From Arthrobacter echini (GTDB lineage: Bacteria > Actinomycetota > Actinomycetes > Actinomycetales > Micrococcaceae), in the NCBI RefSeq assembly GCF_004803505.1, contig NZ_SSWH01000002.1:281305-345304 (forward strand): a DNA stretch of 64,000 nt. Reading direction: 5' to 3'. Position 1 is the stretch's first letter, and every line of letters starts with the position of its first letter. Below the pieces are notes generated by a model. That model was given only the letters and a program-made list of their open reading frames with translations, did no database searches and was not told the origin of the DNA. Positions 1 through 64,000 of the stretch are shown one piece after another. The translations under genes were made by a program, and so were the position numbers.

Positions 1-2
1 GG

Positions 3-197
3 GAGGAGCCCCGCGTGGAGCGGTTCGAGCAGGTCGGCGCCGCGTACACCTACGAGCTCCGCGAGGTCACCCGCTGCATCCAGGAGGGCCTCCGGGAGAG
101 TCCTACCATGCCGCTCGACGACACCCTGGCCACGCTCCGCCTGTTCGACGACGTGCGGGCGCAGCTCGGGGTGCGGTACGCCAACGACGACGCCTGA
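3..197 (+). CDS. C-terminal end of a Gfo/Idh/MocA-type oxidoreductase (partial)
   Basis: The reading frame is already open at the left edge of the window and stops at 195-197, so only the last 64 or so codons are present. The tail (YELREVTRCIQEGLRESPTM, then DDTLATLRLFDDVRAQLGVRY) is typical of the C-terminus of Gfo/Idh/MocA NAD(P)-dependent dehydrogenases of sugars or related polyols, where the helix after 'ESPTMPL' closes the domain. The catalytic and Rossmann parts lie outside the window, so the substrate cannot be inferred. The gene converges with icd and the two share a perfect hairpin between their stops. Confidence 0.6.
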   Translation, partial: EEPRVERFEQVGAAYTYELREVTRCIQEGLRESPTMPLDDTLATLRLFDDVRAQLGVRYANDDA

Positions 198-211
198 CGA
201 CCACGCGAACG

Positions 212-247
212 CACCCGGCCGGTCCAGCGCGCTGTACCGGCCGGGTG
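212..247. terminator. Bidirectional hairpin terminator between oxidoreductase and icd
   Basis: Two exact 12-base arms, CACCCGGCCGGT (212-223) and ACCGGCCGGGTG (236-247), are separated by 12 bases and sit between the stops of two convergent genes. There is no T-run, as is common for strong GC-rich actinobacterial terminators. Confidence 0.7.
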
Positions 248-257
248 GAACGGACGC

Positions 258-2537
<2,280 letters not shown>

Positions 2538-2601
2538 CTATCGTGTCGCAGGTCCCGGCCCGCCGACCGACCGGCCGTGTGCCGGCGCCGGTGCCCGGTG
2601 G

Positions 2602-4215
2602 TCAGTGGTAGAAGTGGCGCGCACCCGTCAGGTACATGGTCACTCCCGCAGCATCGGCGGCGTCGATCACTTCCTGGTCACGGACGGATCCGCCGGGCTG
2701 GACGACGGCGCGGACACCGGCGTCGAGCAGGAGCTGGAGTCCGTCGGCGAAGGGGAAGAAGGCATCCGAGGCCGCAACGGCGCCCCGTGCCCGTTCTGTG
2801 TCGGCGAGCGTGTTCGCGCGTTCGACGGCGAGGCGGCAGGAATCCACCCGGTTCACCTGACCCATGCCGACGCCCACCGAGGCGCCGTCGCGCGCCAGGA
2901 GGATCGCATTGGACTTCACGGCCCGACAGGCCCTCCAGGCGAAGACGAGATCGGCGAGCACGGCGGGCTCGGCGGGCTCGCCCGCGGCCAGGGTCCATGC
3001 GGCGGGATCGTCGCCGTCGGCCTGGAGCGCATCGGCGGCCTGCATGAGCACTCCCCCGGACACCTGCCGGAACTCCACGGCATTCCGGCCGTAGCCCTCC
3101 GGAAGGGTCAGGAGCCGGATGTTCTTCTTCCGGCTCAGGATCTGCACGGCGTCGGCGGAGAACGACGGCGCGATCACGACCTCCGTGAAGATCTCCTGCA
3201 CCGTCTCGGCCATGCCGGCGGTGACCTCGCGGTTCGCGGCGATCACACCGCCGAAGGCCGAGACCGGATCGCAGGCGTGCGCCTTGGCGTGGGCGTCCGC
3301 GATGGCATCGGGGGCGTCGGCCGAGCCGACGGCGACACCGCACGGATTGGCGTGCTTGACGACGGCGACGGCGGGCTCGTCGAAGTCGAACGCTGCGCGC
3401 AGGGCCGCATCGGCGTCCACGACGTTGTTGTAACTCAGGGCCTTGCCGTGGAGCTGGTCCGCCTGGGCGATGCCCGGCGTCGCCCCCTGCTCCACGTAGA
3501 GCGCCGCCTGCTGGTGCGGGTTCTCGCCGTACCGCAGCACCTCGGAGCGCTCCAGCGCCAGACCCGCATAGCCCGGCCAGCTCACCTCCCCGTCCGCACC
3601 TGCGTCTGTGTCGAAGTGCTGAGCGGTCCACGCGGCGACGGCGGTGTCGTAGGCGGCCGTGTGCGCGAAGGCGCGTGCGGCCAGTCGGCGTCGGGCTGCC
3701 AGCTCGAAGCCACCCTCGGTTACCGCCGTGACCACGTCCCCGTAGCCGGCCGGGTCCACGACGACGGCGACCGACGGATGGTTCTTCGCGGCGGAGCGGA
3801 CCATCGCGGGACCACCGATGTCGATCTGCTCGACGACGGCGTCGGGCTCCGCGCCGGAGCGCACCGTCTCGACGAACGGGTACAGATTCACGACGACGAG
3901 ATCGAACGCCTCGATGCCGAGCTCGGTGAGCTGCTCCACGTGCTCGGGGCGCCGACGATCGGCCAGGATGCCCGCGTGGACGCTCGGATGCAGGGTCTTC
4001 ACGCGCCCGTCGAGCGTCTCCTGGAACCCGGTCACCTCGGAGACCTCGGTCACGGGCACACCCGCGGCGGCGATGCGTTGCGCCGTCGACCCGGTGGAGA
4101 CGATCGAGACGCCTGCGCGGTGCAGGCCCTGCGCGAGCTCCTCCAGGCCGGTCTTGTCGAACACCGAGATCAGCGCTCGGCGGATGGGGACACGATCGGG
4201 CTGGTCAGGACTCAC
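2602..4215 (-). CDS. purH: Bifunctional AICAR formyltransferase / IMP cyclohydrolase
   Basis: PurH catalyses the last two steps of de novo IMP synthesis: formylation of AICAR with 10-formyl-THF, then ring closure. The 537 residues show the N-terminal MGS-like cyclohydrolase domain ([47 protein letters not shown]) followed by the transformylase domain ([25 protein letters not shown], and C-terminal [19 protein letters not shown] and [17 protein letters not shown]). The start is a GTG at 4215 with GGAGA five bases upstream. In related genomes purN normally sits immediately upstream of purH. Here they are separated by a DUF559 gene, an MFS gene and corA. Confidence 0.96.
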
Positions 4216-4266
4216 GCGGGTCTCCGTCGATAGGGCGTCGTTGGGCTCGGTCGAGTCTATCGGGAC

Positions 4267-4325
4267 GTCGAGATCGCAGACGTTACCGTCCCAGGTCCCG
4301 GGTCGTGGTCATTTCTGCGGTTTCG
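4267..4325. repeat. Imperfect palindrome downstream of the DUF559 gene (left copy)
   Basis: Left arm 4269-4287 (CGAGATCGCAGACGTTACC) can pair with right arm 4307-4325 (GGTCATTTCTGCGGTTTCG) at 14 of 19 positions. The same layout, with the same GTCGAGATCGCAGA block on the left and TCATTTCTGC on the right, recurs at 5344-5402 on the other side of the DUF559 gene. The copy ends seven bases before that gene's stop, so it may also serve as its terminator. Confidence 0.65.
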
Positions 4326-4332
4326 ACGCCGC

Positions 4333-5280
4333 TCACGAGGCGCCGCATGACTCCAGCGCTCTCCGGATCCTGGCAACCGCATCCTGGCGCCGCGAGCCAA
4401 GATGGATCTTCGTGAAGCGCAGGACTGTCCACCCCAGCCGCTGGAGCCGTTCGTCGCGCTCGATGTCGTGGGCCCATTGATGGGCGTCCCTCAGGTGATG
4501 CTCGCCCTCGTACTCGAGGGCGATCCTGCGAGCCCTGTACTGCAGATCCGGTCGGGAGACCCTGCGCCCTTGGTCGTCGAGGATCCACTCGTTCACCTCG
4601 GGCTCGGGCAGTCCCGCGCCGACGATGAGCAGGCGGAGCCGGCTCTCGGCCGCGGAATCGACCCCCGTGCGGAGCAGGGGCAGGGCCTTCCGGGCCAGCG
4701 CGATACCCCGGGCACCGGAGCGTGAGGCAAGCGTCGTCGTGAGCTCCGGCAGCCCCGTCAGCGGATTCGGCAGTGCTGTCGCCGCCGGAAGTCGTGGTGC
4801 ATCAGGACGCCGCAGCAGCGCATCCCCTGCGGCAACCAGCTCCGTCAGGGACAGCTGCGCTGCGAGGTCGCACCAGGTGCGTGCCGGAGAGGTGAGCGGC
4901 ACGCCGTAGACGGTGACGGCGTCCACGTCCCGCAGCCGGGAGACGTGCCCGATGACTCCGCTCCTCCTGGGCTGAGCCGCTCCGGAAGGACGCGTGAGAT
5001 GGATCGGCGCGTCCTGGGACCGGCGAGGCAGGGGCAGACCCCAGAGCAGTGCGGCTGTCGTGTGGCTCGCGACAGTCCCCGGGGAGAGTCCGCCCAGGCA
5101 GGCGACGACGTCGGACAGGTCCGCCCCCGATCCGGCGAACGACCGCACACTCCTCGACTCACGCGTGAACGCGGTGCGACGCAGCACGTGAGGAGGCAGC
5201 CCGAGCCTGCGAGCCGTTCCGACACTGAAGCACCGCGTCAGGTGGAGCCGCAGGAGGGCCTCGGCGTAGGGATCGACCAT
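4333..5280 (-). CDS. DUF559 nuclease-fold protein with AbiEi-like N-terminal half
   Basis: The 315-residue protein has two parts. Residues about 1-190 resemble the winged-helix/AbiEi-like region common in actinobacterial DUF559 proteins (TASHTTAALLWGLPLP-like text, then VYGVPLTSPARTWCDLA). Residues about 220-312 are a DUF559 domain: RPDLQYRARRIALEYEGEHH contains the PD...E-x-E core of a Vsr/PD-(D/E)XK-like nuclease fold, ending in DERLQRLGWTVLRFTKIHL. Biochemistry of this family is not settled; a nicking, repair or defence role is inference. No partner toxin gene is adjacent. The gene is bracketed by two copies of one palindrome (4267-4325 and 5347-5402), which suggests it moves or is maintained as a unit of about 1.1 kb. 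There is no strong ribosome-binding site. Confidence 0.8.
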   Translation of the reverse strand: MVDPYAEALLRLHLTRCFSVGTARRLGLPPHVLRRTAFTRESRSVRSFAGSGADLSDVVACLGGLSPGTVASHTTAALLWGLPLPRRSQDAPIHLTRPSGAAQPRRSGVIGHVSRLRDVDAVTVYGVPLTSPARTWCDLAAQLSLTELVAAGDALLRRPDAPRLPAATALPNPLTGLPELTTTLASRSGARGIALARKALPLLRTGVDSAAESRLRLLIVGAGLPEPEVNEWILDDQGRRVSRPDLQYRARRIALEYEGEHHLRDAHQWAHDIERDERLQRLGWTVLRFTKIHLGSRRQDAVARIRRALESCGAS

Positions 5281-5346
5281 GCACCCATCGTGGATGTTGC
5301 GGACCCGGACGAGGAGTTGTCCACAGCTCTCGGACCGCCGGGTCGT

Positions 5347-5402
5347 CGAGATCGCAGAAATGACCGGTCGTCGCCCGAGCCGCTGTCATTTCTGCTGTCT
5401 CG
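5347..5402. repeat. Near-perfect palindrome upstream of the DUF559 gene (right copy)
   Basis: Arms CGAGATCGCAGAAATGAC (5347-5364) and GTCATTTCTGCTGTCTCG (5385-5402) pair at 16 of 18 positions around a 20-base centre. It shares its blocks with the copy at 4267-4325. It lies between the divergent DUF559 and MFS genes, so it is less likely to be a plain terminator here. Confidence 0.7.
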
Positions 5403-5473
5403 GCGCAACGAAAGGAAGTACGGGACCGTCGCGGTACAGTTCTCGCTGTAAACGGCCCCTCCCCGAAGGCATC

Positions 5474-6826
5474 ATGAGCATCAATACGCAGCTACCCACA
5501 GGCGACCAGGTGGTCCAGGACCTCCCCTGGCGCTGGAAGGTCCAGGGGAAGATCTTCCTCATCGGCGGTCTGGGCTTCATGTTCGACGCCTGGGACGTGA
5601 CCCTCAATGCCTATCTGATCCCCCTGCTGATCGCGGACTGGGGCATCTCGCCCGGCCAGGCAGGATGGATCGCGACGTCGAACCTGATCGGCATGGCGGT
5701 GGGGGCCTTCGTGTGGGGCTCCGTGGCGGATCTGATCGGCCGCAAGAGCGCCTTCACGCTCACCCTCCTGGTCTTCTCCGTCTTCACCGTGTGCGGGGCG
5801 TTCTCCCCGGACATCCTCTGGTTCTGCGTCTTCCGGTTCCTGGCGGGCTTCGGGCTCGGCGGCTGCATCCCCGTGGACTACGCCCTCGTGGGCGAATTCA
5901 CCCCGCGGCGCCAGCGCGGGCGCGTCCTCACCGCCATGGACGGGTGGTGGCCCATCGGCGCCTTCCTCTGCGGTGTGGTGACGACGGCGGTCATCTCCAC
6001 CACCGGCGACTGGCGGTACGCGATGCTCGTCATGGTCCTGCCCGCACTCCTGGTGTTCTGGGTGCGCCGGGGCGTCCCGGAATCCCCGCTCTTCCTCGTG
6101 CAGCGCGGACGCGGCGACGAGGCGCGAGCCGTCATCGACGATCTCGTGGAGCGCACCGGCGGCGAGCAGCGGTCCTGGCGCCTTCCCGATCCGGAGAAGA
6201 TCCCGAAGCTCTCGCTGGGCAGCATCTCGGGCCAGCTCACCGGCCTCTGGCGGTACAACTGGCGCATCACGCTGACCGCGTGGAGCCTGTTCCTGACCAT
6301 CCTGCTCGTCTACTACGGGGCGCTGACCTGGATGCCGCGCATTCTCATCGCCTCCGGCTACGCGCAGTCGGTGGCCTTCATCGCCACCACGTTCATGACC
6401 GGCGTCGGCTTCCTCGGCGTCATCGCCGCAGCCCTCCTCGTGGAGCGCGTGGGCCGCAAGTGGCTCCTGGCCGTCACCGGACCGGGTTCCGCCCTCCTGC
6501 TGGTCGTCTTCGCCCTGACCCTGGACCTGCCGGCCGTCGCGACGGCCTGGCTGCTGGCCTTCGGCTTCGTGGTGCAGGTGGCCATCCCCGTGCTCTACAC
6601 CTACGTCTTGGAGCTGTACCCCACCGAGCTGCGTGGCAGCGGTTTCGGGTGGGCGTCGACCATCTCGCGGATCGGAGCAGGGCTGGTGCCGCTGATCTTC
6701 GGCACCCTGCTGTGGCCCTACCTCGGCCTGCCGCTCACCTTCGCCCTCATCGGCTCCCTCGTGGTCCTCGCCGTGCTCTTCATGGCCTTCAACGCTCCCG
6801 AGACGCGGCGCGAGAGGCTCAGCTGA
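5474..6826 (+). CDS. MFS transporter (metabolite:H+ symporter / NiaP-like)
   Basis: A 450-residue inner-membrane carrier with about 12 hydrophobic segments. Family signatures are GSVADLIGRKSAF after the second helix, RFLAGFGLGGCIPVDYALVGEF in the fourth, ERVGRKW in the second half and LYPTELRGSGFGWASTISRIG near the C-terminus. This combination is typical of the sugar/aromatic-acid porter branch that includes NiaP. The substrate is not readable from sequence. The frame is open further upstream, but the ATG at 5474 starts the usual hydrophilic N-tail and has GAAGG five bases before it. It is transcribed divergently from the DUF559 gene and converges with corA. Confidence 0.85.
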   Translation: MSINTQLPTGDQVVQDLPWRWKVQGKIFLIGGLGFMFDAWDVTLNAYLIPLLIADWGISPGQAGWIATSNLIGMAVGAFVWGSVADLIGRKSAFTLTLLVFSVFTVCGAFSPDILWFCVFRFLAGFGLGGCIPVDYALVGEFTPRRQRGRVLTAMDGWWPIGAFLCGVVTTAVISTTGDWRYAMLVMVLPALLVFWVRRGVPESPLFLVQRGRGDEARAVIDDLVERTGGEQRSWRLPDPEKIPKLSLGSISGQLTGLWRYNWRITLTAWSLFLTILLVYYGALTWMPRILIASGYAQSVAFIATTFMTGVGFLGVIAAALLVERVGRKWLLAVTGPGSALLLVVFALTLDLPAVATAWLLAFGFVVQVAIPVLYTYVLELYPTELRGSGFGWASTISRIGAGLVPLIFGTLLWPYLGLPLTFALIGSLVVLAVLFMAFNAPETRRERLS

Positions 6827-6860
6827 ACAGGTTCAGCCCGAGCTCCGACGGACGGGTCTG

Positions 6861-7877
6861 CTAGAGCCAGCGGTTGCGCTTGAACGCCCAGTACAGCCCG
6901 GCACCGAGGGCGAGCATGAGCACGACGGCGAACGGATAGCCCAGGCGCCAGTGCAGCTCGGGCATCAGGTCGAAGTTCATCCCGTAGATGGAGGCGATCA
7001 GGGTCGGTGCGAAGAGGATGGCCGCCCAGGACGAGATGCGCTTGACCTGCTCGCCCTGCGCCAGCGAGGTCTCCGTGAGCCGCGTCATCTCCTCGTTCTG
7101 CCGCTGCGCCACGAGGGTGGAGTGCACGGTGAGGGCATTCTGCAGCAGCGTGCGGAAGGTGTTGACGCGTTCGACGACGCGGATCACGTGGTCCTGCACG
7201 TCGCGCAGGTTCCGCGCGAGCTCGTCATCCACCCGGTACTTCCCGGCGCCGTCGAGCAGTGCGTCCAGCATGTCCTGGAGCGGCTGGGTGGCGCGCTGGA
7301 ACTCGATGACCTCGCGGTGGAGCTGGTAGATCCGGCGCGAGACGTCCGGTGCTCCCCCGAAGAGGTCGTTCTCGATCTCGTCGACGTCGTTCTCGAGTCC
7401 CAGCACCACGGGCCGGTACTCGTCCACGACCTGATCGAGCAGTGCATAGAGGACCGCGTGCGGACCGGCCGCGAGCAGCTCGGGATCGGCCTCCATCCTG
7501 CGTCGGACCACCCCGAGATCCGGCGACTCGGCGTGGCGGATGGTCACCACGAAGTCCTGTCCGATGAAGATGTGCAGCTCACCGAACTCCACCTTCTCCT
7601 CGGCGTCGAGGTAGCGGGCGGGCCGCAGGACGATGAAGAGGGTGTCGCCGTAGCGCTCCAGTTTGGCCCGCTGGTGACCGTTGGCGGCATCCTCGACGGC
7701 GAGCGGATGCAGCCCGAACTCGGCCTCGACGGCGTCGAGCTCGTCGCCGTCCGGGCGGTAGAGGCCGATCCACGCCATCCCGCCGCTTTCCCGCATCAGC
7801 TCGAAGGTGCGGTCGAGATTCTCCGGGGCTATGCGCTTCTTCCCGTCCACGTAGACGGCATTCGTGATCAGGGGCAT
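6861..7877 (-). CDS. corA: CorA family magnesium/cobalt transporter
   Basis: A 338-residue CorA: long acidic cytoplasmic domain, coiled region (RVNTFRTLLQNALTVHSTLV) and two C-terminal membrane helices. The first helix ends in the selectivity motif GMN (IYGMNFDLMPELHW) and the protein closes with the basic KRNRWL tail. It mediates Mg2+ influx as a pentamer. The frame extends upstream into purN, but the ATG at 7877 lies one base after the purN stop (TGAGATG) and begins the family N-terminus MPLITNAVYVDG. Translation therefore looks coupled to purN. Confidence 0.9.
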   Translation of the reverse strand: MPLITNAVYVDGKKRIAPENLDRTFELMRESGGMAWIGLYRPDGDELDAVEAEFGLHPLAVEDAANGHQRAKLERYGDTLFIVLRPARYLDAEEKVEFGELHIFIGQDFVVTIRHAESPDLGVVRRRMEADPELLAAGPHAVLYALLDQVVDEYRPVVLGLENDVDEIENDLFGGAPDVSRRIYQLHREVIEFQRATQPLQDMLDALLDGAGKYRVDDELARNLRDVQDHVIRVVERVNTFRTLLQNALTVHSTLVAQRQNEEMTRLTETSLAQGEQVKRISSWAAILFAPTLIASIYGMNFDLMPELHWRLGYPFAVVLMLALGAGLYWAFKRNRWL

Positions 7878-7878
7878 C

Positions 7879-8514
7879 TCAGGCGCCCTGGCCCGGACCG
7901 GCAGGTCTGCGCTCGGGAAGACGGTCGGGAGCGCGGTCGCCGGCACTCTCCGTGCTCCGGGCGAGGTCAGCGAGCGTGGCGATCAGGAGCCTGCGCTCCT
8001 CGATCTTGATGCGCTCGTGCAGGCTCTGTTCGGTGTCACCGGGCAGAACGGCGACCGGCGCCTGCGCGAGGATGGGCCCGGTGTCGATCCCGGCGTCGGC
8101 GATCATGATGGTGCACCCCGTGACCTTGACACCGTGGGCCAGCGCGTCGCGGACGCCATGGGCGCCGGGGAAGCTCGGCAGCAGCGCCGGATGCGTGTTC
8201 AGGTACCGCTGCGGGAACCGGTCGAGGAACTGCTGGTCCACGATCCGCATGAAGCCCGAGGACACCACGTAGTCCGGGGCGTAGGCCGCGACGGCGTCCG
8301 TGAGCGCCCGGTTCCACGCGGAGCGCTCCGGGTACCGGCGGAAGTCCACCTCGAAGGTGGGGATCCCGGCGTCGTCCGCCCGCCGGACACCCCCGGTACC
8401 GGGGCGGTCCGCTCCGACGGCGGCGAGGGTGACGGGGAGGGAACCGTCGGCGATCGCGTCCATCACGCCCTGGAGGTTCGATCCGCTGCCGGAGACGAGG
8501 ACCACGATGCGCAT
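7879..8514 (-). CDS. purN: Phosphoribosylglycinamide formyltransferase
   Basis: PurN transfers a formyl group from 10-formyl-THF to GAR in purine synthesis. The 211 residues include the N-terminal loop VLVSGSGSNLQGVMDAI, the active-site region LPSFPGAHGVRDALAHGVKVTGCT (Asn and His of the NTHPALLPSF block and the downstream Asp of IADAGIDTGPI). The ATG at 8514 gives the standard start. It is followed by corA with the start codon one base after its stop. purH, usually adjacent, lies about 3.7 kb downstream here. Confidence 0.95.
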   Translation of the reverse strand: MRIVVLVSGSGSNLQGVMDAIADGSLPVTLAAVGADRPGTGGVRRADDAGIPTFEVDFRRYPERSAWNRALTDAVAAYAPDYVVSSGFMRIVDQQFLDRFPQRYLNTHPALLPSFPGAHGVRDALAHGVKVTGCTIMIADAGIDTGPILAQAPVAVLPGDTEQSLHERIKIEERRLLIATLADLARSTESAGDRAPDRLPERRPAGPGQGA

Positions 8515-8570
8515 GGCTCAACCTTAGGGTCTTCGCTCACCTAGGGTTGAACCATGCCGATGGAGACCAG

Positions 8571-9008
8571 ATGACGCAGCAGGGCACAGGGCGGGGCGGG
8601 CCGGTCAGGGCCGCGGAGCCGCAGCAGGGCCCGCCGGACGACGCCGCCGCGCGCGGGAAATCAGCACGAAGCTGGCTGCGCCTGTTCGTGCTGGCGCTGC
8701 TCGCGGGCGTGCTGATGAGCGCTCTCGCGCTGCCGTGGAAGGTGCTCGCCCTCGTCGTGTCGGTGTTCGCCCTGGCCGCCGGTGTCGTCGGACTCGTGAA
8801 GGCGATCGGCGCGAGGCTCCCCCGCCTCGTGGTGATCGCAACCTCGCTGGGCCTTGCCGCGGCCCTCTTCCTCAGCGTGAGTACGGCTGTTTCGGTGCTG
8901 CTCTGGCCGGTCACGCGTGCCTACGAGGACTGCGTGTCCCGAGCGCTGACGCTGCAGGCCCGGAGCGACTGCGAGGACGCCCTGCGGAGGTTCGACACAG
9001 CCGGGTGA
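8571..9008 (+). CDS. Small membrane protein of unknown function
   Basis: A 145-residue protein with a Gly/Pro/Gln-rich cytoplasmic N-tail (about 35 residues), then three hydrophobic segments (LRLFVLALLAGVLMSALAL, VLALVVSVFALAAGVVGLV, LVVIATSLGLAAALFL) and a short soluble C-tail with two cysteines (YEDCVSRALTLQARSDCEDA). I do not recognise a named family. The ATG at 8571 has GGAG five bases upstream, better than the TTG 24 bases earlier. It is divergent from purN and converges with the DUF6350 gene, a place where similar small proteins occur in Micrococcaceae. Confidence 0.65.
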   Translation: MTQQGTGRGGPVRAAEPQQGPPDDAAARGKSARSWLRLFVLALLAGVLMSALALPWKVLALVVSVFALAAGVVGLVKAIGARLPRLVVIATSLGLAAALFLSVSTAVSVLLWPVTRAYEDCVSRALTLQARSDCEDALRRFDTAG

Positions 9009-9035
9009 CGGCGCCCGCCGAGGCCGGACGTGCGC

Positions 9036-10331
9036 TCAGCGGCGTCCGGCATCGCGTTCGAGCAGGGGTCCGACGGCGTGGCCGAGCACGGCGCCCAGCG
9101 CCACCTCCAGCGCGAGCCACATGCCGAGCGCCAGCGGGTCCGGACCGAGTTCCGTGAACCGCCCGAGCCCCAGTGATGCACGGGAGACGAGGGCCGCGAG
9201 GACGCCACCGGCCCCTGCTGCGAGGCCGATGAGGACGGCGAGCGCCAGCGTCGACGCAGGCGCGGTCAGCCATCGCCGACGCGACTGCAGGGCGAGCCAC
9301 TCGTCCAGGTGGTTCTCCCCCTCGCGGAAGAACCACCATCCTGCAAGCACTCCGGCGAGGACCGGGATAGCCACTGCCGCGTACCCGTAGTCCAGGGTTC
9401 CCGCCGGCAGCGCCCCGAGCACCGGGATTGCGGGCAGGGGGCCCACGCTGCTCGCGAGCGGCGTGATGGAACTGCCGGCACCGAGGGCTAATCCGGCGCC
9501 GGTGGACCAGGACAGCGCCCAGAGCGCGAGATTCGGCAGGAAGCCCAGTTGGAGCACGGTGAGTACGAGTGCGGCGGTTGGTCCGCCGTCGATCCTTTCG
9601 TAGATCGCCGCGACGCCTGCCCAGTTCAGGCCGATCGCCACGGCGAGCAGTACGGCCGAGAGCCCTGCTGCCGCCAGGACCGCGAGGAAGCCGGAGCGCA
9701 GGATCGCCCAGATGTAGGCACCGATCCAGCGCGCCTGCTGACTGGACCGGCCGGCTGCGGCTACGAGGTCGATCCCCAGGAGCGGGCTCCATGCCCCTGC
9801 TTCACGGCGGGCACCGGCTACGAGGCCCGCCGCTACGCCGAGTGCGGGAATCAGTGCTCCGGCCAGCAGGGAAGCCGCGGCTTCCGGTGTCCTCGAGAGG
9901 AACGCGACGCCGGCGCCGATCGCCGCGTAGGCGAGAAGTGCTCCGAGCAGGCCCTGCCACAGGCGGGCCGCATACGAGGCCCGCGCCGTGTAGGAGGCCC
10001 GCGCCAGACGGCGTCCGGCACGCCGGGCGAGCAGTAGCGGCACCAGGATCAGACCGAGCGGGATCGCGTGCAGCACACCCGACGCGGCACCACCGGCACT
10101 GTCGGCGGGAAACTGCAGAACCAGAGGTACCCCGTGCAGCACGAGCCATCCCTGACCGGCCAGCCTGGCCGCGGACTCGGCCGTGCGCTCGGCGAAGCCT
10201 CCGGTGAGCCAGACGAGCGCGATCGGGAGGACCACGATCAGCGCCGAGATCAGCGCAGCCTGCCCGAGTTCCAGTGCGCCCTGCAGCCACAGGGGCATGG
10301 GAAGAGTACGGTCTCTGGTGGGGAGTTTCAT
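9036..10331 (-). CDS. DUF6350 family polytopic membrane protein
   Basis: About 430 residues, almost entirely hydrophobic with 9-10 predicted helices, beginning with LPMPLWLQGALELGQAALIS and ending LALEVALGAVLGHAVGPLLE. This is the DUF6350 (PerM-like, sometimes called a cell-division membrane protein) family that sits beside purN in Micrococcales. The function is unknown. The start is uncertain: ATGs at 10331 and 10340 (and an upstream TTG/GTG extension) are all possible, because GGAGGGG directly abuts the 10331 ATG with no spacing. The gene converges with the small membrane protein, with stops 27 bases apart. Confidence 0.75.
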   Translation of the reverse strand: MKLPTRDRTLPMPLWLQGALELGQAALISALIVVLPIALVWLTGGFAERTAESAARLAGQGWLVLHGVPLVLQFPADSAGGAASGVLHAIPLGLILVPLLLARRAGRRLARASYTARASYAARLWQGLLGALLAYAAIGAGVAFLSRTPEAAASLLAGALIPALGVAAGLVAGARREAGAWSPLLGIDLVAAAGRSSQQARWIGAYIWAILRSGFLAVLAAAGLSAVLLAVAIGLNWAGVAAIYERIDGGPTAALVLTVLQLGFLPNLALWALSWSTGAGLALGAGSSITPLASSVGPLPAIPVLGALPAGTLDYGYAAVAIPVLAGVLAGWWFFREGENHLDEWLALQSRRRWLTAPASTLALAVLIGLAAGAGGVLAALVSRASLGLGRFTELGPDPLALGMWLALEVALGAVLGHAVGPLLERDAGRR

Positions 10332-10398
10332 CCCCTCCATGGTGCCATCGGCGCAGCACCAACCGGGCATCACACGCCGGCCCCGCGACGGCGCCTGC

Positions 10399-11151
10399 TC
10401 ACCCGAGAATGTCGATGACTCCCTTGACCACCGCGAGGCCTGCTCCGATGAAGGCGATCACGATCACGAACAGTCGCGCCTGGTCGTCGCGCACGAAGCG
10501 GCCCAGTTTTTCGCCGAGGAAGATGCCCACCATGATGACCAGCCCGATCGCCGCCCACATCCATGGAGTCAGCATGGGCGCCTGCGACGGGTCGAGCAGC
10601 AGTTTCGTGACGAGCGTGACCGTGCCGATGCAAACGAAGAACGGCTGCAGGGTCGCGGCGAAGGGACGCTGCGGCCAGCGCGAGAGGACGGCGTAGGCGC
10701 TCACGGCGGGGCCGCCGACACCGGCCATCGAGTTGGTGAGTCCGGCGGCGAAACCTGCCAGTGCTTTGGGCGCGTTGCCGCGCACCACCACCTCGGAGCG
10801 CTGGAGCACCAGCGAGAGGGTCAGCGCCACCAGGACGATCCCCCCGACCGTCACGGACAGCGGGGCGGAGGGCACGACGACGGCGAGGAAGGAACCCGGG
10901 ACGGACCCGGCCAGCGAGGGCACCACCAACCAGCGGAACATGCTCCAGTCGACGTCCTTCCACACCCGGCCCACGATGATGGACGAGGAGACGACGGCGC
11001 AGGCATTGACGAGGAGGATCCCCTCGTGGGGTCCGAGGATGATCACGAGGAACGGGGAGATCAGCAGCGCGAAGCCGAGACCGGCGATACGCTGCGCGAT
11101 GGCCCCCAGCAGGATGGAGGCCAGCACGATGAAGAAGATGCCCAGAGCCAC
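10399..11151 (-). CDS. TauE/SafE family anion permease
   Basis: The 250-residue product has about seven to eight hydrophobic helices and the family texts GAIAQRIAGLGFALLISPFL, GFAAGLTNSMAGVGGPAVSAY and the C-terminal GIFLGEKLGRFV. TauE/SafE (DUF81) proteins export or import sulfite, sulfoacetate and similar anions. The substrate here is unknown. The open frame continues 120 codons upstream, but that stretch is antisense to the divergent DUF1684 gene and lacks membrane character, so I place the start at the GTG at 11151, just before the first helix. No clear ribosome-binding site. Confidence 0.8.
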   Translation of the reverse strand: MALGIFFIVLASILLGAIAQRIAGLGFALLISPFLVIILGPHEGILLVNACAVVSSSIIVGRVWKDVDWSMFRWLVVPSLAGSVPGSFLAVVVPSAPLSVTVGGIVLVALTLSLVLQRSEVVVRGNAPKALAGFAAGLTNSMAGVGGPAVSAYAVLSRWPQRPFAATLQPFFVCIGTVTLVTKLLLDPSQAPMLTPWMWAAIGLVIMVGIFLGEKLGRFVRDDQARLFVIVIAFIGAGLAVVKGVIDILG

Positions 11152-11204
11152 CAGTTCACAGTACGCCGGGGGACGGCATCGATCGTCGGTGCACGCGACG
11201 GCGG

Positions 11205-11218
11205 TAGCCTGTCCCGTA
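11205..11218 (+). promoter_or_regulatory. Candidate -10 box for a leaderless DUF1684 transcript
   Basis: TAGCCT (11205-11210) fits TANNNT and ends seven bases before the ATG at 11218, where transcription would begin. No Shine-Dalgarno sequence precedes that ATG. The -35 region is weak. Confidence 0.35.
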
Positions 11219-11859
11219 TGACAGCGACCACCGCACTGGCCACGGCTGACTGGCGCCGCCGCGTCTTCGGTCTGTACGACGACGTCCGCGACCGCGCCGT
11301 CTCCCACTCCCCGGAGGCAGCCCACGCCCTGTGGCAGGAAGGGCGGGACGACCTGTTCGGCAATCACTCCGCCTCCGCCCTGTCGAAGGACGCCAGGGGC
11401 ACGTTCCACGGCCTCACCGTCGCACCCTACGACCCCGCTTTCCGCTTCGAGCCGCTCGTGGAGGCCGGCGGCGCCGGTGAGGTGATGGACGTCGCGACCG
11501 GTACCGACGGCGTCGTGCACTTCCGCCGGCTCGGCTCGGTCAGCCTTCCTGGCCTCGGAACACTGGCCCTCTGGCAGCTCGCCTCCTACGGCGGTGGCCT
11601 CTTCCTACCGCTGCACGATCGCACCGCAGGAGTACCGGGAGGCTCCTACGGCGGCGGGCGCTACGTGCTCGACACGATCAAGGGCGCGCACCTGGGTGAG
11701 GGGCGGACCCCGGGCAGCCTCGTGGTGGATCTGAACTTCGCCTACAACCCGTCCTGTGCCTACGACGAGGAGTGGGCCTGTCCCCTGCCCGGCCCCGCCA
11801 ACAGACTCGCGAGCGAGGTTCCCGTCGGGGAGCTGTACCGCGACTACACCCGGGGCTGA
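11218..11859 (+). CDS. DUF1684 domain protein
   Basis: A 213-residue soluble protein with all recognisable DUF1684 blocks: the N-terminal helix with DWRRRVFGLYDDVR, VAPYDPAFRFE, ASYGGGLFLPLHD, then YGGGRYVLDT and the C-terminal VVDLNFAYNPSCAYDEEWACPLPGP. The family is widespread in actinobacteria and its biochemical role is unknown. Start at 11218 because it begins the family N-terminus; the open frame upstream is antisense to the TauE gene. A hairpin follows the stop. Confidence 0.85.
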   Translation: MTATTALATADWRRRVFGLYDDVRDRAVSHSPEAAHALWQEGRDDLFGNHSASALSKDARGTFHGLTVAPYDPAFRFEPLVEAGGAGEVMDVATGTDGVVHFRRLGSVSLPGLGTLALWQLASYGGGLFLPLHDRTAGVPGGSYGGGRYVLDTIKGAHLGEGRTPGSLVVDLNFAYNPSCAYDEEWACPLPGPANRLASEVPVGELYRDYTRG

Positions 11860-11866
11860 CAAGACC

Positions 11867-11892
11867 CCGGGGCTGCGGAACGGCAGCCCCGG
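11867..11892 (+). terminator. Hairpin terminator after DUF1684
   Basis: CCGGGGCTGC (11867-11876) and GCAGCCCCGG (11883-11892) are exact complements around a six-base loop, eight bases after the stop at 11859. Confidence 0.65.
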
Positions 11893-12037
11893 TCGTCCAC
11901 GCAGTGACCACGAGCCCGGCGGACACCGCGATGAACCGGGGCAGCACGGAAGAATCGATGCGTCGAAATGCTGGACTGACCGAGTCCGGAACGGTATGGT
12001 GCCCTCTCGCACCGACGTGGCCCGGTCAGGCCCTATC

Positions 12038-13666
12038 ATGGGAATCACGCACCCACTTCAGGAGGTTCCGATCACAGACACGGCTGCCCAACACGACATC
12101 TACTTCGGAGCACCCGAGCCGGAGAATGAAGCCGAGGTCCTCGCCTCGGCGTCTCGCGCGGCGGTCGCCCGTTTCGAAGGCCGCTCGGACATCACGACGG
12201 TCAAGCGCCGCTTCACGCTGATCAACCAGGACCGCACCCCGCAGCAGGCCATGGTGGAGGACCTCCTGTTCATCCGAGCCGCCCTCGACAGGGCCGGCAT
12301 CGACTTCGTACTGGTGCGGGGGAACGATCAGCGTCCGGTGATCGCCGTCGACCTCGACAACCGCGAGGAACTCCGTGCGGCGCTGGTCGAGGCGTGCCGC
12401 GATGAACCCTTCTACTCCCGTACGGTCGACACGAAGCGCCGCACCACGCTCCTGGTCAGCGACGGCCACCTCTCGAACAGCAGCAAGGCGCGCATCTTCC
12501 GGCTGTTCCGCCCGCGCATCGAACCACTCGGCGGACTCGCCTACGGTCCCTCGGCCGGCGTGCAGATCGAGTTGTGGGCCCTCGGTGAAACCACGATCGA
12601 GCTGCCCGTGGAGAATTCCCTGACCAGGCGCACCCTGCCCGCGGCAGAGGTGGTGCGCGGCGAGGTGGAACGGCACGGCCTGACCTGGCCCACGATCGAC
12701 AACATGTTCGCCGATCACGCCACGGACATCGACTTCGACATAGACCTCGTCTTCACCTGGGTGGACGGCAGCAGTCCCGAGTACCGGGCGGCGCGTGCGG
12801 CCCGCATGCAGGGAGTGGTGGTGGGCGACGGCGACGACCACGAAGCCCGGTTCCGCCACATCGACGAGCTCAAGTACGCCCTGCGATCGGTGTACATGTT
12901 CGCGCCGTGGGTGCGCCGCATCTTCATCGCCACCGATTCGGCTCGGCCCGCCTGGCTCGCCGAGCACCCCTCCGTGACCTTCGTGCGCTCGGAGGAGCAC
13001 TTCAGGGATCCCTCCGTCCTGCCCACCTACAACTCGCAGGCCGTCGAGGCGCAGCTGCAGCACATCCCGGGCCTGTCCGAACACTTCCTCTACTCCAACG
13101 ACGACATGTTCTTCGGCCGGCCCGTGGCACCGGATCTGTTCTTCTCCCCGGGTGGTGTCACGAAGTTCATCGAGGCGGATGTCCGCATCGGTCTCGGGGA
13201 GAACGACGCCGAGCGCAGCGGCTTCGAGAACGCAGCTCGTGTGAACCGACGCCTGCTGCACGAGCGGTTCGGACGCATCACCACACGGCATCTCGAGCAC
13301 GCCGTCACACCCCTGCGCAAGAGCGTCCTGCTCGAGATGGAGGCGGAGTTCTCCGCCGAGTTCGCGGCGACGGCGGCTTCGCGCTTCCGCGCGAAGGACA
13401 ACATCTCGGTGACCAATTCGCTCTACCACTACTACGCGCTCCTCACCGGCAGAGCCGTCACGCAGGAGATGGCACGCGTGAAATACGTCGACACCACGGT
13501 GCGTTCAGGTCTGAAGAGCCTGACCAAGATGCTGGACAAACGGAACCAGGATCTCTTCTGCCTCAACGACGGAAGCTATCCGGAGGTCCCCGCCGACGAG
13601 CGGGCCCGACTGGTGACGGAGTTCCTCGAGAAGTACTTCCCGGTCAAGGCTCCCTGGGAGACCTGA
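12038..13666 (+). CDS. Stealth family phosphotransferase (capsular polysaccharide type)
   Basis: Stealth proteins transfer sugar-1-phosphate units in surface polysaccharide synthesis. All four conserved regions are visible in order: CR1 DIDLVFTWVDGSSPEYR, CR2 with RHIDELKYALRSVYMFAPWV and IFIATD, the YSNDDMFFGRPV block, CR3 around RVNRRLLHERFG and CR4 near SVTNSLYHYYALLTG. The acidic pair in SNDDMFF is the likely metal/catalytic site. About 230 residues precede CR1 and are not recognisable. The start is uncertain. The ATG at 12038 has only a weak AGG. An excellent AGGAGG at 12060-12065 is instead followed, five bases on, by an in-frame ATC at 12071 that opens ITDTAAQHDIYFGAPEPE. Confidence 0.85.
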   Translation: MGITHPLQEVPITDTAAQHDIYFGAPEPENEAEVLASASRAAVARFEGRSDITTVKRRFTLINQDRTPQQAMVEDLLFIRAALDRAGIDFVLVRGNDQRPVIAVDLDNREELRAALVEACRDEPFYSRTVDTKRRTTLLVSDGHLSNSSKARIFRLFRPRIEPLGGLAYGPSAGVQIELWALGETTIELPVENSLTRRTLPAAEVVRGEVERHGLTWPTIDNMFADHATDIDFDIDLVFTWVDGSSPEYRAARAARMQGVVVGDGDDHEARFRHIDELKYALRSVYMFAPWVRRIFIATDSARPAWLAEHPSVTFVRSEEHFRDPSVLPTYNSQAVEAQLQHIPGLSEHFLYSNDDMFFGRPVAPDLFFSPGGVTKFIEADVRIGLGENDAERSGFENAARVNRRLLHERFGRITTRHLEHAVTPLRKSVLLEMEAEFSAEFAATAASRFRAKDNISVTNSLYHYYALLTGRAVTQEMARVKYVDTTVRSGLKSLTKMLDKRNQDLFCLNDGSYPEVPADERARLVTEFLEKYFPVKAPWET

Positions 13667-13761
13667 GCCGAGTCCCCGTATGTCAGCACGACTGGCGGGG
13701 GCAGGAGCGTGCGTCGTAGGCTCGCAGACGGACCATCACCAGCACAGTGAAAGGCAACATC

Positions 13762-14178
13762 ATGAGTTTTCGTCCCAGTCACATCCCGCTCCGGCTGATC
13801 ACCGGCGCCTTCATCCTGAATTCGGGTCTGGGGAAGACCGCCCTCGACGAAGGAACTGCAGGCTTCATGCAGTCGATGGCGTCGAAGGGCTTTCCCCAGG
13901 CGAGCCAGCTCGAGCCGGCCCAGTTCGGCAAGATCCTCGCGGCCTCGGAGATCGCCGTCGGATCGGCACTGCTCGCCCCGTTCATCCCGAGCAAGCTCGC
14001 CGGTCTGGGCCTGCTCGCCTTCTCGGCAGGGCTCATGACGATGTACTTCAGAACTCCGGAGATGACGGAGGACGACGGCATCAGGCCCACGCAGGACGGG
14101 ATCACCCTGGCGAAGGACAGCTGGATGGTCGCCATCGCCCTCGCCCTGATCATCGACGGCAAGAAGAAGCGGAAGTAG
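13762..14178 (+). CDS. DoxX-like membrane protein
   Basis: A 138-residue protein with about four hydrophobic segments: LRLITGAFILNSGLGKT, KILAASEIAVGSALLAPFIP, LAGLGLLAFSAGLMTMYFRT and WMVAIALALIIDG, ending with a lysine/arginine tail. Layout and length fit the DoxX-like family of small quinone-interacting or redox membrane proteins. The function in this organism is unknown. The ATG at 13762 has AAAGG seven bases upstream and is preferred to the GTG at 13747. A strong palindrome follows the stop. Confidence 0.65.
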   Translation: MSFRPSHIPLRLITGAFILNSGLGKTALDEGTAGFMQSMASKGFPQASQLEPAQFGKILAASEIAVGSALLAPFIPSKLAGLGLLAFSAGLMTMYFRTPEMTEDDGIRPTQDGITLAKDSWMVAIALALIIDGKKKRK

Positions 14179-14181
14179 ACT

Positions 14182-14219
14182 CGTTCGTTCCCTGCGCCCG
14201 CGGGCGCAGGGAACGAACG
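14182..14219 (+). terminator. Perfect 38-bp palindromic terminator
   Basis: Arms 14182-14200 and 14201-14219 are exact 19-base complements (CGTTCGTTCCCTGCGCCCG and its reverse complement), starting four bases after the DoxX-like stop. This is one of the most stable hairpins in the window. Confidence 0.8.
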
Positions 14220-14273
14220 CTATCCGGGAAGTATCCGGAAAATACCCGAGGAAGAGGACAGGGAACCTGCCGT

Positions 14274-15032
14274 ATGTGCGGACGCTTCGTCATCGCCGGT
14301 AGCAAGGCGGATCTCGTCGACGCCTTCGAGGTGGAGATGAGCGTCCAGGACGAGGTGGAAGCATCGTGGAACGTGGCACCCACCGACACGGTGCAGCTCG
14401 TTCTCGAACGGCTCGACGCCGCCACCGGTGAGCTCACACGGTGGCTCGAGCCCGCGCGCTGGGGCCTGATCCCCTCTTGGTCGAAGACCGCCTCCATCGG
14501 CGCCCGGATGATCAATGCGCGCAGCGAGACCGTCCTCGAGAAGCCGTCCTTCCGTTCCGCCGCCCTCCGGCGCCGCGCCGTCATCCCCGCCGACGGCTAC
14601 TACGAGTGGCGCAGGAACGCCGACGGTTCGAAGACGCCGATCTACCTGCACGGCACCGACGCGGCGCCGCTGGCCTTCGCCGGGTTGTACGAGTTCTGGC
14701 GGGATCCGGCGACGGCGACGCAGGCGGCCCCGGACGGTTCCTGGCTGGTGAGCTGCACCATCATCACGCGTGCCGCCTCCGACGCCCTGGGCGAGATCCA
14801 CGACCGCACGCCCGTCATCGTACCGCCGGAGCTGCGCGGCGACTGGCTCGATCCGCGGCGGGATTCGCGACACGGGGTGCAGGAACTGCTCGACGCCATC
14901 CCGGACCCCCGGCTGGTGCCACGCCTCGTGGGGAACCGCGTGGGCTCCGTCCGGAACAACGGACCGGAGCTCATCGAGCCATTACCGGACGAGGACCACG
15001 ACCCCCGAACTCCCGAGGAGACCGCACCATGA
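14274..15032 (+). CDS. SOS response-associated peptidase, SRAP (YedK/HMCES) family
   Basis: SRAP proteins crosslink to abasic sites in single-stranded DNA through the alpha-amino group and thiol of Cys2. The sequence begins MCGRFV, so Cys2 becomes N-terminal after Met removal. Other conserved elements are WNVAPTD, RWGLIPSW, MINARSETVLEKPSFR, the glutamate of GYYEWRR, and TIITRAASDALGEIHDRTPVI with the active-site His. The 252 residues match the family. I see no LexA-type SOS box upstream. The last codon overlaps the next start (ATGA), so it is translationally coupled to the G6PD-like gene. Confidence 0.93.
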   Translation: MCGRFVIAGSKADLVDAFEVEMSVQDEVEASWNVAPTDTVQLVLERLDAATGELTRWLEPARWGLIPSWSKTASIGARMINARSETVLEKPSFRSAALRRRAVIPADGYYEWRRNADGSKTPIYLHGTDAAPLAFAGLYEFWRDPATATQAAPDGSWLVSCTIITRAASDALGEIHDRTPVIVPPELRGDWLDPRRDSRHGVQELLDAIPDPRLVPRLVGNRVGSVRNNGPELIEPLPDEDHDPRTPEETAP

Positions 15033-16444
15033 CGAACCCATCAGACACCCAGGCCGGGACCGGATCCGATCAGGACCGGCGCCAGACGCTCGTGATCATG
15101 GGCGCCAGGGGCGACCTGACCTCCCGGTTGCTCCTGCCGGGACTGGGTGGCCTGATCGCCGAGTCATCGTTGCGCGACCTCGTTCTGATCGGCACCGGAC
15201 GAGGATCCTGGAGTCAGGACGAATGGCAGTCCGTGGTCTCCGACTCGTTCGCCGCGGGCAAGGCGGAGGGCGACGCCGTCGACGCAGTGGTCCGAAGCGC
15301 CAGGTACGTCAGGGCCGACGTCACCGACGAGGACGATCTTCGGAGTCTGCTCTCTGCCGGAGAGGGCCGGATCACCCTGTACTTCGCCCTCCCGTCCGCC
15401 GCGGCGGTCAAGGCGTGTGAGGTCCTGGCCCGGATCGGTGTGCCGGAGGGAACCCGACTGGTACTGGAGAAGCCGTTCGGTGTCGACGCCGGCAGCGCAC
15501 GGGATCTCAACGAGCTGCTCCACGGGCTCGTGCCGGAGGACCACGTGCATCGTGTGGACCACTTCCTCGGCATGTCCACCGTGCTGAACATCCTGGGGAT
15601 ACGCTTCGCCAACCGCGTGGTGGAGCCCCTGCTCACCTCCGAGCATGTCGCCGCCGTCGACATCCTGTTCGAGGAGACGCTCGGGCTGGAGGGCCGTGCC
15701 GCGTTCTACGATGCAACCGGTGCGCTGCGCGACATGATCCAGAGCCACCTGCTGCAGGTCATGACCCTCGTCGCGATGCTCCCCCCGGCCACCCTCGATC
15801 CCCCCGATCTCGGGGACGCTAAGGCCCAGGTACTCCGGGCTACCCGGGTCTGGGACGACGACCCGGAGCGCTACAGCCGCCGGGCACGCTACACCGCCGG
15901 GGACGTAGGAGGGAAGAGCCTGCCCTCCTACGCCGATGAGGACGGGATCGATCCCGCACAGCAGACGGAGACGCTCGCCGAAGTGGTCTTCGCCGTGGAC
16001 ACGTGGAGGTGGTCGGGTGTTCCGTTCCGCGTCCGGTCGGGCAAGGCGATCGGCTCGCCGCGACAGGAGGTGACCGTCACCTTCAGGGATCCCCAGCACG
16101 TCCCGGCCGGCCTCGGCGGGGAACGCGAGCCGAACCGACTGACCATCGGACTGGGACCGCGGACAGTGGGGCTCGACATCAACATCAACGGTGCCGGCGA
16201 CCCGTTCAGCACCTCACCTGTCACCCTGGACACCGACTTCGGGGCCGGGGAGCTGCTGGAGTACGGAGAGGTCCTGAAGTCGGTGCTGAACGACGAGACG
16301 TCGCTGTCGGTGCGCGATGACATGTCGGTGGAGTCCTGGCGGATCGTCCAGCCCGTGCTCGATGCCTGGAGCGAGGGCAGAGTGCCCCTGGACGAGTACC
16401 GCGCCGGTACTGCCGGACCGGAGTCCTGGGGACTGCTGCCCTGA
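15029..16444 (+). CDS. Divergent glucose-6-phosphate dehydrogenase-like protein
   Basis: The 471 residues follow the G6PD fold: an N-terminal nucleotide-binding loop (VIMGARGDLTSRLLLPGL, residues 22-38), EKPFG (147-151), RVDHFLGM (175-182), FANR, and IQSHLLQVM, where the His of the catalytic dyad is kept. In standard G6PD the loop reads GASGDL and the active-site motif RIDHYLGK. Here the substrate-binding lysine is methionine (residue 182) and the loop has Arg instead of Ser. It may therefore use another sugar phosphate, be slow, or be regulatory. The start overlaps the SRAP stop, an unusual pairing, and it is not beside gnd, tal or opcA as a main zwf would be. Confidence 0.85.
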   Translation: MTNPSDTQAGTGSDQDRRQTLVIMGARGDLTSRLLLPGLGGLIAESSLRDLVLIGTGRGSWSQDEWQSVVSDSFAAGKAEGDAVDAVVRSARYVRADVTDEDDLRSLLSAGEGRITLYFALPSAAAVKACEVLARIGVPEGTRLVLEKPFGVDAGSARDLNELLHGLVPEDHVHRVDHFLGMSTVLNILGIRFANRVVEPLLTSEHVAAVDILFEETLGLEGRAAFYDATGALRDMIQSHLLQVMTLVAMLPPATLDPPDLGDAKAQVLRATRVWDDDPERYSRRARYTAGDVGGKSLPSYADEDGIDPAQQTETLAEVVFAVDTWRWSGVPFRVRSGKAIGSPRQEVTVTFRDPQHVPAGLGGEREPNRLTIGLGPRTVGLDININGAGDPFSTSPVTLDTDFGAGELLEYGEVLKSVLNDETSLSVRDDMSVESWRIVQPVLDAWSEGRVPLDEYRAGTAGPESWGLLP

Positions 16445-16445
16445 T

Positions 16446-17171
16446 ATGAAGGTCAGCTGGACCCAGGCCATCGGTTCCGCGCTGGGCGCCGTGTCCTCAG
16501 CGCTCCTGCTCTCCACCCTCGGCGTCGCCGGGACCTTGATCGGCGCAGCCCTGGGAAGTCTCGTCATCACGATCGGCGGGGCGCTGTACTCCAGGTCCCT
16601 GCAGATGACCCGGGATCGGGTTCTCCGGACCGCGGAGCGCGCCCGGTCGAGCCGCGGCGGCCCCTCGGGTGGCCCGGACGATCTGTCCCGGGAGACCGAC
16701 GCGCCGGCGTCGCCCGCTGCGGCGGAGGACGCCCCTACGGCCATGCCCCGGGAGCAGGGAATCCGCACGCTCCCGTGGAAGCGCATCCTCGGGGCCGGTA
16801 CGGCGATCTTCGTCGTCGCGATGACGTTGATCCTGGCTTTCGAACTGACCACCGGCCGCCCGGTGTCCTCCTACACCGGCGGCAGCACGACCGAGAGCGG
16901 AACGTCCATTCCGGGTTTCGACGGTCTCACCGGCCCCGGGACGGGCGAGCAGGAGGAATCACCCCAGGATCCGCAGGACGTCACTCCCCTGGACCCCCAG
17001 CAGGAGGGATCACTCCGGGACGACACGGATGAGGGCTCCGTCACACCGGGAGTACCGGGCCCGCAGCAGGATGAGGCCCCGCAGGATCCCGGACCGCAGG
17101 ACGACGCTCCGCAGCAGGAAGCGCCGGGGGAGGTCCCGCCGGCTCCGCAGCAGCAGGACGATCCCGAGTAG
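16446..17171 (+). CDS. Membrane-anchored protein with Gln/Pro/Asp-rich C-terminal tail
   Basis: A 241-residue protein. Residues about 6-40 form a hydrophobic Gly/Ala/Leu hairpin (IGSALGAVSSALLLSTLGVA and GTLIGAALGSLVITIGGALY), followed by a charged linker, a second membrane span (ILGAGTAIFVVAMTLILAFE) and about 85 residues dominated by Gln, Pro, Asp and Glu with repeated PQDP/PQQ units. The tail is probably disordered and exposed. I do not recognise a family. It starts one base after the upstream TGA, so it belongs to the SRAP/G6PD-like transcript. Confidence 0.65.
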   Translation: MKVSWTQAIGSALGAVSSALLLSTLGVAGTLIGAALGSLVITIGGALYSRSLQMTRDRVLRTAERARSSRGGPSGGPDDLSRETDAPASPAAAEDAPTAMPREQGIRTLPWKRILGAGTAIFVVAMTLILAFELTTGRPVSSYTGGSTTESGTSIPGFDGLTGPGTGEQEESPQDPQDVTPLDPQQEGSLRDDTDEGSVTPGVPGPQQDEAPQDPGPQDDAPQQEAPGEVPPAPQQQDDPE

Positions 17172-17254
17172 CCCGCACGATGCTGTCGGGGAGTCCTCGC
17201 GCCGCGGCGATCGCGCGCTGAACCGGAGCGCCACGAGGCGATACGCTGAAGCGC

Positions 17255-18511
17255 ATGGGCTGGATGAAGCGTCGGACGATCCTGGGTTTTGCGCGCGTCA
17301 CGATCAGGCGTGCAGCGTTGGCCCTGGTCTCGGCCCAGGGAGTGGTCATCGTCGGCGTCGTCGCCGTGGACGCCTACCAGAAACGGCAACGCACCAAGCG
17401 GGAGGGGTTCCCCCAGCCGGGCACGTTCGGGACGACGATCGGCGACACACGCACCACCGTGTACACCTACGGCGAGGATCTCTTCGACGCGATGATCGAG
17501 GCGATCGACCGGGCCGAGCACCAGGTCCTGCTCGAGACCTACATCTGGAAGGGCGACGCCGTCGGGACCCGCTTCAGGGACGCCGTGAACCGCGCAGCCG
17601 AGCGCGGGGTGAAGGTCTTCGTCATCTACGACGGTTTCGCGAATCTCGTGGTGAACCCGTTCTTCTACTCCTGGCATCCCGAGGTCAACGCCTACCGCTT
17701 CCCCGTCCTGCGCCCCTCGATCCTCTTCACCAATATCCGCGGTACCGGCCTGGATCACCGCAAGCTGTTGGTGGTCGACGACGAGGTCGGCTTCATCGGC
17801 GGCTACAACATCGGGTCCCTCTACGCGACCAGATGGCGCGACACGCACCTCGAGGTTCATGGTCCTACGGTCTGGGACCTGCGGGAAGCGTTCGTCAACT
17901 TCTGGAACCTGCGGGCCAAGCCGGGCAGAGCCGAACTACCCGATCTCAGCGCCACCTTCTGGGAGCCGCGCATCCGCGCCGTCAACAACGTCCCGGCCAA
18001 CCTCGTGTTCCCCATCCGCGGCGTGTACCTCGATGCGATCAACCGCGCGCAACGGCACATCTTCATGACCACGGCCTACTTCATCCCGGACCGGCAGATC
18101 CTCGACGCCCTGCTGCGCGCGAGTCGCCGGGGAGTGGACGTACGCGTACTCCTGCCCGAGGACTCCAACCATGTGATCTCCGACTGGCTCTCGCGGGGCT
18201 TCTACTCCTCGCTGATCGGTGCCGGGGTGCAGATCCTGCTCTACCAGAACTCCATGATCCACGCGAAGACAGCGACGGTCGACGGCCAGTGGAGCACTGT
18301 CGGGACCGCCAACATCGACCGCCTGAGCCTGACCGGCAACTACGAGATCAACCTCGAGATCTTCGACCGGGACCTCGCGGCCATCATGGAGAGAATCTTC
18401 GACGTCGATTCCTCGAACAGCCGCGTACTGACGAAGGAGGAATGGGACCGCCGCCATTTCGTGGCGCGGGTCAGCGAGTTCATCCTCGCTCCGCTGCGCC
18501 CCTTCCTGTAG
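17255..18511 (+). CDS. Phospholipase D / cardiolipin synthase-like protein
   Basis: A 418-residue protein with one N-terminal membrane helix (ALALVSAQGVVIVGVVAV) and two PLD half-sites. The first HKD motif is DHRKLLVVDDEVGFIGGYN and the second IHAKTATVDGQWSTVGTANID. Both keep H-x-K-x4-D, so the paired active site is complete. Such proteins condense phosphatidylglycerol or CDP-DAG to cardiolipin or cleave phosphodiesters at the membrane. The exact lipid role is inferred. Length is a little below that of typical Cls because only one membrane helix is present. A short GC hairpin follows. Confidence 0.88.
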   Translation: MGWMKRRTILGFARVTIRRAALALVSAQGVVIVGVVAVDAYQKRQRTKREGFPQPGTFGTTIGDTRTTVYTYGEDLFDAMIEAIDRAEHQVLLETYIWKGDAVGTRFRDAVNRAAERGVKVFVIYDGFANLVVNPFFYSWHPEVNAYRFPVLRPSILFTNIRGTGLDHRKLLVVDDEVGFIGGYNIGSLYATRWRDTHLEVHGPTVWDLREAFVNFWNLRAKPGRAELPDLSATFWEPRIRAVNNVPANLVFPIRGVYLDAINRAQRHIFMTTAYFIPDRQILDALLRASRRGVDVRVLLPEDSNHVISDWLSRGFYSSLIGAGVQILLYQNSMIHAKTATVDGQWSTVGTANIDRLSLTGNYEINLEIFDRDLAAIMERIFDVDSSNSRVLTKEEWDRRHFVARVSEFILAPLRPFL

Positions 18512-18515
18512 CCGG

Positions 18516-18531
18516 CGACGCGGCGGCGTCG
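18516..18531 (+). terminator. Short GC hairpin after the PLD gene
   Basis: CGACGC (18516-18521) and GCGTCG (18526-18531) pair around four bases, five bases after the stop. The stem is short, so confidence is modest. Confidence 0.4.
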
Positions 18532-18594
18532 GGTACGGTGGAGCCGACCACGGCGATACCGAAGGGCCGCACCATTGACGAGCGAGGCAGAGAC

Positions 18595-19338
18595 ATGATC
18601 AGGACCGATATCGCGCCCGGGATCCATTACCTCGAGCATGCGAGGACCAATTCCTACCTGGTCGAGGACGGCGCGGAGGTGCTCCTGGTGGACACCGGGC
18701 TGCCCCGGTCGAGAACCGTGCTGCTGGAGGCTCTCGGCCGCATCGGCCGGTCCATGACGGACATCCGGGCCGTCGTCCTCACCCACGGGCACTTCGACCA
18801 CGTGGGCACCGCCGAGCAGCTGCGGACGCGGTACGACATCCCCGTGTACTGCCATCCGGGCGATGCCCACCTCGCGGCACACCCCTACAGCTACGAGCGG
18901 GAGCGCTCACCGCTGCTCTACCCCCTGCGCTACCCGCGCGCCATCCCCGGTCTCGTGAGGATGGTGGGTGCCGGTGCCGCCGCCGTCAAAGGTGTCCGCA
19001 AGACCCTGCCGCTCACGCGCGAGGTGGCCGCCGGCCTGCCCGGTTCTCCGCTGCTCGTGGCGACTCCCGGCCACACCGAGGGTCACTGCAGTCTCCACTT
19101 CCCCGATCGGGACGCCGTCATCAGCGGGGACGCGCTCGTCACGCTCGATCCCTACACGGGTCGCCCCGGACCGCAGGTGGTCGCAGCGGCCGCCACGGCG
19201 GACACCGCCATCGCGCTGCGCTCACTCGAGGCGCTCCGCTCCACTGCCGCGAGAGCGGTGCTGCCGGGCCACGGGTTCCCCTGGCGGGCCGGTGTCGACT
19301 CCGCGGTCGCACGGGCCCTCGAGGTAGGTGGCCACTAG
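18595..19338 (+). CDS. MBL-fold metallo-hydrolase
   Basis: A 247-residue metallo-beta-lactamase-fold protein of the glyoxalase II-like/RNase-like hydrolase type. Metal ligands are visible in order: THGHFDHVG (HxHxDH), ATPGHTEGHCSLHF, ISGDALVT and the late LPGHGFPW. The N-terminal LEHARTNSYLVEDGAEVLLVDTGL is typical. The substrate is unknown. The frame is open far upstream through the PLD gene, but the ATG at 18595 starts the family N-terminus with an AGG nine bases before. It converges with the gntR gene at 19350. Confidence 0.85.
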   Translation: MIRTDIAPGIHYLEHARTNSYLVEDGAEVLLVDTGLPRSRTVLLEALGRIGRSMTDIRAVVLTHGHFDHVGTAEQLRTRYDIPVYCHPGDAHLAAHPYSYERERSPLLYPLRYPRAIPGLVRMVGAGAAAVKGVRKTLPLTREVAAGLPGSPLLVATPGHTEGHCSLHFPDRDAVISGDALVTLDPYTGRPGPQVVAAAATADTAIALRSLEALRSTAARAVLPGHGFPWRAGVDSAVARALEVGGH

Positions 19339-19349
19339 GACCGGCGGGA

Positions 19350-20105
19350 TCATCCTCGCTCCCCGGCGTCCCTTCCTGCGCTCCGCCGGGCCGAGCCGGG
19401 AGGCGGGGTCGTTCCGGAACCGGCGAAGCGCTCCAGGTATCCCCGGCGGGACGAGTCCACGTGTCCGGCCATCAGGCGCTCGGCGTCGGTCCCGTTGCCC
19501 GCGTCGATCGCCGCGATGATCGACCGGTGCTCCCCCCAGGACTGCTTGCCACGGTTGTCGACGTCGACGGCGTAGAGCCACTCGATCTTGCCGGAGATCT
19601 GACGGAGCAGCGCGGTCAAGGACGTGCTGCCACTGAGTTCCGCGACGCCGAGGTGGAAGCGGATGTTCAGTTCGGGCAGCTCCCTCAGGGCATCGGATGC
19701 CACGGCGCGGTCGCCGTCGTCGAGAATGTCCGTCAGGGCGCGGCGGGCGGAGAACCACCGATCATTCGGCGCATCGGCGGCGAACTGCTCGGCGGCCCGG
19801 CCGGCAGCACGCCGGGCGATGGTGGACTCGATGACCCCGCGTACGGCGAACAGGTCCGCGGCGTCGTCCAGCGGGATCTCGGCGATCGTGGAGCCCGCAT
19901 AGGGTCTCGACTCGACGAACCCCTCGGCTTCCAGTGCGCGCAGCGCTTCCCGTACCGGCACCCGCGAGACCCCGTACTTGGCCGCCAGGGCCGCCTCGGT
20001 GACCCGGGTTCCCGGCGTCAACGCGCCGAGGATGATGTCCCTGCGGAGGGCATCGAGGACACGCTGGGACGCCGCGGCGTCCTGCTCACGCCGCAAAGGC
20101 CGCAC
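19350..20105 (-). CDS. GntR family regulator with FCD (FadR-type) domain
   Basis: A 251-residue repressor-type regulator: winged HTH at residues about 12-75 (IILGALTPGTRVTEAALAAK, YGVSRVPVREALRALEAEGF) and an all-helical FCD effector domain (ADLFAVRGVIESTIARRAA, NIRFHLGVAELSGSTSLTAL, EHRSIIAAIDAGNGTDAERL with its metal-binding His residues). It starts with a GTG that overlaps the end of the dppDF ATPase gene by 20 bases, so it is the last cistron of the peptide/ggt operon and probably its own regulator. Palindromic GTATAC-type sites at the operon promoter (27121-27160) are plausible targets. Confidence 0.88.
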   Translation of the reverse strand: MRPLRREQDAAASQRVLDALRRDIILGALTPGTRVTEAALAAKYGVSRVPVREALRALEAEGFVESRPYAGSTIAEIPLDDAADLFAVRGVIESTIARRAAGRAAEQFAADAPNDRWFSARRALTDILDDGDRAVASDALRELPELNIRFHLGVAELSGSTSLTALLRQISGKIEWLYAVDVDNRGKQSWGEHRSIIAAIDAGNGTDAERLMAGHVDSSRRGYLERFAGSGTTPPPGSARRSAGRDAGERG

Positions 20106-21759
20106 CTGGGATGGCTCCGAGGAGCTCCCGCGTGTACTCCGCCCGCGGATGGTCGAAGACGTCGTTCACGGATCCATTCTCCACGACGACACCGGATCGC
20201 ATGACCACGACGGCATGGGCGATCTGCCGCACCACCGACAGATCGTGCGTGATGAAGAGGTAGGTCAGACCGAGCCTGTCCTGCAGATCGGCCAGGAGCG
20301 TCAGGATCTGGTCCTGCACCAGTACGTCGAGCGCGGACACGGCCTCGTCGCAGATGAGGAGCTCGGGTTCCAGGGCGAGTGCGCGGGCGATCGCGACGCG
20401 TTGCCGCTGGCCGCCCGAGAGTTCGTTCGGCCGACGCTGGGCCACGGAGCGGGGCAGCGCCACCTGATCGAGGAGTTCGGCCACGCGCTCCTGTCTGCTG
20501 CCGCGATCGCCGACGCCGAAGATGCGCAGCGGCTCGTCGATCAGGCGTTCGATGCTGTAGGTGGGATCGAGTGAACCGTACGGATCCTGGAAGACGGGCT
20601 GTACCTTGCGACGGAGTGCCCGGCGCTGGGCGCCCCGCGTATCGGTGAGGGACTCGCCGTCGATCAGGGCCTGCCCGGACGACGCCGTCTCCAGACCGAG
20701 GACGATGCGCGCCACCGTCGTCTTGCCCGACCCGGACTCCCCCACCACGGCGGTCGTCGTTCCCCGCTCCACCTCGAAGGAGACGTCGTCCACCGCGCGG
20801 ATGGTGCTGCCACGCCGGCCGCGCAGCGCGAACTCCTTCACGAGATTCTCCACCACGAGGATCGACCGGGATCGCTCCGGGCCGGCCGACGCAGGAGCGC
20901 CGGCGGTGGGATCGACGAGGGGAGCGGCATCGAGAGCTGTGGCGACGGAGGGTGCTGCGGCGACGAGCTGCCTGGTGTACTCCTGCTGCGGGTCCAGCAG
21001 GATCTGCCGGGGCGTGCCGATCTCGACGATCCGGCCCTCCGACATGACGATGATCCGGTCGGTGCGGTCCGCGGCGAGCCCGAGATCGTGGGTGATGAAC
21101 AGCAGGGAGGTGCCGCGTGCGTCGACCAGTGACTGCAGGTGGTTGAGGATCTGCCGCTGCACCGTGACGTCGAGCGCCGACGTCGGTTCGTCGGCGATGA
21201 GGAGCTCGGGTTTCCCGGCGAGCGCGATCGCGATGAGGACACGCTGCCGCATGCCGCCCGAGAACTCGTGCGGGTACTGGCCGTAGCGGCGCTCGGCACC
21301 GGGGATACCGGCCTCGGCCAGGAGCGCCACGGCCTGGCTGCGGATCTGCGCGCGATCCGGCTTCCCCTCGGTCGTCCGATTGGCCACGAGGGCATCGGCG
21401 ACCTGCGCGCCGATTCTCATGGCGGGGTTCAGATTGGACATCGGGTCTTGAGGGACGAGCCCGATCCGCTCCCCGCGGATGGTCCGCATGACGGGTTCGG
21501 AAGCGGTGGCGAGGTCCTCGACCTCGCCCCTCGTCGTTCCGCCGCCCAGCACGATCGATCCGTGCGTGATCCGTCCGCTGCCGGGCAGCAGCCGCAGGAT
21601 CGCACCGATGGCGGTCGACTTCCCGGAGCCCGACTGACCCACGATGGCCACGCGCTCCCCGCGCCGCATCGAGAAGCCGATCCGGTGCAGGACCGGGGTC
21701 CCGCCGAAACCGACCTCGAGATCGGTCACCTCGAGGATGTTCTCAGCGTCCTGCAGCAT
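20086..21759 (-). CDS. Fused dipeptide/oligopeptide ABC ATPase (DppD-DppF)
   Basis: A 557-residue protein with two complete ABC cassettes in tandem. The first has Walker A GQSGSGKST, signature FSGGMRQRV and Walker B LLIADEPTSALD. The second has GESGSGKTT, LSGGQRQRV and LLICDEAVSALD. A linker of about 45 residues separates them. It powers the importer formed by the two downstream-listed permeases and the binding protein. Walker B of the second domain has DEA instead of DEP, a common variant. The start overlaps the ggt stop by 17 bases, indicating coupling. Confidence 0.92.
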   Translation of the reverse strand: MLQDAENILEVTDLEVGFGGTPVLHRIGFSMRRGERVAIVGQSGSGKSTAIGAILRLLPGSGRITHGSIVLGGGTTRGEVEDLATASEPVMRTIRGERIGLVPQDPMSNLNPAMRIGAQVADALVANRTTEGKPDRAQIRSQAVALLAEAGIPGAERRYGQYPHEFSGGMRQRVLIAIALAGKPELLIADEPTSALDVTVQRQILNHLQSLVDARGTSLLFITHDLGLAADRTDRIIVMSEGRIVEIGTPRQILLDPQQEYTRQLVAAAPSVATALDAAPLVDPTAGAPASAGPERSRSILVVENLVKEFALRGRRGSTIRAVDDVSFEVERGTTTAVVGESGSGKTTVARIVLGLETASSGQALIDGESLTDTRGAQRRALRRKVQPVFQDPYGSLDPTYSIERLIDEPLRIFGVGDRGSRQERVAELLDQVALPRSVAQRRPNELSGGQRQRVAIARALALEPELLICDEAVSALDVLVQDQILTLLADLQDRLGLTYLFITHDLSVVRQIAHAVVVMRSGVVVENGSVNDVFDHPRAEYTRELLGAIPGAAFAA

Positions 21760-23551
21760 AGCCCTGCGCTCCTCGTGGATTGGCGGCGGCGGAGAGCACG
21801 CCGGTCCGTGGGTCCCTGACGACCGAGGAGAGCCGGCCGAGCGACCAGTCCCCCGCCCGGGTGATCACGTGCCCCCTCCGCTCGAGATCACTGATGACGT
21901 CCTCGCCCAGCCGGTCCTCGACGACGGCACCGCCGGGCTCCCAGGTGCGCGGCCAGAACGACCCCGGGACGGACGTGGTGTGGAGGGCGGGGGCGTCGAT
22001 GGCCTCCTGCGGCGTGTACCCGCCGACGATGGTCCGCAGCAGGTAGAGCAGCTGCCACTGGTCCTGCTGGTCACCGCCGGGTGAGCCCAGCGCGACCACG
22101 GGCTCCCCGTCCTTCAGGACGAGAGTGGGCGTGAGCGTGGTGCGGGGCCGCTTCCCCGGCTGCAGGGTGGAGGGCGCACCGTCCTCGAGCCAGGTCATCT
22201 GCAGGCGGGAGCCGAGGCAGAAACCCAGCTCCGGGATGGTCGGCGAGGACTGCAACCAGCCGCCGCTCGGCGTCGCCGAGACCATGTTGCCGGCGGAGTC
22301 GACGACGTCGAGGTGGCACGTGTCCCCGCGCGTCTCACCGGTCCGTGAGACTGTCGGCTCGCCCACACCGGCGAACCCACTGCCGTCCGCGAGCGCGGGA
22401 GGCGTGTAGCCGGTGCGCAGGGGCGGGACGAAGGGCTCGTGCCCGGGCACGGTCCCCGGGCGGAACTCCAGCGACGCCGTATCCCCGATCAGGGCGCGCC
22501 GCTCGGCGGCGTACTCGGGAGAGAGGAGGTACTCCAGGGGTACGTCGTCGTCCCCGTAGTAGGCCTCGCGGTCCGCGAGGGCGAGCTTCTGCGCTTCGAG
22601 GATGGTGTGCGCCCCGAGTGCCGTGGACGGATCGAGGTGCTCGTCGTCGAACCCGTCGAGGATGGCCAGGGTCTGCAGCAGGGCCGGTCCCTGGCCCCAG
22701 GACCCGGTCTTGGCGATGGTGTGGCCGCGGAACTCGAGGGTGACGGCCTCCTCGTAGCCTGCCTCGAAGCCGGCGAAGTCCTGGATCGTCATGACCCCTG
22801 CGTGATCGAGTCCGGAGGAGTGGCGGTGGGGTGTCCTGATGAACTCCGCGGTGGCCGTCGCGACCAGTCCGGTGCGCCACTCATGCCGCGCGGCGTCGAT
22901 CCGCTCACTGCGCGTCCCGCCGTCCGTCGCAGCGCTCACGAGGGAGTCGAGCACGCGCGCGTACGCCTCGTTCCGGATGATGTCGCCCTCGCGCGGAGGG
23001 ACGCCGTCGGGCATCCAGAGCGCCGCGGACGTGGGCCAGTGCTCCGTGAAGAGATCGGCGACGGTGGCGATGGTCGCCCCGACGCGCCCGAGGACGGGAT
23101 GGCCTTCACGAGCGTAGCCAATGGCGAAGGCCAGGACGTCGCCGAGTTCCCAGGTTCCGTGATCGCGCAGCAGGAGCAGCCAGGCGTCGACGGCGGCGGG
23201 CACCGCCGCGGCGAGGGCACCGGCGCCGGGGACGAGCTCGAGGCCCTCCTCGAGATAGTGCTCGCGCGTGGCCGCGGCCGGTGCCGGGCCCTGGCCCATG
23301 AGGACGATCGGCCGCCCCGGCTCCTCGGCCGTCGCGAAGACGCCGGTCATGTCGCCGCCGGGGCCGTTGAGGTGGGGTTCGACGACGTGCAGCACGAAGG
23401 CGCCGGCGACGGCGGCGTCGATCGCATTGCCGCCGCGTTCCAGGACGGCCTGGGCGGAGGCAGTGGCGAGCCAGTGGGTGGAGGCACTCATACCGAAGGT
23501 GCCCCGCAGGGTGGGTCTGGTGGTGAACGGATCGGGCGGTGTGTACGTCAT
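21743..23551 (-). CDS. ggt: Gamma-glutamyltransferase family Ntn-hydrolase
   Basis: A 602-residue member of the GGT family, which self-cleaves at a threonine to give two subunits and hydrolyses or transfers gamma-glutamyl groups. The expected nucleophile is the Thr of GDTCHLDVVDSAGNMVSATP, and the upstream large-subunit blocks (GGNAIDAAVAGAFVLHVVEPH, NGPGGDMTGVF, SWGQGPALLQTLAILDGFD) are present. The small subunit has SPTIPELGFCLGSRLQM and ALGSPGGDQQDQWQL. No clear signal peptide is visible, so it probably acts in the cytoplasm on imported substrate, as YwrD-type enzymes do. It sits inside the peptide ABC operon, which points to gamma-glutamyl peptides or glutathione-like compounds as substrates. 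Confidence 0.9.
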   Translation of the reverse strand: MTYTPPDPFTTRPTLRGTFGMSASTHWLATASAQAVLERGGNAIDAAVAGAFVLHVVEPHLNGPGGDMTGVFATAEEPGRPIVLMGQGPAPAAATREHYLEEGLELVPGAGALAAAVPAAVDAWLLLLRDHGTWELGDVLAFAIGYAREGHPVLGRVGATIATVADLFTEHWPTSAALWMPDGVPPREGDIIRNEAYARVLDSLVSAATDGGTRSERIDAARHEWRTGLVATATAEFIRTPHRHSSGLDHAGVMTIQDFAGFEAGYEEAVTLEFRGHTIAKTGSWGQGPALLQTLAILDGFDDEHLDPSTALGAHTILEAQKLALADREAYYGDDDVPLEYLLSPEYAAERRALIGDTASLEFRPGTVPGHEPFVPPLRTGYTPPALADGSGFAGVGEPTVSRTGETRGDTCHLDVVDSAGNMVSATPSGGWLQSSPTIPELGFCLGSRLQMTWLEDGAPSTLQPGKRPRTTLTPTLVLKDGEPVVALGSPGGDQQDQWQLLYLLRTIVGGYTPQEAIDAPALHTTSVPGSFWPRTWEPGGAVVEDRLGEDVISDLERRGHVITRAGDWSLGRLSSVVRDPRTGVLSAAANPRGAQGYAAGR

Positions 23552-23555
23552 CGGG

Positions 23556-24446
23556 TCACTTCCGGGTGGTGTTCGTCGGGTCGAAGGCGTCGCGTAGGGC
23601 GTCGCCGAACAGATTGAAGGCCAGGCAGATCGCGGCGATCGCCAGACCCGGGAAGATCGCTGCGCTGGGGGCGCGGAAGATGTACTGCTGGGCGTCGGAG
23701 AGCATGATCCCCAGACTCGGTGTGGGCGGCTGGATACCGAGCCCGAGGAAGGACAGCAGCGCCTCGCCGATCACCGCGACGGGCATGATGACCGTCGCCT
23801 GCACGATGATGGCCGACGTCGCGTTCGGCAGGACGTGCCGCAGCATGATCCAGACGGGCGAGGCGTCCATGGTGCGGGCGCCGAGCACGAAGTCGCTCTC
23901 CTTGATCCGCAGTGTCTCGCCGCGGACCACGCGGATCATGGTGGGGATCTGCGCGATACCCAGGGCGATCGCGGCGTTGCTCAGGCTCGGCCCGCTGATC
24001 GCTGCCAGACCGACGGCGATGATGAGGAACGGGAAGGCCAGGGTGACGTCGGTGAGGCGGGAGATGACGGCGTCGAAGCCTCGGGAGTAGCCGGCCAGGA
24101 GACCGAGCGGGGTGCCGATGACCACGGCCAGGAGCACCGAGAGCACCCCGACCTGCAGCGAGGTCTGGATGCCGAACAACAACCGCGAGAGCACATCGCG
24201 CCCCAGGTCGTCCGTGCCGAGCGGGAAGCCCTCGGTGAGCGGCCGCTGGAACGGGGTGTCGAAGTGCACCTCGGTGGGCGGGTAGGGCGCCAGGACGGGG
24301 GCCAGGAGTGCTGCCAGCACGACGACGAGGAGCATGATGCCGCCGGCGATGCCCAGTGGATTGTGCCGGAGGGAGGACAGGATGCGGCCGCGGCCGGAGC
24401 CCAGTCCGGTGCCGCCCTCCACGGGGGCCAGTGTCTCGACGGCCAT
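23556..24446 (-). CDS. Dipeptide ABC transporter permease (DppC-type)
   Basis: A 296-residue permease with about six helices. The family blocks are HFDTPFQRPLTEGFPLGTDD-like DxxGRDVLSRLLFG, the cytoplasmic coupling loop with RTMDASPVWIMLRHVLPNA (EAA motif region) and SLGIMLSDAQQY. Its start ATG overlaps the dppB stop by one base (TGATG), and ggt begins four bases after its stop, so all are one transcript. It forms half of the membrane channel. Confidence 0.92.
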   Translation of the reverse strand: MAVETLAPVEGGTGLGSGRGRILSSLRHNPLGIAGGIMLLVVVLAALLAPVLAPYPPTEVHFDTPFQRPLTEGFPLGTDDLGRDVLSRLLFGIQTSLQVGVLSVLLAVVIGTPLGLLAGYSRGFDAVISRLTDVTLAFPFLIIAVGLAAISGPSLSNAAIALGIAQIPTMIRVVRGETLRIKESDFVLGARTMDASPVWIMLRHVLPNATSAIIVQATVIMPVAVIGEALLSFLGLGIQPPTPSLGIMLSDAQQYIFRAPSAAIFPGLAIAAICLAFNLFGDALRDAFDPTNTTRK

Positions 24447-25399
24447 CAGGCAGCTCCTCCGACGCGGATCTTCGGGTTGATCACCGAGTACAGGATGTCC
24501 ACGGCGAGATTGATCAGGATGTAGCTGACGGTGATGATCAGCACCACCGCCTGGATGACCGGATAGTCACGCGTGAAGACGGCGTCGAGCGTGAGTTTGC
24601 CGAAGCCCGGCAGCGCGAAGATCCTCTCCGTGACCACCGCACCCGAGATGAGGCCGCCGAGCTGGAGGCCGACGATCGTCACCACGACGATGAGCGAGTT
24701 CCGCAGACCGTAGCGCACCAGGACGCGGCCCCGTCCGAGGCCCTTCGCCCGGGCGGTCCGGACGTAGTCCGTGGTCATGGTCTCGATCATGGACGCGCGG
24801 GTCTGCCGCATGATCACGGCGGCCAGGCCCGTCCCCAGGATCAGGGCCGGCAGGGTGAGGTAGTAGAGACCGCGGAGCGGGTCCGAGAGGACGTCCACGT
24901 AGCCCGACGCCGGGAACCATCCCAGCGTCACCGCGAGGTAGAGGATCGCGAGGATGCCGAGCCAGAAGTTCGGCACCGACAGTCCGATCAGGGCCAGGGC
25001 GTTGGCCACCCACTCGGGCCAGCGTCCCCGGAAGCGCTCGGCGACGACGCCCAGCAGGATCCCGACGACGATCGCCACGACGATCGCGTAGGCCGAGAGC
25101 CAGAGTGTCACCGGCAGGGTCGTCGCGATGAGCTCCGTGACGGGTGTACCGGTCCGCGTCGATTCGCCGAAGTCCCCCTGGAACATGTTACGGACGAAGG
25201 CGACGTACTGCGTGAGAAGCGGCTGGTCGAGACCGAGATCGGCGCGGACGGCGGCGAGCTGCTCCGGAGTGGCTTCCTCCCCCGCCATGGCCAGCGCCGG
25301 ATCGCCGGGGAGCTGACGCACCCCGATGAAGACCACGAGGGAGGCGAGGACCAGGGTGAGCACCGACTGCCAGAGCCGGGTGAGGACGTAGCGGCCCAT
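24446..25399 (-). CDS. Dipeptide ABC transporter permease (DppB-type)
   Basis: A 317-residue permease starting MGRYVLTRLWQSVLTLVLAS, with the family segments GVRQLPGDPALAMAG, GLDQPLLTQYVAFVRNMFQG, the coupling loop YVRTARAKGLGRGRVLVRYG and PGFGKLTLDAVFTRDYPVIQ. The frame opens 23 codons earlier, inside dppA. The ATG at 25399 is chosen because it follows the dppA stop by one base (TGACATG) and has GAAGGAGA seven bases upstream. Confidence 0.92.
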   Translation of the reverse strand: MGRYVLTRLWQSVLTLVLASLVVFIGVRQLPGDPALAMAGEEATPEQLAAVRADLGLDQPLLTQYVAFVRNMFQGDFGESTRTGTPVTELIATTLPVTLWLSAYAIVVAIVVGILLGVVAERFRGRWPEWVANALALIGLSVPNFWLGILAILYLAVTLGWFPASGYVDVLSDPLRGLYYLTLPALILGTGLAAVIMRQTRASMIETMTTDYVRTARAKGLGRGRVLVRYGLRNSLIVVVTIVGLQLGGLISGAVVTERIFALPGFGKLTLDAVFTRDYPVIQAVVLIITVSYILINLAVDILYSVINPKIRVGGAA

Positions 25400-25400
25400 G

Positions 25401-27068
25401 TCAGTTCTCCTTCTCGACGAACGCGGCACCGCTGAGGTGCACCACGCCGTCCGTGAAGGTCTCCACACCGGTGACGTCGGTGCTGTAGGCCGTCAGATTG
25501 CGTTGTCGGTAGAGGTAGATGATCGGATTGTCCTCCTGGAGGAGGGCGACGGCCTCGCCGTAGATCTTCGCGCGCTCGTCGACGTCGTTGATCCGTGCGG
25601 CACTGGCGAGGAGTTCGTCCATGACGGGGCTGCTGTAGCCCGAGTAGTTGTTGCCGCCGCCGGTCGAGAGGAAGTTGGCCATGTTGCCGTGCGGGTCCAC
25701 ACGCCCGGACCAGCCGAGCTGCAGTGCCTCGAAGTCGCCGCGGGACTGCACGTCCAGCAGCGTGGAGTACTCCACCGGCACCACGCTCAGCTCGAAGCCG
25801 CCGTCGCTCACGGCCGCCTGCAGGGCCTGCGCGTAGCGCAGCGTGTCCGGGGTGTTGGTGACCTGCATCTCGATGGGATAGGGCACCTGCACCCCGGCGT
25901 CCTCGAGCAGTTGCCTCGCGCCCTCGGGATCGTAGGGCGGGCACGCGGCGCTGAGGTCGGTGGCGAAGGGACTGTCCGGGGAGATGGGCGAGCACGCCGA
26001 CTCGAACCAGCTGTTGAAGACCGTGTTCACGAGGGCATCGCGGTCCACCGACATGGACAGGGCCATGCGGACGGCCTTCTCCTGCGCGAGCGGCGTGTCG
26101 ATGGTGCCGGGAGGTTCTCCCACACCCTCGGTGTTGCCGACGTTCACCGTGAGGGCCTGGTACCCCAGGGACCCGACCTGCAGCACGCCGACGCCGTCCT
26201 CCTTCAGGAGCGCGTCGACGTCCTGCGGTGAGATGGTGTCGGCGACCTGCACGTCCCCCGAGCGCAGATTCGCGGCCCTGATGTTGGCGTCCGTGATGAT
26301 CCGGTACGTGATGGTGTCGAGGTGGACGCTCTCGGGGTCGTAGTAGAGCGGGTCCCGCTCCACCGAGATGGAGGTCTGCGGGACACGGTCGACGAACTTG
26401 AACGGGCCCACACAGACGGGGCTGTCGCCGAAGTCCGCGCCCTTCTCCTCGATGGCCTCGGGCGAGAGCATCATGCCGGCGCGATCGGCCAGGGCCGCGG
26501 TGAGCGGGGCGAACGGCTTCTCGTAGCTGATCTCGACCGTATAGGGAGCGACCGCCCGGATGTCGGTGATCGGTCCGAGTTCCCCCTTGCGGGTGGAGCC
26601 CTCGAAGGTCAGATGCCGGTCGAGGGTCGCGCGGACCGCTTCGGCGTCGAACGGCACACCGTCGGCGAACGTTGCATCGGTGCGCAGTGGAATGGTCACG
26701 GTCAGGCCGTCCGCCGAGACCTCCGGCAGCGCCGTCGCCAGCTGCGGGACGATCTCGCCCTCGGCGTCGATGTCGTACAGCTTCTGGCACATGGTCTGCA
26801 TGACGTAACGCGTGTAGAGGGACGACGACGTCGTCGGATCGAGTCGGTCCGGCTCTGCCGAGAGCGCCATGACGAGATCCCCACCCTCCCGGACTGCGAC
26901 AGCGCCGGCCTCCGCGGATGTCACGTCCTCACGGTCCTCGGCGGCGGGTAGCGGCTGGATGGGCTGGCAGGCGGTCAGTGCTGTGATGGCGACGGCGGCC
27001 GCTGCGAGGAGACCGGCGGCCGTGCCGGACGTCCTGCGGATGACTGCACTACGGGTGGGCTGCTGCAT
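25401..27068 (-). CDS. Peptide ABC transporter substrate-binding lipoprotein (DppA-type)
   Basis: A 555-residue family 5 extracellular binding protein. The N-terminus has Arg residues, a hydrophobic stretch and lipobox ITALTAC, so Cys is lipidated after export. Family blocks include GGDLVMALSAEPDRLDP, TVTIPLRTDATFADGVPFDA, NLRSGDVQVADTISPQDVDA and MALSMSVDRDALVN. The ATG at 27068 has GAGGA four to five bases upstream, better than the longer start. It is the first gene of the dppABC-ggt-dppDF-gntR operon, reading from the promoter at 27143-27171. Confidence 0.92.
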   Translation of the reverse strand: MQQPTRSAVIRRTSGTAAGLLAAAAVAITALTACQPIQPLPAAEDREDVTSAEAGAVAVREGGDLVMALSAEPDRLDPTTSSSLYTRYVMQTMCQKLYDIDAEGEIVPQLATALPEVSADGLTVTIPLRTDATFADGVPFDAEAVRATLDRHLTFEGSTRKGELGPITDIRAVAPYTVEISYEKPFAPLTAALADRAGMMLSPEAIEEKGADFGDSPVCVGPFKFVDRVPQTSISVERDPLYYDPESVHLDTITYRIITDANIRAANLRSGDVQVADTISPQDVDALLKEDGVGVLQVGSLGYQALTVNVGNTEGVGEPPGTIDTPLAQEKAVRMALSMSVDRDALVNTVFNSWFESACSPISPDSPFATDLSAACPPYDPEGARQLLEDAGVQVPYPIEMQVTNTPDTLRYAQALQAAVSDGGFELSVVPVEYSTLLDVQSRGDFEALQLGWSGRVDPHGNMANFLSTGGGNNYSGYSSPVMDELLASAARINDVDERAKIYGEAVALLQEDNPIIYLYRQRNLTAYSTDVTGVETFTDGVVHLSGAAFVEKEN

Positions 27069-27120
27069 GGGTTCCTCACAGACGGGCGGGTGGGAACTGC
27101 TTCTGTCCTGTTCTGGTGAG

Positions 27121-27160
27121 ATTGAATACAATCGCAGAATAGACTGTAGGCTTCGTATAC
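27121..27160. promoter_or_regulatory. Pair of palindromic operator-like sites at the dppA promoter
   Basis: Site 1 is CTTCGTATACAAAG-like with core GTATAC at 27155-27160. Site 2 is ATTGAATACAAT at 27121-27132 (arms ATTG/CAAT). Their centres are 31 bp apart, close to three helical turns. GTATAC centres are known for FCD-type GntR regulators, and such a regulator is the last gene of this operon. Confidence 0.55.
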
Positions 27161-27171
27161 AAAGAGATCAA
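27143..27171 (-). promoter_or_regulatory. Predicted dppA operon promoter
   Basis: On the minus strand, TTGATC (27171-27166) and TACAGT (27148-27143) are separated by 17 bases. Transcription would start near 27136. The GTATAC site lies inside the spacer and the second palindrome just after the start point, an arrangement suited to repression. Confidence 0.5.
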
Positions 27172-27179
27172 GCCTTTTT

Positions 27180-27917
27180 ATGAAGGAAATCACTGTGCAG
27201 AAGAATCGGGTAGCAACGGACCGCCTCCATCTCTGGCTCATGCTCGCCCTGACCTTCTCCACGGGCGTGATCGACGCGGTGGGCTATCTGGGCCTGGACC
27301 GCGTCTTCACGGGCAACATGACCGGCAATGTGGTGCTCCTCGGCATGGCCTTCGTGGGTGGGGCCGATCTGCCGATCCTGCGGCCGGCGCTTGCACTGGT
27401 CTTCTTCATGGTCGGCGCGGCTCTGGCCGGGCGCGTCCTGCGCAAGGGACCCGAGGGATGGTCCGCCCACACCTCGCGTTCCCTCCTGACGGTGACCCTG
27501 GGCCTGGCCGCGGTCGCGGTCTACACCGGACTCGTGGATGTTCGTGCCGAGGAGCTCCTGGGCAGCATCACGACGTCGGGCCTTGCGACCATGATGGGTG
27601 TGCAGGCCGCGACCGCGAAACGCCTGAAGGTCGCCGAGATCACCACCGTCGTCGTCACCTCCACCATCACTGGGCTCGCCTCCGATTCCCGGCTGGCCGG
27701 GGGCACGAGCCCGTTCTGGGCGCGGCGGTCCTCCGCGATCGCGCTGATCCTCGCGGGCGCCGTCGTCGGGGCGCTGACCGTGAAGGTGGAGCTCTGGCTG
27801 GGTATCGCCGTCTCCGCGCTGCTGTCCGCCGTCGTCACCGTCGCCGGGCATGTGCGGTACCGGCAGGACCGACGCGCAGCAGCCTCAGAGAACGTGAAGA
27901 AATCCGCACTACGGTAG
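27180..27917 (+). CDS. YoaK / DUF1275 family membrane protein
   Basis: A 245-residue membrane protein with about six helices and the DUF1275 signature: STGVIDAVGYLGLDRVFTGN followed by MTGNVVLLGMAF, plus TSGLATMMGVQAATAKRLKV. The family is widespread in bacteria and its function is unknown. The ATG at 27180 has only a distant GAGA, whereas a GTG at 27195 has AAGGAA six bases before it, so the protein may begin at VQKNRVATD. It is divergent from the dpp/ggt operon; a TATACA -10-like box at 27156-27161 would place its promoter under the same palindrome. Confidence 0.85.
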   Translation: MKEITVQKNRVATDRLHLWLMLALTFSTGVIDAVGYLGLDRVFTGNMTGNVVLLGMAFVGGADLPILRPALALVFFMVGAALAGRVLRKGPEGWSAHTSRSLLTVTLGLAAVAVYTGLVDVRAEELLGSITTSGLATMMGVQAATAKRLKVAEITTVVVTSTITGLASDSRLAGGTSPFWARRSSAIALILAGAVVGALTVKVELWLGIAVSALLSAVVTVAGHVRYRQDRRAAASENVKKSALR

Positions 27918-27922
27918 GAGTC

Positions 27923-29335
27923 ATGGAACAGGTCGATCGTCAGTACGAGTACCACCGCCTTGCCCGCTCCTGGCCGCGGTACCGATGGTGGAAGCCGCTC
28001 GTCACGGCACTTCTCGGCGTCGTGATCTACGTTGTCTTCACCATCGTGCTGCTCATCGTCGCCGCGATCATCGCCTTCGCGACCAACACGGACATCGAGC
28101 AGTACGCGAGTGCCGATCTGGCCATCGACCTCAGCGATCCGGTGATCTTCGCGTTCACCCTCGTCTCGCTGATCCTCATGATCCCGTCCCTCGTCCTGGC
28201 TGTGCTGATCATGGGGCCGCGGCCCATCGGACTGCTCTCCTCCGTGGCCGGCCGGATCCGGTGGCGTTGGCTCGCCGTCTGCGCCGCCGTCGCCCTCGCC
28301 GTGTTCCTTGCGAGCCTCCTGGTGTCCGCCGCGATCGGCTTCTTCTTCCCCGACGAGTCCTTCGCGGTGCCCGGGACCCAGAACGGGTCGGTCCTGCTGG
28401 TCATGCTCGCGCTGTCGATCGTGGCCGTACCGTTCCAGGCCGCGGCGGAGGAGTACGTGTTCCGCGGCTTCCTCATGCAGACGATCGGCGGCTGGCTCCG
28501 CCATCCTGCCTTCGCGATCCTGCTGCCCGTCCCCCTCTTCGTCGTGGCCCATGGCTACGATCCGCTGGGCCAGATCGACGTGGCGATCTTCGCCATCGTC
28601 GCCGGCTGGATCACCTGGCGCACGGGTGGACTGGAGGCCGCCATCGCGGTCCACGCGATCAACAACATGACCATCTTCGTGCTCGGCGCGTTCGGCCTCG
28701 CTGACGTCAACTCCTCCGAGGGAACAGTGGGGGGTCTGGTCCTCTCCGTGGCGACTCTGGGTGCGACCGCCGCCGTCATCGTCCGGCTCGCGGATCGGCG
28801 CGGGATCTCCCGCACTCGCTCCGTTCCCCCGCCGCCGGTCCTGCCGATCTCCCAGCCTGCATGGGCCGGGGCACTTCCCGGTGGGTCCATGCCGCCGGTC
28901 GGCCGGCCGGTGGCCCCTGTGCAGCCGTCGGCCCCGGCCCTGTCCTGGAACCCCGAGCAGTACGATCCGGCGCGGTACGACTCCGTGCAGCACGGCCCCG
29001 GTCCTACTGGCGGGCCGGCTCCGGCTCCGGCTGAGCAAAAGCCGAAGGGCGCAGTCATTTCCACACCGCGACCGGTCGAGACCGATCCTGGGAGGGCTCC
29101 TGCCCCTGAATCCGGCATTGCCCCTGACTCTCCCAGCGCCCCTGAATCCGGCACCGCCCCTGCTCGCAGCACTGGTCCTGCTGATCGGGCGACCGAACCC
29201 GACGCGGAAGGTCATCCGACCGGTCCTGCGCATCCCCCCGGCCCCGGGTACCCCCCGGGTACGCCGTATCCCGGCGGGCCGGGGTATCCCGCCGCCGAAG
29301 TGGACAAGTCAGATAGGAAGCGCCCTGCAGATTGA
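27923..29335 (+). CDS. CPBP family intramembrane metalloprotease with Pro/Ala-rich tail
   Basis: About 470 residues. The first 300 carry eight or so hydrophobic helices and the CPBP (Abi/CAAX-like) motifs: EEYVFRGFL (Glu-Glu...Arg), the His of FVVAHGYDPLG and AVHAINN. These residues bind metal and cleave substrates within the membrane. The last 165 or so residues are Pro/Ala/Gly-rich and probably disordered, with imperfect repeats of the APESG/APDS kind (29100-29180). The ATG at 27923 has TAGGAG two bases upstream and follows the YoaK stop by five bases, so the two genes form one unit. Confidence 0.85.
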   Translation: MEQVDRQYEYHRLARSWPRYRWWKPLVTALLGVVIYVVFTIVLLIVAAIIAFATNTDIEQYASADLAIDLSDPVIFAFTLVSLILMIPSLVLAVLIMGPRPIGLLSSVAGRIRWRWLAVCAAVALAVFLASLLVSAAIGFFFPDESFAVPGTQNGSVLLVMLALSIVAVPFQAAAEEYVFRGFLMQTIGGWLRHPAFAILLPVPLFVVAHGYDPLGQIDVAIFAIVAGWITWRTGGLEAAIAVHAINNMTIFVLGAFGLADVNSSEGTVGGLVLSVATLGATAAVIVRLADRRGISRTRSVPPPPVLPISQPAWAGALPGGSMPPVGRPVAPVQPSAPALSWNPEQYDPARYDSVQHGPGPTGGPAPAPAEQKPKGAVISTPRPVETDPGRAPAPESGIAPDSPSAPESGTAPARSTGPADRATEPDAEGHPTGPAHPPGPGYPPGTPYPGGPGYPAAEVDKSDRKRPAD

Positions 29336-29352
29336 CGGTGTCCTGACGCCGC

Positions 29353-30021
29353 TCAACCCTCGATCCGGAGACCCATGCGCTCCGCGAGATACGGCGCGAG
29401 CACCTGCAATTGGTACTCGTCCACGGTGGCGCCGCGCAGGCCGTCGAGCCCGTTGATGCTGCGGAAGCTGCTGGTGCGCAGATCCACGTCCGCCAGCTGC
29501 GCGCCGTCGAGCGTCAGCGTTCCCACCGTGCAGTCCCGCAGCGCGACGCGTGTAGCCTTCGCCCCGGTGAGATCGAGCTCTCCGATGATGCAGCCGGTCA
29601 GGAGCACGTCGGTCACCCGGGAGCTGCGGAGATTCACGTAGTCGAGTTTGCCGCCGTCGAGATGGACGCGGTCGAACCGGCTGTCATAGAGCTCCGCCGA
29701 GCCCCAGCGCGTGCTGTGCAGGAAGGTCTCGCGCCAGCTGCTGCGCGATGCGCGGAGGACCGGAGCGAAGAGATCCTCGAAGGCGCACTCGATGAAGCGG
29801 GCACCGCGCAGCTCCGTATCGTTCATGGAGACGCCCTCCAGCACGCATTCCTGCAGGGTGATTCCTGCCAGCTCCTGCCCGTCGAGGGCTAGCCGTTCGT
29901 AGTGCTCCCCCTCCCGATTATCGCCGTCGAGCAGGTGGGGTTCCATTATCACGGCAACGTTCTGAGGCGGCTGCAGGGACAGCCGAGGCGCCTGGGTGGC
30001 GCCGCGTGGTCGCGGGGGCAT
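29353..30021 (-). CDS. Pentapeptide-repeat protein
   Basis: A 222-residue protein in which residues about 45-195 have the five-residue periodicity (A/S/N/R)(L/V)x(D/G/N) seen in units such as LQECVLEGVSMNDTELRGAR, DYVNLRSSRVTDVLLTGCI and LDGAQLADVDLRTSSFRSIN. Such sequences fold as a right-handed quadrilateral beta helix. Some members mimic DNA and bind gyrase (Qnr/MfpA), but the repeats here are too degenerate to assign that role. Start at 30021 is supported by GGAG seven bases upstream; an alternative ATG at 29946 lacks one. It converges with the CPBP gene. Confidence 0.75.
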   Translation of the reverse strand: MPPRPRGATQAPRLSLQPPQNVAVIMEPHLLDGDNREGEHYERLALDGQELAGITLQECVLEGVSMNDTELRGARFIECAFEDLFAPVLRASRSSWRETFLHSTRWGSAELYDSRFDRVHLDGGKLDYVNLRSSRVTDVLLTGCIIGELDLTGAKATRVALRDCTVGTLTLDGAQLADVDLRTSSFRSINGLDGLRGATVDEYQLQVLAPYLAERMGLRIEG

Positions 30022-30073
30022 CTTTTCGCTCCGATCATCGGGGGCTGCACCCGGCGGGGTGGCGGCGTGTCCA

Positions 30074-31174
30074 TCAAACCACTCGACGACGTCGGGTGGC
30101 CGCGCCGGCGTCGTGAAGGGTGTGGAAGTCCGCAGCGATTTCGCGAAGGGGTCTCACCGCGGGGAGGGGGATGTCGGGTCGGATACCCACGAAGTCGATG
30201 CTCGTTCCCCAGTCGTTCTCCTGTGCCGGCAGATGGATCTCCATGCCGCTCGTGGGGAGGAAGTACGGCGCCAGATTGCCGTAGTCGATGGCTCCGTAGC
30301 TCGGCGAACCCACGATGACAGCGCCGACGAGGTTCCGTAGGAGCAGGGCCGCTGATTCGGCGGAGGAACCGGTCCCGCCGTCGATGACGATGATCATGCT
30401 TCCTGCCCATGGCTCTGAGCCACCGGACGTCGAGCCGCTTTGTACGGAGCCCGTCAGGAAGGATGCTGTCTGCTCGGGACCGCGTCTGATCTCGATGCTG
30501 TCGTTCTGCTTCGGTCGTAGGTGCTCCGCCTCGAAGCTCTCCGGTACCCGATGATGGTTGAGCCTCAACCAGGTCGCGTAGTTCCAGAAGGCGGTGGAAG
30601 AACCGGAGGACGAGAGGGTCATCCCGAGTTCGGTCCAGGCCGGGCCTGCTGGCTCCGCGATGAACGGTGAGAACCAGTCCGTGATGTAGGAGTCATCTCC
30701 TCCACCATTGCCACGCAGGTCCACGACGATGTACTGATGAGCGAAGTCCTCGGCGGAACGCGCCACTCCGGCTAGGAGCACGGTGTCGACGTCGTCCGAG
30801 CCGTCCAGTGTCCGGATGCGGACGGTGCGGATGCCGTCGATCGTCGCAGTCTCCCAGGCGGCGCCGGCGTCCTCTCCGAGTGAAGTCTTCGCCGTTCGGT
30901 GCTGTGCTCCGTGACGCACGTGCAGGTGGGCATCACCCAGGGCCGTGCCGAGCTCCGTCCCCAGCGTCCCGGCGCATCCGGCCGCGTCGTCGATGTAGTG
31001 CCGATGGTCGGCGGGGGCACCGGGTCCCTCGGCCTGATGATCAGCGTGATGCTGCAGCGTCGGGTCCTCGGGATCGAACATCCACGGCACTCCCGAGCTC
31101 TCGACCGGAAGATAGCCACGGCCCCGACCAGTGTCACGCAGCCGGTCCTCCATCGTTGATGCGCCCATGGACAT
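30074..31174 (-). CDS. S41 family (C-terminal processing type) serine peptidase
   Basis: About 366 residues with the S41 core: YIVVDLRGNGGGDDSYI, then MIIVIDGGTGSSAESAALLLRN, where the second Ser of GSSAES is the expected nucleophile, and VGSPSYGAIDYGN followed by FVGIRPDIPLP. The N-terminal part retains GTALGDAHLHVRHG but has no PDZ domain and no signal peptide that I can see. It is shorter than Ctp/Tsp proteases and nearer to the IRBP-like S41 group. The start is uncertain (ATGs at 31174, 31168 and 31153, none with a good ribosome-binding site); the frame is open to 31336. Confidence 0.75.
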   Translation of the reverse strand: MSMGASTMEDRLRDTGRGRGYLPVESSGVPWMFDPEDPTLQHHADHQAEGPGAPADHRHYIDDAAGCAGTLGTELGTALGDAHLHVRHGAQHRTAKTSLGEDAGAAWETATIDGIRTVRIRTLDGSDDVDTVLLAGVARSAEDFAHQYIVVDLRGNGGGDDSYITDWFSPFIAEPAGPAWTELGMTLSSSGSSTAFWNYATWLRLNHHRVPESFEAEHLRPKQNDSIEIRRGPEQTASFLTGSVQSGSTSGGSEPWAGSMIIVIDGGTGSSAESAALLLRNLVGAVIVGSPSYGAIDYGNLAPYFLPTSGMEIHLPAQENDWGTSIDFVGIRPDIPLPAVRPLREIAADFHTLHDAGAATRRRRVV

Positions 31175-31579
31175 GACTCTGGCATACCCAGACCTACCCG
31201 AGGGGCAGCTCACCGAGCACGACCTGATCGAAACATGACCGGCGAATGCGAACTGGCCTGGGTTGCCGAAGCCCTGAGACATGTGCTCTGCGGCGCATGG
31301 TCCCGACGCAGCGACCTGGAGAACGGGCTTGTCCACTCAGCGGATGATCAGTACGTGATCATCCTGCACAGGTCCACATGGTCGATTCGGGGAGCTTCGT
31401 CGAGAGGTGCCACTCCAGCGGCTCCCACACACGACGTCGAACACCACAGCGCGGGTTCCGGCAGGAACAGTGATCCCTGACATGGTTCAGTCCCTCGTTG
31501 TGCTCAGCGTACGCAGGTCAGTCACCGACCGTTGCGGACTCACTACACTGAATCGCGTGCTGCTCAGGACACATCGCGC
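31175..31579. other. Divergent intergenic region between S41 peptidase and methyltransferase
   Basis: About 400 bases with no convincing gene. Short open frames here show no family resemblance or ribosome-binding sites. The only notable structure is the palindrome at 31342-31364 described separately. Confidence 0.5.
31342..31364. promoter_or_regulatory. Perfect inverted repeat, operator-like
   Basis: GGATGATCA (31342-31350) and TGATCATCC (31356-31364) are exact complements around GTACG. It is lower in GC than its surroundings and lies in the intergenic region between two divergent genes, so an operator is more likely than a terminator. Confidence 0.45.
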
Positions 31580-32320
31580 GTGAGCGCCTCAGACTTCTAT
31601 ACCGGGATCGTCCCCGAAATCTACACCGCGCTGCGGGGCACCACCTTCGACGCCGCCCGCTACGTCGAGTTCGTCGGACAGGCGGGGCAACCAGCGCTCG
31701 AGCTCGGGTGCGGCGACGACGGGCCGTTCTTCGAGCTCCTTCGGCGCGGTGTCGACGTCGACGGCGTCGACTCGTCGCAGGACATGCTCGATCGCTGCCA
31801 CGCACGCGCCGATGCGGAAGGTCTGCAGGTGCGCACCTACTGCCAGCCGATGCAGGAGCTGGCCTTGCCCCGCACCTACCGGGCGATCTATCTGGTCGGA
31901 CCGACGTTCACCCTGCTTCCCGACGACGACGCCGCGTACCGGACCCTGCAAGGCATCGCCGCTCATCTTCATCCGGACGGGCGGGCCATGGTGCCGCTCT
32001 GGATCCCGGAGCCTACCCCGGCCGAGGAGTTCGGTCGCGTGCGCGAAGCAAGGACCGCCGACGGGGCGCTGGCCCGCTACACGATCGAGTCCGAGGAGTA
32101 CGACAGCAGCACTCTCCGAACGCGCCGGACCCACACGCGCTACGAGCTGCAGAGGGACGATCAGATGGAACGGGTGGACCGCGTGTGGACCATCCACTGG
32201 CACGATCCCGACCAGTTCGTGGATCTCGCCCGGTCCGCAGGGCTTGTCGTCGCCCGCATGGACCCGCTCGAGGACCGGGAGTTCACCGGATACCTCCGGA
32301 GGACCGGGACAACAGGCTAG
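31580..32320 (+). CDS. Class I SAM-dependent methyltransferase
   Basis: A 246-residue methyltransferase with motif I ALELGCGDDGPFFELLRRGV, the acidic residue of motif II in VDGVDSSQDMLDRC, the post-motif LPRTYRAIYLVGPTFTLLPD and LHPDGRAMVPLWIPEP. The C-terminal half keeps the beta strands of the fold (ERVDRVWTIHWHDPDQFVDLARSAGL). The acceptor substrate is unknown. The GTG at 31580 has AGGA nine bases before it and starts the family N-terminus VSASDFYTGI; the longer TTG start is less likely. It converges with the DUF6297 gene. Confidence 0.82.
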   Translation: MSASDFYTGIVPEIYTALRGTTFDAARYVEFVGQAGQPALELGCGDDGPFFELLRRGVDVDGVDSSQDMLDRCHARADAEGLQVRTYCQPMQELALPRTYRAIYLVGPTFTLLPDDDAAYRTLQGIAAHLHPDGRAMVPLWIPEPTPAEEFGRVREARTADGALARYTIESEEYDSSTLRTRRTHTRYELQRDDQMERVDRVWTIHWHDPDQFVDLARSAGLVVARMDPLEDREFTGYLRRTGTTG

Positions 32321-32327
32321 GAGTTCT

Positions 32328-33878
32328 TCAGCGGGCGGATGCCTGTACGAGGACGGCAACCGCGCTCGCGATGACCTGCGCAATGAGGAGCCAGGGGTGA
32401 ACAGCTCCGAGGTAGAGGGCGAGCAGGATCGGGATCATCGCCACGACGGTGATGTCCGTGCCACTCAGGAGTGATGCCGCCTGACCCTGGGGTACGGGTC
32501 CGAACGGCGTCTCCACGGGCGGCGTGCTCCAGTCCGTCGGCGGACGCGTCGCAGCCCGCACTGCTCCTGCTCCCATACCAGGGCCTGCGATGACGCCCAG
32601 CAGGACGAGGGACGCGGGTCCGGCGCCCAGCCCGACGAGCACGGCGACCAGTGCACCCATCCACAGCACCATGGCCAGGGCGGGCATGAGTATTCTGCTG
32701 CACCGGACCAGGAACGGGCTGATGGGCAGAAGCGTGTCGAGCTCGGCGACGACCGCGATGCGCCGGGCAACTGTCCCGGTCCCCGCGCTCACGCTGCAGC
32801 CGGCAACGAGGACGACGCCGAGCACGACGACCACGGGAAGAGCCGGCGTGAGCAGGGCCAGGCCCAGGCAGATGCCCCACCACGTCAGCGCGGCGATGGG
32901 CAGGGGCTGCAGACGGAGAAACGCCACGACGTCCGCGCGCACGAGCGCCGCGACGGCCGAATGGGTGGGGCGTGCGTAGTACCGACGTCCGCGCCGGCTG
33001 GCACTGTGGCGTGGCGGTGATGTGAGGGCACGCCGCAGCTCATTGGTGTCGACGAAGAAGATGGAGGCCGCGGCGTGTCCGGAGACAGCGCCGCCTCGCT
33101 GGAGCTCGACGCCGGGCACGTCACCGACGCGGGGTATCACCTGGGCGAGGAGAACTGCGGCCGTGATGAGCACCAGCACAAGGGGCCAGGCAGTGGCCGT
33201 CAGGAAGGGCAGGAGGGCCACGGGGACGAGCCCGAGGACGATCCAGGTCCGCGGTGTGGGTGAAGCCGAGGGCCGTAGTTGCAGGATCGCCGCACCGGCC
33301 ACGGCGAGGACGGCCCCGACGCCGAAGACCAGCGCCGAACTCGCGTGCACCGTCGGTGAGCGGTCGGGCGACGTCAGGACACTGAAGGGAACGTAGGCCA
33401 GGAAGGCGATGCCACCCGAGGCCATGAGCCGCCTGCGGAAGGCCGGTAGGACCATGCGCCCACGCCCGATCGGCAGGGGCAGCCACCAAGCTCCTTCGGC
33501 CCTGGTCACCGTAACGGGCCCCAGACGGCGGGCCAGCGACATGATGCCGACCAGGGCCAGACAGGTCAGGACCAGCCAGACGACATCGGCGGGCACCACC
33601 TGCCAGCGTGCCGCCACCAGATCCGTGTCGCCGAGACTCCGTCCTGCCAGCTCATCGCGAAGGGTGAGGACGAACGAGACGGCGATCATCAGGACGACCC
33701 CGAGGGCGAGCGCGTTCGAGTAGACGTCGACGAACACATCGCGCGCCGAGGTATGAGCCCTGTGGTACTGCCGGGAGGCGGACCGCGTGAAGTCGACGAT
33801 CTCCCGGGTCAGGAGCTGCGAAGGCCCATCGGAGGACGACGACCCCGAGGAGCGGCGAGCTGACTCAGGAACCCGCAA
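32328..33878 (-). CDS. DUF6297 family membrane subunit of an ABC exporter
   Basis: A 516-residue polytopic membrane protein with about 12 hydrophobic segments and the internal text FFVDTNELRRALTSPPR that is typical of DUF6297. In actinobacteria these genes pair with a small ABC ATPase, as here (33865-34551). The pair probably forms an ABC-2-like exporter of unknown cargo. The start is a TTG at 33878 that overlaps the end of the ATPase gene by 14 bases with GGGGAG nine bases upstream, so translation is coupled. Confidence 0.75.
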   Translation of the reverse strand: MRVPESARRSSGSSSSDGPSQLLTREIVDFTRSASRQYHRAHTSARDVFVDVYSNALALGVVLMIAVSFVLTLRDELAGRSLGDTDLVAARWQVVPADVVWLVLTCLALVGIMSLARRLGPVTVTRAEGAWWLPLPIGRGRMVLPAFRRRLMASGGIAFLAYVPFSVLTSPDRSPTVHASSALVFGVGAVLAVAGAAILQLRPSASPTPRTWIVLGLVPVALLPFLTATAWPLVLVLITAAVLLAQVIPRVGDVPGVELQRGGAVSGHAAASIFFVDTNELRRALTSPPRHSASRRGRRYYARPTHSAVAALVRADVVAFLRLQPLPIAALTWWGICLGLALLTPALPVVVVLGVVLVAGCSVSAGTGTVARRIAVVAELDTLLPISPFLVRCSRILMPALAMVLWMGALVAVLVGLGAGPASLVLLGVIAGPGMGAGAVRAATRPPTDWSTPPVETPFGPVPQGQAASLLSGTDITVVAMIPILLALYLGAVHPWLLIAQVIASAVAVLVQASAR

Positions 33879-34551
33879 TGAACTGCGCTCCCCGCTCGGT
33901 GTCGACCTGCTCCACGACCTCGTCGATCACCAGGCAGGCCGTTGCTGCCTGTACGAGCAGTCGGGGGTCGTGCGTGACCAGGACGACGGCGGTCCCGGCG
34001 TCGGCCCGCTGCCGGATGCGTTCTGCCAGCCCCTCGCGCATCACCGGGTCCAGACGCTGTTCCGGCTCATCGAGGATCAGCAGGGACGACGGGCGGATGA
34101 AGGCGGCGGCAAGCAGCAGGCGCCTGCGCTGTCCCGACGACACCACGTCGGGTACGACGCCTGCCTTGTCCTCAAGACCGAAGAACCCCAGCTCCGCATC
34201 GACTGCTTCCTCCGGAGAGCCGAGCGAATGGCCCCGCGCCACCAGCAGCAGATGCTCCCGGATCGTCAGGGAAGGAAAGAACACGTCCTCGTCGAACAAT
34301 ACCGCGACCTGACGCCGGAACCCGGCAGAATCGGGCATCACCGGCAGGCCCAGCACACGCAGCTCCCCTGCCAGTGGCTCCTGCCGCCCGGCTACCGTAC
34401 GTGCCACGGTGGACTTCCCGGCACCGTTGAATCCCACCACCGCCAGGACCTCGCCCGGCATCATCCGGAAGGAGACCTCCCCGCACACCGGACGTCCCGC
34501 GTACCCCACGAGAAGCCGATCGGCCTCGAGCGCTTCCCCCACAGCTGCCAT
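33865..34551 (-). CDS. ABC transporter ATP-binding protein
   Basis: A 228-residue ATPase with Walker A VGFNGAGKST, Q-loop region RQVAVLFDEDVFF, Walker B LLILDEPEQRLDP and the switch His in LVTHDPRLL. The signature is VSSGQRRRLLLAA, in which the usual LSGGQ is SSGQ. It partners the DUF6297 membrane protein. The ATG at 34551 sits directly on GGAGG, so the GTG at 34542, nine bases after that ribosome-binding site, may be the real start. Confidence 0.85.
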   Translation of the reverse strand: MAAVGEALEADRLLVGYAGRPVCGEVSFRMMPGEVLAVVGFNGAGKSTVARTVAGRQEPLAGELRVLGLPVMPDSAGFRRQVAVLFDEDVFFPSLTIREHLLLVARGHSLGSPEEAVDAELGFFGLEDKAGVVPDVVSSGQRRRLLLAAAFIRPSSLLILDEPEQRLDPVMREGLAERIRQRADAGTAVVLVTHDPRLLVQAATACLVIDEVVEQVDTERGAQFIAGS

Positions 34552-34684
34552 CCTCCAACCCTAGATGTTCTGTGTCATGACGCGGGAGACATGCCCGTTC
34601 GGCAGCGCTGAGCCCAGCAGCGCTGAGCCGCACGCGGCAGAGGAACGGCAGGAGCGCGCCGTCCAGCACCCTACGCTGGAGAGC

Positions 34685-36499
34685 ATGGAATCTCCGATCG
34701 AGAACTACCTGAGAATCATCCATGAGGAGATCTCCGACCTACGGGACGGCAAGCCCTACAGCACCATCCCGGCGATGGCCTCGGTCAACCCCGACAATTT
34801 CGGTATCTGCCTCACCACCGTGGACGGCTACATGTACGAGGTCGGGGACACGCGTGAGGAGTTCACGATCCAGTCGATCTCCAAGCCCTTCACCTACGGA
34901 CTGGCCCTGTCCGATCTCGGGATGGACGCCGTCGACGCCAAGGTCGACGTCGAACCCTCCGGGGATGCCTTCAACGAGATCTCGCTCGCCCCGGGCACGG
35001 GGCGTCCCTCGAACGCGATGATCAACGCCGGTGCCCTGACGGCGACCTCGCTGATCCGCTCCCGCGGAGGTAACACCCGGTTCAAGCGCATCGCGAACCT
35101 GTACTCGCAGTTCGCCGGCAGGCAGCTCGGCGTCGACGAGGAGATCTACCGGTCCGAGCTCGACCACGGCCACCGGAACCGGGCACTGGCCTATCTCCTG
35201 CGCTCCTTCGAGATCATCGAGAACGACCCGACGCCCGTGGTCGAGGACTACTTCAGGCAGTGCTCGGTCATGGTCAACTGCATGGACCTGTCGGTGATGG
35301 CAGCGACGCTCGCCAACTCGGGCCGCAACCCGATGACGGGTGTCCAGGTCATGGATCTCCTCCCGGTCGAGCGCGTCCTCTCCGTCATGACCACGTGCGG
35401 CATGTACGACGACGCCGGTGCCTGGCTCACCTCGGTGGGTATGCCGGCCAAGAGCGGCGTGGGCGGCGGGACCATCGCCGTCCTGCCCGGCCAGGTGGGC
35501 CTGGCCGTCTACTCCCCTCCCCTCGACGACCACGGCAACAGCGTTCGCGGCGTTGCGACGAGCCAGCGACTGTCCAGGGACATGGAGCTGCATTTCGTCC
35601 GTGCAGCCCGTGCCGGACGCTCGGCCATCCGTGCCAGCTACGACATCACGGCCGCACCGTCGGGTATCCGGCGCGCGGACGAGGCCGTCGAGGTCCTGCG
35701 CGAGGAGGGGCACCGGGCCATGGTCATCGAACTCAACGGAGATCTCCTGTTCGCCGGCACGGAATCCATGGTGCGGGAACTGAGCAGTCTGGCCGAGGAC
35801 GTCGCCTACGTGATCCTGGACCTGCGCCGCGTGGACGAGGTCGCCGACGTCTCCCTCCGTCTGCTCGGCGAGGCCCGGGAGAATCTCCTCGACTCGGGCT
35901 GCGAGCTCGTCCTGATCGACCGCGAGAACACCCTCGCCGAGACGTTCAGGGACGTGGAACGCCCGGTGCCCACGTTCGACACGCGCACCGCGGCCGTCGA
36001 GTGGTGCGAGAACGAGCTCATCGCCCGGTACGGAGAACATCTGGTCCTGCCGACCGAGGTCGAGGTGGGCCAGTGCGTGGCGCTGAGCCCTCTCAAGCCC
36101 GCGCACCTCGCCGCCCTGACCCATCGCATGGAGGAGCGCATCTACGAGAAGGGCCAGGTGGTCCGTCGTGTCGGACAGTCCTTCGGCGGCGTGTTCTTCA
36201 TTCTCGCCGGGAAGATCCTCACGTCGGCGCCCGGCCCCACCGGCGAGCGCCTGAGGCTGAGCACTCTCAGTGCCGGTATGACGTTCGGCGAGCTGGCCCT
36301 CGGCAGTGACGATCGCCAGGAGACCACCGTCAAGGCGCTGGAACGCACGCGCGTCGACGTCCTGACCGCGCAGACCATCGAGGAGATCGAGGAGGAGGAT
36401 CCCCGGCTCGCCGCGGAACTCTGGAAAGCGCTGACCCGCGACGCCTACTCCCGGGTGGACCTCTATCTGCGCGAGACCGCGGTGCGCATGCGCGACTAG
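34685..36499 (+). CDS. glsA: Glutaminase A fused to STAS and cyclic-nucleotide-binding-like domains
   Basis: A 604-residue fusion. Residues 1-310 are a serine-dependent glutaminase converting glutamine to glutamate and ammonia, with the catalytic S-x-x-K in QSISKPFTYG (Ser64, Lys67), plus NAMINAGALTATSLI and KSGVGGGTIAVLPGQVGLAVYSPPLDDHGNS-type text. Residues about 335-440 form a STAS domain (VIELNGDLLFAGTE, VAYVILDLRRVDEVADVSLRL), and residues about 460-590 a cNMP-binding-like domain with FGELALGSDDRQETTVKA. The stacked regulatory domains suggest control by a bound nucleotide or by an anti-sigma-type partner; that is inference. The ATG at 34685 has GGAG four bases before it. Confidence 0.9.
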   Translation: MESPIENYLRIIHEEISDLRDGKPYSTIPAMASVNPDNFGICLTTVDGYMYEVGDTREEFTIQSISKPFTYGLALSDLGMDAVDAKVDVEPSGDAFNEISLAPGTGRPSNAMINAGALTATSLIRSRGGNTRFKRIANLYSQFAGRQLGVDEEIYRSELDHGHRNRALAYLLRSFEIIENDPTPVVEDYFRQCSVMVNCMDLSVMAATLANSGRNPMTGVQVMDLLPVERVLSVMTTCGMYDDAGAWLTSVGMPAKSGVGGGTIAVLPGQVGLAVYSPPLDDHGNSVRGVATSQRLSRDMELHFVRAARAGRSAIRASYDITAAPSGIRRADEAVEVLREEGHRAMVIELNGDLLFAGTESMVRELSSLAEDVAYVILDLRRVDEVADVSLRLLGEARENLLDSGCELVLIDRENTLAETFRDVERPVPTFDTRTAAVEWCENELIARYGEHLVLPTEVEVGQCVALSPLKPAHLAALTHRMEERIYEKGQVVRRVGQSFGGVFFILAGKILTSAPGPTGERLRLSTLSAGMTFGELALGSDDRQETTVKALERTRVDVLTAQTIEEIEEEDPRLAAELWKALTRDAYSRVDLYLRETAVRMRD

Positions 36500-36518
36500 A
36501 TGCGCCGCCCCGGCCAGG

Positions 36519-37022
36519 TCAACGCACGACGTCGGCTTCGGCGACCACCTTCAGCTTCCGGAGGGTGCGGCGGATGTTGCCGCGCTGGAAGTCCGCGAAG
36601 GTCCTGCCTCCGGTGACGGCGGAGTCGAAGACCCGGGCGACGACGTCGGGCCAGGGCCTGTCGTCGGTCCACGTCTCGGTGACGAGGGTCCCGCCGTCGT
36701 GGTCCTCGAAGGTGTACTGCCAGGAGGCGATCCGCGCAGGAAGCCGTCGCTTCGGCCCGCCGATCTCATGCACGCGGAAGGCGAAGACCCGGCCCGGCTC
36801 CGCACGGGTGACGGTGCAGAGCGTGCTCCAGCTGACCCGGCCGCGCGTATTCGAACCGATGAACTCGTCCCCCACCTCGGCTGCGCCCTCGCGCCGGCGC
36901 GTAGCCCCCTTGTTCTCGGGGCTCCACTCACCCATTCTCGTGACATCGCCGATCATCCCGTACAGCTCCGACGGTGATCGGTCGATCACCACGCTGTCCG
37001 CTACGGATCTCGTGCGTCCCAT
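36519..37022 (-). CDS. SRPBCC (START-like) family protein
   Basis: A 167-residue polyketide cyclase/START-like protein that begins SVVIDRSPSELYGMIGDVTRMGEWSPE, the standard opening of the helix-grip fold. The C-terminal helix ends with NIRRTLRKLKVVAE. These proteins bind hydrophobic ligands in a central cavity; the ligand here is unknown. A GGGGGA precedes the start. It converges with glsA. Confidence 0.8.
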   Translation of the reverse strand: MGRTRSVADSVVIDRSPSELYGMIGDVTRMGEWSPENKGATRRREGAAEVGDEFIGSNTRGRVSWSTLCTVTRAEPGRVFAFRVHEIGGPKRRLPARIASWQYTFEDHDGGTLVTETWTDDRPWPDVVARVFDSAVTGGRTFADFQRGNIRRTLRKLKVVAEADVVR

Positions 37023-37212
37023 GCATTCCCCCTGGTGTCCCTCATGCGCTGTACCCGGATGCGTCCGGCTCGGTCGCGGGCCAGTCTACGGGCGGGAGCC
37101 CTCCGAGGTGAGCACGGGTGGGAGACCGGTTCGATCGATCCAGTCGGTACGACACCTAGACTGACCTCGGCACGGCCAGGGCGACCGCAGCCGACAGAGG
37201 ACGGAACACGTG

Positions 37213-38061
37213 ATGACGGTACTGATAGCGGGCTGTGGCGATCTGGGGACCGAGGTGGGGCTGCGGATGGCGGCCCGGGGTGAACGCGTGATCGGCTGGC
37301 GGCGCTCCCCTCACCACCTGCCCGCCGGGATCGAACCTGTCACCGCCGACCTCACGCAGCAGCTGCCGGCGATCCCGCAGGACACCGACGTCGTCGTCAT
37401 CGCCACCGCCGCCGGTGAGCGCACGGAGGAGGCCTACCGCAGCGCCTATGTGGACGCGACGGCCAATGTCCTCGATGCTCTCGAGCGGGACGGCGTCCGG
37501 CCGCGGCGTGTCCTCTTCGTCTCCTCGACAGCAGTGTACGGGGACTTCGACGGCGCCTGGGTCACCGAGGAATCGCCTGCGGAGAGCGCGAGTCCCACAG
37601 CCCGTCAGGTCAGAACGGCCGAGCGGGTCCTCCTGGAGCGGCTCCCCGCCCAGGGGCTCGTCCTCCGCCTCGCGGGGATCTACGGGCCCGGACGCACACG
37701 GCTGATCGACCAGGTCACCGACGGAACGGCAGTGCTCCCGACCGAGATGCAGTGGACCAATCGCATTCATCGTGACGATGCGGCTGCGGCCATCGTGCAT
37801 CTCGTGACGTCGGTGGATTCCCCGGAGCAGATCTATCTCGGCGCGGACGAGGAGCCGGTGGATCTCGGCGAGGTGCTGCAGTTCATCGCGCGCGAGGTGG
37901 GTGTGCCCGACCCGCGGCGCGGTGAGACGTCGGCGACCCGTGGTGGCGCGCGCCGCGTGGACAGCAGCCTCCTGCGGTCCACGGGTTTCTCCTTCACCTA
38001 CCCGACCTATCGTCAGGGATACCGGGCCGTCCTCGCCGGGAAAGGTGTCAGGCACCGGTAG
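37213..38061 (+). CDS. NAD(P)-dependent epimerase/dehydratase-like SDR
   Basis: A 282-residue atypical short-chain dehydrogenase. The N-terminal TVLIAGCGDLGTEVGLRMAA is the dinucleotide-binding loop (GCGDLG in place of GxxGxxG), and RRVLFVSSTAVYGDFDGAWVTEESP carries the Ser/Tyr of the active site region. Similar to YeeZ-like SDRs, a group whose substrate is undefined. The start GTG-ATG at 37210/37213 follows AGGA. It is divergent from the SRPBCC gene. Confidence 0.82.
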   Translation: MTVLIAGCGDLGTEVGLRMAARGERVIGWRRSPHHLPAGIEPVTADLTQQLPAIPQDTDVVVIATAAGERTEEAYRSAYVDATANVLDALERDGVRPRRVLFVSSTAVYGDFDGAWVTEESPAESASPTARQVRTAERVLLERLPAQGLVLRLAGIYGPGRTRLIDQVTDGTAVLPTEMQWTNRIHRDDAAAAIVHLVTSVDSPEQIYLGADEEPVDLGEVLQFIAREVGVPDPRRGETSATRGGARRVDSSLLRSTGFSFTYPTYRQGYRAVLAGKGVRHR

Positions 38062-38223
38062 AAGGCGCGACGACGGCACGCCTACGGGCGCGCCGCGGCC
38101 GCCCCGACCTCAAAGGGGACCGGACGCAGATGCTCGCATCCCCGGCTGTGCAGTGCCGGCAGGACCATCGTCAGCTGTCGTAGCGTTCGTGGCGTACCCC
38201 TTCCCTGAACTATCCGCGCGTAC

Positions 38224-38246
38224 TAACATCTGACCATGCGGTCAGA
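38224..38246 (+). promoter_or_regulatory. -10 box and TetR operator overlapping the tetR start codon
   Basis: TAACAT (38224-38229) fits the -10 consensus and is followed after six bases by the ATG at 38236, so the mRNA is likely leaderless. The exact palindrome TCTGACCATGCGGTCAGA (38229-38246, arms of seven around ATGC) overlaps the -10 box and the first codons. The position is ideal for autorepression by the TetR protein encoded here. Confidence 0.65.
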
Positions 38247-38853
38247 CGAGATGGATCGGCCCCGGACCTTCACCGAAGAGGCACGCCGCGCGCAGATCAT
38301 GCGTTGCGCCATCGAGGCCCTGGCGGAGCTGGGGTTCTCCGGCAGTTCACTGGCGGAGATCGCACGAAGAGCAGGTGTGAGCAAGGGCGTGGTGTCCTAC
38401 TACTTCGCGGGGAAGGACGAGCTTCTCGGGCAGGTGCTGTTCGACGTGTACGCCAGGGCGGGCGCGGCCATTGCGGAGCGGATCGGCCATGCGAATGATC
38501 CGGCGGTCGTCATCCGGGGCTACCTGGAGGCCAATCTGTCCTTCCTCGCGGAGAATCTGGCGGACATCCGCGCTGTCGTCGAGATCGCCGCCAATGCGCG
38601 CAGCCCCGACGGCTCGCTGAGATTCGCCGTCCCCGGAGAGGATCCTGTCCTTGCGCATCTGCAGTCGCTGCTCCAGGCGGGCAAGGACACAGGGCGCTTC
38701 GGTGAGGTCGACTCCCGCTCGATGGCGGTGCTCATCCGAGGCGCCATCGATACCGCCTCCGGTCGGCTCGTCGGTGACCCGGCTTTCGATCTGGAGGCCT
38801 ATACCCGGCAACTGGTCGACGTCGTCGACCTGGCACTGCGGCCGGCCACCTGA
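38236..38853 (+). CDS. TetR family transcriptional regulator
   Basis: A 205-residue TetR regulator: N-terminal HTH at residues about 12-58 (RAQIMRCAIEALAELGFSGS, SLAEIARRAGVSKGVVSYYF, then AGKDELLGQVL) and a helical ligand-binding domain. It is followed, 62 bases later, by a DrrA/DrrB-type exporter, the usual context for drug- or metabolite-responsive TetR repressors. The start codon lies inside a perfect palindrome. An alternative ATG at 38251 (MDRPRTF) would be used if the transcript had a leader. Confidence 0.9.
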   Translation: MRSDEMDRPRTFTEEARRAQIMRCAIEALAELGFSGSSLAEIARRAGVSKGVVSYYFAGKDELLGQVLFDVYARAGAAIAERIGHANDPAVVIRGYLEANLSFLAENLADIRAVVEIAANARSPDGSLRFAVPGEDPVLAHLQSLLQAGKDTGRFGEVDSRSMAVLIRGAIDTASGRLVGDPAFDLEAYTRQLVDVVDLALRPAT

Positions 38854-38915
38854 GGAAACAGACCGTCGGGATCCTGATCGAGGAACACCGGGCTACGACG
38901 TGGAAGGACGAACCC

Positions 38916-39821
38916 ATGGCTGGAGCCGCCGTGATCGAGATCGATCACCTGCACAAGACCTACGGACGGACCGTCGCCGTCGATGACGTGTCCCTGCGCG
39001 TCGAGGAGGGAGAGATCTTCGGCATCCTGGGGCCCAACGGCGCGGGGAAGACCACGACGGTGGAGGCCATGGTGGGCCTGACACCCGTCGACGCCGGCCG
39101 GATCCGAGTGCTCGGGCTCGACCCGCACCGCGAAACCGCCCGGGTGCGTGAACTCGTCGGGATACAGCTCCAGCAGGTCCGCCTCCCGACCAGATTGCGC
39201 GTGAGCGAGGCACTCGAGCTGTACGCCTCCTTCTACGCCGGCCCCGCCGATACCGACGACCTGATGGACCTGCTGGGTCTGACCGAACAGCGGCGGACCG
39301 CCTTCGCGGAGCTCTCCGGCGGCCAGCAGCAACGGCTCTCGATCGCGCTGGCGCTGGTGGGCAACCCCCGGATCGCAGTCCTCGACGAGCTGACCACGGG
39401 CCTGGATCCGCAGGCCCGCCGGAATACCTGGGAGCTGATCGAGCAGATCCGGCGTCGCGGCGTCACCATCGTGCTGGTCACGCACTACATGGACGAGGCC
39501 GAACACCTCTGTGACCACCTCGCCGTCATCAACCACGGCAGGGTGCAGGCCACCGGCCGGCCACGCGAGCTGGTCTCCGGTGACAGCGCCACCACCTATG
39601 TGATCGACCTCTCCGACACCGCTGCACAGGCGGACGCCCCGCACGTCGCTGCCGCGCTCGGCACACACGTCCGGACGGGACCCGGACGTCTCGAGGTCAC
39701 CGGCGGACCGCGCGAGCTCACCGCCGCGCTGACGGCGCTGGTCGACGCCGGCGTCGTACCTGCCCGAATCCGTACGCGCAGTCTCGACGACGTCTTCGTC
39801 GACCTGACCCGCGACCTATGA
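38916..39821 (+). CDS. DrrA-type ABC transporter ATP-binding protein
   Basis: A 301-residue ATPase of the ABC-2 drug exporter type: Walker A GPNGAGKTTT, signature LSGGQQQRLSIA, Walker B IAVLDELTTGLDP (Glu-Leu in place of Glu-Pro) and switch His in LVTHYMDEAE. The C-terminal extension of about 80 residues ends in RSLDDVFVDLTRDL, as in DrrA homologues. It pairs with the permease at 39861. The ATG at 38916 has AAGGA eight bases upstream. Confidence 0.9.
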   Translation: MAGAAVIEIDHLHKTYGRTVAVDDVSLRVEEGEIFGILGPNGAGKTTTVEAMVGLTPVDAGRIRVLGLDPHRETARVRELVGIQLQQVRLPTRLRVSEALELYASFYAGPADTDDLMDLLGLTEQRRTAFAELSGGQQQRLSIALALVGNPRIAVLDELTTGLDPQARRNTWELIEQIRRRGVTIVLVTHYMDEAEHLCDHLAVINHGRVQATGRPRELVSGDSATTYVIDLSDTAAQADAPHVAAALGTHVRTGPGRLEVTGGPRELTAALTALVDAGVVPARIRTRSLDDVFVDLTRDL

Positions 39822-39860
39822 CACCCCTGATTCCACACCGTCACGAAAGAGGCGTCCGCG

Positions 39861-40706
39861 ATGACGCAGGAGAACCATCACGACCTCACCGGGCACCCCG
39901 ACGAGCGTCATCGGGGTACCCGACCACAGCCGGAGATCGCGTCCCGTCACCGCCGTGCGACGGTGGAATTGCTGCGCAGCGAGGCGCGCCTGTATCTGCG
40001 CGACGGCCCGGCGGCCACCTTCGCGCTACTCATCCCGGCCCTCGTCCTGGTCGGCACTGGGCTGGTCATCCCCGGCATGCGCACCACCGTCAGCGCTCCC
40101 GGCACGGCGTGGGACGGGCTGCCCATGATCCAGACGTTCACGCCGTCGGTGCTGACCATGGCCCTGGCCACACCCGCCCTGTCGACGCTGCCGGTGGTCA
40201 TCGCCACCTACCGTGAACGCGGGGTCCTCCGCCGGCTCTCCACGACCCCCGCCAGGCCCGCGTCCCTGTTGATCGTCCAGGTGGCCATCAACGTGGGTGC
40301 GTTCCTGGTCGCGGCGGTCCTGGCCCTCTCCATCGCGGCGATGGTCTTCGGTTCCCCCGCGCCCCGCCAGCTCGCCGTCGCCGGCTTCGCCCTCGTCCTC
40401 GGTGCCGTCGCGGTCTTCGGGCTGGGCCTGCTCGTGGCGGCCCGCGTCCGTACCGGCACCGCCGCCTCCGGTGTCGGGATGCTGCTGTACTTCCCGCTGC
40501 TGTTCCTGGCAGGCATGTGGACCCCCGGTCCCCTCATGCCCGAGTGGGCGCAGACGATCGCCACCTGGACGCCGGCGGGGGCCGTCAGCCAGGCCCTGAA
40601 CTCCGCCTGGTTCGCCACCGAGGTCCCCGCGCTGCAACTCGTCGTGCTCGCCGGCTGGACCATGGTGCTCTACCCGATCGCGGCCCGGATCTTCCGGTGG
40701 ACCTGA
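39861..40706 (+). CDS. ABC-2 type exporter permease
   Basis: A 281-residue membrane protein with a 45-residue hydrophilic N-tail and six helices, including FALLIPALVLVGTGLVIPGM, and LLYFPLLFLAGMWTPGPLMP near the C-terminus, typical of DrrB/ABC-2 permeases. With the preceding ATPase it probably exports a hydrophobic drug or metabolite under control of the TetR regulator. Confidence 0.88.
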   Translation: MTQENHHDLTGHPDERHRGTRPQPEIASRHRRATVELLRSEARLYLRDGPAATFALLIPALVLVGTGLVIPGMRTTVSAPGTAWDGLPMIQTFTPSVLTMALATPALSTLPVVIATYRERGVLRRLSTTPARPASLLIVQVAINVGAFLVAAVLALSIAAMVFGSPAPRQLAVAGFALVLGAVAVFGLGLLVAARVRTGTAASGVGMLLYFPLLFLAGMWTPGPLMPEWAQTIATWTPAGAVSQALNSAWFATEVPALQLVVLAGWTMVLYPIAARIFRWT

Positions 40707-40761
40707 CCTCGTACCGGGAACCGCCCGGAAATCGCAGTGACATCAGCTGTCAGGAGGAGAC

Positions 40762-41440
40762 ATGGCCACGTTCGTACTCATTCCAGGGGGTGGCGGAGCC
40801 GCCTGGTACTGGCACCTTGTCGTCCCGGAGCTGGAGATCGCCGGACACGAGGCCATTGCTGTCGACATCCCGGAAGACGATCCATCCCTGGGCCTGCCTG
40901 AATACGCTCAGGCCGTCGACCTCGCTGTCGGCGAGCGGACGGACGTCGTACTCGCAGCCCACTCGATGGGCGCATTCACGGCACCGGTCGTCGCCACGCG
41001 CAGACCCGTCCGGCTCGTGGCGTTGATCAACGCCATGGTGCCCGTGCCAGGGGAGACGCCGGGTCGATGGTGGGAGAACACTGGTCAGCCTGCCGCCCTG
41101 CAAGCCGCCGATGAACGGGCTGGACGCCGTGGCGGCTTTTCCGAAGCGACTCATTTCCTGCACGACGTGCACGAGGAGATCCTGGCAGGCGCCCCGGACG
41201 AGCGGGGCCCGGCAGAGACCCCCTTCGGGCAGGCCTGTGACTTCCCGAAGGTGGGAGGGCATCCCGGTGCGGAGCCTCATCGGCACCGGTGACCGGTTCT
41301 TCCCTCCGGAGTTCCAGCACCACCTCGCTCGCGAAAGGCTGGGCATCATCCCCGACGAGCTCCCCGGCAGACACCTCATCGCGCTGGCCAACCCGCGGGG
41401 TGTAGCGCAATGGCTCCTGACCATTGCTGCGCGGGCCTGA
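40762..41440 (+). pseudogene. Alpha/beta hydrolase gene interrupted by a frameshift
   Basis: The first frame, from the ATG at 40762, gives an alpha/beta hydrolase N-terminus (FVLIPGGGGAAWYWHLVVPE, nucleophile elbow AAHSMGAF) up to PAETPFG at about 41229. The rest of the family sequence (RPVTSRRWEGIPVRSLIGTG, FFPPEFQHHLARERLGIIPD, RHLIALANP with the catalytic Asp and His) continues in the next frame to 41440. Removing one G from GGG at 41227-41229 restores a single frame of 225 residues. This is either a young pseudogene or a sequencing error. The intact family resembles salicylate esterase-like hydrolases. Confidence 0.8.
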
Positions 41441-41514
41441 GACAAAACGCTGTTGTCGAATCAGGGGCTGGCTGTGTCTCGACGCATCGACCGCACTCGG
41501 CTGCAGGGAAGACG

Positions 41515-41550
41515 CTGCTGTCAAGGAAGCCACTGCTGTCAAGGAAGCCA
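41515..41550. repeat. Two tandem 18-bp units
   Basis: CTGCTGTCAAGGAAGCCA occurs twice in a row (41515-41532 and 41533-41550), with six bases of a third (CTGCTC) after it. It lies in the non-coding stretch 41441-41566 between the broken hydrolase and the remnant. Confidence 0.7.
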
Positions 41551-41566
41551 CTGCTCAAAGGCGGCA

Positions 41567-41760
41567 TCAGCGAATCGGGTCCGGGTCGTCGGTCGTGTCG
41601 CCGGCCAGCACTGCAAGATCCTGGCGGAGCCCGGAGTCCGCCTGGGTACGAGCCAGGCGTCGGTTCAGCTCGGTGCTGGCGATCGGCGCGCGGCGGGGGC
41701 TCCATTTCTCTCGCGGTGGATGCGGCCGTCGCTGTACCACGTGTAGAGGCCGATTATCAC
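41567..41760 (-). pseudogene. Small unassigned coding remnant with one frameshift
   Basis: Reading the minus strand from a GTG at 41760, one frame gives VIIGLYTWYSDGRIHRE and the next frame continues KWSPRRAPIASTELNRRLAR and then TQADSGLRQDLAVLAGDTTD before a stop at 41567. The joined text looks like a compact soluble protein of about 65 residues, with no start signal, so it appears to be decayed. Length and charged helical C-terminus would suit a small antitoxin, but I cannot place it in a family. Confidence 0.35.
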
Positions 41761-41805
41761 ACCGCCCGGAAGGAGGAGTGGCTGTGCGAGCAGGCGTCGG
41801 TGGTG

Positions 41806-43158
41806 CTAGCTGCGCCAGACCGGTGAGGTTCCGACGTCCGCGGTGGCGCCTGTGGGCGGACTCGTGCCGTTCAACAGGAACCGATGATGCAGTCTCGGGG
41901 CACGCAGCGGGTCGATCTGGCGCGGCGGAACGAACCACGGCAACCCTGTTCCGGGGTCGATCAGGACCTGCCACTGCACCTGCTCCGACTTGTTCGGATC
42001 CGGTTCCACGAGTCGATGATGGTACGGGCACAGCAGAACCCCGTTCGCCACGCAGGTGGTCCCGCCGGCCCACCACGGCCGCGTGTGGTGACCCTCGCAC
42101 GCGGCAGGTGGGGCATCGCAGCCGGGGAACACGCATCCCTGATCGCGCAACACCAGGGCGGCCCGGATGGGCCTGGTGAAGAACCGGTGCGTCCGACCGA
42201 CGTCCAGCACCTCCGAGGCCCCGCCCAGCACGGTGGGGGTGATGTGCGCGTCGCACGACAGGCGCCTGGCCTCCCCCGCGGACAGCGGCTCCCCGCAGGC
42301 CAGCACGGTGCCCGCCCTCATCCCTTGGACCAGTGCATCCAGCCCGAGGGTCACCAGTACCTGCGGCCGGTCCCCACCCACGGCGGGGAGCTCCCCGGAG
42401 GCGGCGACGATGCTGCACCACCGCACCAGGGCGTCGGCCCTCCGTGCCTGCCGGTCGGGAAGCTCACCCGCCAACCGATAGGAGGCCGCCGACGGCGTCA
42501 GAGCAGTCAGCTGCGTGAGGAACAACTCTCCGTCGGCAATCGGCAGCTGGCCGCGGATCAGCATTGACCCGTGATGATCCGGCACCACCACCAGAGCGCG
42601 CCGCGCGTGGGCGATCCGGGCGTCGCGCTCGATGCGGCCGGCCTCCAGAGCCTCTGCCCGCTCCGGGTCGATCACCTCGGCCATCCGCTCGGCGACGACG
42701 CGCAGCTCGTCGGGATCCAGTCGATCAGCGAAAGCAATCAGTTCGGCCTGGCATTCCTCCAGCTGCAGTCGAGTCAATACCACCGGCAGGTGCTTCAGCC
42801 CTGCGACGATCGCGCGGGCCTGCGATTCCGACACCACGCCGTCGCGCCATGCCTGCGCAATCAGGGGGAACCGATCCGACAGATCACAGGCCAGCCGCAC
42901 GTCCCGGCGCGAGGAGGAACGCGACACTCGATTCGTGGAATGGAGCCGCTCGGCCACGCTCAGCCCCGGCTCACCGCTCAGCTGCGCCTCGAGCAGCAGG
43001 TTCATCCGGACGCCCTGAAGACGGTCACACAACCTGTCGATACGGGACACGACCTCCAACGCTCTGGAAGCGTTCCCCCTCACCGTCACCGCCAGAGCCG
43101 CGACCTCATCCAGAACAGCGCCCAGCTGTTCCGAGCCCGCCTCCGCGATGTCCTTCAT
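41806..43158 (-). CDS. DUF222 domain HNH endonuclease
   Basis: A 450-residue protein with the helical DUF222 region (residues about 1-320) and a C-terminal HNH nuclease: DQGCVFPGCDAPPAACEGHH, then WWAGGTTCVANGVLLCPYHH, where the paired Cys bind zinc and the His-Asn-His form the active site. Such genes are present in many copies in Micrococcales and their role is unresolved, possibly mobile or defence-related. The ATG at 43158 starts the family N-terminus; the frame is open 156 bases further. It lies between decayed genes, which fits an inserted or selfish gene. Confidence 0.88.
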   Translation of the reverse strand: MKDIAEAGSEQLGAVLDEVAALAVTVRGNASRALEVVSRIDRLCDRLQGVRMNLLLEAQLSGEPGLSVAERLHSTNRVSRSSSRRDVRLACDLSDRFPLIAQAWRDGVVSESQARAIVAGLKHLPVVLTRLQLEECQAELIAFADRLDPDELRVVAERMAEVIDPERAEALEAGRIERDARIAHARRALVVVPDHHGSMLIRGQLPIADGELFLTQLTALTPSAASYRLAGELPDRQARRADALVRWCSIVAASGELPAVGGDRPQVLVTLGLDALVQGMRAGTVLACGEPLSAGEARRLSCDAHITPTVLGGASEVLDVGRTHRFFTRPIRAALVLRDQGCVFPGCDAPPAACEGHHTRPWWAGGTTCVANGVLLCPYHHRLVEPDPNKSEQVQWQVLIDPGTGLPWFVPPRQIDPLRAPRLHHRFLLNGTSPPTGATADVGTSPVWRS

Positions 43159-43218
43159 GGCAACAATTCTCGCAGTCGCCACGGACAGAAATCGAACACT
43201 TGAACTAATTGTGGATAG

Positions 43219-43491
<273 letters not shown>

Positions 43492-43616
43492 ACGGGAGTC
43501 CGGGAATAGTGTCGTATCGGGGCGTCGCCGTTCGTGGAACAGGTGTGAGGCCCCGTTCCGGGGTCCGCAGCCGAGGAACCACGCCAGGGACCTCGCAACG
43601 ACGAGAGGGGAAGACG

Positions 43617-44003
43617 GTGCCGACCTATCTGATCGCGTTCAACGACGAATGGGTGCCCGACCAGACGCCCGACGAGCTGCACAGCAAGAGCGGGGCGTCG
43701 CACGCCCTCCTCGAGGAGATGAGGACGGCCGGCGTCTTCGTCTTCGCGGACGGGGGCATCGACGCCTCGACCGCGCTCTGCAGCGTAGTGAACAAGGACG
43801 GCCGGCCCGTGTTCACCGACGGGCCGTATCCCGAGACCAGGGAACACCTCGGCGGGTTCACCGTCGTGGAGGTGCCCGACGACGACGCCGCGCGCTACTG
43901 GGCAGGTCGCCTGGCCGTGGCCCTCGACTGGCCGCAGGAGGTCCACCGGTTCCCCGCCGATCTCTCGGAGATCCTCGACCGTCAGGCGCAGGAGAGTGAG
44001 TGA
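43617..44003 (+). CDS. YCII-related (DGPF) domain protein
   Basis: A 128-residue ferredoxin-like-fold protein with the family texts VFVFADGGIDASTALCSVVN, FTDGPYPETREHLGGFTVVE (the DGPF-like DGPYPE motif) and DDDAARYWAGRLA. YCII proteins are small, often beside sigma factors, and have unclear catalytic roles. The GTG at 43617 has a GAGAGGGGA purine run before it. A second YCII-like start follows at 44005 but is cut short. Confidence 0.82.
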   Translation: MPTYLIAFNDEWVPDQTPDELHSKSGASHALLEEMRTAGVFVFADGGIDASTALCSVVNKDGRPVFTDGPYPETREHLGGFTVVEVPDDDAARYWAGRLAVALDWPQEVHRFPADLSEILDRQAQESE

Positions 44004-44004
44004 C

Positions 44005-44043
44005 ATGGCCCGCTACCTGCTGTCCGTGTTCGGGCTACGACAT
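44005..44043 (+). pseudogene. First codons of a second YCII-like gene (truncated)
   Basis: One base after the preceding stop, an ATG at 44005 opens MARYLLSVFGL, the usual N-terminus of a DGPF/YCII protein. Similarity ends at about 44040 and the sequence runs into the convergent permease gene whose stop is at 44048. This looks like a deletion junction. Confidence 0.45.
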
Positions 44044-44047
44044 CGGG

Positions 44048-44839
44048 TCAGGAGCGGAGGTCGCGGCGCGCGAAGGCCAGCAGTGCTGTCGCGACGAACA
44101 CGGCGGCCAGTGCAGCCAGTAGACCGAGCCCGCCGCCGTCCCACCCCTGGGCCAGGGGCCGCTCGCCGTACGCCCACGAGAACGGTGAGATGTCCGACAT
44201 CCACGCGTTCTCCTCCGACTGGGCACCGAGGGCGTTGAGCAGGAACGCGACCACACCCACCCCCGCACCGATGCCGAGGGCAGCGACCCGGGAGCCGAAC
44301 ACCGCTCCGCCCATCAGCGCCGCCATGGCGATGGTGAAGGTGAGCAGGACCCAGGCAGCGACCACGGCGACGATGTGACTCCCCTCGAGCCCGAGGTCGA
44401 ACGGCCCGCTCATGGCAGCCAGCGCCAGTCCGAGGACGACGCCGAGCACGGTCAGGCGCGTGAGGATCGCCAGCGTCCGCTCCGTCACCAGCTGGAGCCG
44501 CGAGACCGGGTGGGCGAGCGTGAGTTCGAGCATGCCGGACTCCTCGTCCCCCGCGACGGCCCTGGTTCCCCACGCGACCGCGGCCGCAGTGCCGAGGAAG
44601 AACCCGAGCAGGCCGAAGAACGTCGACTGGGCGTAGCCGGCACCCGTGGCGATCTGGTCATAGCCGATGGCCTTGACCATCCCCTCGGGGAGCTGGTCGA
44701 CCAGCTCCGTCATCCCGGAGGCGGCTCCTCCCAGGGACGGATAGAAGGACAGGTACATGGCCATCACGGCGACGAGGGCGACAGCCCAGATCAGCAGATT
44801 TCTCGCTCCGGCACGAAGGAACTGGATCAGAATGGGCAT
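44048..44839 (-). CDS. ABC-2 family exporter permease
   Basis: A 263-residue membrane protein with six helices (LIWAVALVAVMAMYLSFYPS, then TFFGLLGFFLGTAAAVAWGT and four more). The intervening GDEESGMLELTLAHPVSRLQ is a well-known element of ABC-2 permeases, so this is a membrane partner of the ATPase upstream. Its ATG overlaps the ATPase stop by one base (TGATG) with AAAGGA upstream. Cargo is unknown. Confidence 0.85.
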   Translation of the reverse strand: MPILIQFLRAGARNLLIWAVALVAVMAMYLSFYPSLGGAASGMTELVDQLPEGMVKAIGYDQIATGAGYAQSTFFGLLGFFLGTAAAVAWGTRAVAGDEESGMLELTLAHPVSRLQLVTERTLAILTRLTVLGVVLGLALAAMSGPFDLGLEGSHIVAVVAAWVLLTFTIAMAALMGGAVFGSRVAALGIGAGVGVVAFLLNALGAQSEENAWMSDISPFSWAYGERPLAQGWDGGGLGLLAALAAVFVATALLAFARRDLRS

Positions 44840-45759
44840 CACGGCACGTCCTTTCCCGAATACATGGCCAGCACCGATTCCTCGAGGTCCGGTTCGGCGA
44901 GCACCAGATCGGCCACGGTGAACCGGGCCAGGGCCTTCACCAGATCGTCCGCGTGCCCCTGGACGAGTCCGGAGACGAGCACGTCCTCGCCCTCCACAGA
45001 GACGTCCAGGCCGGCGGCGACGTCGGCCATGCGACGATCGACGGTCGCTGCATCGGCGTCGGACAGGCGCGCACGCAAGTGCCGTACCGCCGTCGTGTGC
45101 AGCCCTTCGATCGACGCCTCGCGCACGATACTCCCGGACCGCAGGACGACGGCGAGATCGGCCGCCTGCTCCACCTCGGACAGCACGTGGGAGGAGAGGA
45201 AGACCGTGGCACCGCCGTCGCGCGCCTCGGACACCAGCTCGAGGAACGTCTGCTGGACGAGGGGATCCAGACCGGAGGTGGGCTCGTCGAGGATGAGCAG
45301 CTCGGGCCGATGCATGAAGGCCTGGACGAGACCCAGCTTCTGCTTGTTGCCCTTGCTGAGCTTTCGCGCCGGGCGGTCCAGCGGGATATCGAGGCGCTCG
45401 GCCATCGCTTCGGCGCGTCGGTGGACCTGCGTGCGATCACCCGGTGAGATCGACGTCCAGAACTTCAGGTGCGCTCGTCCGGAGAGGCCCGGTTCGACAT
45501 GGAACTCGCCGGGCAGGTAGCCGATCCGTCCCCGAAGGTCCTTGCCGCCGGCCCGGGGCTCCATCCCGAGTACGGTGATCGACCCCGAGGTGGGACGCAG
45601 CACGTCCACCAGCAACCGCATGAGTGTCGTCTTACCCGCGCCGTTGGGTCCGATGACACCGAACACGGTCCCCTGGGGGATCGTGAGGTCCAGCGAATCC
45701 AGTGCCAGGACCGATCCGTAGCGCTTGGTCAGTCCGGTGGTGACGACGACGTCCGTCAT
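44839..45759 (-). CDS. ABC transporter ATP-binding protein
   Basis: A 306-residue ATPase: Walker A GPNGAGKTTL, signature LSKGNKQKLGLV (a known LSKGN variant of this subfamily), Walker B LLILDEPTSGLDP and switch His in FLSSHVLSEVE. The C-terminal region has LEESVLAMYSGKDVP. It is coupled to the permease. ATG at 45759 follows AGGAGG four bases before. Confidence 0.9.
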   Translation of the reverse strand: MTDVVVTTGLTKRYGSVLALDSLDLTIPQGTVFGVIGPNGAGKTTLMRLLVDVLRPTSGSITVLGMEPRAGGKDLRGRIGYLPGEFHVEPGLSGRAHLKFWTSISPGDRTQVHRRAEAMAERLDIPLDRPARKLSKGNKQKLGLVQAFMHRPELLILDEPTSGLDPLVQQTFLELVSEARDGGATVFLSSHVLSEVEQAADLAVVLRSGSIVREASIEGLHTTAVRHLRARLSDADAATVDRRMADVAAGLDVSVEGEDVLVSGLVQGHADDLVKALARFTVADLVLAEPDLEESVLAMYSGKDVP

Positions 45760-45811
45760 CACTCCTCCTCGTTCTGGTCCCGCGTTGCCGTGGTCGTGTC
45801 CGCCGTAGCCG

Positions 45812-45825
45812 CCACGTCATCGTGG
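45812..45825. promoter_or_regulatory. Short perfect inverted repeat upstream of the ABC operon
   Basis: CCACG and CGTGG (45812-45816 and 45821-45825) flank TCAT, about 50 bases upstream of the ATPase start. It may be an operator; there is no other support. Confidence 0.25.
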
Positions 45826-45972
45826 TGTTGCATGGTCAGTACCCTATTCGAACGTCCGGTGCGTCGACAGGAATCGGCTGGTCCGGCGCTCCCCTGAGAA
45901 TCGTCATCGACGCCACATCCGCGAACCAACTGCCCCCAGCCGCCAGAAGCGGAGTACGGCAGGAGGCGCCGG

Positions 45973-46947
45973 TCAGTGGCGGGTCGACGGGACGTATCCG
46001 AGGGCCTTGTCGACGACGCCGGGCAGCGGCTCGCCGGCCGACCAGAGCAGGAAGTTCCGCTCGAACTGCGCTGCGAGATCGTCCCGCCACGAATCCGCGT
46101 TGCTCGCCATGTGAGGTGTGACGAGGACCGAGGGCAGCGACCACAGGGGGTTGTCCGGGGGCAGGGGTTCGACGGCGAACGTGTCGAGGACGGCCCCGGC
46201 CAGCGTGCCGTCCCGCAACCGGGACACGAGCGCTCGCTCGTCGAGCAGCCTGCCGCGGCCCACGTTGATGAGCACGGCCGCATCCGGCAGCGCCCCGATG
46301 ACCCGGGCGTCGACCAGATTCTCCGTGGCCGGCGTCAATGGGGCGACGAGCACCAGCCAGTCCACGTCGCCGGCCAGCCGGGCCAGGTCCGCTGCGGCGT
46401 GGACGCGGCCGAAGTCGTCGTCGTGCTCCGCAGCGACCCGCCCCACGCCCTCCACCCGGACACCGACGGCGCGCAGGAGCCGCGCCGTGTGCCGCCCGAT
46501 ACTGCCCGTGCCCACCACGAGGGCGCGGGTGCCGGCGATGTTGCGGCCCTCACGCCAGACCCAGGTCGCCTCCCGCTGCTGGTCCCGCAGCGGCCCGAAG
46601 CCCTTGGCCGCGTGGAGCATCGCCGCGAGCACGTACTCGGCCATGGGCGCATCGAACACGCCGTGCGCATTGGTGACGACGACGTCGGAGGCCACCAGTT
46701 CGGGGAAGAGGAGCCTGTCCACACCGGCGGCGGCGCAGTGCAGCCACCGCAGGGATCCGGCGGCGTGCCAGGCCGCCGGCAGCGCGCCGGAGAAGAAGTC
46801 CCACAGATAGAGCACGTCCGCTCCATCGAGAGCCTGCACCAGACCCTCCTGCTGCACCACGCGGACCTCGGCGAGCTCCCGGACACGCTCCAGCCGCCGC
46901 ACCGGATGTGTCCCCTCGAGTACCACGACGACAGGGCGCGGTCTCAC
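45973..46947 (-). CDS. D-isomer-specific 2-hydroxyacid dehydrogenase
   Basis: A 324-residue NAD-dependent dehydrogenase. The nucleotide-binding domain has ALVVGTGSIGRHTARLLRAV, and the catalytic Arg, Glu and His appear in INVGRGRLLDE, AVLDTFAVEPLP and LVTPHMASN. The N-terminal AAGVDRLLFPEL and APMAEYVLAAMLH are typical of the phosphoglycerate dehydrogenase-like group. The substrate is open. The GTG at 46947 overlaps the AI-2E stop by four bases (GTGA), so the two genes are cotranslated. Confidence 0.87.
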   Translation of the reverse strand: MRPRPVVVVLEGTHPVRRLERVRELAEVRVVQQEGLVQALDGADVLYLWDFFSGALPAAWHAAGSLRWLHCAAAGVDRLLFPELVASDVVVTNAHGVFDAPMAEYVLAAMLHAAKGFGPLRDQQREATWVWREGRNIAGTRALVVGTGSIGRHTARLLRAVGVRVEGVGRVAAEHDDDFGRVHAAADLARLAGDVDWLVLVAPLTPATENLVDARVIGALPDAAVLINVGRGRLLDERALVSRLRDGTLAGAVLDTFAVEPLPPDNPLWSLPSVLVTPHMASNADSWRDDLAAQFERNFLLWSAGEPLPGVVDKALGYVPSTRH

Positions 46948-48167
46948 GCCGGCGCTCCGGCTGCGGCTGTTCCGTCGAAGTCGTCCTCCGGAGATTCGAT
47001 GGCGGGGTTCTTCTCGATGGACTGCTCCCGCAGATACTGCAGCACCACGATCACCACCGCCGTCGTCGGCACCGCCAGGAAGGCGCCCACGATCCCGAAC
47101 AGCGTGCCTCCGGCCGTGACGGACGCGAGGACGACGGCGGGGTGGATCTCCAGGGTCCTCCCGACCAGCAGCGGCTGGATGAAGTTGCTCTCGAGCTGCT
47201 GGACCAGCACCACGAGCCCCAACACGATCAGCGCGCTCACCCAGCCGTAGGCGAGGAACGCCACGGCCGTTGCCAGCAGTCCCGAGACGACGGCGCCGAC
47301 CACGGGGATGAAGGCCGAGAAGAAGACGAGGACGGCGAGCGGTACGGCGAGCGGGATGTCCAGCAGCACCAGCCCGAGACCGATGAACACCGCGTCCACC
47401 AGCGCGACGGTCGCCTGGGCGACGATGTAGGAGGAGAGCGCCTTCCAGGTCCCGTTGGCGATCATCGCTGCGTGGCGGTACGCGGTGGAATTGGTCCAGC
47501 GCGAGGCCCACGGCATGAAACGGTCGCCGTCCTTGAGGAAGAAGAACGTGAAGACGAGCGTGAGCAGCACCACGATGGTGCCCGAGGTCAGTTCGCTCAA
47601 CCCGGTGGTGATACCGCTGACGATATTGCCCACGTTGGACTGCAACTGGTTCAGTGCCGTGTCCACCACTCGGTCGAGATTCGCCGAATCGAGATCCAGG
47701 GGAAGGCCGCTGACGAGCTCCACCATGTCCCGGACATTCCGCTGCGCCAGGATGGTGAGCTCGGTGATACCGCTCGCGATCGTGGGGAGCGTCAGCGCAC
47801 CGATCCCGAGGACGACCCCGATGAAACCCAGCAGCGTCAGAAGCGATGCGAGCACCCTGGGAAGGATCATGCGCAGCACCCGGTTCACCGGCCACAGCAC
47901 CGACGCGAGGAGGAGCGCGAAAAGAGTGGGCAGCACGACCGACCAGAGTGCTCCCGTGACGTACCAGAGGATCACGAGCCCTGCGAGGACGACGATGCTG
48001 CGGGCCGTCCAGGAAGCGCTGACCTTCAGTCCGTCGGCGACGGCGTGCGGCCGGAAGCGGCGGGCGGTGGAGGATCCGTGCCGGGCGCCCTCGGGAGCTG
48101 GAGCAGGGTCTGCCGGTGCGGGAGCCGTCTGGAGGTGATCCGGAGCATCGGATTCTGCGCGTGTCAC
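46944..48167 (-). CDS. AI-2E family transporter (UPF0118)
   Basis: A 407-residue membrane protein with seven to eight helices: LVILWYVTGALWSVVLPTLF, LLGFIGVVLGIGALTLPTIA, FIPVVGAVVSGLLATAVAFL, and VLIVLGLVVLVQQLESNFIQ followed by PLLVGRTLEIHPAVVLASV. Members export AI-2-like signals or act as Na+/H+ antiporters; the specific role here is unknown. The start is a GTG at 48167 with AGGA seven bases upstream. The gene follows the LOV-GGDEF-EAL gene on the same strand after a hairpin. Confidence 0.88.
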   Translation of the reverse strand: MTRAESDAPDHLQTAPAPADPAPAPEGARHGSSTARRFRPHAVADGLKVSASWTARSIVVLAGLVILWYVTGALWSVVLPTLFALLLASVLWPVNRVLRMILPRVLASLLTLLGFIGVVLGIGALTLPTIASGITELTILAQRNVRDMVELVSGLPLDLDSANLDRVVDTALNQLQSNVGNIVSGITTGLSELTSGTIVVLLTLVFTFFFLKDGDRFMPWASRWTNSTAYRHAAMIANGTWKALSSYIVAQATVALVDAVFIGLGLVLLDIPLAVPLAVLVFFSAFIPVVGAVVSGLLATAVAFLAYGWVSALIVLGLVVLVQQLESNFIQPLLVGRTLEIHPAVVLASVTAGGTLFGIVGAFLAVPTTAVVIVVLQYLREQSIEKNPAIESPEDDFDGTAAAGAPA

Positions 48168-48214
48168 GTGGCTATCCTGCCCTAATCGGCGACGTCCGGT
48201 GCGGGCAACACGAC

Positions 48215-48249
48215 CCGACGTCCGAGGAATGTGCCTTTACGGACGTCGG
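48215..48249 (-). terminator. Hairpin terminator after the LOV-GGDEF-EAL gene
   Basis: CCGACGTCCG (48215-48224) and CGGACGTCGG (48240-48249) are exact complements around 15 bases. It lies between the stop of the GGDEF-EAL gene and the AI-2E start on the same strand, so it may reduce read-through. Confidence 0.55.
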
Positions 48250-48260
48250 TCACCTGCACG

Positions 48261-50291
48261 TCACGGGGAACCGCTCTGCCCTGTCATCCTTGTGTCGGAG
48301 GGTGCGGCGCTGCACACCTGCTGCACGAACCAGTCGACCATGAGCCTGCCCGCGCTCAGATGCACCGCACGCCCGTCGTGCTGCTGTGCATGCCAGCGCT
48401 CGACGCCGGCCGGCGAGCCCATTGCGGAGAGGAAGTGGCTGAGCGGACACGCCTGCAGAGCACGAGCGTGCGGTGAACCCAACCGAGCGAACTGCCAGTG
48501 GTACGCCAGCGCCCCGAGGTGGGTCCGAAACCGGTCGGGGCTGAGTGATTCGTTGAACCGCGACGCGAAGGCCGGGACCTCGTCGCCCGGCAGTGGTGGG
48601 CTGAAGTAGTAGCCCTGGCCGAGGGCTGCGCCGAGGATGGTGACGGCTTCGGCCACACCTCGCTCCTCGATGCCCTCGATCACCACCGTCTTCCCGACGT
48701 CGCGTCCCAACTGGATCAGCGCGGCGATCATGCTCAGCACATCGGTGGGTCGCGAGTGGATCCCGGCGAGCAGCTCCTGATCCAGCTTGATGGAGTTGAA
48801 GGGCAGGGACGAGAGCCGGTTGAGGCTGCTGTACCCGGCGCCGAGGTCGTCCATGGCCAAGCCGATCCCCAGCCGGACAATCTTCAGCAGGACCTCCCGC
48901 TGCACCTCGGAATCGAGATTCCCGGATTCGAGCAGTTCGAGGGTCAGTCGCTGCGGCTCCACCCCGTGATGCGCGAGGCGTTCGCTCAGGAATCCGAGCA
49001 GCCCCGGGTGCTTGAGGACGGTCGGCGGCAGATTGACGGAGAGCTCGGCCCTCACCCCGGCACTGCTCCACCGGCTGAACTGCTCCAGTGCCTGGTCGAG
49101 GACGAGCCGGAAAAGGCGTACCAGGTCGGTCTCGTCGAAGTGCGGCAGGAACTCCGCGGGAGCCATGAGGTGCTCCCCGGGCAGGTCGAGCCGGGCGAGG
49201 GCCTCGAAGAGATGCACGGTGCCTTCACGCAGATTGACGACCGGTTGCAGGTGCACCACCACACCGGTGTCGAGCGCCCGACGGCACGCCCGGCCGAAAG
49301 CCTCGGGCGGCTCCTGGACCGTGTCGTACCCGGACCTGGTGCCGCTCACCTCATCAGCTGCACCGGCGCCGATCTCCCACCACTGCGTGCGGTCCGCCTT
49401 GCGTTGTTTCACCGCGTAGAGTGCCTCGTCCGCGGCCCTGAGGACGCCGGCGGCGTCGGACCTGCCGTCCTCGACGAGCGCCACTCCCATGCTCATACTG
49501 ATCAGGACGGCCTCGCCGTCGATCATGAAGGGCGAGCCGACGACGTCGGTCAGCGGCTCGAGGAGGCGCTTCAGCTCCCGCTTCGGGTCCGCCCGCGGGA
49601 TGTCGTGGAGGATGAGGGCGAACTCGTCCCCGCCCATCCGGCCGAGGAAGTCCTCGTCCCGGAGCCTGCCCTGGAATCGCGAAGCCCACTCCCGCAACAG
49701 CAGGTCACCCGCTGCGTGCCCGTACGTGTTGTTCACGGCACGGAAGTCGTCGAGATCGATGACCCCGACAGCCGCCACAGTCCCGGCAGAGCAACCCGCC
49801 CTCACGACCTGCCCCACACGCTGGTCCGTCCCGACGCGGTTCGGCAGGCCTGTCACCTGGTCATGCAGTGCCTGGAAGCGCAACTGCTCGAGCAGCGCCA
49901 TCCTCGTATTGATGTCCCGCTGCGTACTGACGAAATGTGTGAGCTGGCCGTCCTCCGAGTACAGCGGAGTGATCCGCAACGCATTCCAGAAGGCGGAGCC
50001 GTCCTTGCGGTAGTTGAGGATCTCCCCCTCGAAGGCGTTGCCGGACGCCAGCGCGTCCCTCATGGCCGCCGTCGTCTCCGGATCCGTCCCCGGTCCCTGG
50101 AGCATCCTGCAGTTGGTACCCAGGACCTCCTCGCGGGAGTATCCGGTGATGGAGACGAAGGACTCCGAGACGTAGAGCACCCGCTGCTGTGCGTCCGTGA
50201 TCAGGGAGATCTCCGAGGTCGCCTTCAGCGCCCTGATGAACAGCTCTCCGGGCACACCGCTACCGCCCCGTGGCCAGTCGGCCCGCTGCAT
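48261..50291 (-). CDS. LOV-GGDEF-EAL cyclic-di-GMP protein with CZB-like C-terminal segment
   Basis: A 676-residue protein. Residues 20-130 are a LOV-type PAS domain with photoactive Cys61 in GTNCRMLQGPGTDP, plus Asn93, Asn103 and Gln124 that contact flavin. Residues about 145-305 are a GGDEF domain with intact GGDEF (220-224) and an RxxD inhibition site (211-214). Residues about 330-570 are an EAL domain (EAL at 363-365, DDLGAGYSSL, IKLDQ, VIEGIEE, GQGYYFSPPL), mostly complete. Residues 590-660 carry His598, Cys615, His634 and His638 in a C-P-L...H-x3-H layout resembling CZB zinc sensors. It should make or degrade c-di-GMP under blue light. Start at 50291 has GAGGAGG seven bases upstream. 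Confidence 0.9.
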   Translation of the reverse strand: MQRADWPRGGSGVPGELFIRALKATSEISLITDAQQRVLYVSESFVSITGYSREEVLGTNCRMLQGPGTDPETTAAMRDALASGNAFEGEILNYRKDGSAFWNALRITPLYSEDGQLTHFVSTQRDINTRMALLEQLRFQALHDQVTGLPNRVGTDQRVGQVVRAGCSAGTVAAVGVIDLDDFRAVNNTYGHAAGDLLLREWASRFQGRLRDEDFLGRMGGDEFALILHDIPRADPKRELKRLLEPLTDVVGSPFMIDGEAVLISMSMGVALVEDGRSDAAGVLRAADEALYAVKQRKADRTQWWEIGAGAADEVSGTRSGYDTVQEPPEAFGRACRRALDTGVVVHLQPVVNLREGTVHLFEALARLDLPGEHLMAPAEFLPHFDETDLVRLFRLVLDQALEQFSRWSSAGVRAELSVNLPPTVLKHPGLLGFLSERLAHHGVEPQRLTLELLESGNLDSEVQREVLLKIVRLGIGLAMDDLGAGYSSLNRLSSLPFNSIKLDQELLAGIHSRPTDVLSMIAALIQLGRDVGKTVVIEGIEERGVAEAVTILGAALGQGYYFSPPLPGDEVPAFASRFNESLSPDRFRTHLGALAYHWQFARLGSPHARALQACPLSHFLSAMGSPAGVERWHAQQHDGRAVHLSAGRLMVDWFVQQVCSAAPSDTRMTGQSGSP

Positions 50292-50410
50292 GTGCTGCCT
50301 CCTCGTCCGAGCCGTGCACCGCAGCGGCCTCGAGGTCGGCGATGACACTCTCCTGACATGGATGGTAGTCCTCCATCGGCGCCAGCGGACGGCCGGACCG
50401 CTCTTGCGCT

Positions 50411-50540
50411 CCGTCCCTCCCACTGCAGCACCCCGGACGGGGGGAACGACAGCTCGTACCCATCATCCGTACCCGAAGAGCGGGAACGAGCGGACTGCTT
50501 CCGTCCCTCCCAGCCCGGCAACCCCAACAGTGGGAGCACG
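50411..50540. repeat. Two copies of a CCGTCC(C/A)TCCCA ... GTGGGA hairpin repeat
   Basis: The copies at 50411-50450 and 50501-50540 begin CCGTCCCTCCCA. The second closes as a CTCCCA/TGGGAG stem. The first ends GGGGAACGAC and can instead form CCGTCC/GGACGG. Four related copies are at 53921-54117, on the other side of the sugar ABC operon. They occupy the 368-bp non-coding region 50292-50659, in which I see no gene. Confidence 0.6.
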
Positions 50541-50659
50541 TGCGACACGGTCAGCACGATTCCGACTCCCGCCCGAGATCTGCCGGCGTCGAAAATCGTC
50601 CTCCTGGAGGGGTCCGGGCTGTTGTACGTTGTGATCAACCTCACCCGAAAGGCATGAAA

Positions 50660-51967
50660 ATGACTATTTCCAGACGGCAGATCCTCGGCGGAGCCGGCCT
50701 TCTCGCTGCAACTGCCGCGCTGAACGGGTGTGCGGGATTCTCGGGCGGCGGCAACAATGACGGCGGCGATGGCGGGGAGAACACCCTGAGCTTCACCACC
50801 TGGGGCAGCCCGGCGGAGGAAGAAGGATTCCGTCGGGGCATCGAGGCGTTCGAAGCAGCCAATTCAGGTGTCCGCGTCGAGCTCGATCTCGTGCCCTACG
50901 AGCAGATCTTCACGAACATCGATGCACAGCTGCAGGCCAATACAGCTCCCGATCTGTTCCGTGTCGACTACGGCACCATCGGCGCCTACAGCAGCCAGGA
51001 TCAGCTGCTCGATCTCAGCAGCTACTTCGATGCCGCCGCGGGCGAGGAGTTCCTCCCCGCGATGTGGCAGGCCATCCAGTTCGACGGCAAGCCCTTCGGT
51101 GTGCCCCACCAGACCGACACCTCGGCCATCGTCTACCGCACGGACCTCCTCGGGGACGCCGGGATCACCGACATTCCCGACAGCCTCGACTCCGCCTGGA
51201 CGTGGGACGAGTTCCGGGCGGTCGCGGAGCAGCTGCGGGCCTCGCTGCCCGATGAGCTCTACCCCTTCGTCTACAACTGGCAGCTCGGTGGCTCCCCTCG
51301 GTGGCTGAGCTGGCTCTTCCAGGCCGGCGGCAGACTGTTCAACGAGGATCTCTCGGGGTCGGCCATCGAGTCCGACGCCGGGACGAAAGCTCTCGCATTC
51401 ACGCAGGCATTCTTCACGGACGATCTCGTGCCCCCGAACAGCTCGGTCAAGTCCTCGACCTATGCGGACGACGCCTTCTCCGCAGGCACCACTGCGATGG
51501 CGTTCGTGGGCAACTTCGTGCTCCCGAGTCTCGACGCCGACATCACCGACTTCGAGTGGAGCGCGACCTATCTGCCGCAGGACGAACGCGGCGCCTCCGA
51601 CCTCGGCGGGAACGCTCTCGTGGCCACCAAGAACGCCCGTAACCCGGAGCTCGCGGCAGAATTCCTCCGGTTCATGACCCAACCGGAGCAGATGTCCGAC
51701 TTCTGCGCGCGGGCCATGGAACTGCCCACACTGAAGAGCCTGGTCGGCACGGATCTCGACTACCAGACGCGCCCGGACATCGCCGGCATCTTCGTGGACC
51801 AGGCCACCACGCTTCAGCCCTCCGACGTCGAGCAGCTCACCTCCCCTGCGATGGCGAGCATCAATCCCGCACTCAGCGATCAGCTCGAGGCCGCCTTCAC
51901 CCAGGGTCAGCCCGTGGAGGAGACCCTGGCCAACATCGCCGCCGCGGTCGACCAGGCAACCGGCTGA
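50660..51967 (+). CDS. Sugar ABC transporter substrate-binding lipoprotein
   Basis: A 435-residue family 1 extracellular solute-binding protein. The signal has a twin-arginine motif (SRRQILGGAGLLAATAALNGC), so it may be exported folded through Tat and lipidated at the Cys of LNGC. Family text includes SFTTWGSPAEEEGFRRGIEA, VPYEQIFTNIDAQLQANTAP, and LVATKNARNPELAAEFLRFM. ATG at 50660 has GAAAGG seven bases upstream and is better spaced than the ATG at 50654. It starts a three-gene importer operon with no ATPase, which must be supplied elsewhere (MsmK/UgpC-type). Confidence 0.9.
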   Translation: MTISRRQILGGAGLLAATAALNGCAGFSGGGNNDGGDGGENTLSFTTWGSPAEEEGFRRGIEAFEAANSGVRVELDLVPYEQIFTNIDAQLQANTAPDLFRVDYGTIGAYSSQDQLLDLSSYFDAAAGEEFLPAMWQAIQFDGKPFGVPHQTDTSAIVYRTDLLGDAGITDIPDSLDSAWTWDEFRAVAEQLRASLPDELYPFVYNWQLGGSPRWLSWLFQAGGRLFNEDLSGSAIESDAGTKALAFTQAFFTDDLVPPNSSVKSSTYADDAFSAGTTAMAFVGNFVLPSLDADITDFEWSATYLPQDERGASDLGGNALVATKNARNPELAAEFLRFMTQPEQMSDFCARAMELPTLKSLVGTDLDYQTRPDIAGIFVDQATTLQPSDVEQLTSPAMASINPALSDQLEAAFTQGQPVEETLANIAAAVDQATG

Positions 51968-52932
51968 TGGCTGCAGACACCTCGACCCGCGAGGAGACCG
52001 CCAGGGATGTGACACCGTCGCTACCGGCCACCACCTATACCACCAGGGCGGGACGGACCTCCCGGACTGGTCGGTCCACGCTCGCTTCCTACGGGTTCCT
52101 CGGCCCCAATCTGATCCTGCTGGGAGTCTTTCTCTTCCTGCCGCTCGGGTGGGCGCTGTTGATCAGCTTCCAGGAGTCGAGTGGATTCGGCGCCACCGGC
52201 TGGGTGGGTCTCGACAACTACCAGCGGCTGGTCAGCGATCCGACCTTCTGGCAGTCGTCCCTCAACACCGCCGTCTTCACTCTCATCACGGTCCCGCTGA
52301 GTCTTGCCCTCGGCCTCGGTCTCGCGGTCCTCATGAACTCCGTTCTGCCCGGCCGCAAGCTGTTCCGCACGCTCATCTACCTGCCGATGGTCATCTCGGG
52401 TGTGGCAACCGCACTCATGGGTGTCCTGCTGTTCGACGAATCCACCGGCATCATCAACAAACTGCTGAGGGAGAGCGGCTTCCCGGGGCTGCCCTGGCAG
52501 TCGCAGGGCACAGCTGCCTTCGTCTCGATCATCCTGGTGACGCTGTGGATCCGCGTCGGCTTCAACATGGTGATCTACCTGGCCGGATTGCAGGGCATCT
52601 CCCCGGAGCTCTACGAGGCCGCGAAGCTCGACGGCGCGACATCATGGCAGCAGTTCCGGTTCCTCACCGTGCCCCTCGTGGGCCCGTCCACGTTCTTCCT
52701 GCTGATCATGGACGTGATCTATTCCTTCCAGGTCTTCGACACCATCTTCGTGATGACGGCCGGAGGTCCCGGTCGGTCGACCTCCGTCCTCGTGACCTAC
52801 GCCTATGAGAACGGATTCGTCACGCGGGACCAGAGCTATGCCGCAGCGATCGGCATCGTCATCTTCCTGATCACGCTGATCTTCACCGCGATCCAGTGGC
52901 GCGGCAATCGTTCCCGCGACACTGCCGGATAG
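51967..52932 (+). CDS. Sugar ABC transporter permease (MalF/UgpA-type)
   Basis: A 321-residue permease with six helices after a 45-residue N-tail. LILLGVFLFLPLGWALLISF is the first helix and ISPELYEAAKLDGATSWQQF is the EAA coupling motif that docks on the ATPase. The ATG overlaps the binding-protein stop by one base (TGATG). Confidence 0.92.
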   Translation: MAADTSTREETARDVTPSLPATTYTTRAGRTSRTGRSTLASYGFLGPNLILLGVFLFLPLGWALLISFQESSGFGATGWVGLDNYQRLVSDPTFWQSSLNTAVFTLITVPLSLALGLGLAVLMNSVLPGRKLFRTLIYLPMVISGVATALMGVLLFDESTGIINKLLRESGFPGLPWQSQGTAAFVSIILVTLWIRVGFNMVIYLAGLQGISPELYEAAKLDGATSWQQFRFLTVPLVGPSTFFLLIMDVIYSFQVFDTIFVMTAGGPGRSTSVLVTYAYENGFVTRDQSYAAAIGIVIFLITLIFTAIQWRGNRSRDTAG

Positions 52933-52950
52933 CACCAGGACAGGATTCCC

Positions 52951-53868
52951 ATGGCTCCCTCGCATTCCGTCGACGCTCCCGATATGTCGATCCCGACCGC
53001 CGACGACGGTACTCCTGACGCTTTCGTCGAGCGTGAACGGCAGGTCCCTCGCGCCCAGCGCGTGTCCGCCGTCGTCCGCCTCGTCGTGGCGATCGTCGTC
53101 GGGCTCATCATGATGTTCCCGCTGTACTGGATGGTCACGCTCGCCTTCTCGCCGAGAACCGACGTCTTCAGCAGGGACCTCTATCTCTGGCCCTCCGAAT
53201 GGACCCTCGAGAACTTCCGCACCATCTTCGACGGTTTCCCGACTCTCACCTGGTTCGGCAACTCCGTGATCATCACGGTGATCGTCACCTTCTTGACGGT
53301 CCTGGTGAACCTGCTGGCCGGATACGCGTTCGCGAAGCTGGATTTCAGGGGTAAGGGTGCCATCTTCCTCCTGGTCCTGAGCACCATGATGATCCCCGTG
53401 CAGGTGCTCATGGTGGCCCAGTTCCGCCTCGTCGCCGAACTCGGGATATACGGCACGTTCTGGGCGGTGATCTTCCCGTCCGCGGCGTCCGCATTCGGTA
53501 TCTTCCTGGCGCGTCAGTTCATGATCGCCATCCCCGACGAACTGATCGAGGCGGCGAAGGTGGACGGTGCGGGCACCATCCGGATCTTCCTGCAGATCGT
53601 CCTTCCGCTGTGCAAGCCGCTCATCGCGGTGCTCGTGCTCCTGACGGTGATGTACCAGTGGAACGACTTCGCGTGGCCGCTGATCGCGTTGAAGGACAGC
53701 GAACTCTTCACGCTGCCCATCGGTCTGCTGTATCTGCGGGGCCAGTACGGTGCCGACTACGGGGCGATCATGGCGCTGGCGCTCATCTCGATCACGCCGA
53801 TCATCATCCTGTTCCTCGCCTTCCAGAAGTACTTCGTGCAGGGCCTTGCCCGGAGCGGTATCAGGTAG
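52951..53868 (+). CDS. Sugar ABC transporter permease (MalG/UgpE-type)
   Basis: A 305-residue permease: VRLVVAIVVGLIMMFPLYWM first helix, LDFRGKGAIFLLVLSTMMIP and the coupling motif IPDELIEAAKVDGAGTIRIF, ending FQKYFVQGLARSGIR as in MalG homologues. It follows its partner after 18 bases. Substrate probably an oligo- or disaccharide. The next sequence is a repeat cluster, not a glycosidase. Confidence 0.92.
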   Translation: MAPSHSVDAPDMSIPTADDGTPDAFVERERQVPRAQRVSAVVRLVVAIVVGLIMMFPLYWMVTLAFSPRTDVFSRDLYLWPSEWTLENFRTIFDGFPTLTWFGNSVIITVIVTFLTVLVNLLAGYAFAKLDFRGKGAIFLLVLSTMMIPVQVLMVAQFRLVAELGIYGTFWAVIFPSAASAFGIFLARQFMIAIPDELIEAAKVDGAGTIRIFLQIVLPLCKPLIAVLVLLTVMYQWNDFAWPLIALKDSELFTLPIGLLYLRGQYGADYGAIMALALISITPIIILFLAFQKYFVQGLARSGIR

Positions 53869-53920
53869 GCCCGCTCGTCGTCGCGCTGATCGCCGCACCA
53901 GTGCAGGGCGCGCACGCTCT

Positions 53921-54117
53921 CCATCCCACGCGAACACCCCGGGCAGTGGGAACGACCGAAGCGCCGCAGCGAAGCACCCCGTCCATCCCACGCGAACGGC
54001 CCGGGCAGTGGGAACGAGCAACCATTCCCACTCCTCGGCTCCATGCAGTGGGAACGACCGAAGCGCCGCAGCGAAGCACCCCGTCCATCCCACGCGAACG
54101 GCCCGGGCAGTGGGACG
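53921..54117. repeat. Cluster of four TCCCAC/GTGGGA hairpins with an exact 71-bp duplication
   Basis: Hairpin units are at 53921-53955, 53979-54017, 54022-54058 and 54081-54117. Each has TCCCA(C)...CAGTGGGA arms and most end AACGA. Bases 53943-54013 and 54045-54115 are identical over 71 bp, 102 bp apart. The cluster follows the last sugar permease gene, and the stretch 53869-54254 holds no gene. The hairpins may end transcription of the operon. Confidence 0.75.
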
Positions 54118-54254
54118 GACCGGAGCGCACCGCCAGCCGTAGCACTCGCTCGCAGGTACCCGACGTTCCGCGACGCCCCAGATGGAGCCCACGACGTCGC
54201 CGCGCTTCGCTAGGGTTGTGCCGTTGTCCCACGACCTGCCCCTCGAGGAGTTCC

Positions 54255-54698
54255 ATGCGTCGCCTTCCGTTCTGCGGCCTGGTTGCCGGGGCCTGTGCCC
54301 TGGTGCTCGGCCTGAGCGGCTGCGCGGGAGGACCGGTGATCGACGTCCTGGACGAGGAGCAGACGGATCAGGACGTCCTGACCATCCAGACCGACCTGGA
54401 CGGCATCGACCTCGCGAGTACGCGATTCCTGGCCGAGCGCGACGGCGTGGAATACTTCGCAGCCCGGCCGGAGGCCGACAGCGGAGCAGCAGGGAGCGTT
54501 TGCCTGCTCGTGCAGGAGGGAATCGGTGTGGGGCTCGAGTGCGGACCCCTCGAAGCCGGCACGGCAGGTCCGACCATCCGCGACAGCCGGGTCACCGCAG
54601 TCCTTCTCCCGGACCAGATCGACCGGAACGATCTGGCGGACCAGGGCTTCGAACTGCTGCATCCCAATCTGGCGATCCGCCCTGCGGACGCCGAATAG
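54255..54698 (+). CDS. Small lipoprotein of unknown function
   Basis: A 147-residue protein with a signal peptide and lipobox LGLSGC (RLPFCGLVAGACALVLGLSG, Cys at about residue 23), followed by a compact acidic domain with GVEYFAARPEADSGAAGSVC and VQEGIGVGLECGPLE. Two Cys in that domain could form a disulfide outside the cell. I do not recognise the family. ATG at 54255 has GAGGAG four bases upstream. Confidence 0.7.
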   Translation: MRRLPFCGLVAGACALVLGLSGCAGGPVIDVLDEEQTDQDVLTIQTDLDGIDLASTRFLAERDGVEYFAARPEADSGAAGSVCLLVQEGIGVGLECGPLEAGTAGPTIRDSRVTAVLLPDQIDRNDLADQGFELLHPNLAIRPADAE

Positions 54699-54739
54699 GG
54701 CTGCCCCTGCCGGCAAGCTGCTACCGAGCACAAGCTTCA

Positions 54740-54768
54740 ATGACCAGGGCTGCACCGATGCCTATAAT
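54740..54768 (+). promoter_or_regulatory. Promoter with consensus -10 for a leaderless DUF429 transcript
   Basis: ATGACC (54740-54745) and TATAAT (54763-54768) are 17 bases apart. Transcription would begin at about 54774-54775, on the GTG itself, and no ribosome-binding site precedes that codon. Confidence 0.6.
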
Positions 54769-54773
54769 CGGGG

Positions 54774-55517
54774 GTGCTCACAGCCGGAGTGGACCTCGCC
54801 GCCGAATCGACGGGAACTGCCCTCGCCGTGCTGGACTGGTCGGGAGCCGAAGTGAACGCGCAGGTCCACCTCGGTACGTCCGACGCCGAAATTGCCGCCA
54901 CTGCCCCGAAGGTCGCCACACTGGGCATCGACTGCGCGTTCGGCTGGCCCGACGACTTCGTCGCGTTCATCACACGCCACGCCCGCGGTGACCGCGTCGA
55001 CAGCACGGTCGACGCGGGCATGGCGTGGCGCCGCAGGCTCGCCTACCGTGCCACCGATCGCGCCACCCGCGACATCACCGGCCGCTGGCCCCTGAGCGTG
55101 GCCACCGATCGGCTCGGGCTGACCGCCATGCACTGCGCCGTCCTGCTCGACGCCGTCTCGGACGCCCTCGGCGCACCGGTGGACCGCTCCGGTGCCGGCA
55201 CCGCCGTCGAGGTGTATCCCTCCGCGACCCTTCGCGGCTGGCAGTTCGACACCCGTGGATACAAGAACGACGCCGACGTGCGCCGGACACTCGTCGCGCG
55301 ACTTCTCGAACGTGCCCCCTGGCTCGCTCTCGATGAGGAGACGCTGGCGCTCGTCGTGGCCTCCGACGACGCGTTCGATGCTGTCGTCGCCGCGCTCGCT
55401 GCCCGGGCGCATGCCCTCGGTCTGAGCCATCCTGTCCCCCACGGGTATCACGAGCAGGCACGCCGTGAAGGATGGATCGCGCTACCCGTGGGACCGTTGG
55501 AGGATCTTGCTCCCTGA
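54774..55517 (+). CDS. DUF429 domain protein
   Basis: A 247-residue protein with the DUF429 (RNase H-like) fold: N-terminal TAGVDLAAESTGTALAVLDW, then TLGIDCAFGWPDDFVAFI, YRATDRATRDITGRWPLSVA, AVEVYPSATLRGW and the C-terminal SDDAFDAVVAALAARAHALG. Conserved Asp residues (GVDLA, GIDCAFGWP, SDDAFDA) suggest metal binding, possibly nuclease activity, but no role is established. The GTG at 54774 is the only convenient start and lies 5 bases after a perfect TATAAT. Confidence 0.85.
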   Translation: MLTAGVDLAAESTGTALAVLDWSGAEVNAQVHLGTSDAEIAATAPKVATLGIDCAFGWPDDFVAFITRHARGDRVDSTVDAGMAWRRRLAYRATDRATRDITGRWPLSVATDRLGLTAMHCAVLLDAVSDALGAPVDRSGAGTAVEVYPSATLRGWQFDTRGYKNDADVRRTLVARLLERAPWLALDEETLALVVASDDAFDAVVAALAARAHALGLSHPVPHGYHEQARREGWIALPVGPLEDLAP

Positions 55518-55621
55518 CCGTGCCGTTCAGAAACGCAACCCGGGACTCGGGTATGACGTCGGCTCATCCACTCTGTCGGGCGTCCATGGAATAACGACGA
55601 TCCGACGCGGTTGTGCAGGAC

Positions 55622-56299
55622 ATGAGTGAAAACACGACACACACTACGCGCAGCACCATCGGTTTCATCGGCAGCGGCAACATCGGCTCGCAGCTAGCCC
55701 GCCTCTCCGTCGCACGGGACTACCGGGTGATCATGAGCAATTCCCGCGGGCCCGAGACGCTGCAGGACCTCGTCGAGGAGCTCGGTGACAAGGCCCGCGC
55801 GGGGACCACGGAGGACGCCGCGACAAACGGTGACATCGTCGTGGTCACCATCCCGCTCAAGAACATCGACTCCGTTCCGGTGCAGCCGCTGGCCGGGAAA
55901 CTGGTCATCGACACCTGCAACTACTACCCGCAGCGCGACGGCCAGATCCCGGAGCTCGACGACGAGAGCACGACGACGAGCGAGCTGGTGCAGAAGCACC
56001 TGCCGGGTTCCTCCGTGGTGAAGGTGTTCAACAACATCCAGTTCTCCCAGCTGACCACGGACGGCACACCCGCCGGCACGCCCGGGCGCCGGGCCCTGCC
56101 GATCGCCGGCGATGACTCCGACGCCAAGCAGGCCGTCGTCGAACTGCTCGACGAGTTCGGCTTCGACGCCGTCGACGCGGGACCACTCGCCGAGGGCTGG
56201 CGTTTCCAGCGTGACACGGCCGCCTATGGAGCAGTACTCGACGCCGAGGGAATGCGCGAAGCGCTCGCGGCGGCCGAGCGCTATGCGGAGATGAGCTGA
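55622..56299 (+). CDS. NADPH-dependent F420 reductase-like oxidoreductase
   Basis: A 225-residue Rossmann protein starting TIGFIGSGNIGSQLARLSVA with VIMSNSRGPETLQDLVEELG, then IVVVTIPLKNIDSV and VVKVFNNIQFSQL. It matches the NAD(P)-binding protein family that includes F420H2:NADP reductases and Fno-like enzymes. Whether it uses F420 or another flavin is not clear. The ATG at 55622 and GTG at 55613 are both possible. It converges with DUF1992. Confidence 0.82.
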   Translation: MSENTTHTTRSTIGFIGSGNIGSQLARLSVARDYRVIMSNSRGPETLQDLVEELGDKARAGTTEDAATNGDIVVVTIPLKNIDSVPVQPLAGKLVIDTCNYYPQRDGQIPELDDESTTTSELVQKHLPGSSVVKVFNNIQFSQLTTDGTPAGTPGRRALPIAGDDSDAKQAVVELLDEFGFDAVDAGPLAEGWRFQRDTAAYGAVLDAEGMREALAAAERYAEMS

Positions 56300-56327
56300 G
56301 CCGTGAGCTGAGGCCGGGCCGCAGCGG

Positions 56328-56918
56328 TTAGCTGCGCCGGCGCAGCACGCGCCGTAACAGGCGGAACCTCGGCGGGGCCGGGGGCATAGCGTCCGCGGCA
56401 CGTCGGCGCGCTGCCTCCCGGCGCTGCCGCCAGTCCTCCACCTCTGCGTCGACGTCACGCAGCTTGGTGATCACGGGAGGTCCACCGAGGAGCTGCCGGC
56501 GTGCGTCGATCACCCGGTAATTGAAGTCCTCGAGGATCGCGCGCACCTGCGCCTCGGTGTACTGCCGGTCGAGCCGGCCCTCGAGTTCGGCGTCCTCGGC
56601 ACGGAGCAGGTAAGCCTTGGGACCGAGGCCGGTGATGTTCTCCCGCTGGATCAGGCCCTTGACCCACCAATCGGGATCGTGTGCCTCTCCCAGTCCCGGT
56701 ATCGGTTTGCCCGCCAGGGCCAGCGTGTCGAAATCCCCCCGGGCCACGGCACGGTCCACGATCAGCCGGGCGCGCTCGGCGCCGTCCTCGCCCGGACGCA
56801 AGGGTGCCATCTCACCCTCGGCCGGGCGTTCATCGTTCTGGCGTTGCAGCTCGGCCAGCACATCGGCCGCATCTGTCGCACCATCCCGCGCCGCACGGTA
56901 TTGTGCTGCCTTCCGCAA
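56328..56918 (-). CDS. DUF1992 (DnaJ homologue subfamily C 28-like) protein
   Basis: A 196-residue protein. Residues about 45-165 are DUF1992: IVDRAVARGDFDTLALAGKP, then GLGPKAYLLRAEDAELEGRL and EDFNYRVIDARRQLLGGPPV. No J domain or transmembrane region is visible. The function is unknown. The frame has no ATG or GTG start; the TTG at 56918 with AGGAA upstream is the only reasonable initiator. A palindrome overlaps its last codons. Confidence 0.82.
   Translation of the reverse strand: MRKAAQYRAARDGATDAADVLAELQRQNDERPAEGEMAPLRPGEDGAERARLIVDRAVARGDFDTLALAGKPIPGLGEAHDPDWWVKGLIQRENITGLGPKAYLLRAEDAELEGRLDRQYTEAQVRAILEDFNYRVIDARRQLLGGPPVITKLRDVDAEVEDWRQRREAARRRAADAMPPAPPRFRLLRRVLRRRS
56331..56346. 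terminator. 16-bp palindrome at the convergent gene ends
   Basis: GCTGCGCCGGCGCAGC (56331-56346) is a perfect palindrome just inside the 3' end of the DUF1992 gene and 32 bases past the stop of the reductase gene, so it may act as a terminator for the latter. Confidence 0.4.
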
Positions 56919-57071
56919 TCTTTCCTGTTGCTCCCCTGACCTGCTGATGGTGCTCGCCTCCGCATCGCTCGTGCCGATGCGTCAAGTATTCCGATCTCCC
57001 CGAACGGCATGCAACCGATTCCCCTGCCGGAGAACGCAGTCAGCGAACGACGTGATCTGCGGGAATGCTCA

Positions 57072-58757
57072 CTACCGGAGCCACACCGTGGTGTCGGTGG
57101 GCAGCTTGCGGTCCTGGAGCGGTGAACTGCTCAGGAGCACAGTCCCCTCGGGCAGCTGCACCGGCGCCGGCCCGAAATTGGTGACGCTGTGCCATCCTCC
57201 GGGTCGCGTGAAGTGCAGGACGTCAGCGGACGGCTCGTCGATCCACTCCAGGGTCTCCTCGCCCTGCAGCGCACGACGCAGTTCGAGCGCCCGGCGGTAG
57301 AAGCTGAGCGTGGAGGACGGGTCATCCTCCTGCACCTGGACGGCGTACTCACCGAACCAGGCGGGCTGCGGCAGATGCGCTCCGTCGTCGCCGAAGCCGA
57401 AGGACCCGCCGTCGGCGGTCCACGGCAGCGGCACGCGGCAGCCGTCGCGGCCCACCTCCACGCCGGGGTTCCGGAAGAAGGCGGGGTCCTGCCGCGCGTC
57501 GTCGGGGATGTCGGCGACCTCGTGCAGTCCGAGCTCCTCGCCCTGGTATAGATAGGCCGAGCCCGGCAGCGCGAGCATCAGCTGCGTGGCCGCGCGGGCC
57601 CTGCGCTCGCCGACCTCACGGTCCAGTACCGACTCGTCCCCACCTCCGAGCAACCACGCCGACCCGTCCTGGGCTGCACCGTTCGCATCGTCCGCCCCGG
57701 GCAGGCCGTAGCGTGTCGCGTGGCGGACGACGTCGTGATTGGAGAACACCCAGGTCGACGACGCACCGGAGTTCGCGGCCTCACGGAGATTCGCGGTGAT
57801 GATGTCGCGGAACTGATCGGCGTTCCAGGCGGCACGCAGGAGGTCGAAGTTGAAGGCCTGCCCGAGTCCTTCGGGACTGGCGTAGCGGGCTCGGCGGTCG
57901 GCGTGGACCCACGCCTCCGCCACGGCGGTGCGCGGTGGCGTGTACTCGTCGAACACGGAGCGCCATTCCGCGAATACCTCGTGGACCTCGTCGCGGTCCC
58001 AGAAGGGGTGGGCACCCTCGGCGTTCTCCCCCTCGGTGTGGAGCTCGTTCCTGGAGGGCAGCGGCTCCGACATGTCCTTCGTCAGTGCGTGGGCCACATC
58101 CACCCGGAAACCGTCGACGCCGCGGTCGGACCAGAAGCGCAGGGTCCGCAGGAAGTCGTCGCGGATCTCGCGGTTGTCCCAGTTCAGATCCGGCTGCTCC
58201 CTGGCGAAGAGATGCAGGTACCACTGGCCGTCCCGGGTCTGCTCCCAGGCAGACCCGCCGAAGACCGATTCCCAGTCCGACGGCGGCTCCGCGCCGCCCG
58301 GGCCCGTGCCGTCGCGGAAGATGTATCGCTCGCGAGCCGCCGAGCCCCTCGGTGCTGCCAGGGCTTCCTGGAACCACGCATGACGGTTCGACGTGTGATT
58401 CGGGACGATGTCGACGATGCACTTGATGCCCGCTCCATGCAGCGCGCCGACCATCTCGTCGAAGTCCTCGAGGGTACCCAGGCGTGGATCGACGTCGCGG
58501 TAGTCGTCGACGTCGTACCCGCCGTCCGCGAGCGCGGACGGGTAGAAGGGGCTCAGCCAGACGGCGTCCACACCGAGCGCCTTCAGATACGGGATCCGCG
58601 AGGTGACACCCCTGAGGTCGCCGATGCCGTCACCGTCGGAGTCGGCGAAACTCCGCGGATAGATCTGGTAGACGGCCGCCTGGCGCCACCAATCAGGATC
58701 CTGCATCCGGGCTGCGCTGGGGTCTGCAACGGTATCGGACGGACCAATGGAGGGCAC
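57072..58757 (-). CDS. GH13 alpha-glucosidase / oligo-1,6-glucosidase
   Basis: A 561-residue family 13 glycoside hydrolase. The N-terminal text WWRQAAVYQIYPRSFADSDG, DAVWLSPFYPSALADGGYDV and VDIVPNHTSNRHAWF (region I) precede the nucleophile Asp of GVDGFRVDVAHAL, the acid/base Glu of TAVAEAWVHAD and the third carboxylate in VFSNHDVVRH. Length and domain pattern (TIM barrel, B domain, C-terminal beta sandwich) fit cytoplasmic maltases. The GTG at 58757 has GAGAGGAA about eight bases upstream. It could hydrolyse sugars brought in by the nearby ABC importer. Confidence 0.92.
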   Translation of the reverse strand: MPSIGPSDTVADPSAARMQDPDWWRQAAVYQIYPRSFADSDGDGIGDLRGVTSRIPYLKALGVDAVWLSPFYPSALADGGYDVDDYRDVDPRLGTLEDFDEMVGALHGAGIKCIVDIVPNHTSNRHAWFQEALAAPRGSAARERYIFRDGTGPGGAEPPSDWESVFGGSAWEQTRDGQWYLHLFAREQPDLNWDNREIRDDFLRTLRFWSDRGVDGFRVDVAHALTKDMSEPLPSRNELHTEGENAEGAHPFWDRDEVHEVFAEWRSVFDEYTPPRTAVAEAWVHADRRARYASPEGLGQAFNFDLLRAAWNADQFRDIITANLREAANSGASSTWVFSNHDVVRHATRYGLPGADDANGAAQDGSAWLLGGGDESVLDREVGERRARAATQLMLALPGSAYLYQGEELGLHEVADIPDDARQDPAFFRNPGVEVGRDGCRVPLPWTADGGSFGFGDDGAHLPQPAWFGEYAVQVQEDDPSSTLSFYRRALELRRALQGEETLEWIDEPSADVLHFTRPGGWHSVTNFGPAPVQLPEGTVLLSSSPLQDRKLPTDTTVWLR

Positions 58758-58828
58758 GAGGCGGTTCCTCTCGGGAGACGTGTGGGTTACGACCGTGCTG
58801 AGAGCCTTCTGCACTGCGCCGACTCTCT

Positions 58829-58858
58829 TCTTTACGGGAGGGAGCAGAGCGATGTCAA
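58829..58858 (-). promoter_or_regulatory. Predicted promoter of the alpha-glucosidase gene
   Basis: On the minus strand TTGACA (58858-58853) is a perfect -35 box, followed after 18 bases by TAAAGA (58834-58829). Transcription would start at about 58822, leaving a leader of roughly 65 bases before the GTG at 58757. Confidence 0.55.
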
Positions 58859-58973
58859 TGCACGGTAGTGCGGAGTGCGCCTTCTGACCGGTGGGCTCCG
58901 GTATGGAGACGCCTGAGGTCACGAGCTAGCCTAGGAATTGTGCTGTGAAGATCCCGACCATCCTGGAGGACCC

Positions 58974-59819
58974 ATGAAGATCGCACTGCTCGGCGTCGGA
59001 CGTATGGGGTACGAACTCGGTTCACACCTGCTCTCCGCAGGACACGAGGTGACGGCATGGAACAGGACGGCCGACGCCGTGAAGCCGTTGCGCGAGGCCG
59101 GTGCAACGCAGGCGGAGTCCCCCGAGGACGCCGTTCGTGGCGCCGAGGTGGTCATGAGCGTGCTCTTCGGCCCGGACACCGTCAGGGACGTGGTCCTCTC
59201 GGGTCTGGAGATCCCCTCGGAGGCGGTGTGGCTGGACGTCACCACGGTCTCACCCGCGGATGCCCGGGACTTCGCCGACCAGGCAGCAGCCAACGGGATC
59301 CGCTACGTCCACGGACCCGTCATCGGCAGTCTCGCCCCGGCCCGCGCCGGTGAGCTGGGTGTTCTGCTCGGCGGCGCTGCAGGGGACCTCGACGTCGTCG
59401 AACCCCTGGCCGCGCTGTGGGCCGACGAGAAGCGGCTGCGCCGCGTGGAGACGCCCGCCGATGCAGCGACGGGGAAGCTGCTGGCGAATCTCGCGCTGGG
59501 CGTCACGCTGCAGGGCGTGGTCGAGGCACTGCGGCTCGGGAAGGCCAACGGGCTCGACGCCGCCGCCGTGATGGAACAACTCCAGGGAACGGCGCTGTCG
59601 GTGATGGTGGACATGAAGGGCGACGTGATCACCGGTGGCACGTTCGGGGACACCCAGTTCTCGGCAGATCTGCTCGCGAAGGACCTCCGGCTCATGCTGC
59701 GGTCCACCGAGGATCCGTTGCCTGCGGTGACCGCCGTCCTGGAATCCCTGACGACGGCACAGCGCGACGGCGATGGCGGCGACGACATGTCCGTCATCGC
59801 CGAGCCCGAAGTGGACTGA
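58974..59819 (+). CDS. NAD(P)-dependent beta-hydroxyacid dehydrogenase
   Basis: A 281-residue member of the 6PGDH/3-hydroxyisobutyrate dehydrogenase family: KIALLGVGRMGYELGSHLLS (Rossmann loop), SVLFGPDTVRDVVL, YVHGPVIGSLAPARAGELGV (substrate loop, where the usual DAPVSGG is HGPVIGS) and the conserved Lys of DAATGKLLANLALG. It is distinct from the mmsB gene at 61418, so the window has two members. ATG at 58974 follows GGAGGA. Confidence 0.85.
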   Translation: MKIALLGVGRMGYELGSHLLSAGHEVTAWNRTADAVKPLREAGATQAESPEDAVRGAEVVMSVLFGPDTVRDVVLSGLEIPSEAVWLDVTTVSPADARDFADQAAANGIRYVHGPVIGSLAPARAGELGVLLGGAAGDLDVVEPLAALWADEKRLRRVETPADAATGKLLANLALGVTLQGVVEALRLGKANGLDAAAVMEQLQGTALSVMVDMKGDVITGGTFGDTQFSADLLAKDLRLMLRSTEDPLPAVTAVLESLTTAQRDGDGGDDMSVIAEPEVD

Positions 59820-59827
59820 CCCGGAAC

Positions 59828-59884
59828 CACGGCGATCACGACGAGTCCGGGCGTGACGACGAGCGTCGTCCGGGGACCGCCGTG
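59828..59884. terminator. Nested hairpin between convergent dehydrogenase and mmsA
   Basis: Outer arms CACGGCG (59828-59834) and CGCCGTG (59878-59884) enclose a second stem GACGAC/GTCGTC (59855-59860 and 59865-59870). It sits between two convergent stops. Confidence 0.5.
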
Positions 59885-59905
59885 CAGCTGCCCCCGGACG
59901 CACCG

Positions 59906-61390
59906 TCAGTCGACCTGCGGGAAGCCGAGGTCGATCTTCGAGGTCGACGGATCGGGCCACCTGGTAGTCACGATCTTGCCGCGCGTGTAGAACTTGATGC
60001 TCTCCGGCCCGTACATGTGCGTGTCACCGAAGAGTGAGTCCTTCCAGCCGCCGAACGAGTAGGTACCCACAGGTACGGGGATCGGCACGTTGACCCCGAT
60101 CATCCCGGCCTCGGCCTCGAACTCGAACTGGCGAGCCGCACCGCCGTCGCGCGTGAAGATCGCAGCGCCGTTGCCGTAGGGGTTCTCGTTGACCATCCGC
60201 ACGGCGTCCGCGTAGGTCTCCACCCGCGCCACGGAGAGTACGGGGCCGAAGATCTCGTCGTCGTACACCTTCATGCCCGGTGCCACGTTGTCCACGAGGG
60301 AGACGCCGATGAAGAAGCCGTCGGAGTCGAACTGCTGTTCGGTGCCGTCCACCACCACGGTGGCTCCCTCCGCGGCGGCGTTCTTCACATAGGACGCCAC
60401 GCGATCGCGGTGCTCGGCGGAGATGAGCGGACCCATCTCGGAGCTCGCGTCCGTTCCGGCACCGATCTGCAGGGAGCCCATCCGCGACCTGATGGCGTCC
60501 ACGAGGTCGTCGGCGATGTCACCGACCGCGACGACGACGCTGACCGCCATGCACCGCTCCCCGGCGGAGCCGTAGGCGGCGGAGATCGCGGCGTCGGCGG
60601 CCATCTCGAGATCCGCGTCGGGCAGCACCACCATGTGGTTCTTCGCCCCACCGAGAGCCTGTACGCGCTTGCCGCTGGCCGCAGCCCTCGAGTAGATGCT
60701 CCTCGCGATCGGCGTGGAGCCCACGAAGCTCACGGCCTTGACGTCAGGATGATCGAGGATGTGCTCCACGGCCTCCTTGTCCCCCTGGACCACGTTCAGG
60801 ACGCCGTCGGGCAGTCCCGCCTCGGAGAAGATCTCGGCGATGAACAGGGACGACGACGGATCCTTCTCGCTCGGCTTGAGCAGCACGGTGTTGCCGCAGG
60901 CGATGGCGCTGCCGATCATCCACAGCGGCACCATGGCGGGGAAGTTGAACGGCGTGATGCACGCGACCACACCCACGGGCTGCCGAATGGAGTGGACGTC
61001 GACGCCGGTGGACGCCTGTTCCGTCCGCTCACCCTTGAGCATGTGGGACAGACCCGTGGCGAACTCGATGTTCTCGAGCCCGCGGGAGATCTCGCCCTCG
61101 GCGTCGGAGAGCACCTTGCCGTGCTCGCTCGTCAGGATCGCCGCGAGCTCGGACTTCCGCTCCATGAGGAGCTGGCGGACCCTGTAGAAGACGGCGGACC
61201 GCTTGGCGAGACTGGCCGAGCGCCAGGCCGGGAGCGCCTGCGCTGCTGCCGCCACGGCCTCGTCCACCCGTGCCGGCGACGCGAAGGCCACCTCTTTCTC
61301 CTGCTCGCCGGTCGCCGGGTTGTAGACCGGACCGTAACGCTCGGCGTCGTAGATGCGTTTGCCGTCGATGAAATGGGGAATCTGCTGCAT
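59906..61390 (-). CDS. mmsA: CoA-acylating methylmalonate-semialdehyde dehydrogenase
   Basis: A 494-residue aldehyde dehydrogenase that converts methylmalonate semialdehyde to propionyl-CoA, or malonate semialdehyde to acetyl-CoA, in valine or inositol breakdown. Signature text: ITPFNFPAMVPLWMIGSAIA, KVQALGGAKNHMVVLPDADL-like block and the catalytic Cys in SAGERCMAVSVVV. The shape YDDEIFGPVLSV and VGTYSFGGWKDSLFGDTHMY is typical. It is upstream in the transcript of mmsB? No: mmsB (61418-62308) is transcribed first, mmsA follows with a 27-bp gap. AAAGGA precedes the start. Confidence 0.93.
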   Translation of the reverse strand: MQQIPHFIDGKRIYDAERYGPVYNPATGEQEKEVAFASPARVDEAVAAAAQALPAWRSASLAKRSAVFYRVRQLLMERKSELAAILTSEHGKVLSDAEGEISRGLENIEFATGLSHMLKGERTEQASTGVDVHSIRQPVGVVACITPFNFPAMVPLWMIGSAIACGNTVLLKPSEKDPSSSLFIAEIFSEAGLPDGVLNVVQGDKEAVEHILDHPDVKAVSFVGSTPIARSIYSRAAASGKRVQALGGAKNHMVVLPDADLEMAADAAISAAYGSAGERCMAVSVVVAVGDIADDLVDAIRSRMGSLQIGAGTDASSEMGPLISAEHRDRVASYVKNAAAEGATVVVDGTEQQFDSDGFFIGVSLVDNVAPGMKVYDDEIFGPVLSVARVETYADAVRMVNENPYGNGAAIFTRDGGAARQFEFEAEAGMIGVNVPIPVPVGTYSFGGWKDSLFGDTHMYGPESIKFYTRGKIVTTRWPDPSTSKIDLGFPQVD

Positions 61391-61417
61391 GGTGGTCCTT
61401 TCGGGGAGAAACGGGTG

Positions 61418-62308
61418 CTAGAGGGAACCGTCGACGAGCTTGATGATCATGGAGCAGTCCTTGCCGCCCTGATCGTCGTCGAGGAGTCGCTGGAAGAGTT
61501 GCTGGACATGCTCGCCGATCTCGAGCGGAGTGTTGGTGTCGCGCGCCGCGGCAATGGCGAGGCCGATGTCCTTGTTCGCCAGTTCCGCGGTGAAGGTCGG
61601 CGCGAAATCGTTGTTCGACGCCGCCGTGTCCACGACGCCGGGGACCGGGTACCAGGTGCGCAGCGCCCAGCTGTCTCCTGAGGACACCGAGGCGATGTCC
61701 CAGAACACCTGCTTGTCGAGGCCCAGCCTGTCCGCCAGTACAGCGCCCTCGGCCGTAGCGGCGAGATTGATGAACAGCATCAGGTTGTTGCAGATCTTTG
61801 CTGCCTGGCCCGTCGTGGCACCGCCCGTCGGAATGATGTTCTTCGCCATGGGCTCGATCAGCGCCGTGGCATCCTTCACCGCGCCCTCCTCGCCGCCGAT
61901 CATGAAGGTCAGGGTGCCGGCCTTCGCGCCGCTGATACCGCCCGAGACCGGTGCGTCGACGAACCGGAAGCCCTTGTCCGCAGCCGCTTCATGGAGAGCG
62001 GCTGCCGATTCGATGTCGATGGTGGAGGAATCGACCAGCAGCGTGGTGGTTGCTGCGTGCGCGAGGACGCCGTCGTCCCCGAGATAGACGGCCCTGGCGT
62101 GCTCACCCTTGGGCAGCATGGTGAACACCGCGTCGACGCCGTTGACGGCATCGGCGATCGAGGAGACCCCGATCAGTCCCCCGGCCTCTGCTGCCGACAC
62201 CGCCGCGGGATCGACGTCGAAGCCCCGCACCGTATGCCCTGCCGCGACGAGATTCGCGGTCATGGGACCGCCCATGTTCCCGAGTCCGATCCAACCGATT
62301 GTGGCCAT
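61418..62308 (-). CDS. mmsB: 3-hydroxyisobutyrate dehydrogenase
   Basis: A 296-residue dehydrogenase oxidising 3-hydroxyisobutyrate to methylmalonate semialdehyde. Motifs are TIGWIGLGNMGGPMTANLVA, FVDAPVSGGISGAKAGTLTF and the conserved Lys of GQAAKICNNLMLFINLAATA. It is the first gene of an mmsB-mmsA unit. The ATG at 62308 with AGGAG seven bases upstream is preferred to the longer start at 62347. A LysR gene is divergent from it. Confidence 0.93.
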   Translation of the reverse strand: MATIGWIGLGNMGGPMTANLVAAGHTVRGFDVDPAAVSAAEAGGLIGVSSIADAVNGVDAVFTMLPKGEHARAVYLGDDGVLAHAATTTLLVDSSTIDIESAAALHEAAADKGFRFVDAPVSGGISGAKAGTLTFMIGGEEGAVKDATALIEPMAKNIIPTGGATTGQAAKICNNLMLFINLAATAEGAVLADRLGLDKQVFWDIASVSSGDSWALRTWYPVPGVVDTAASNNDFAPTFTAELANKDIGLAIAAARDTNTPLEIGEHVQQLFQRLLDDDQGGKDCSMIIKLVDGSL

Positions 62309-62396
62309 GGCCAAGCTCCTTTGCTCGTGGATATGTCGCCAGTCCAACCTTCTCCCGCTGCTAGAGTGCGATCAAGGGAACAATTCGAAGACACGG

Positions 62397-62412
62397 TGCG
62401 CATTAATGCACA
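62397..62412. promoter_or_regulatory. LysR-type operator candidate
   Basis: TGCGCATTAATGCACA (62397-62412) contains the perfect palindrome GCATTAATGC and fits the T-N11-A shape of LysR sites. It lies between the divergent mmsB and LysR genes and near the LysR start. Confidence 0.5.
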
Positions 62413-62432
62413 GCAGGTCCCAGGAGGTCCTG

Positions 62433-63338
62433 ATGGTCGATTTCAGACGTCTGCCCAGCCCCGACGATCTCCTGATCCTCCTCACGGTTGCCCGACTCGG
62501 CAGGTTCAACGCCGTCGCCGAGGCGCTCGGCACCACGCACACCACCATCTCGCGCCGCATCCTCGCACTGGACAAGCAGCTCGGCGGACGGACCCTGGAG
62601 CGGACGCCGCAGGGCTGGGAACTGACGGCGCTGGGTGTGGATGCCGTTGCGGCGGCGGAGGCGATCGAGCTCAGTCTCGGTGAGCTGGACGGGCGCCTGT
62701 CGAACAGCGATGCCCTGACCGGACTGCTGCGGATCAGCGCCCCGGACGGCTTCGGAGCCCGCTTCGTCATGCCCGCCCTGGTGCAGATCCAGCGGGAGAA
62801 CCCGAGGCTCGACGTCGAGTTGCTCAGCGGTACCCGCAAGGCCAGCCAGAACCGCTCCGGCGTGGATCTGGAGATCGTGGTGGGCCGCATCGAGTCCGTC
62901 AATGCCGAGCCGATCTTCCTCACCAACTACTTCCTGCGCCTCTACGCCAGCGCTGCGTACGCGGATCGGCGGGGTCTGCCCGGGCGCCTCGAGGATATCC
63001 GCCACCACAGCTTCGTCTCCTACGTCGAGTCCGCCCTGCAGGTCCAGGAGCTCGGTCACCGCTCATCGCAGCTGCCCATGCCCATCACGTCCTTCCAGGC
63101 CACGAGCATCTTCGCGCAGGTGGACGCCGTCCATGCCGGTGCGGGGATCGGCCTGCTGCCGAGCTTCATGGTCCCTGCCTCGAGCGGTCTGGTCCCGGTG
63201 CTCCGGGATGACTTCCACCGCCAGCTGCCCATCTGGGCCATCGCCCGTCCGGAATCGCTGCGCTCCACCGCGGTACAGGGTGTCGTTGCCGCCATCCGGC
63301 AGCAGATCACGGACCGGGCGGGCGAGCTGAGCGCCTGA
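62433..63338 (+). CDS. LysR family transcriptional regulator
   Basis: A 301-residue LysR-type regulator: N-terminal winged HTH (DDLLILLTVARLGRFNAVAE, ALGTTHTTISRRILALDKQL) and an effector domain with LLRISAPDGFGARFVMPAL. The ATG at 62433 has AGGAGG about six bases upstream; the open frame further upstream is not needed. Its divergent position suggests it controls mmsB-mmsA, sensing an intermediate of valine or 3-hydroxyisobutyrate metabolism. The HTH has TTHTTISRRI, a common LysR helix. Confidence 0.9.
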   Translation: MVDFRRLPSPDDLLILLTVARLGRFNAVAEALGTTHTTISRRILALDKQLGGRTLERTPQGWELTALGVDAVAAAEAIELSLGELDGRLSNSDALTGLLRISAPDGFGARFVMPALVQIQRENPRLDVELLSGTRKASQNRSGVDLEIVVGRIESVNAEPIFLTNYFLRLYASAAYADRRGLPGRLEDIRHHSFVSYVESALQVQELGHRSSQLPMPITSFQATSIFAQVDAVHAGAGIGLLPSFMVPASSGLVPVLRDDFHRQLPIWAIARPESLRSTAVQGVVAAIRQQITDRAGELSA

Positions 63339-63378
63339 CGAAGCCCCGGCTCGCACGCCCGGAGTGCCGCAGGGACAG

Positions 63379-63415
63379 GGGCGACGACGGCGCTGACCTG
63401 CCGCCGCCGTCGCCC
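63379..63415. terminator. Hairpin terminator between convergent LysR and MFS genes
   Basis: GGGCGACGACGGCG (63379-63392) and CGCCGCCGTCGCCC (63402-63415) pair with one mismatch around nine bases. Both adjacent genes end toward it. Confidence 0.65.
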
Positions 63416-63443
63416 TCTCGTCGCGGGTGTGGTGTGGACGCCC

Positions 63444-64000
63444 CTACTTCTTCCTGCCGGCGAGGATGTCAGCAGTACCGCGGGCGTCGGCCTCGTCGAC
63501 GTCGAGCAGGGAGATGCCCCGGGTCTCGCGGAGCGCGAGCACGGCGACGATCGTCACGCAGCACGCGACCAGCAGATAGATCGCCACCGGCGTCGAGGAC
63601 CCGTAGTCCCGCAGGAGCGCGGTGGCGATGATCGGGGCGAGCGATCCGGCCACGATCGAGGTGACCTGGTACCCGAGGGAGACACCCGAGTAGCGCATGC
63701 GGGTGGGGAACATCTCGGCCATGATGGCGGGTTGCCCCGCGTACATCAGCGCATGGAACATCAGGCCGATGCTCACCGCCAGCAGGATGATCAGATCGTT
63801 GCCCGTGTCCATCATGGGGAAGGCGAAGAATCCCCAGGTGGCGCCGAGGACGGCCCCGGCGAGGTAGACCGGCTTGCGGCCGAGCCTGTCCGAGAAGCGC
63901 CCCACGATCGGCACGGCGCAGAAGTGCAGGGCGTGGGCCACGAGCAGCAGCAGCAGGATCCGAGTGCGGTCCTCGCCGACCTCGGTGCTCAGGTACGTGA
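63444..64000 (-). CDS. MFS transporter, metabolite:H+ symporter (MHS) type (partial)
   Basis: The 3' part of a gene whose start lies beyond the right edge; the frame is open to base 63998. Visible text includes VPIVGRFSDRLGRKPVYLAG (the mid-protein MFS loop), HALMYAGQPAIMAEMFPTRM and RYSGVSLGYQVTSIVAGSLA, characteristic of the ShiA/KgtP-like MHS group that takes up dicarboxylates, shikimate or related acids. The tail is EARGTADILAGRKK-like and cytoplasmic. Next to mmsAB, it may import a related organic acid. Confidence 0.85.
   Translation of the reverse strand, partial: TYLSTEVGEDRTRILLLLLVAHALHFCAVPIVGRFSDRLGRKPVYLAGAVLGATWGFFAFPMMDTGNDLIILLAVSIGLMFHALMYAGQPAIMAEMFPTRMRYSGVSLGYQVTSIVAGSLAPIIATALLRDYGSSTPVAIYLLVACCVTIVAVLALRETRGISLLDVDEADARGTADILAGRKK

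Follow-up and report, generated by a model that had tools for sequence, protein, structure and literature searches.

The 64-kb window, by which the whole stretch of DNA that was analysed is meant, contains a gene for a 315-residue protein located between two palindromes and between purH and an MFS transporter gene. The features at the locus are listed below; the names of purH, purN, the MFS transporter gene and the CorA-like gene were assigned from sequence.

2602..4215, minus strand: purH, left neighbour of the insertion site
4267..4327, no strand: downstream palindrome, 61 bp, 5 bp after the stop codon
4333..5280, minus strand: gene (ORF, 315 aa) for an AbiEi-like and Vsr-like (DUF559 / REase_MTES_1575) protein
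4354..4536, minus strand: Vsr-like nuclease part, residues 249-309, limits by Pfam
4831..5121, minus strand: AbiEi-like part, residues 54-150, match to PADLOC PDLC02249
5345..5404, no strand: upstream palindrome, 60 bp, 64 bp before the start codon
5474..6826, plus strand: MFS transporter, right neighbour of the insertion site
6861-7946: CorA-like gene
7879-8514: purN

An earlier note on this DNA had described imperfect palindromes flanking the DUF559 gene, and these were found to be real. A repeat search recovered the two as direct repeats (33 nt at 79% and 28 nt at 86% identity, spacing 1077-1078) and as inverted repeats (22 nt at 91% and 21 nt at 86% complementarity), and their limits were refined to those given above. 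Because a covariance model of the palindrome family gave only these two places in the window, the repeat occurs nowhere else in it, as the note had also stated. Rfam yielded no convincing match to the palindrome, the one match being at E 0.26.

The product of the 4333-5280 gene generated an AbiEi hit in PADLOC (E 2e-11). In Pfam, it generated hits on DUF559 (2.1e-5, 24.8 bits, above the cut-off of 20.6) and MTES_1575 (6.6e-7, 29.8 bits, below the cut-off of 38.2), and a scan of the protein against NCBIfam gave no match. The top Foldseek match to the whole AlphaFold model (mean pLDDT 94.6) was Rv2827c of M. tuberculosis (E 3e-4, TM 0.37/0.39), an AbiEi-type antitoxin according to the available text of PMC7319586. 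The C-terminal part of the model resembled the catalytic domain of the homing endonuclease I-Bth0305I (3r3p), with a TM of 0.73 on the target but an E value of 0.07. The fold of I-Bth0305I is one that we take to be Vsr-like. Residues E212, Y257, G259, H262, D272 and R275 were invariant among 56 homologs and D245 nearly so, and E212, H262 and D272 presumably map onto the catalytic residues of Vsr. The DUF559 hit above its cut-off, the match to 3r3p and the invariance of these three residues thus place the protein with the Vsr-like / EDxHD nuclease fold, and nuclease activity is likely, given the conservation of the candidate catalytic residues. Six Pfam families were matched among the 56 members at E <= 0.01 (MTES_1575 in 47, DUF559 in 32, AbiEi_1 in 4 and three families in one each), and no Y1/HUH family was among them. 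The codon usage score of the gene was 0.11 vs 0.44-0.56 for four neighbours, all four of which were in the small training set. The nearest named homolog was from A. echini, at 85% identity, in a named-genome scan that may leave out the nearest records; an Arthrobacter is the most likely source of the window.

The unit had been placed by the earlier note between purN and purH, which is wrong: the order is purH, nuclease gene, MFS transporter, CorA-like gene and purN, so that the nuclease gene separates purH from the MFS transporter gene. The empty site does exist, as purH-MFS rather than purN-purH adjacency; of 24 relatives given, 23 had a purH match, and in 19 of these the two genes were adjacent, 127-339 bp apart, without the nuclease gene. 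The exact insertion limits of the cassette cannot be read at this site because the spacers of the empty sites have diverged. The nine closest same-genus homologs (L041-L049) were also located between purH and the MFS transporter gene. In G014 (L202), the purH-MFS spacer, which holds the whole cassette elsewhere, contained a clear solo palindrome of another type, and a degraded solo palindrome of another type was seen by eye in the spacer of G023 (L198). The spacers of G032, G013 and G009 contained inverted repeats of other sequence.

Bracketing repeats and their change with the protein

Homologs at E <= 1e-10 were found in 22 of 38 same-genus genomes, from which 30 loci were taken. The gene was single copy in 16 of these 22 genomes and reached a maximum of four copies. 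From a named-genome scan, the best 80 of 130 relatives were used, and these lay in Arthrobacter, Pseudarthrobacter, Sinomonas, Microbacterium, Agromyces, Curtobacterium, Brevibacterium and others. The 110 loci were reduced to 99 distinct by protein C-terminus, 98 of them with both flanks, and about 320 bp upstream was compared with about 320 bp downstream at a shared repeat score of >= 15. A looser first scoring of the flanks was dropped, as 20 of 68 local controls reached its threshold. RAYT genes are flanked by REPs, and the genes studied here are flanked by cognate repeats in the same manner: the upstream and downstream repeats matched in 78 of the 98 loci, vs 4 of 204 control segment pairs from the same loci and none of 98 shuffles, while the remaining 20 loci had no matched repeat. 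When flanks were clustered by similarity, 39 of 55 clusters (counted by hand) had a matched pair. An inverted-repeat score of >= 14 was reached by 43 of 110 upstream and 63 of 109 downstream flanks and by 3 of 201 random segments, in a count that kept duplicates and some misplaced starts. The claim that the gene is tied to its own palindromes is therefore borne out by the homologous loci. Of the two outcomes that the earlier note had held to speak against it, random scatter of the palindrome without a link to DUF559 and unbracketed genes in all relatives, neither was seen; yet three genomes carry the palindrome without a detected gene (see below).

The repeats differ between lineages together with the protein. 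Between loci, repeat similarity of >= 15 was reached by 1%, 1%, 4%, 49%, 94% and 99% of pairs at protein identities of 20-35, 35-45, 45-55, 55-65, 65-80 and 80-100%, respectively; within loci, it was reached by 80%. Repeats are thus almost never alike between proteins less than 55% identical. The Pseudarthrobacter-type palindrome has a length of 58 bp. Between the end of its upstream copy and the estimated start lie 54-55 or 72-73 bp at 24 of the 27 loci measured; at 23 of 26 loci, the downstream copy begins 4-8 bp from the stop codon, counted from its first base (hand counts in both cases).

The arms of the Pseudarthrobacter-type palindrome covary, with 79 two-sided changes vs 28.4 +/- 4.5 in shuffles, none of 500 of which reached that number. 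For 13 copies from G000, the genome from which the window comes, 42-79 of 500 shuffles reached the observed covariation, which is no clear excess but far above slid pairings. Mismatches in the Pseudarthrobacter set were G.T in 22 and A.C in 29 cases, a ratio that disfavours reading the palindromes as RNA hairpins. T.G mismatches are what Vsr enzymes act on. In the G000 palindromes, few in number and placed in one orientation chosen by similarity, G.T mismatches numbered 27 and A.C mismatches 11; this count covered the two window copies (4267-4327 and 5345-5404) plus 11 other rows of alignment A4, at columns 2-60, 6-56, 8-54, 16-46 and 22-40.

Arm position 10 is G in type-A and A in type-B palindromes. 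The same held for dispersed copies, listed ones rather than a random sample: in five type-A genomes, 77 of 84 arms had G, and in six type-B genomes, 34 of 40 arms had A. Three of the type-A genomes lack a detected gene and were given their type only later; with type A limited to G000 and G010, G was found in 37 of 42 arms. At two sites common to type-A and type-B species, the letters at position 10 differed in the same way. On one reading, older copies become overwritten with the type now current; on another, favoured sites undergo turnover.

Other DUF559 genes were intended as a negative control. DUF559 matches were present in 33 of the 38 genomes of the genus, and the best 30 loci were fetched, of which L323 was dropped as belonging to the first family. 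Despite this role, 23 of the remaining 29 were bracketed too. Many of the 29 proteins are about 280 residues long, and the one that was scanned (L039) had weaker AbiEi matches in its N-terminal part. The repeats at 18 of these loci, 16 direct and 2 inverted, were 24-125 bp long and mostly nested palindromes around the core GGCGTGTC...GACACGC, which had a match in 34 of 38 genomes and, in G000, gave 7 forward and 4 reverse matches vs 1 and 1 for the reversed pattern. The second DUF559 gene of G000 (L039:660-1860, C41) has its own, different bracketing repeats with a weak score of 16.5.

Dispersed copies and signs of movement

The palindrome is not confined to the window. A strict gapped pattern recovered few copies and was replaced by covariance models, with which 17 places, the two window copies included, were found in G000 (34 both-strand matches; 13 of the places were used to build the model). 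Several cognate palindromes therefore lie between genes, as for REPs and REPINs: 14 of the 15 dispersed copies did not overlap a coding-like ORF, and one overlapped a stop-to-stop frame. Five of the 15 followed a stop codon at a distance of 3-7 bp. In the eight genomes whose purH site carries a type-A or type-B gene, the median number of matches was 18, vs 4 in the other 30 of the genus (p 2e-4, kinship ignored); as at most 143-150 candidates were scored per genome, match counts may be low.

A second model, R2, was built from the flanking copies of Pseudarthrobacter-type genes, and 19 of the 28 loci of this type were given for the search. All 19 genomes searched with this gene type gave matches, 21-128 per genome over both strands when the copies flanking the gene itself are counted, and the dispersal of the palindrome family is thus seen in this type as in G000. 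In 14 genomes without that gene type, R2 found none in 10 and 2, 3, 16 and 23 matches in the other four. The G000-type model, R1, generated 1-4 matches in 11 of 23 other genomes, with a best E value of 1.3e-9. R1-type palindromes were present without a homolog at E <= 1e-10 in G005 (one contig; L250-L252), G034 (L246-L249) and G029 (83% complete; L275-L290). Palindromes therefore persist without a detected gene, and those in these three genomes were possibly orphaned by gene loss.

Adjacent to one dispersed copy (G000 C22:208567), 46 bp following the palindrome aligned to the 3′ end of the nuclease gene with a score of 22, vs 14 for the best of 2000 shuffles and 11 for the best at ten other copies. 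This 3′-end relic suggests that a second cassette was probably once present there. Of seven palindrome sites fetched from G010, six have a counterpart among the palindrome sites of G000, and movement is therefore rare.

Loci of the Pseudarthrobacter type have a different site in common, adjoining a purL-like gene and a small conserved gene. A third, solo palindrome near the gene was present in 10 of the 28 loci, whereas a short spacer was found instead in 8 and a remnant, judged by eye, in 2, so that 20 of 28 loci were anchored. The closest empty sites (L084 and L085) had a single TCGA, and filled sites were bounded on each side by TCGA or a near form, a pattern compatible with either insertion and a 4-bp duplication or deletion by slippage. 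Replication slippage alone can precisely delete a palindrome between TCGA repeats, and this presence or absence is therefore no proof of insertion. TCGA ends were rejected as a universal feature, since only 34 of 129 palindromes had TCGA at both ends and 15 of 45 clusters had it at either end.

Palindrome pairs were also seen around other genes. In G000 (L245:791-1617, C11:263230-264113), two palindromes 823 bp apart enclose a 238-aa lipoprotein-like ORF, and in the G010 counterpart the flanks adjoin with one palindrome, about 790 bp with the ORF being absent. In Pseudarthrobacter sp. H3Y2-7 (L092:3907-4666), a 199-aa ORF beside the nuclease gene is bracketed by palindromes. Its right flank recurs in 26 related loci, in 24 of which it starts within about 25 bp of the locus's own downstream palindrome, and the arrangement looks like the capture of cargo. 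Neither the 238-aa nor the 199-aa product had a match in Pfam.

Proposed working, rival explanations and meaning

We consider the gene and its palindromes to be one evolutionary unit, with a probability of roughly 0.6, in which a protein that joins an AbiEi-type DNA-binding part to a Vsr-like nuclease would recognise its own two-armed palindrome of about 60 bp in a RAYT-like manner. Sequence comparison gives the bracketing, the lineage-wise co-change, the dispersed copies mostly of the same type, the empty sites and the 3′-end relic; that the nuclease moves the palindromes would follow by analogy with RAYTs and REPINs. The likeliest reading is that the protein, which would bind its own palindrome, is part of a mobile family of palindromes that follows RAYT-like logic without an HUH transposase.

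In the mechanism that we propose, a dimer of the protein would bind the palindrome as double-stranded DNA or as an extruded cruciform, which would also let the protein repress its own promoter. The Vsr-like domain would then nick or cut at the palindrome, and repair or strand transfer at the break may copy the palindrome, and rarely the whole bracketed gene, into intergenic sites. These targets would often lie just behind stop codons and perhaps be TCGA in the Pseudarthrobacter type. The outcome for the genome would be RAYT-like and the catalytic part homing-endonuclease-like. At its own promoter, an AbiEi protein binds a pair of 23-bp inverted repeats (PMC7319586), and the stretch of DNA on which I-Bth0305I forms a dimer is nearly 60 bp long (PMC3943268). 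Both would be in keeping with a dimer of the protein on a two-armed palindrome of about 60 bp.

A rather unlikely alternative is that the upstream palindrome is the operator of an AbiEi-type autorepressor, the downstream palindrome a second site and the scattered copies a regulon or decoys, with the nuclease fold used otherwise, in repair or defence. AbiEi and Rv2827c do bind such paired repeats at promoters and repress themselves, as far as the available text of PMC7319586 describes them, and the two recurrent distances of the upstream palindrome from the estimated start in the Pseudarthrobacter type would suit an operator. The two-sided covariation without an excess of G.T over A.C in that set likewise indicates dyads in double-stranded DNA. 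However, an operator leaves unexplained the downstream copy directly behind the stop codon, the copies behind unrelated stop codons, the presence or absence at one orthologous site and the gene relic beside another copy.

The gene might also be a selfish gene of the homing type, its nuclease cutting gene-free cognate palindromes into which recombination copies the gene, with solo palindromes as immobile targets. The nuclease part resembles I-Bth0305I, and the palindrome is as long as the target of that enzyme in the available text of PMC3943268. We hold this to be unlikely, since gene copies are few while many gene-free palindromes persist, and since the solo palindrome itself varies in presence.

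That the repeats are a REP-like family moved by another enzyme, bracketing the gene after a past composite move while the protein is inactive on them, is quite improbable. The bracketed 238-aa ORF of G000, absent from G010, and the 199-aa ORF of L092 are in its favour, but dozens of repeat types each accompany the protein family, the other DUF559 genes are bracketed as well, and a foreign mobiliser would not make the repeat type track the protein sequence. Ordinary transcription terminators or chance hairpins around the gene can practically be dismissed despite the five dispersed copies close behind stop codons, as a matching copy is also found upstream of the gene, as the matches far exceed those in the local control pairs and as the Pseudarthrobacter set has no excess of G.T over A.C, contrary to RNA hairpins.

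The unit recognising its own palindrome, as we propose, shares features with several known systems. The earlier note's comparison with REP/RAYT stands as to logic, which the bracketing, dispersal and empty sites fit, but not as to identity: a RAYT is a Y1 HUH transposase, whereas the protein described here is AbiEi-like and Vsr-like with no Y1/HUH family in the Pfam matches of its 56 members. Both systems combine short intergenic palindromes with one dedicated gene present in a single copy, and both are inherited mostly vertically and duplicate slowly (for REPINs and RAYTs, in the available text of PMC8049555). A REPIN is a doublet of REPs, whereas the palindrome here is one two-armed dyad of about 60 bp, and the repeats at other DUF559 genes, up to 125 bp long and mostly nested palindromes, are unlike REPs. 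The EDxHD homing endonuclease I-Bth0305I is alike in catalytic fold (Foldseek) and in its long target of about 60 bp (available text of PMC3943268), but the gene here is not in an intron or intein, its N-terminal part is AbiEi-like, and its cognate sites are dispersed in the genome and bracket the gene. With the type IV toxin-antitoxin system AbiE (AbiEi antitoxin; Rv2827c), it has in common the AbiEi-like part and inverted repeats at its own promoter (available text of PMC7319586); AbiE has an AbiEii (DUF1814) toxin gene alongside, and the neighbours here, as read from sequence, appear to be purH and the MFS transporter gene. Unlike in AbiE, a nuclease is fused, and the palindromes are also downstream and dispersed. 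The Vsr and VsrA (DUF559) mismatch endonucleases, which act on T.G mismatches, are alike in being DUF559 and Vsr-like, but bracketing palindromes, present here, are not mentioned in the available part of PMC12907096, whose main text has no word starting with "palindrom".

A search of the open-access literature for DUF559 with palindrome, REP or inverted repeat returned no title or abstract describing such a bracketing system. The protein belongs to no family that, to our knowledge, owns palindromes. The RepRanger paper counts REPs in an Arthrobacter, and the words "RAYT" and "nuclease" do not occur in its main text as available. We see even odds that the gene represents an undescribed class of bacterial mobile system, in which AbiEi-Vsr (DUF559) nucleases co-evolve with, are bracketed by and spread their own long palindrome independently of HUH-based REP/RAYT, with palindrome "languages" numbering in the dozens across Actinobacteria, with two or more protein families, and with pairs of palindromes able to carry other genes as cassettes too.

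In Arthrobacter and numerous relatives from soil, a palindrome that varies by lineage with the protein suggests a mobile DNA system working in a REP/RAYT-like way with unrelated parts. DUF559 genes are common in these genomes, and the co-evolving partnership of protein and palindrome offers a concrete candidate substrate for them. The dozens of protein-palindrome pairs form a ready collection from which DNA specificity may be deduced from protein sequence. If the proposal is true, it would be a second, independent solution to the problem, posed by REP/RAYT, of how bacteria acquire families of short palindromes.
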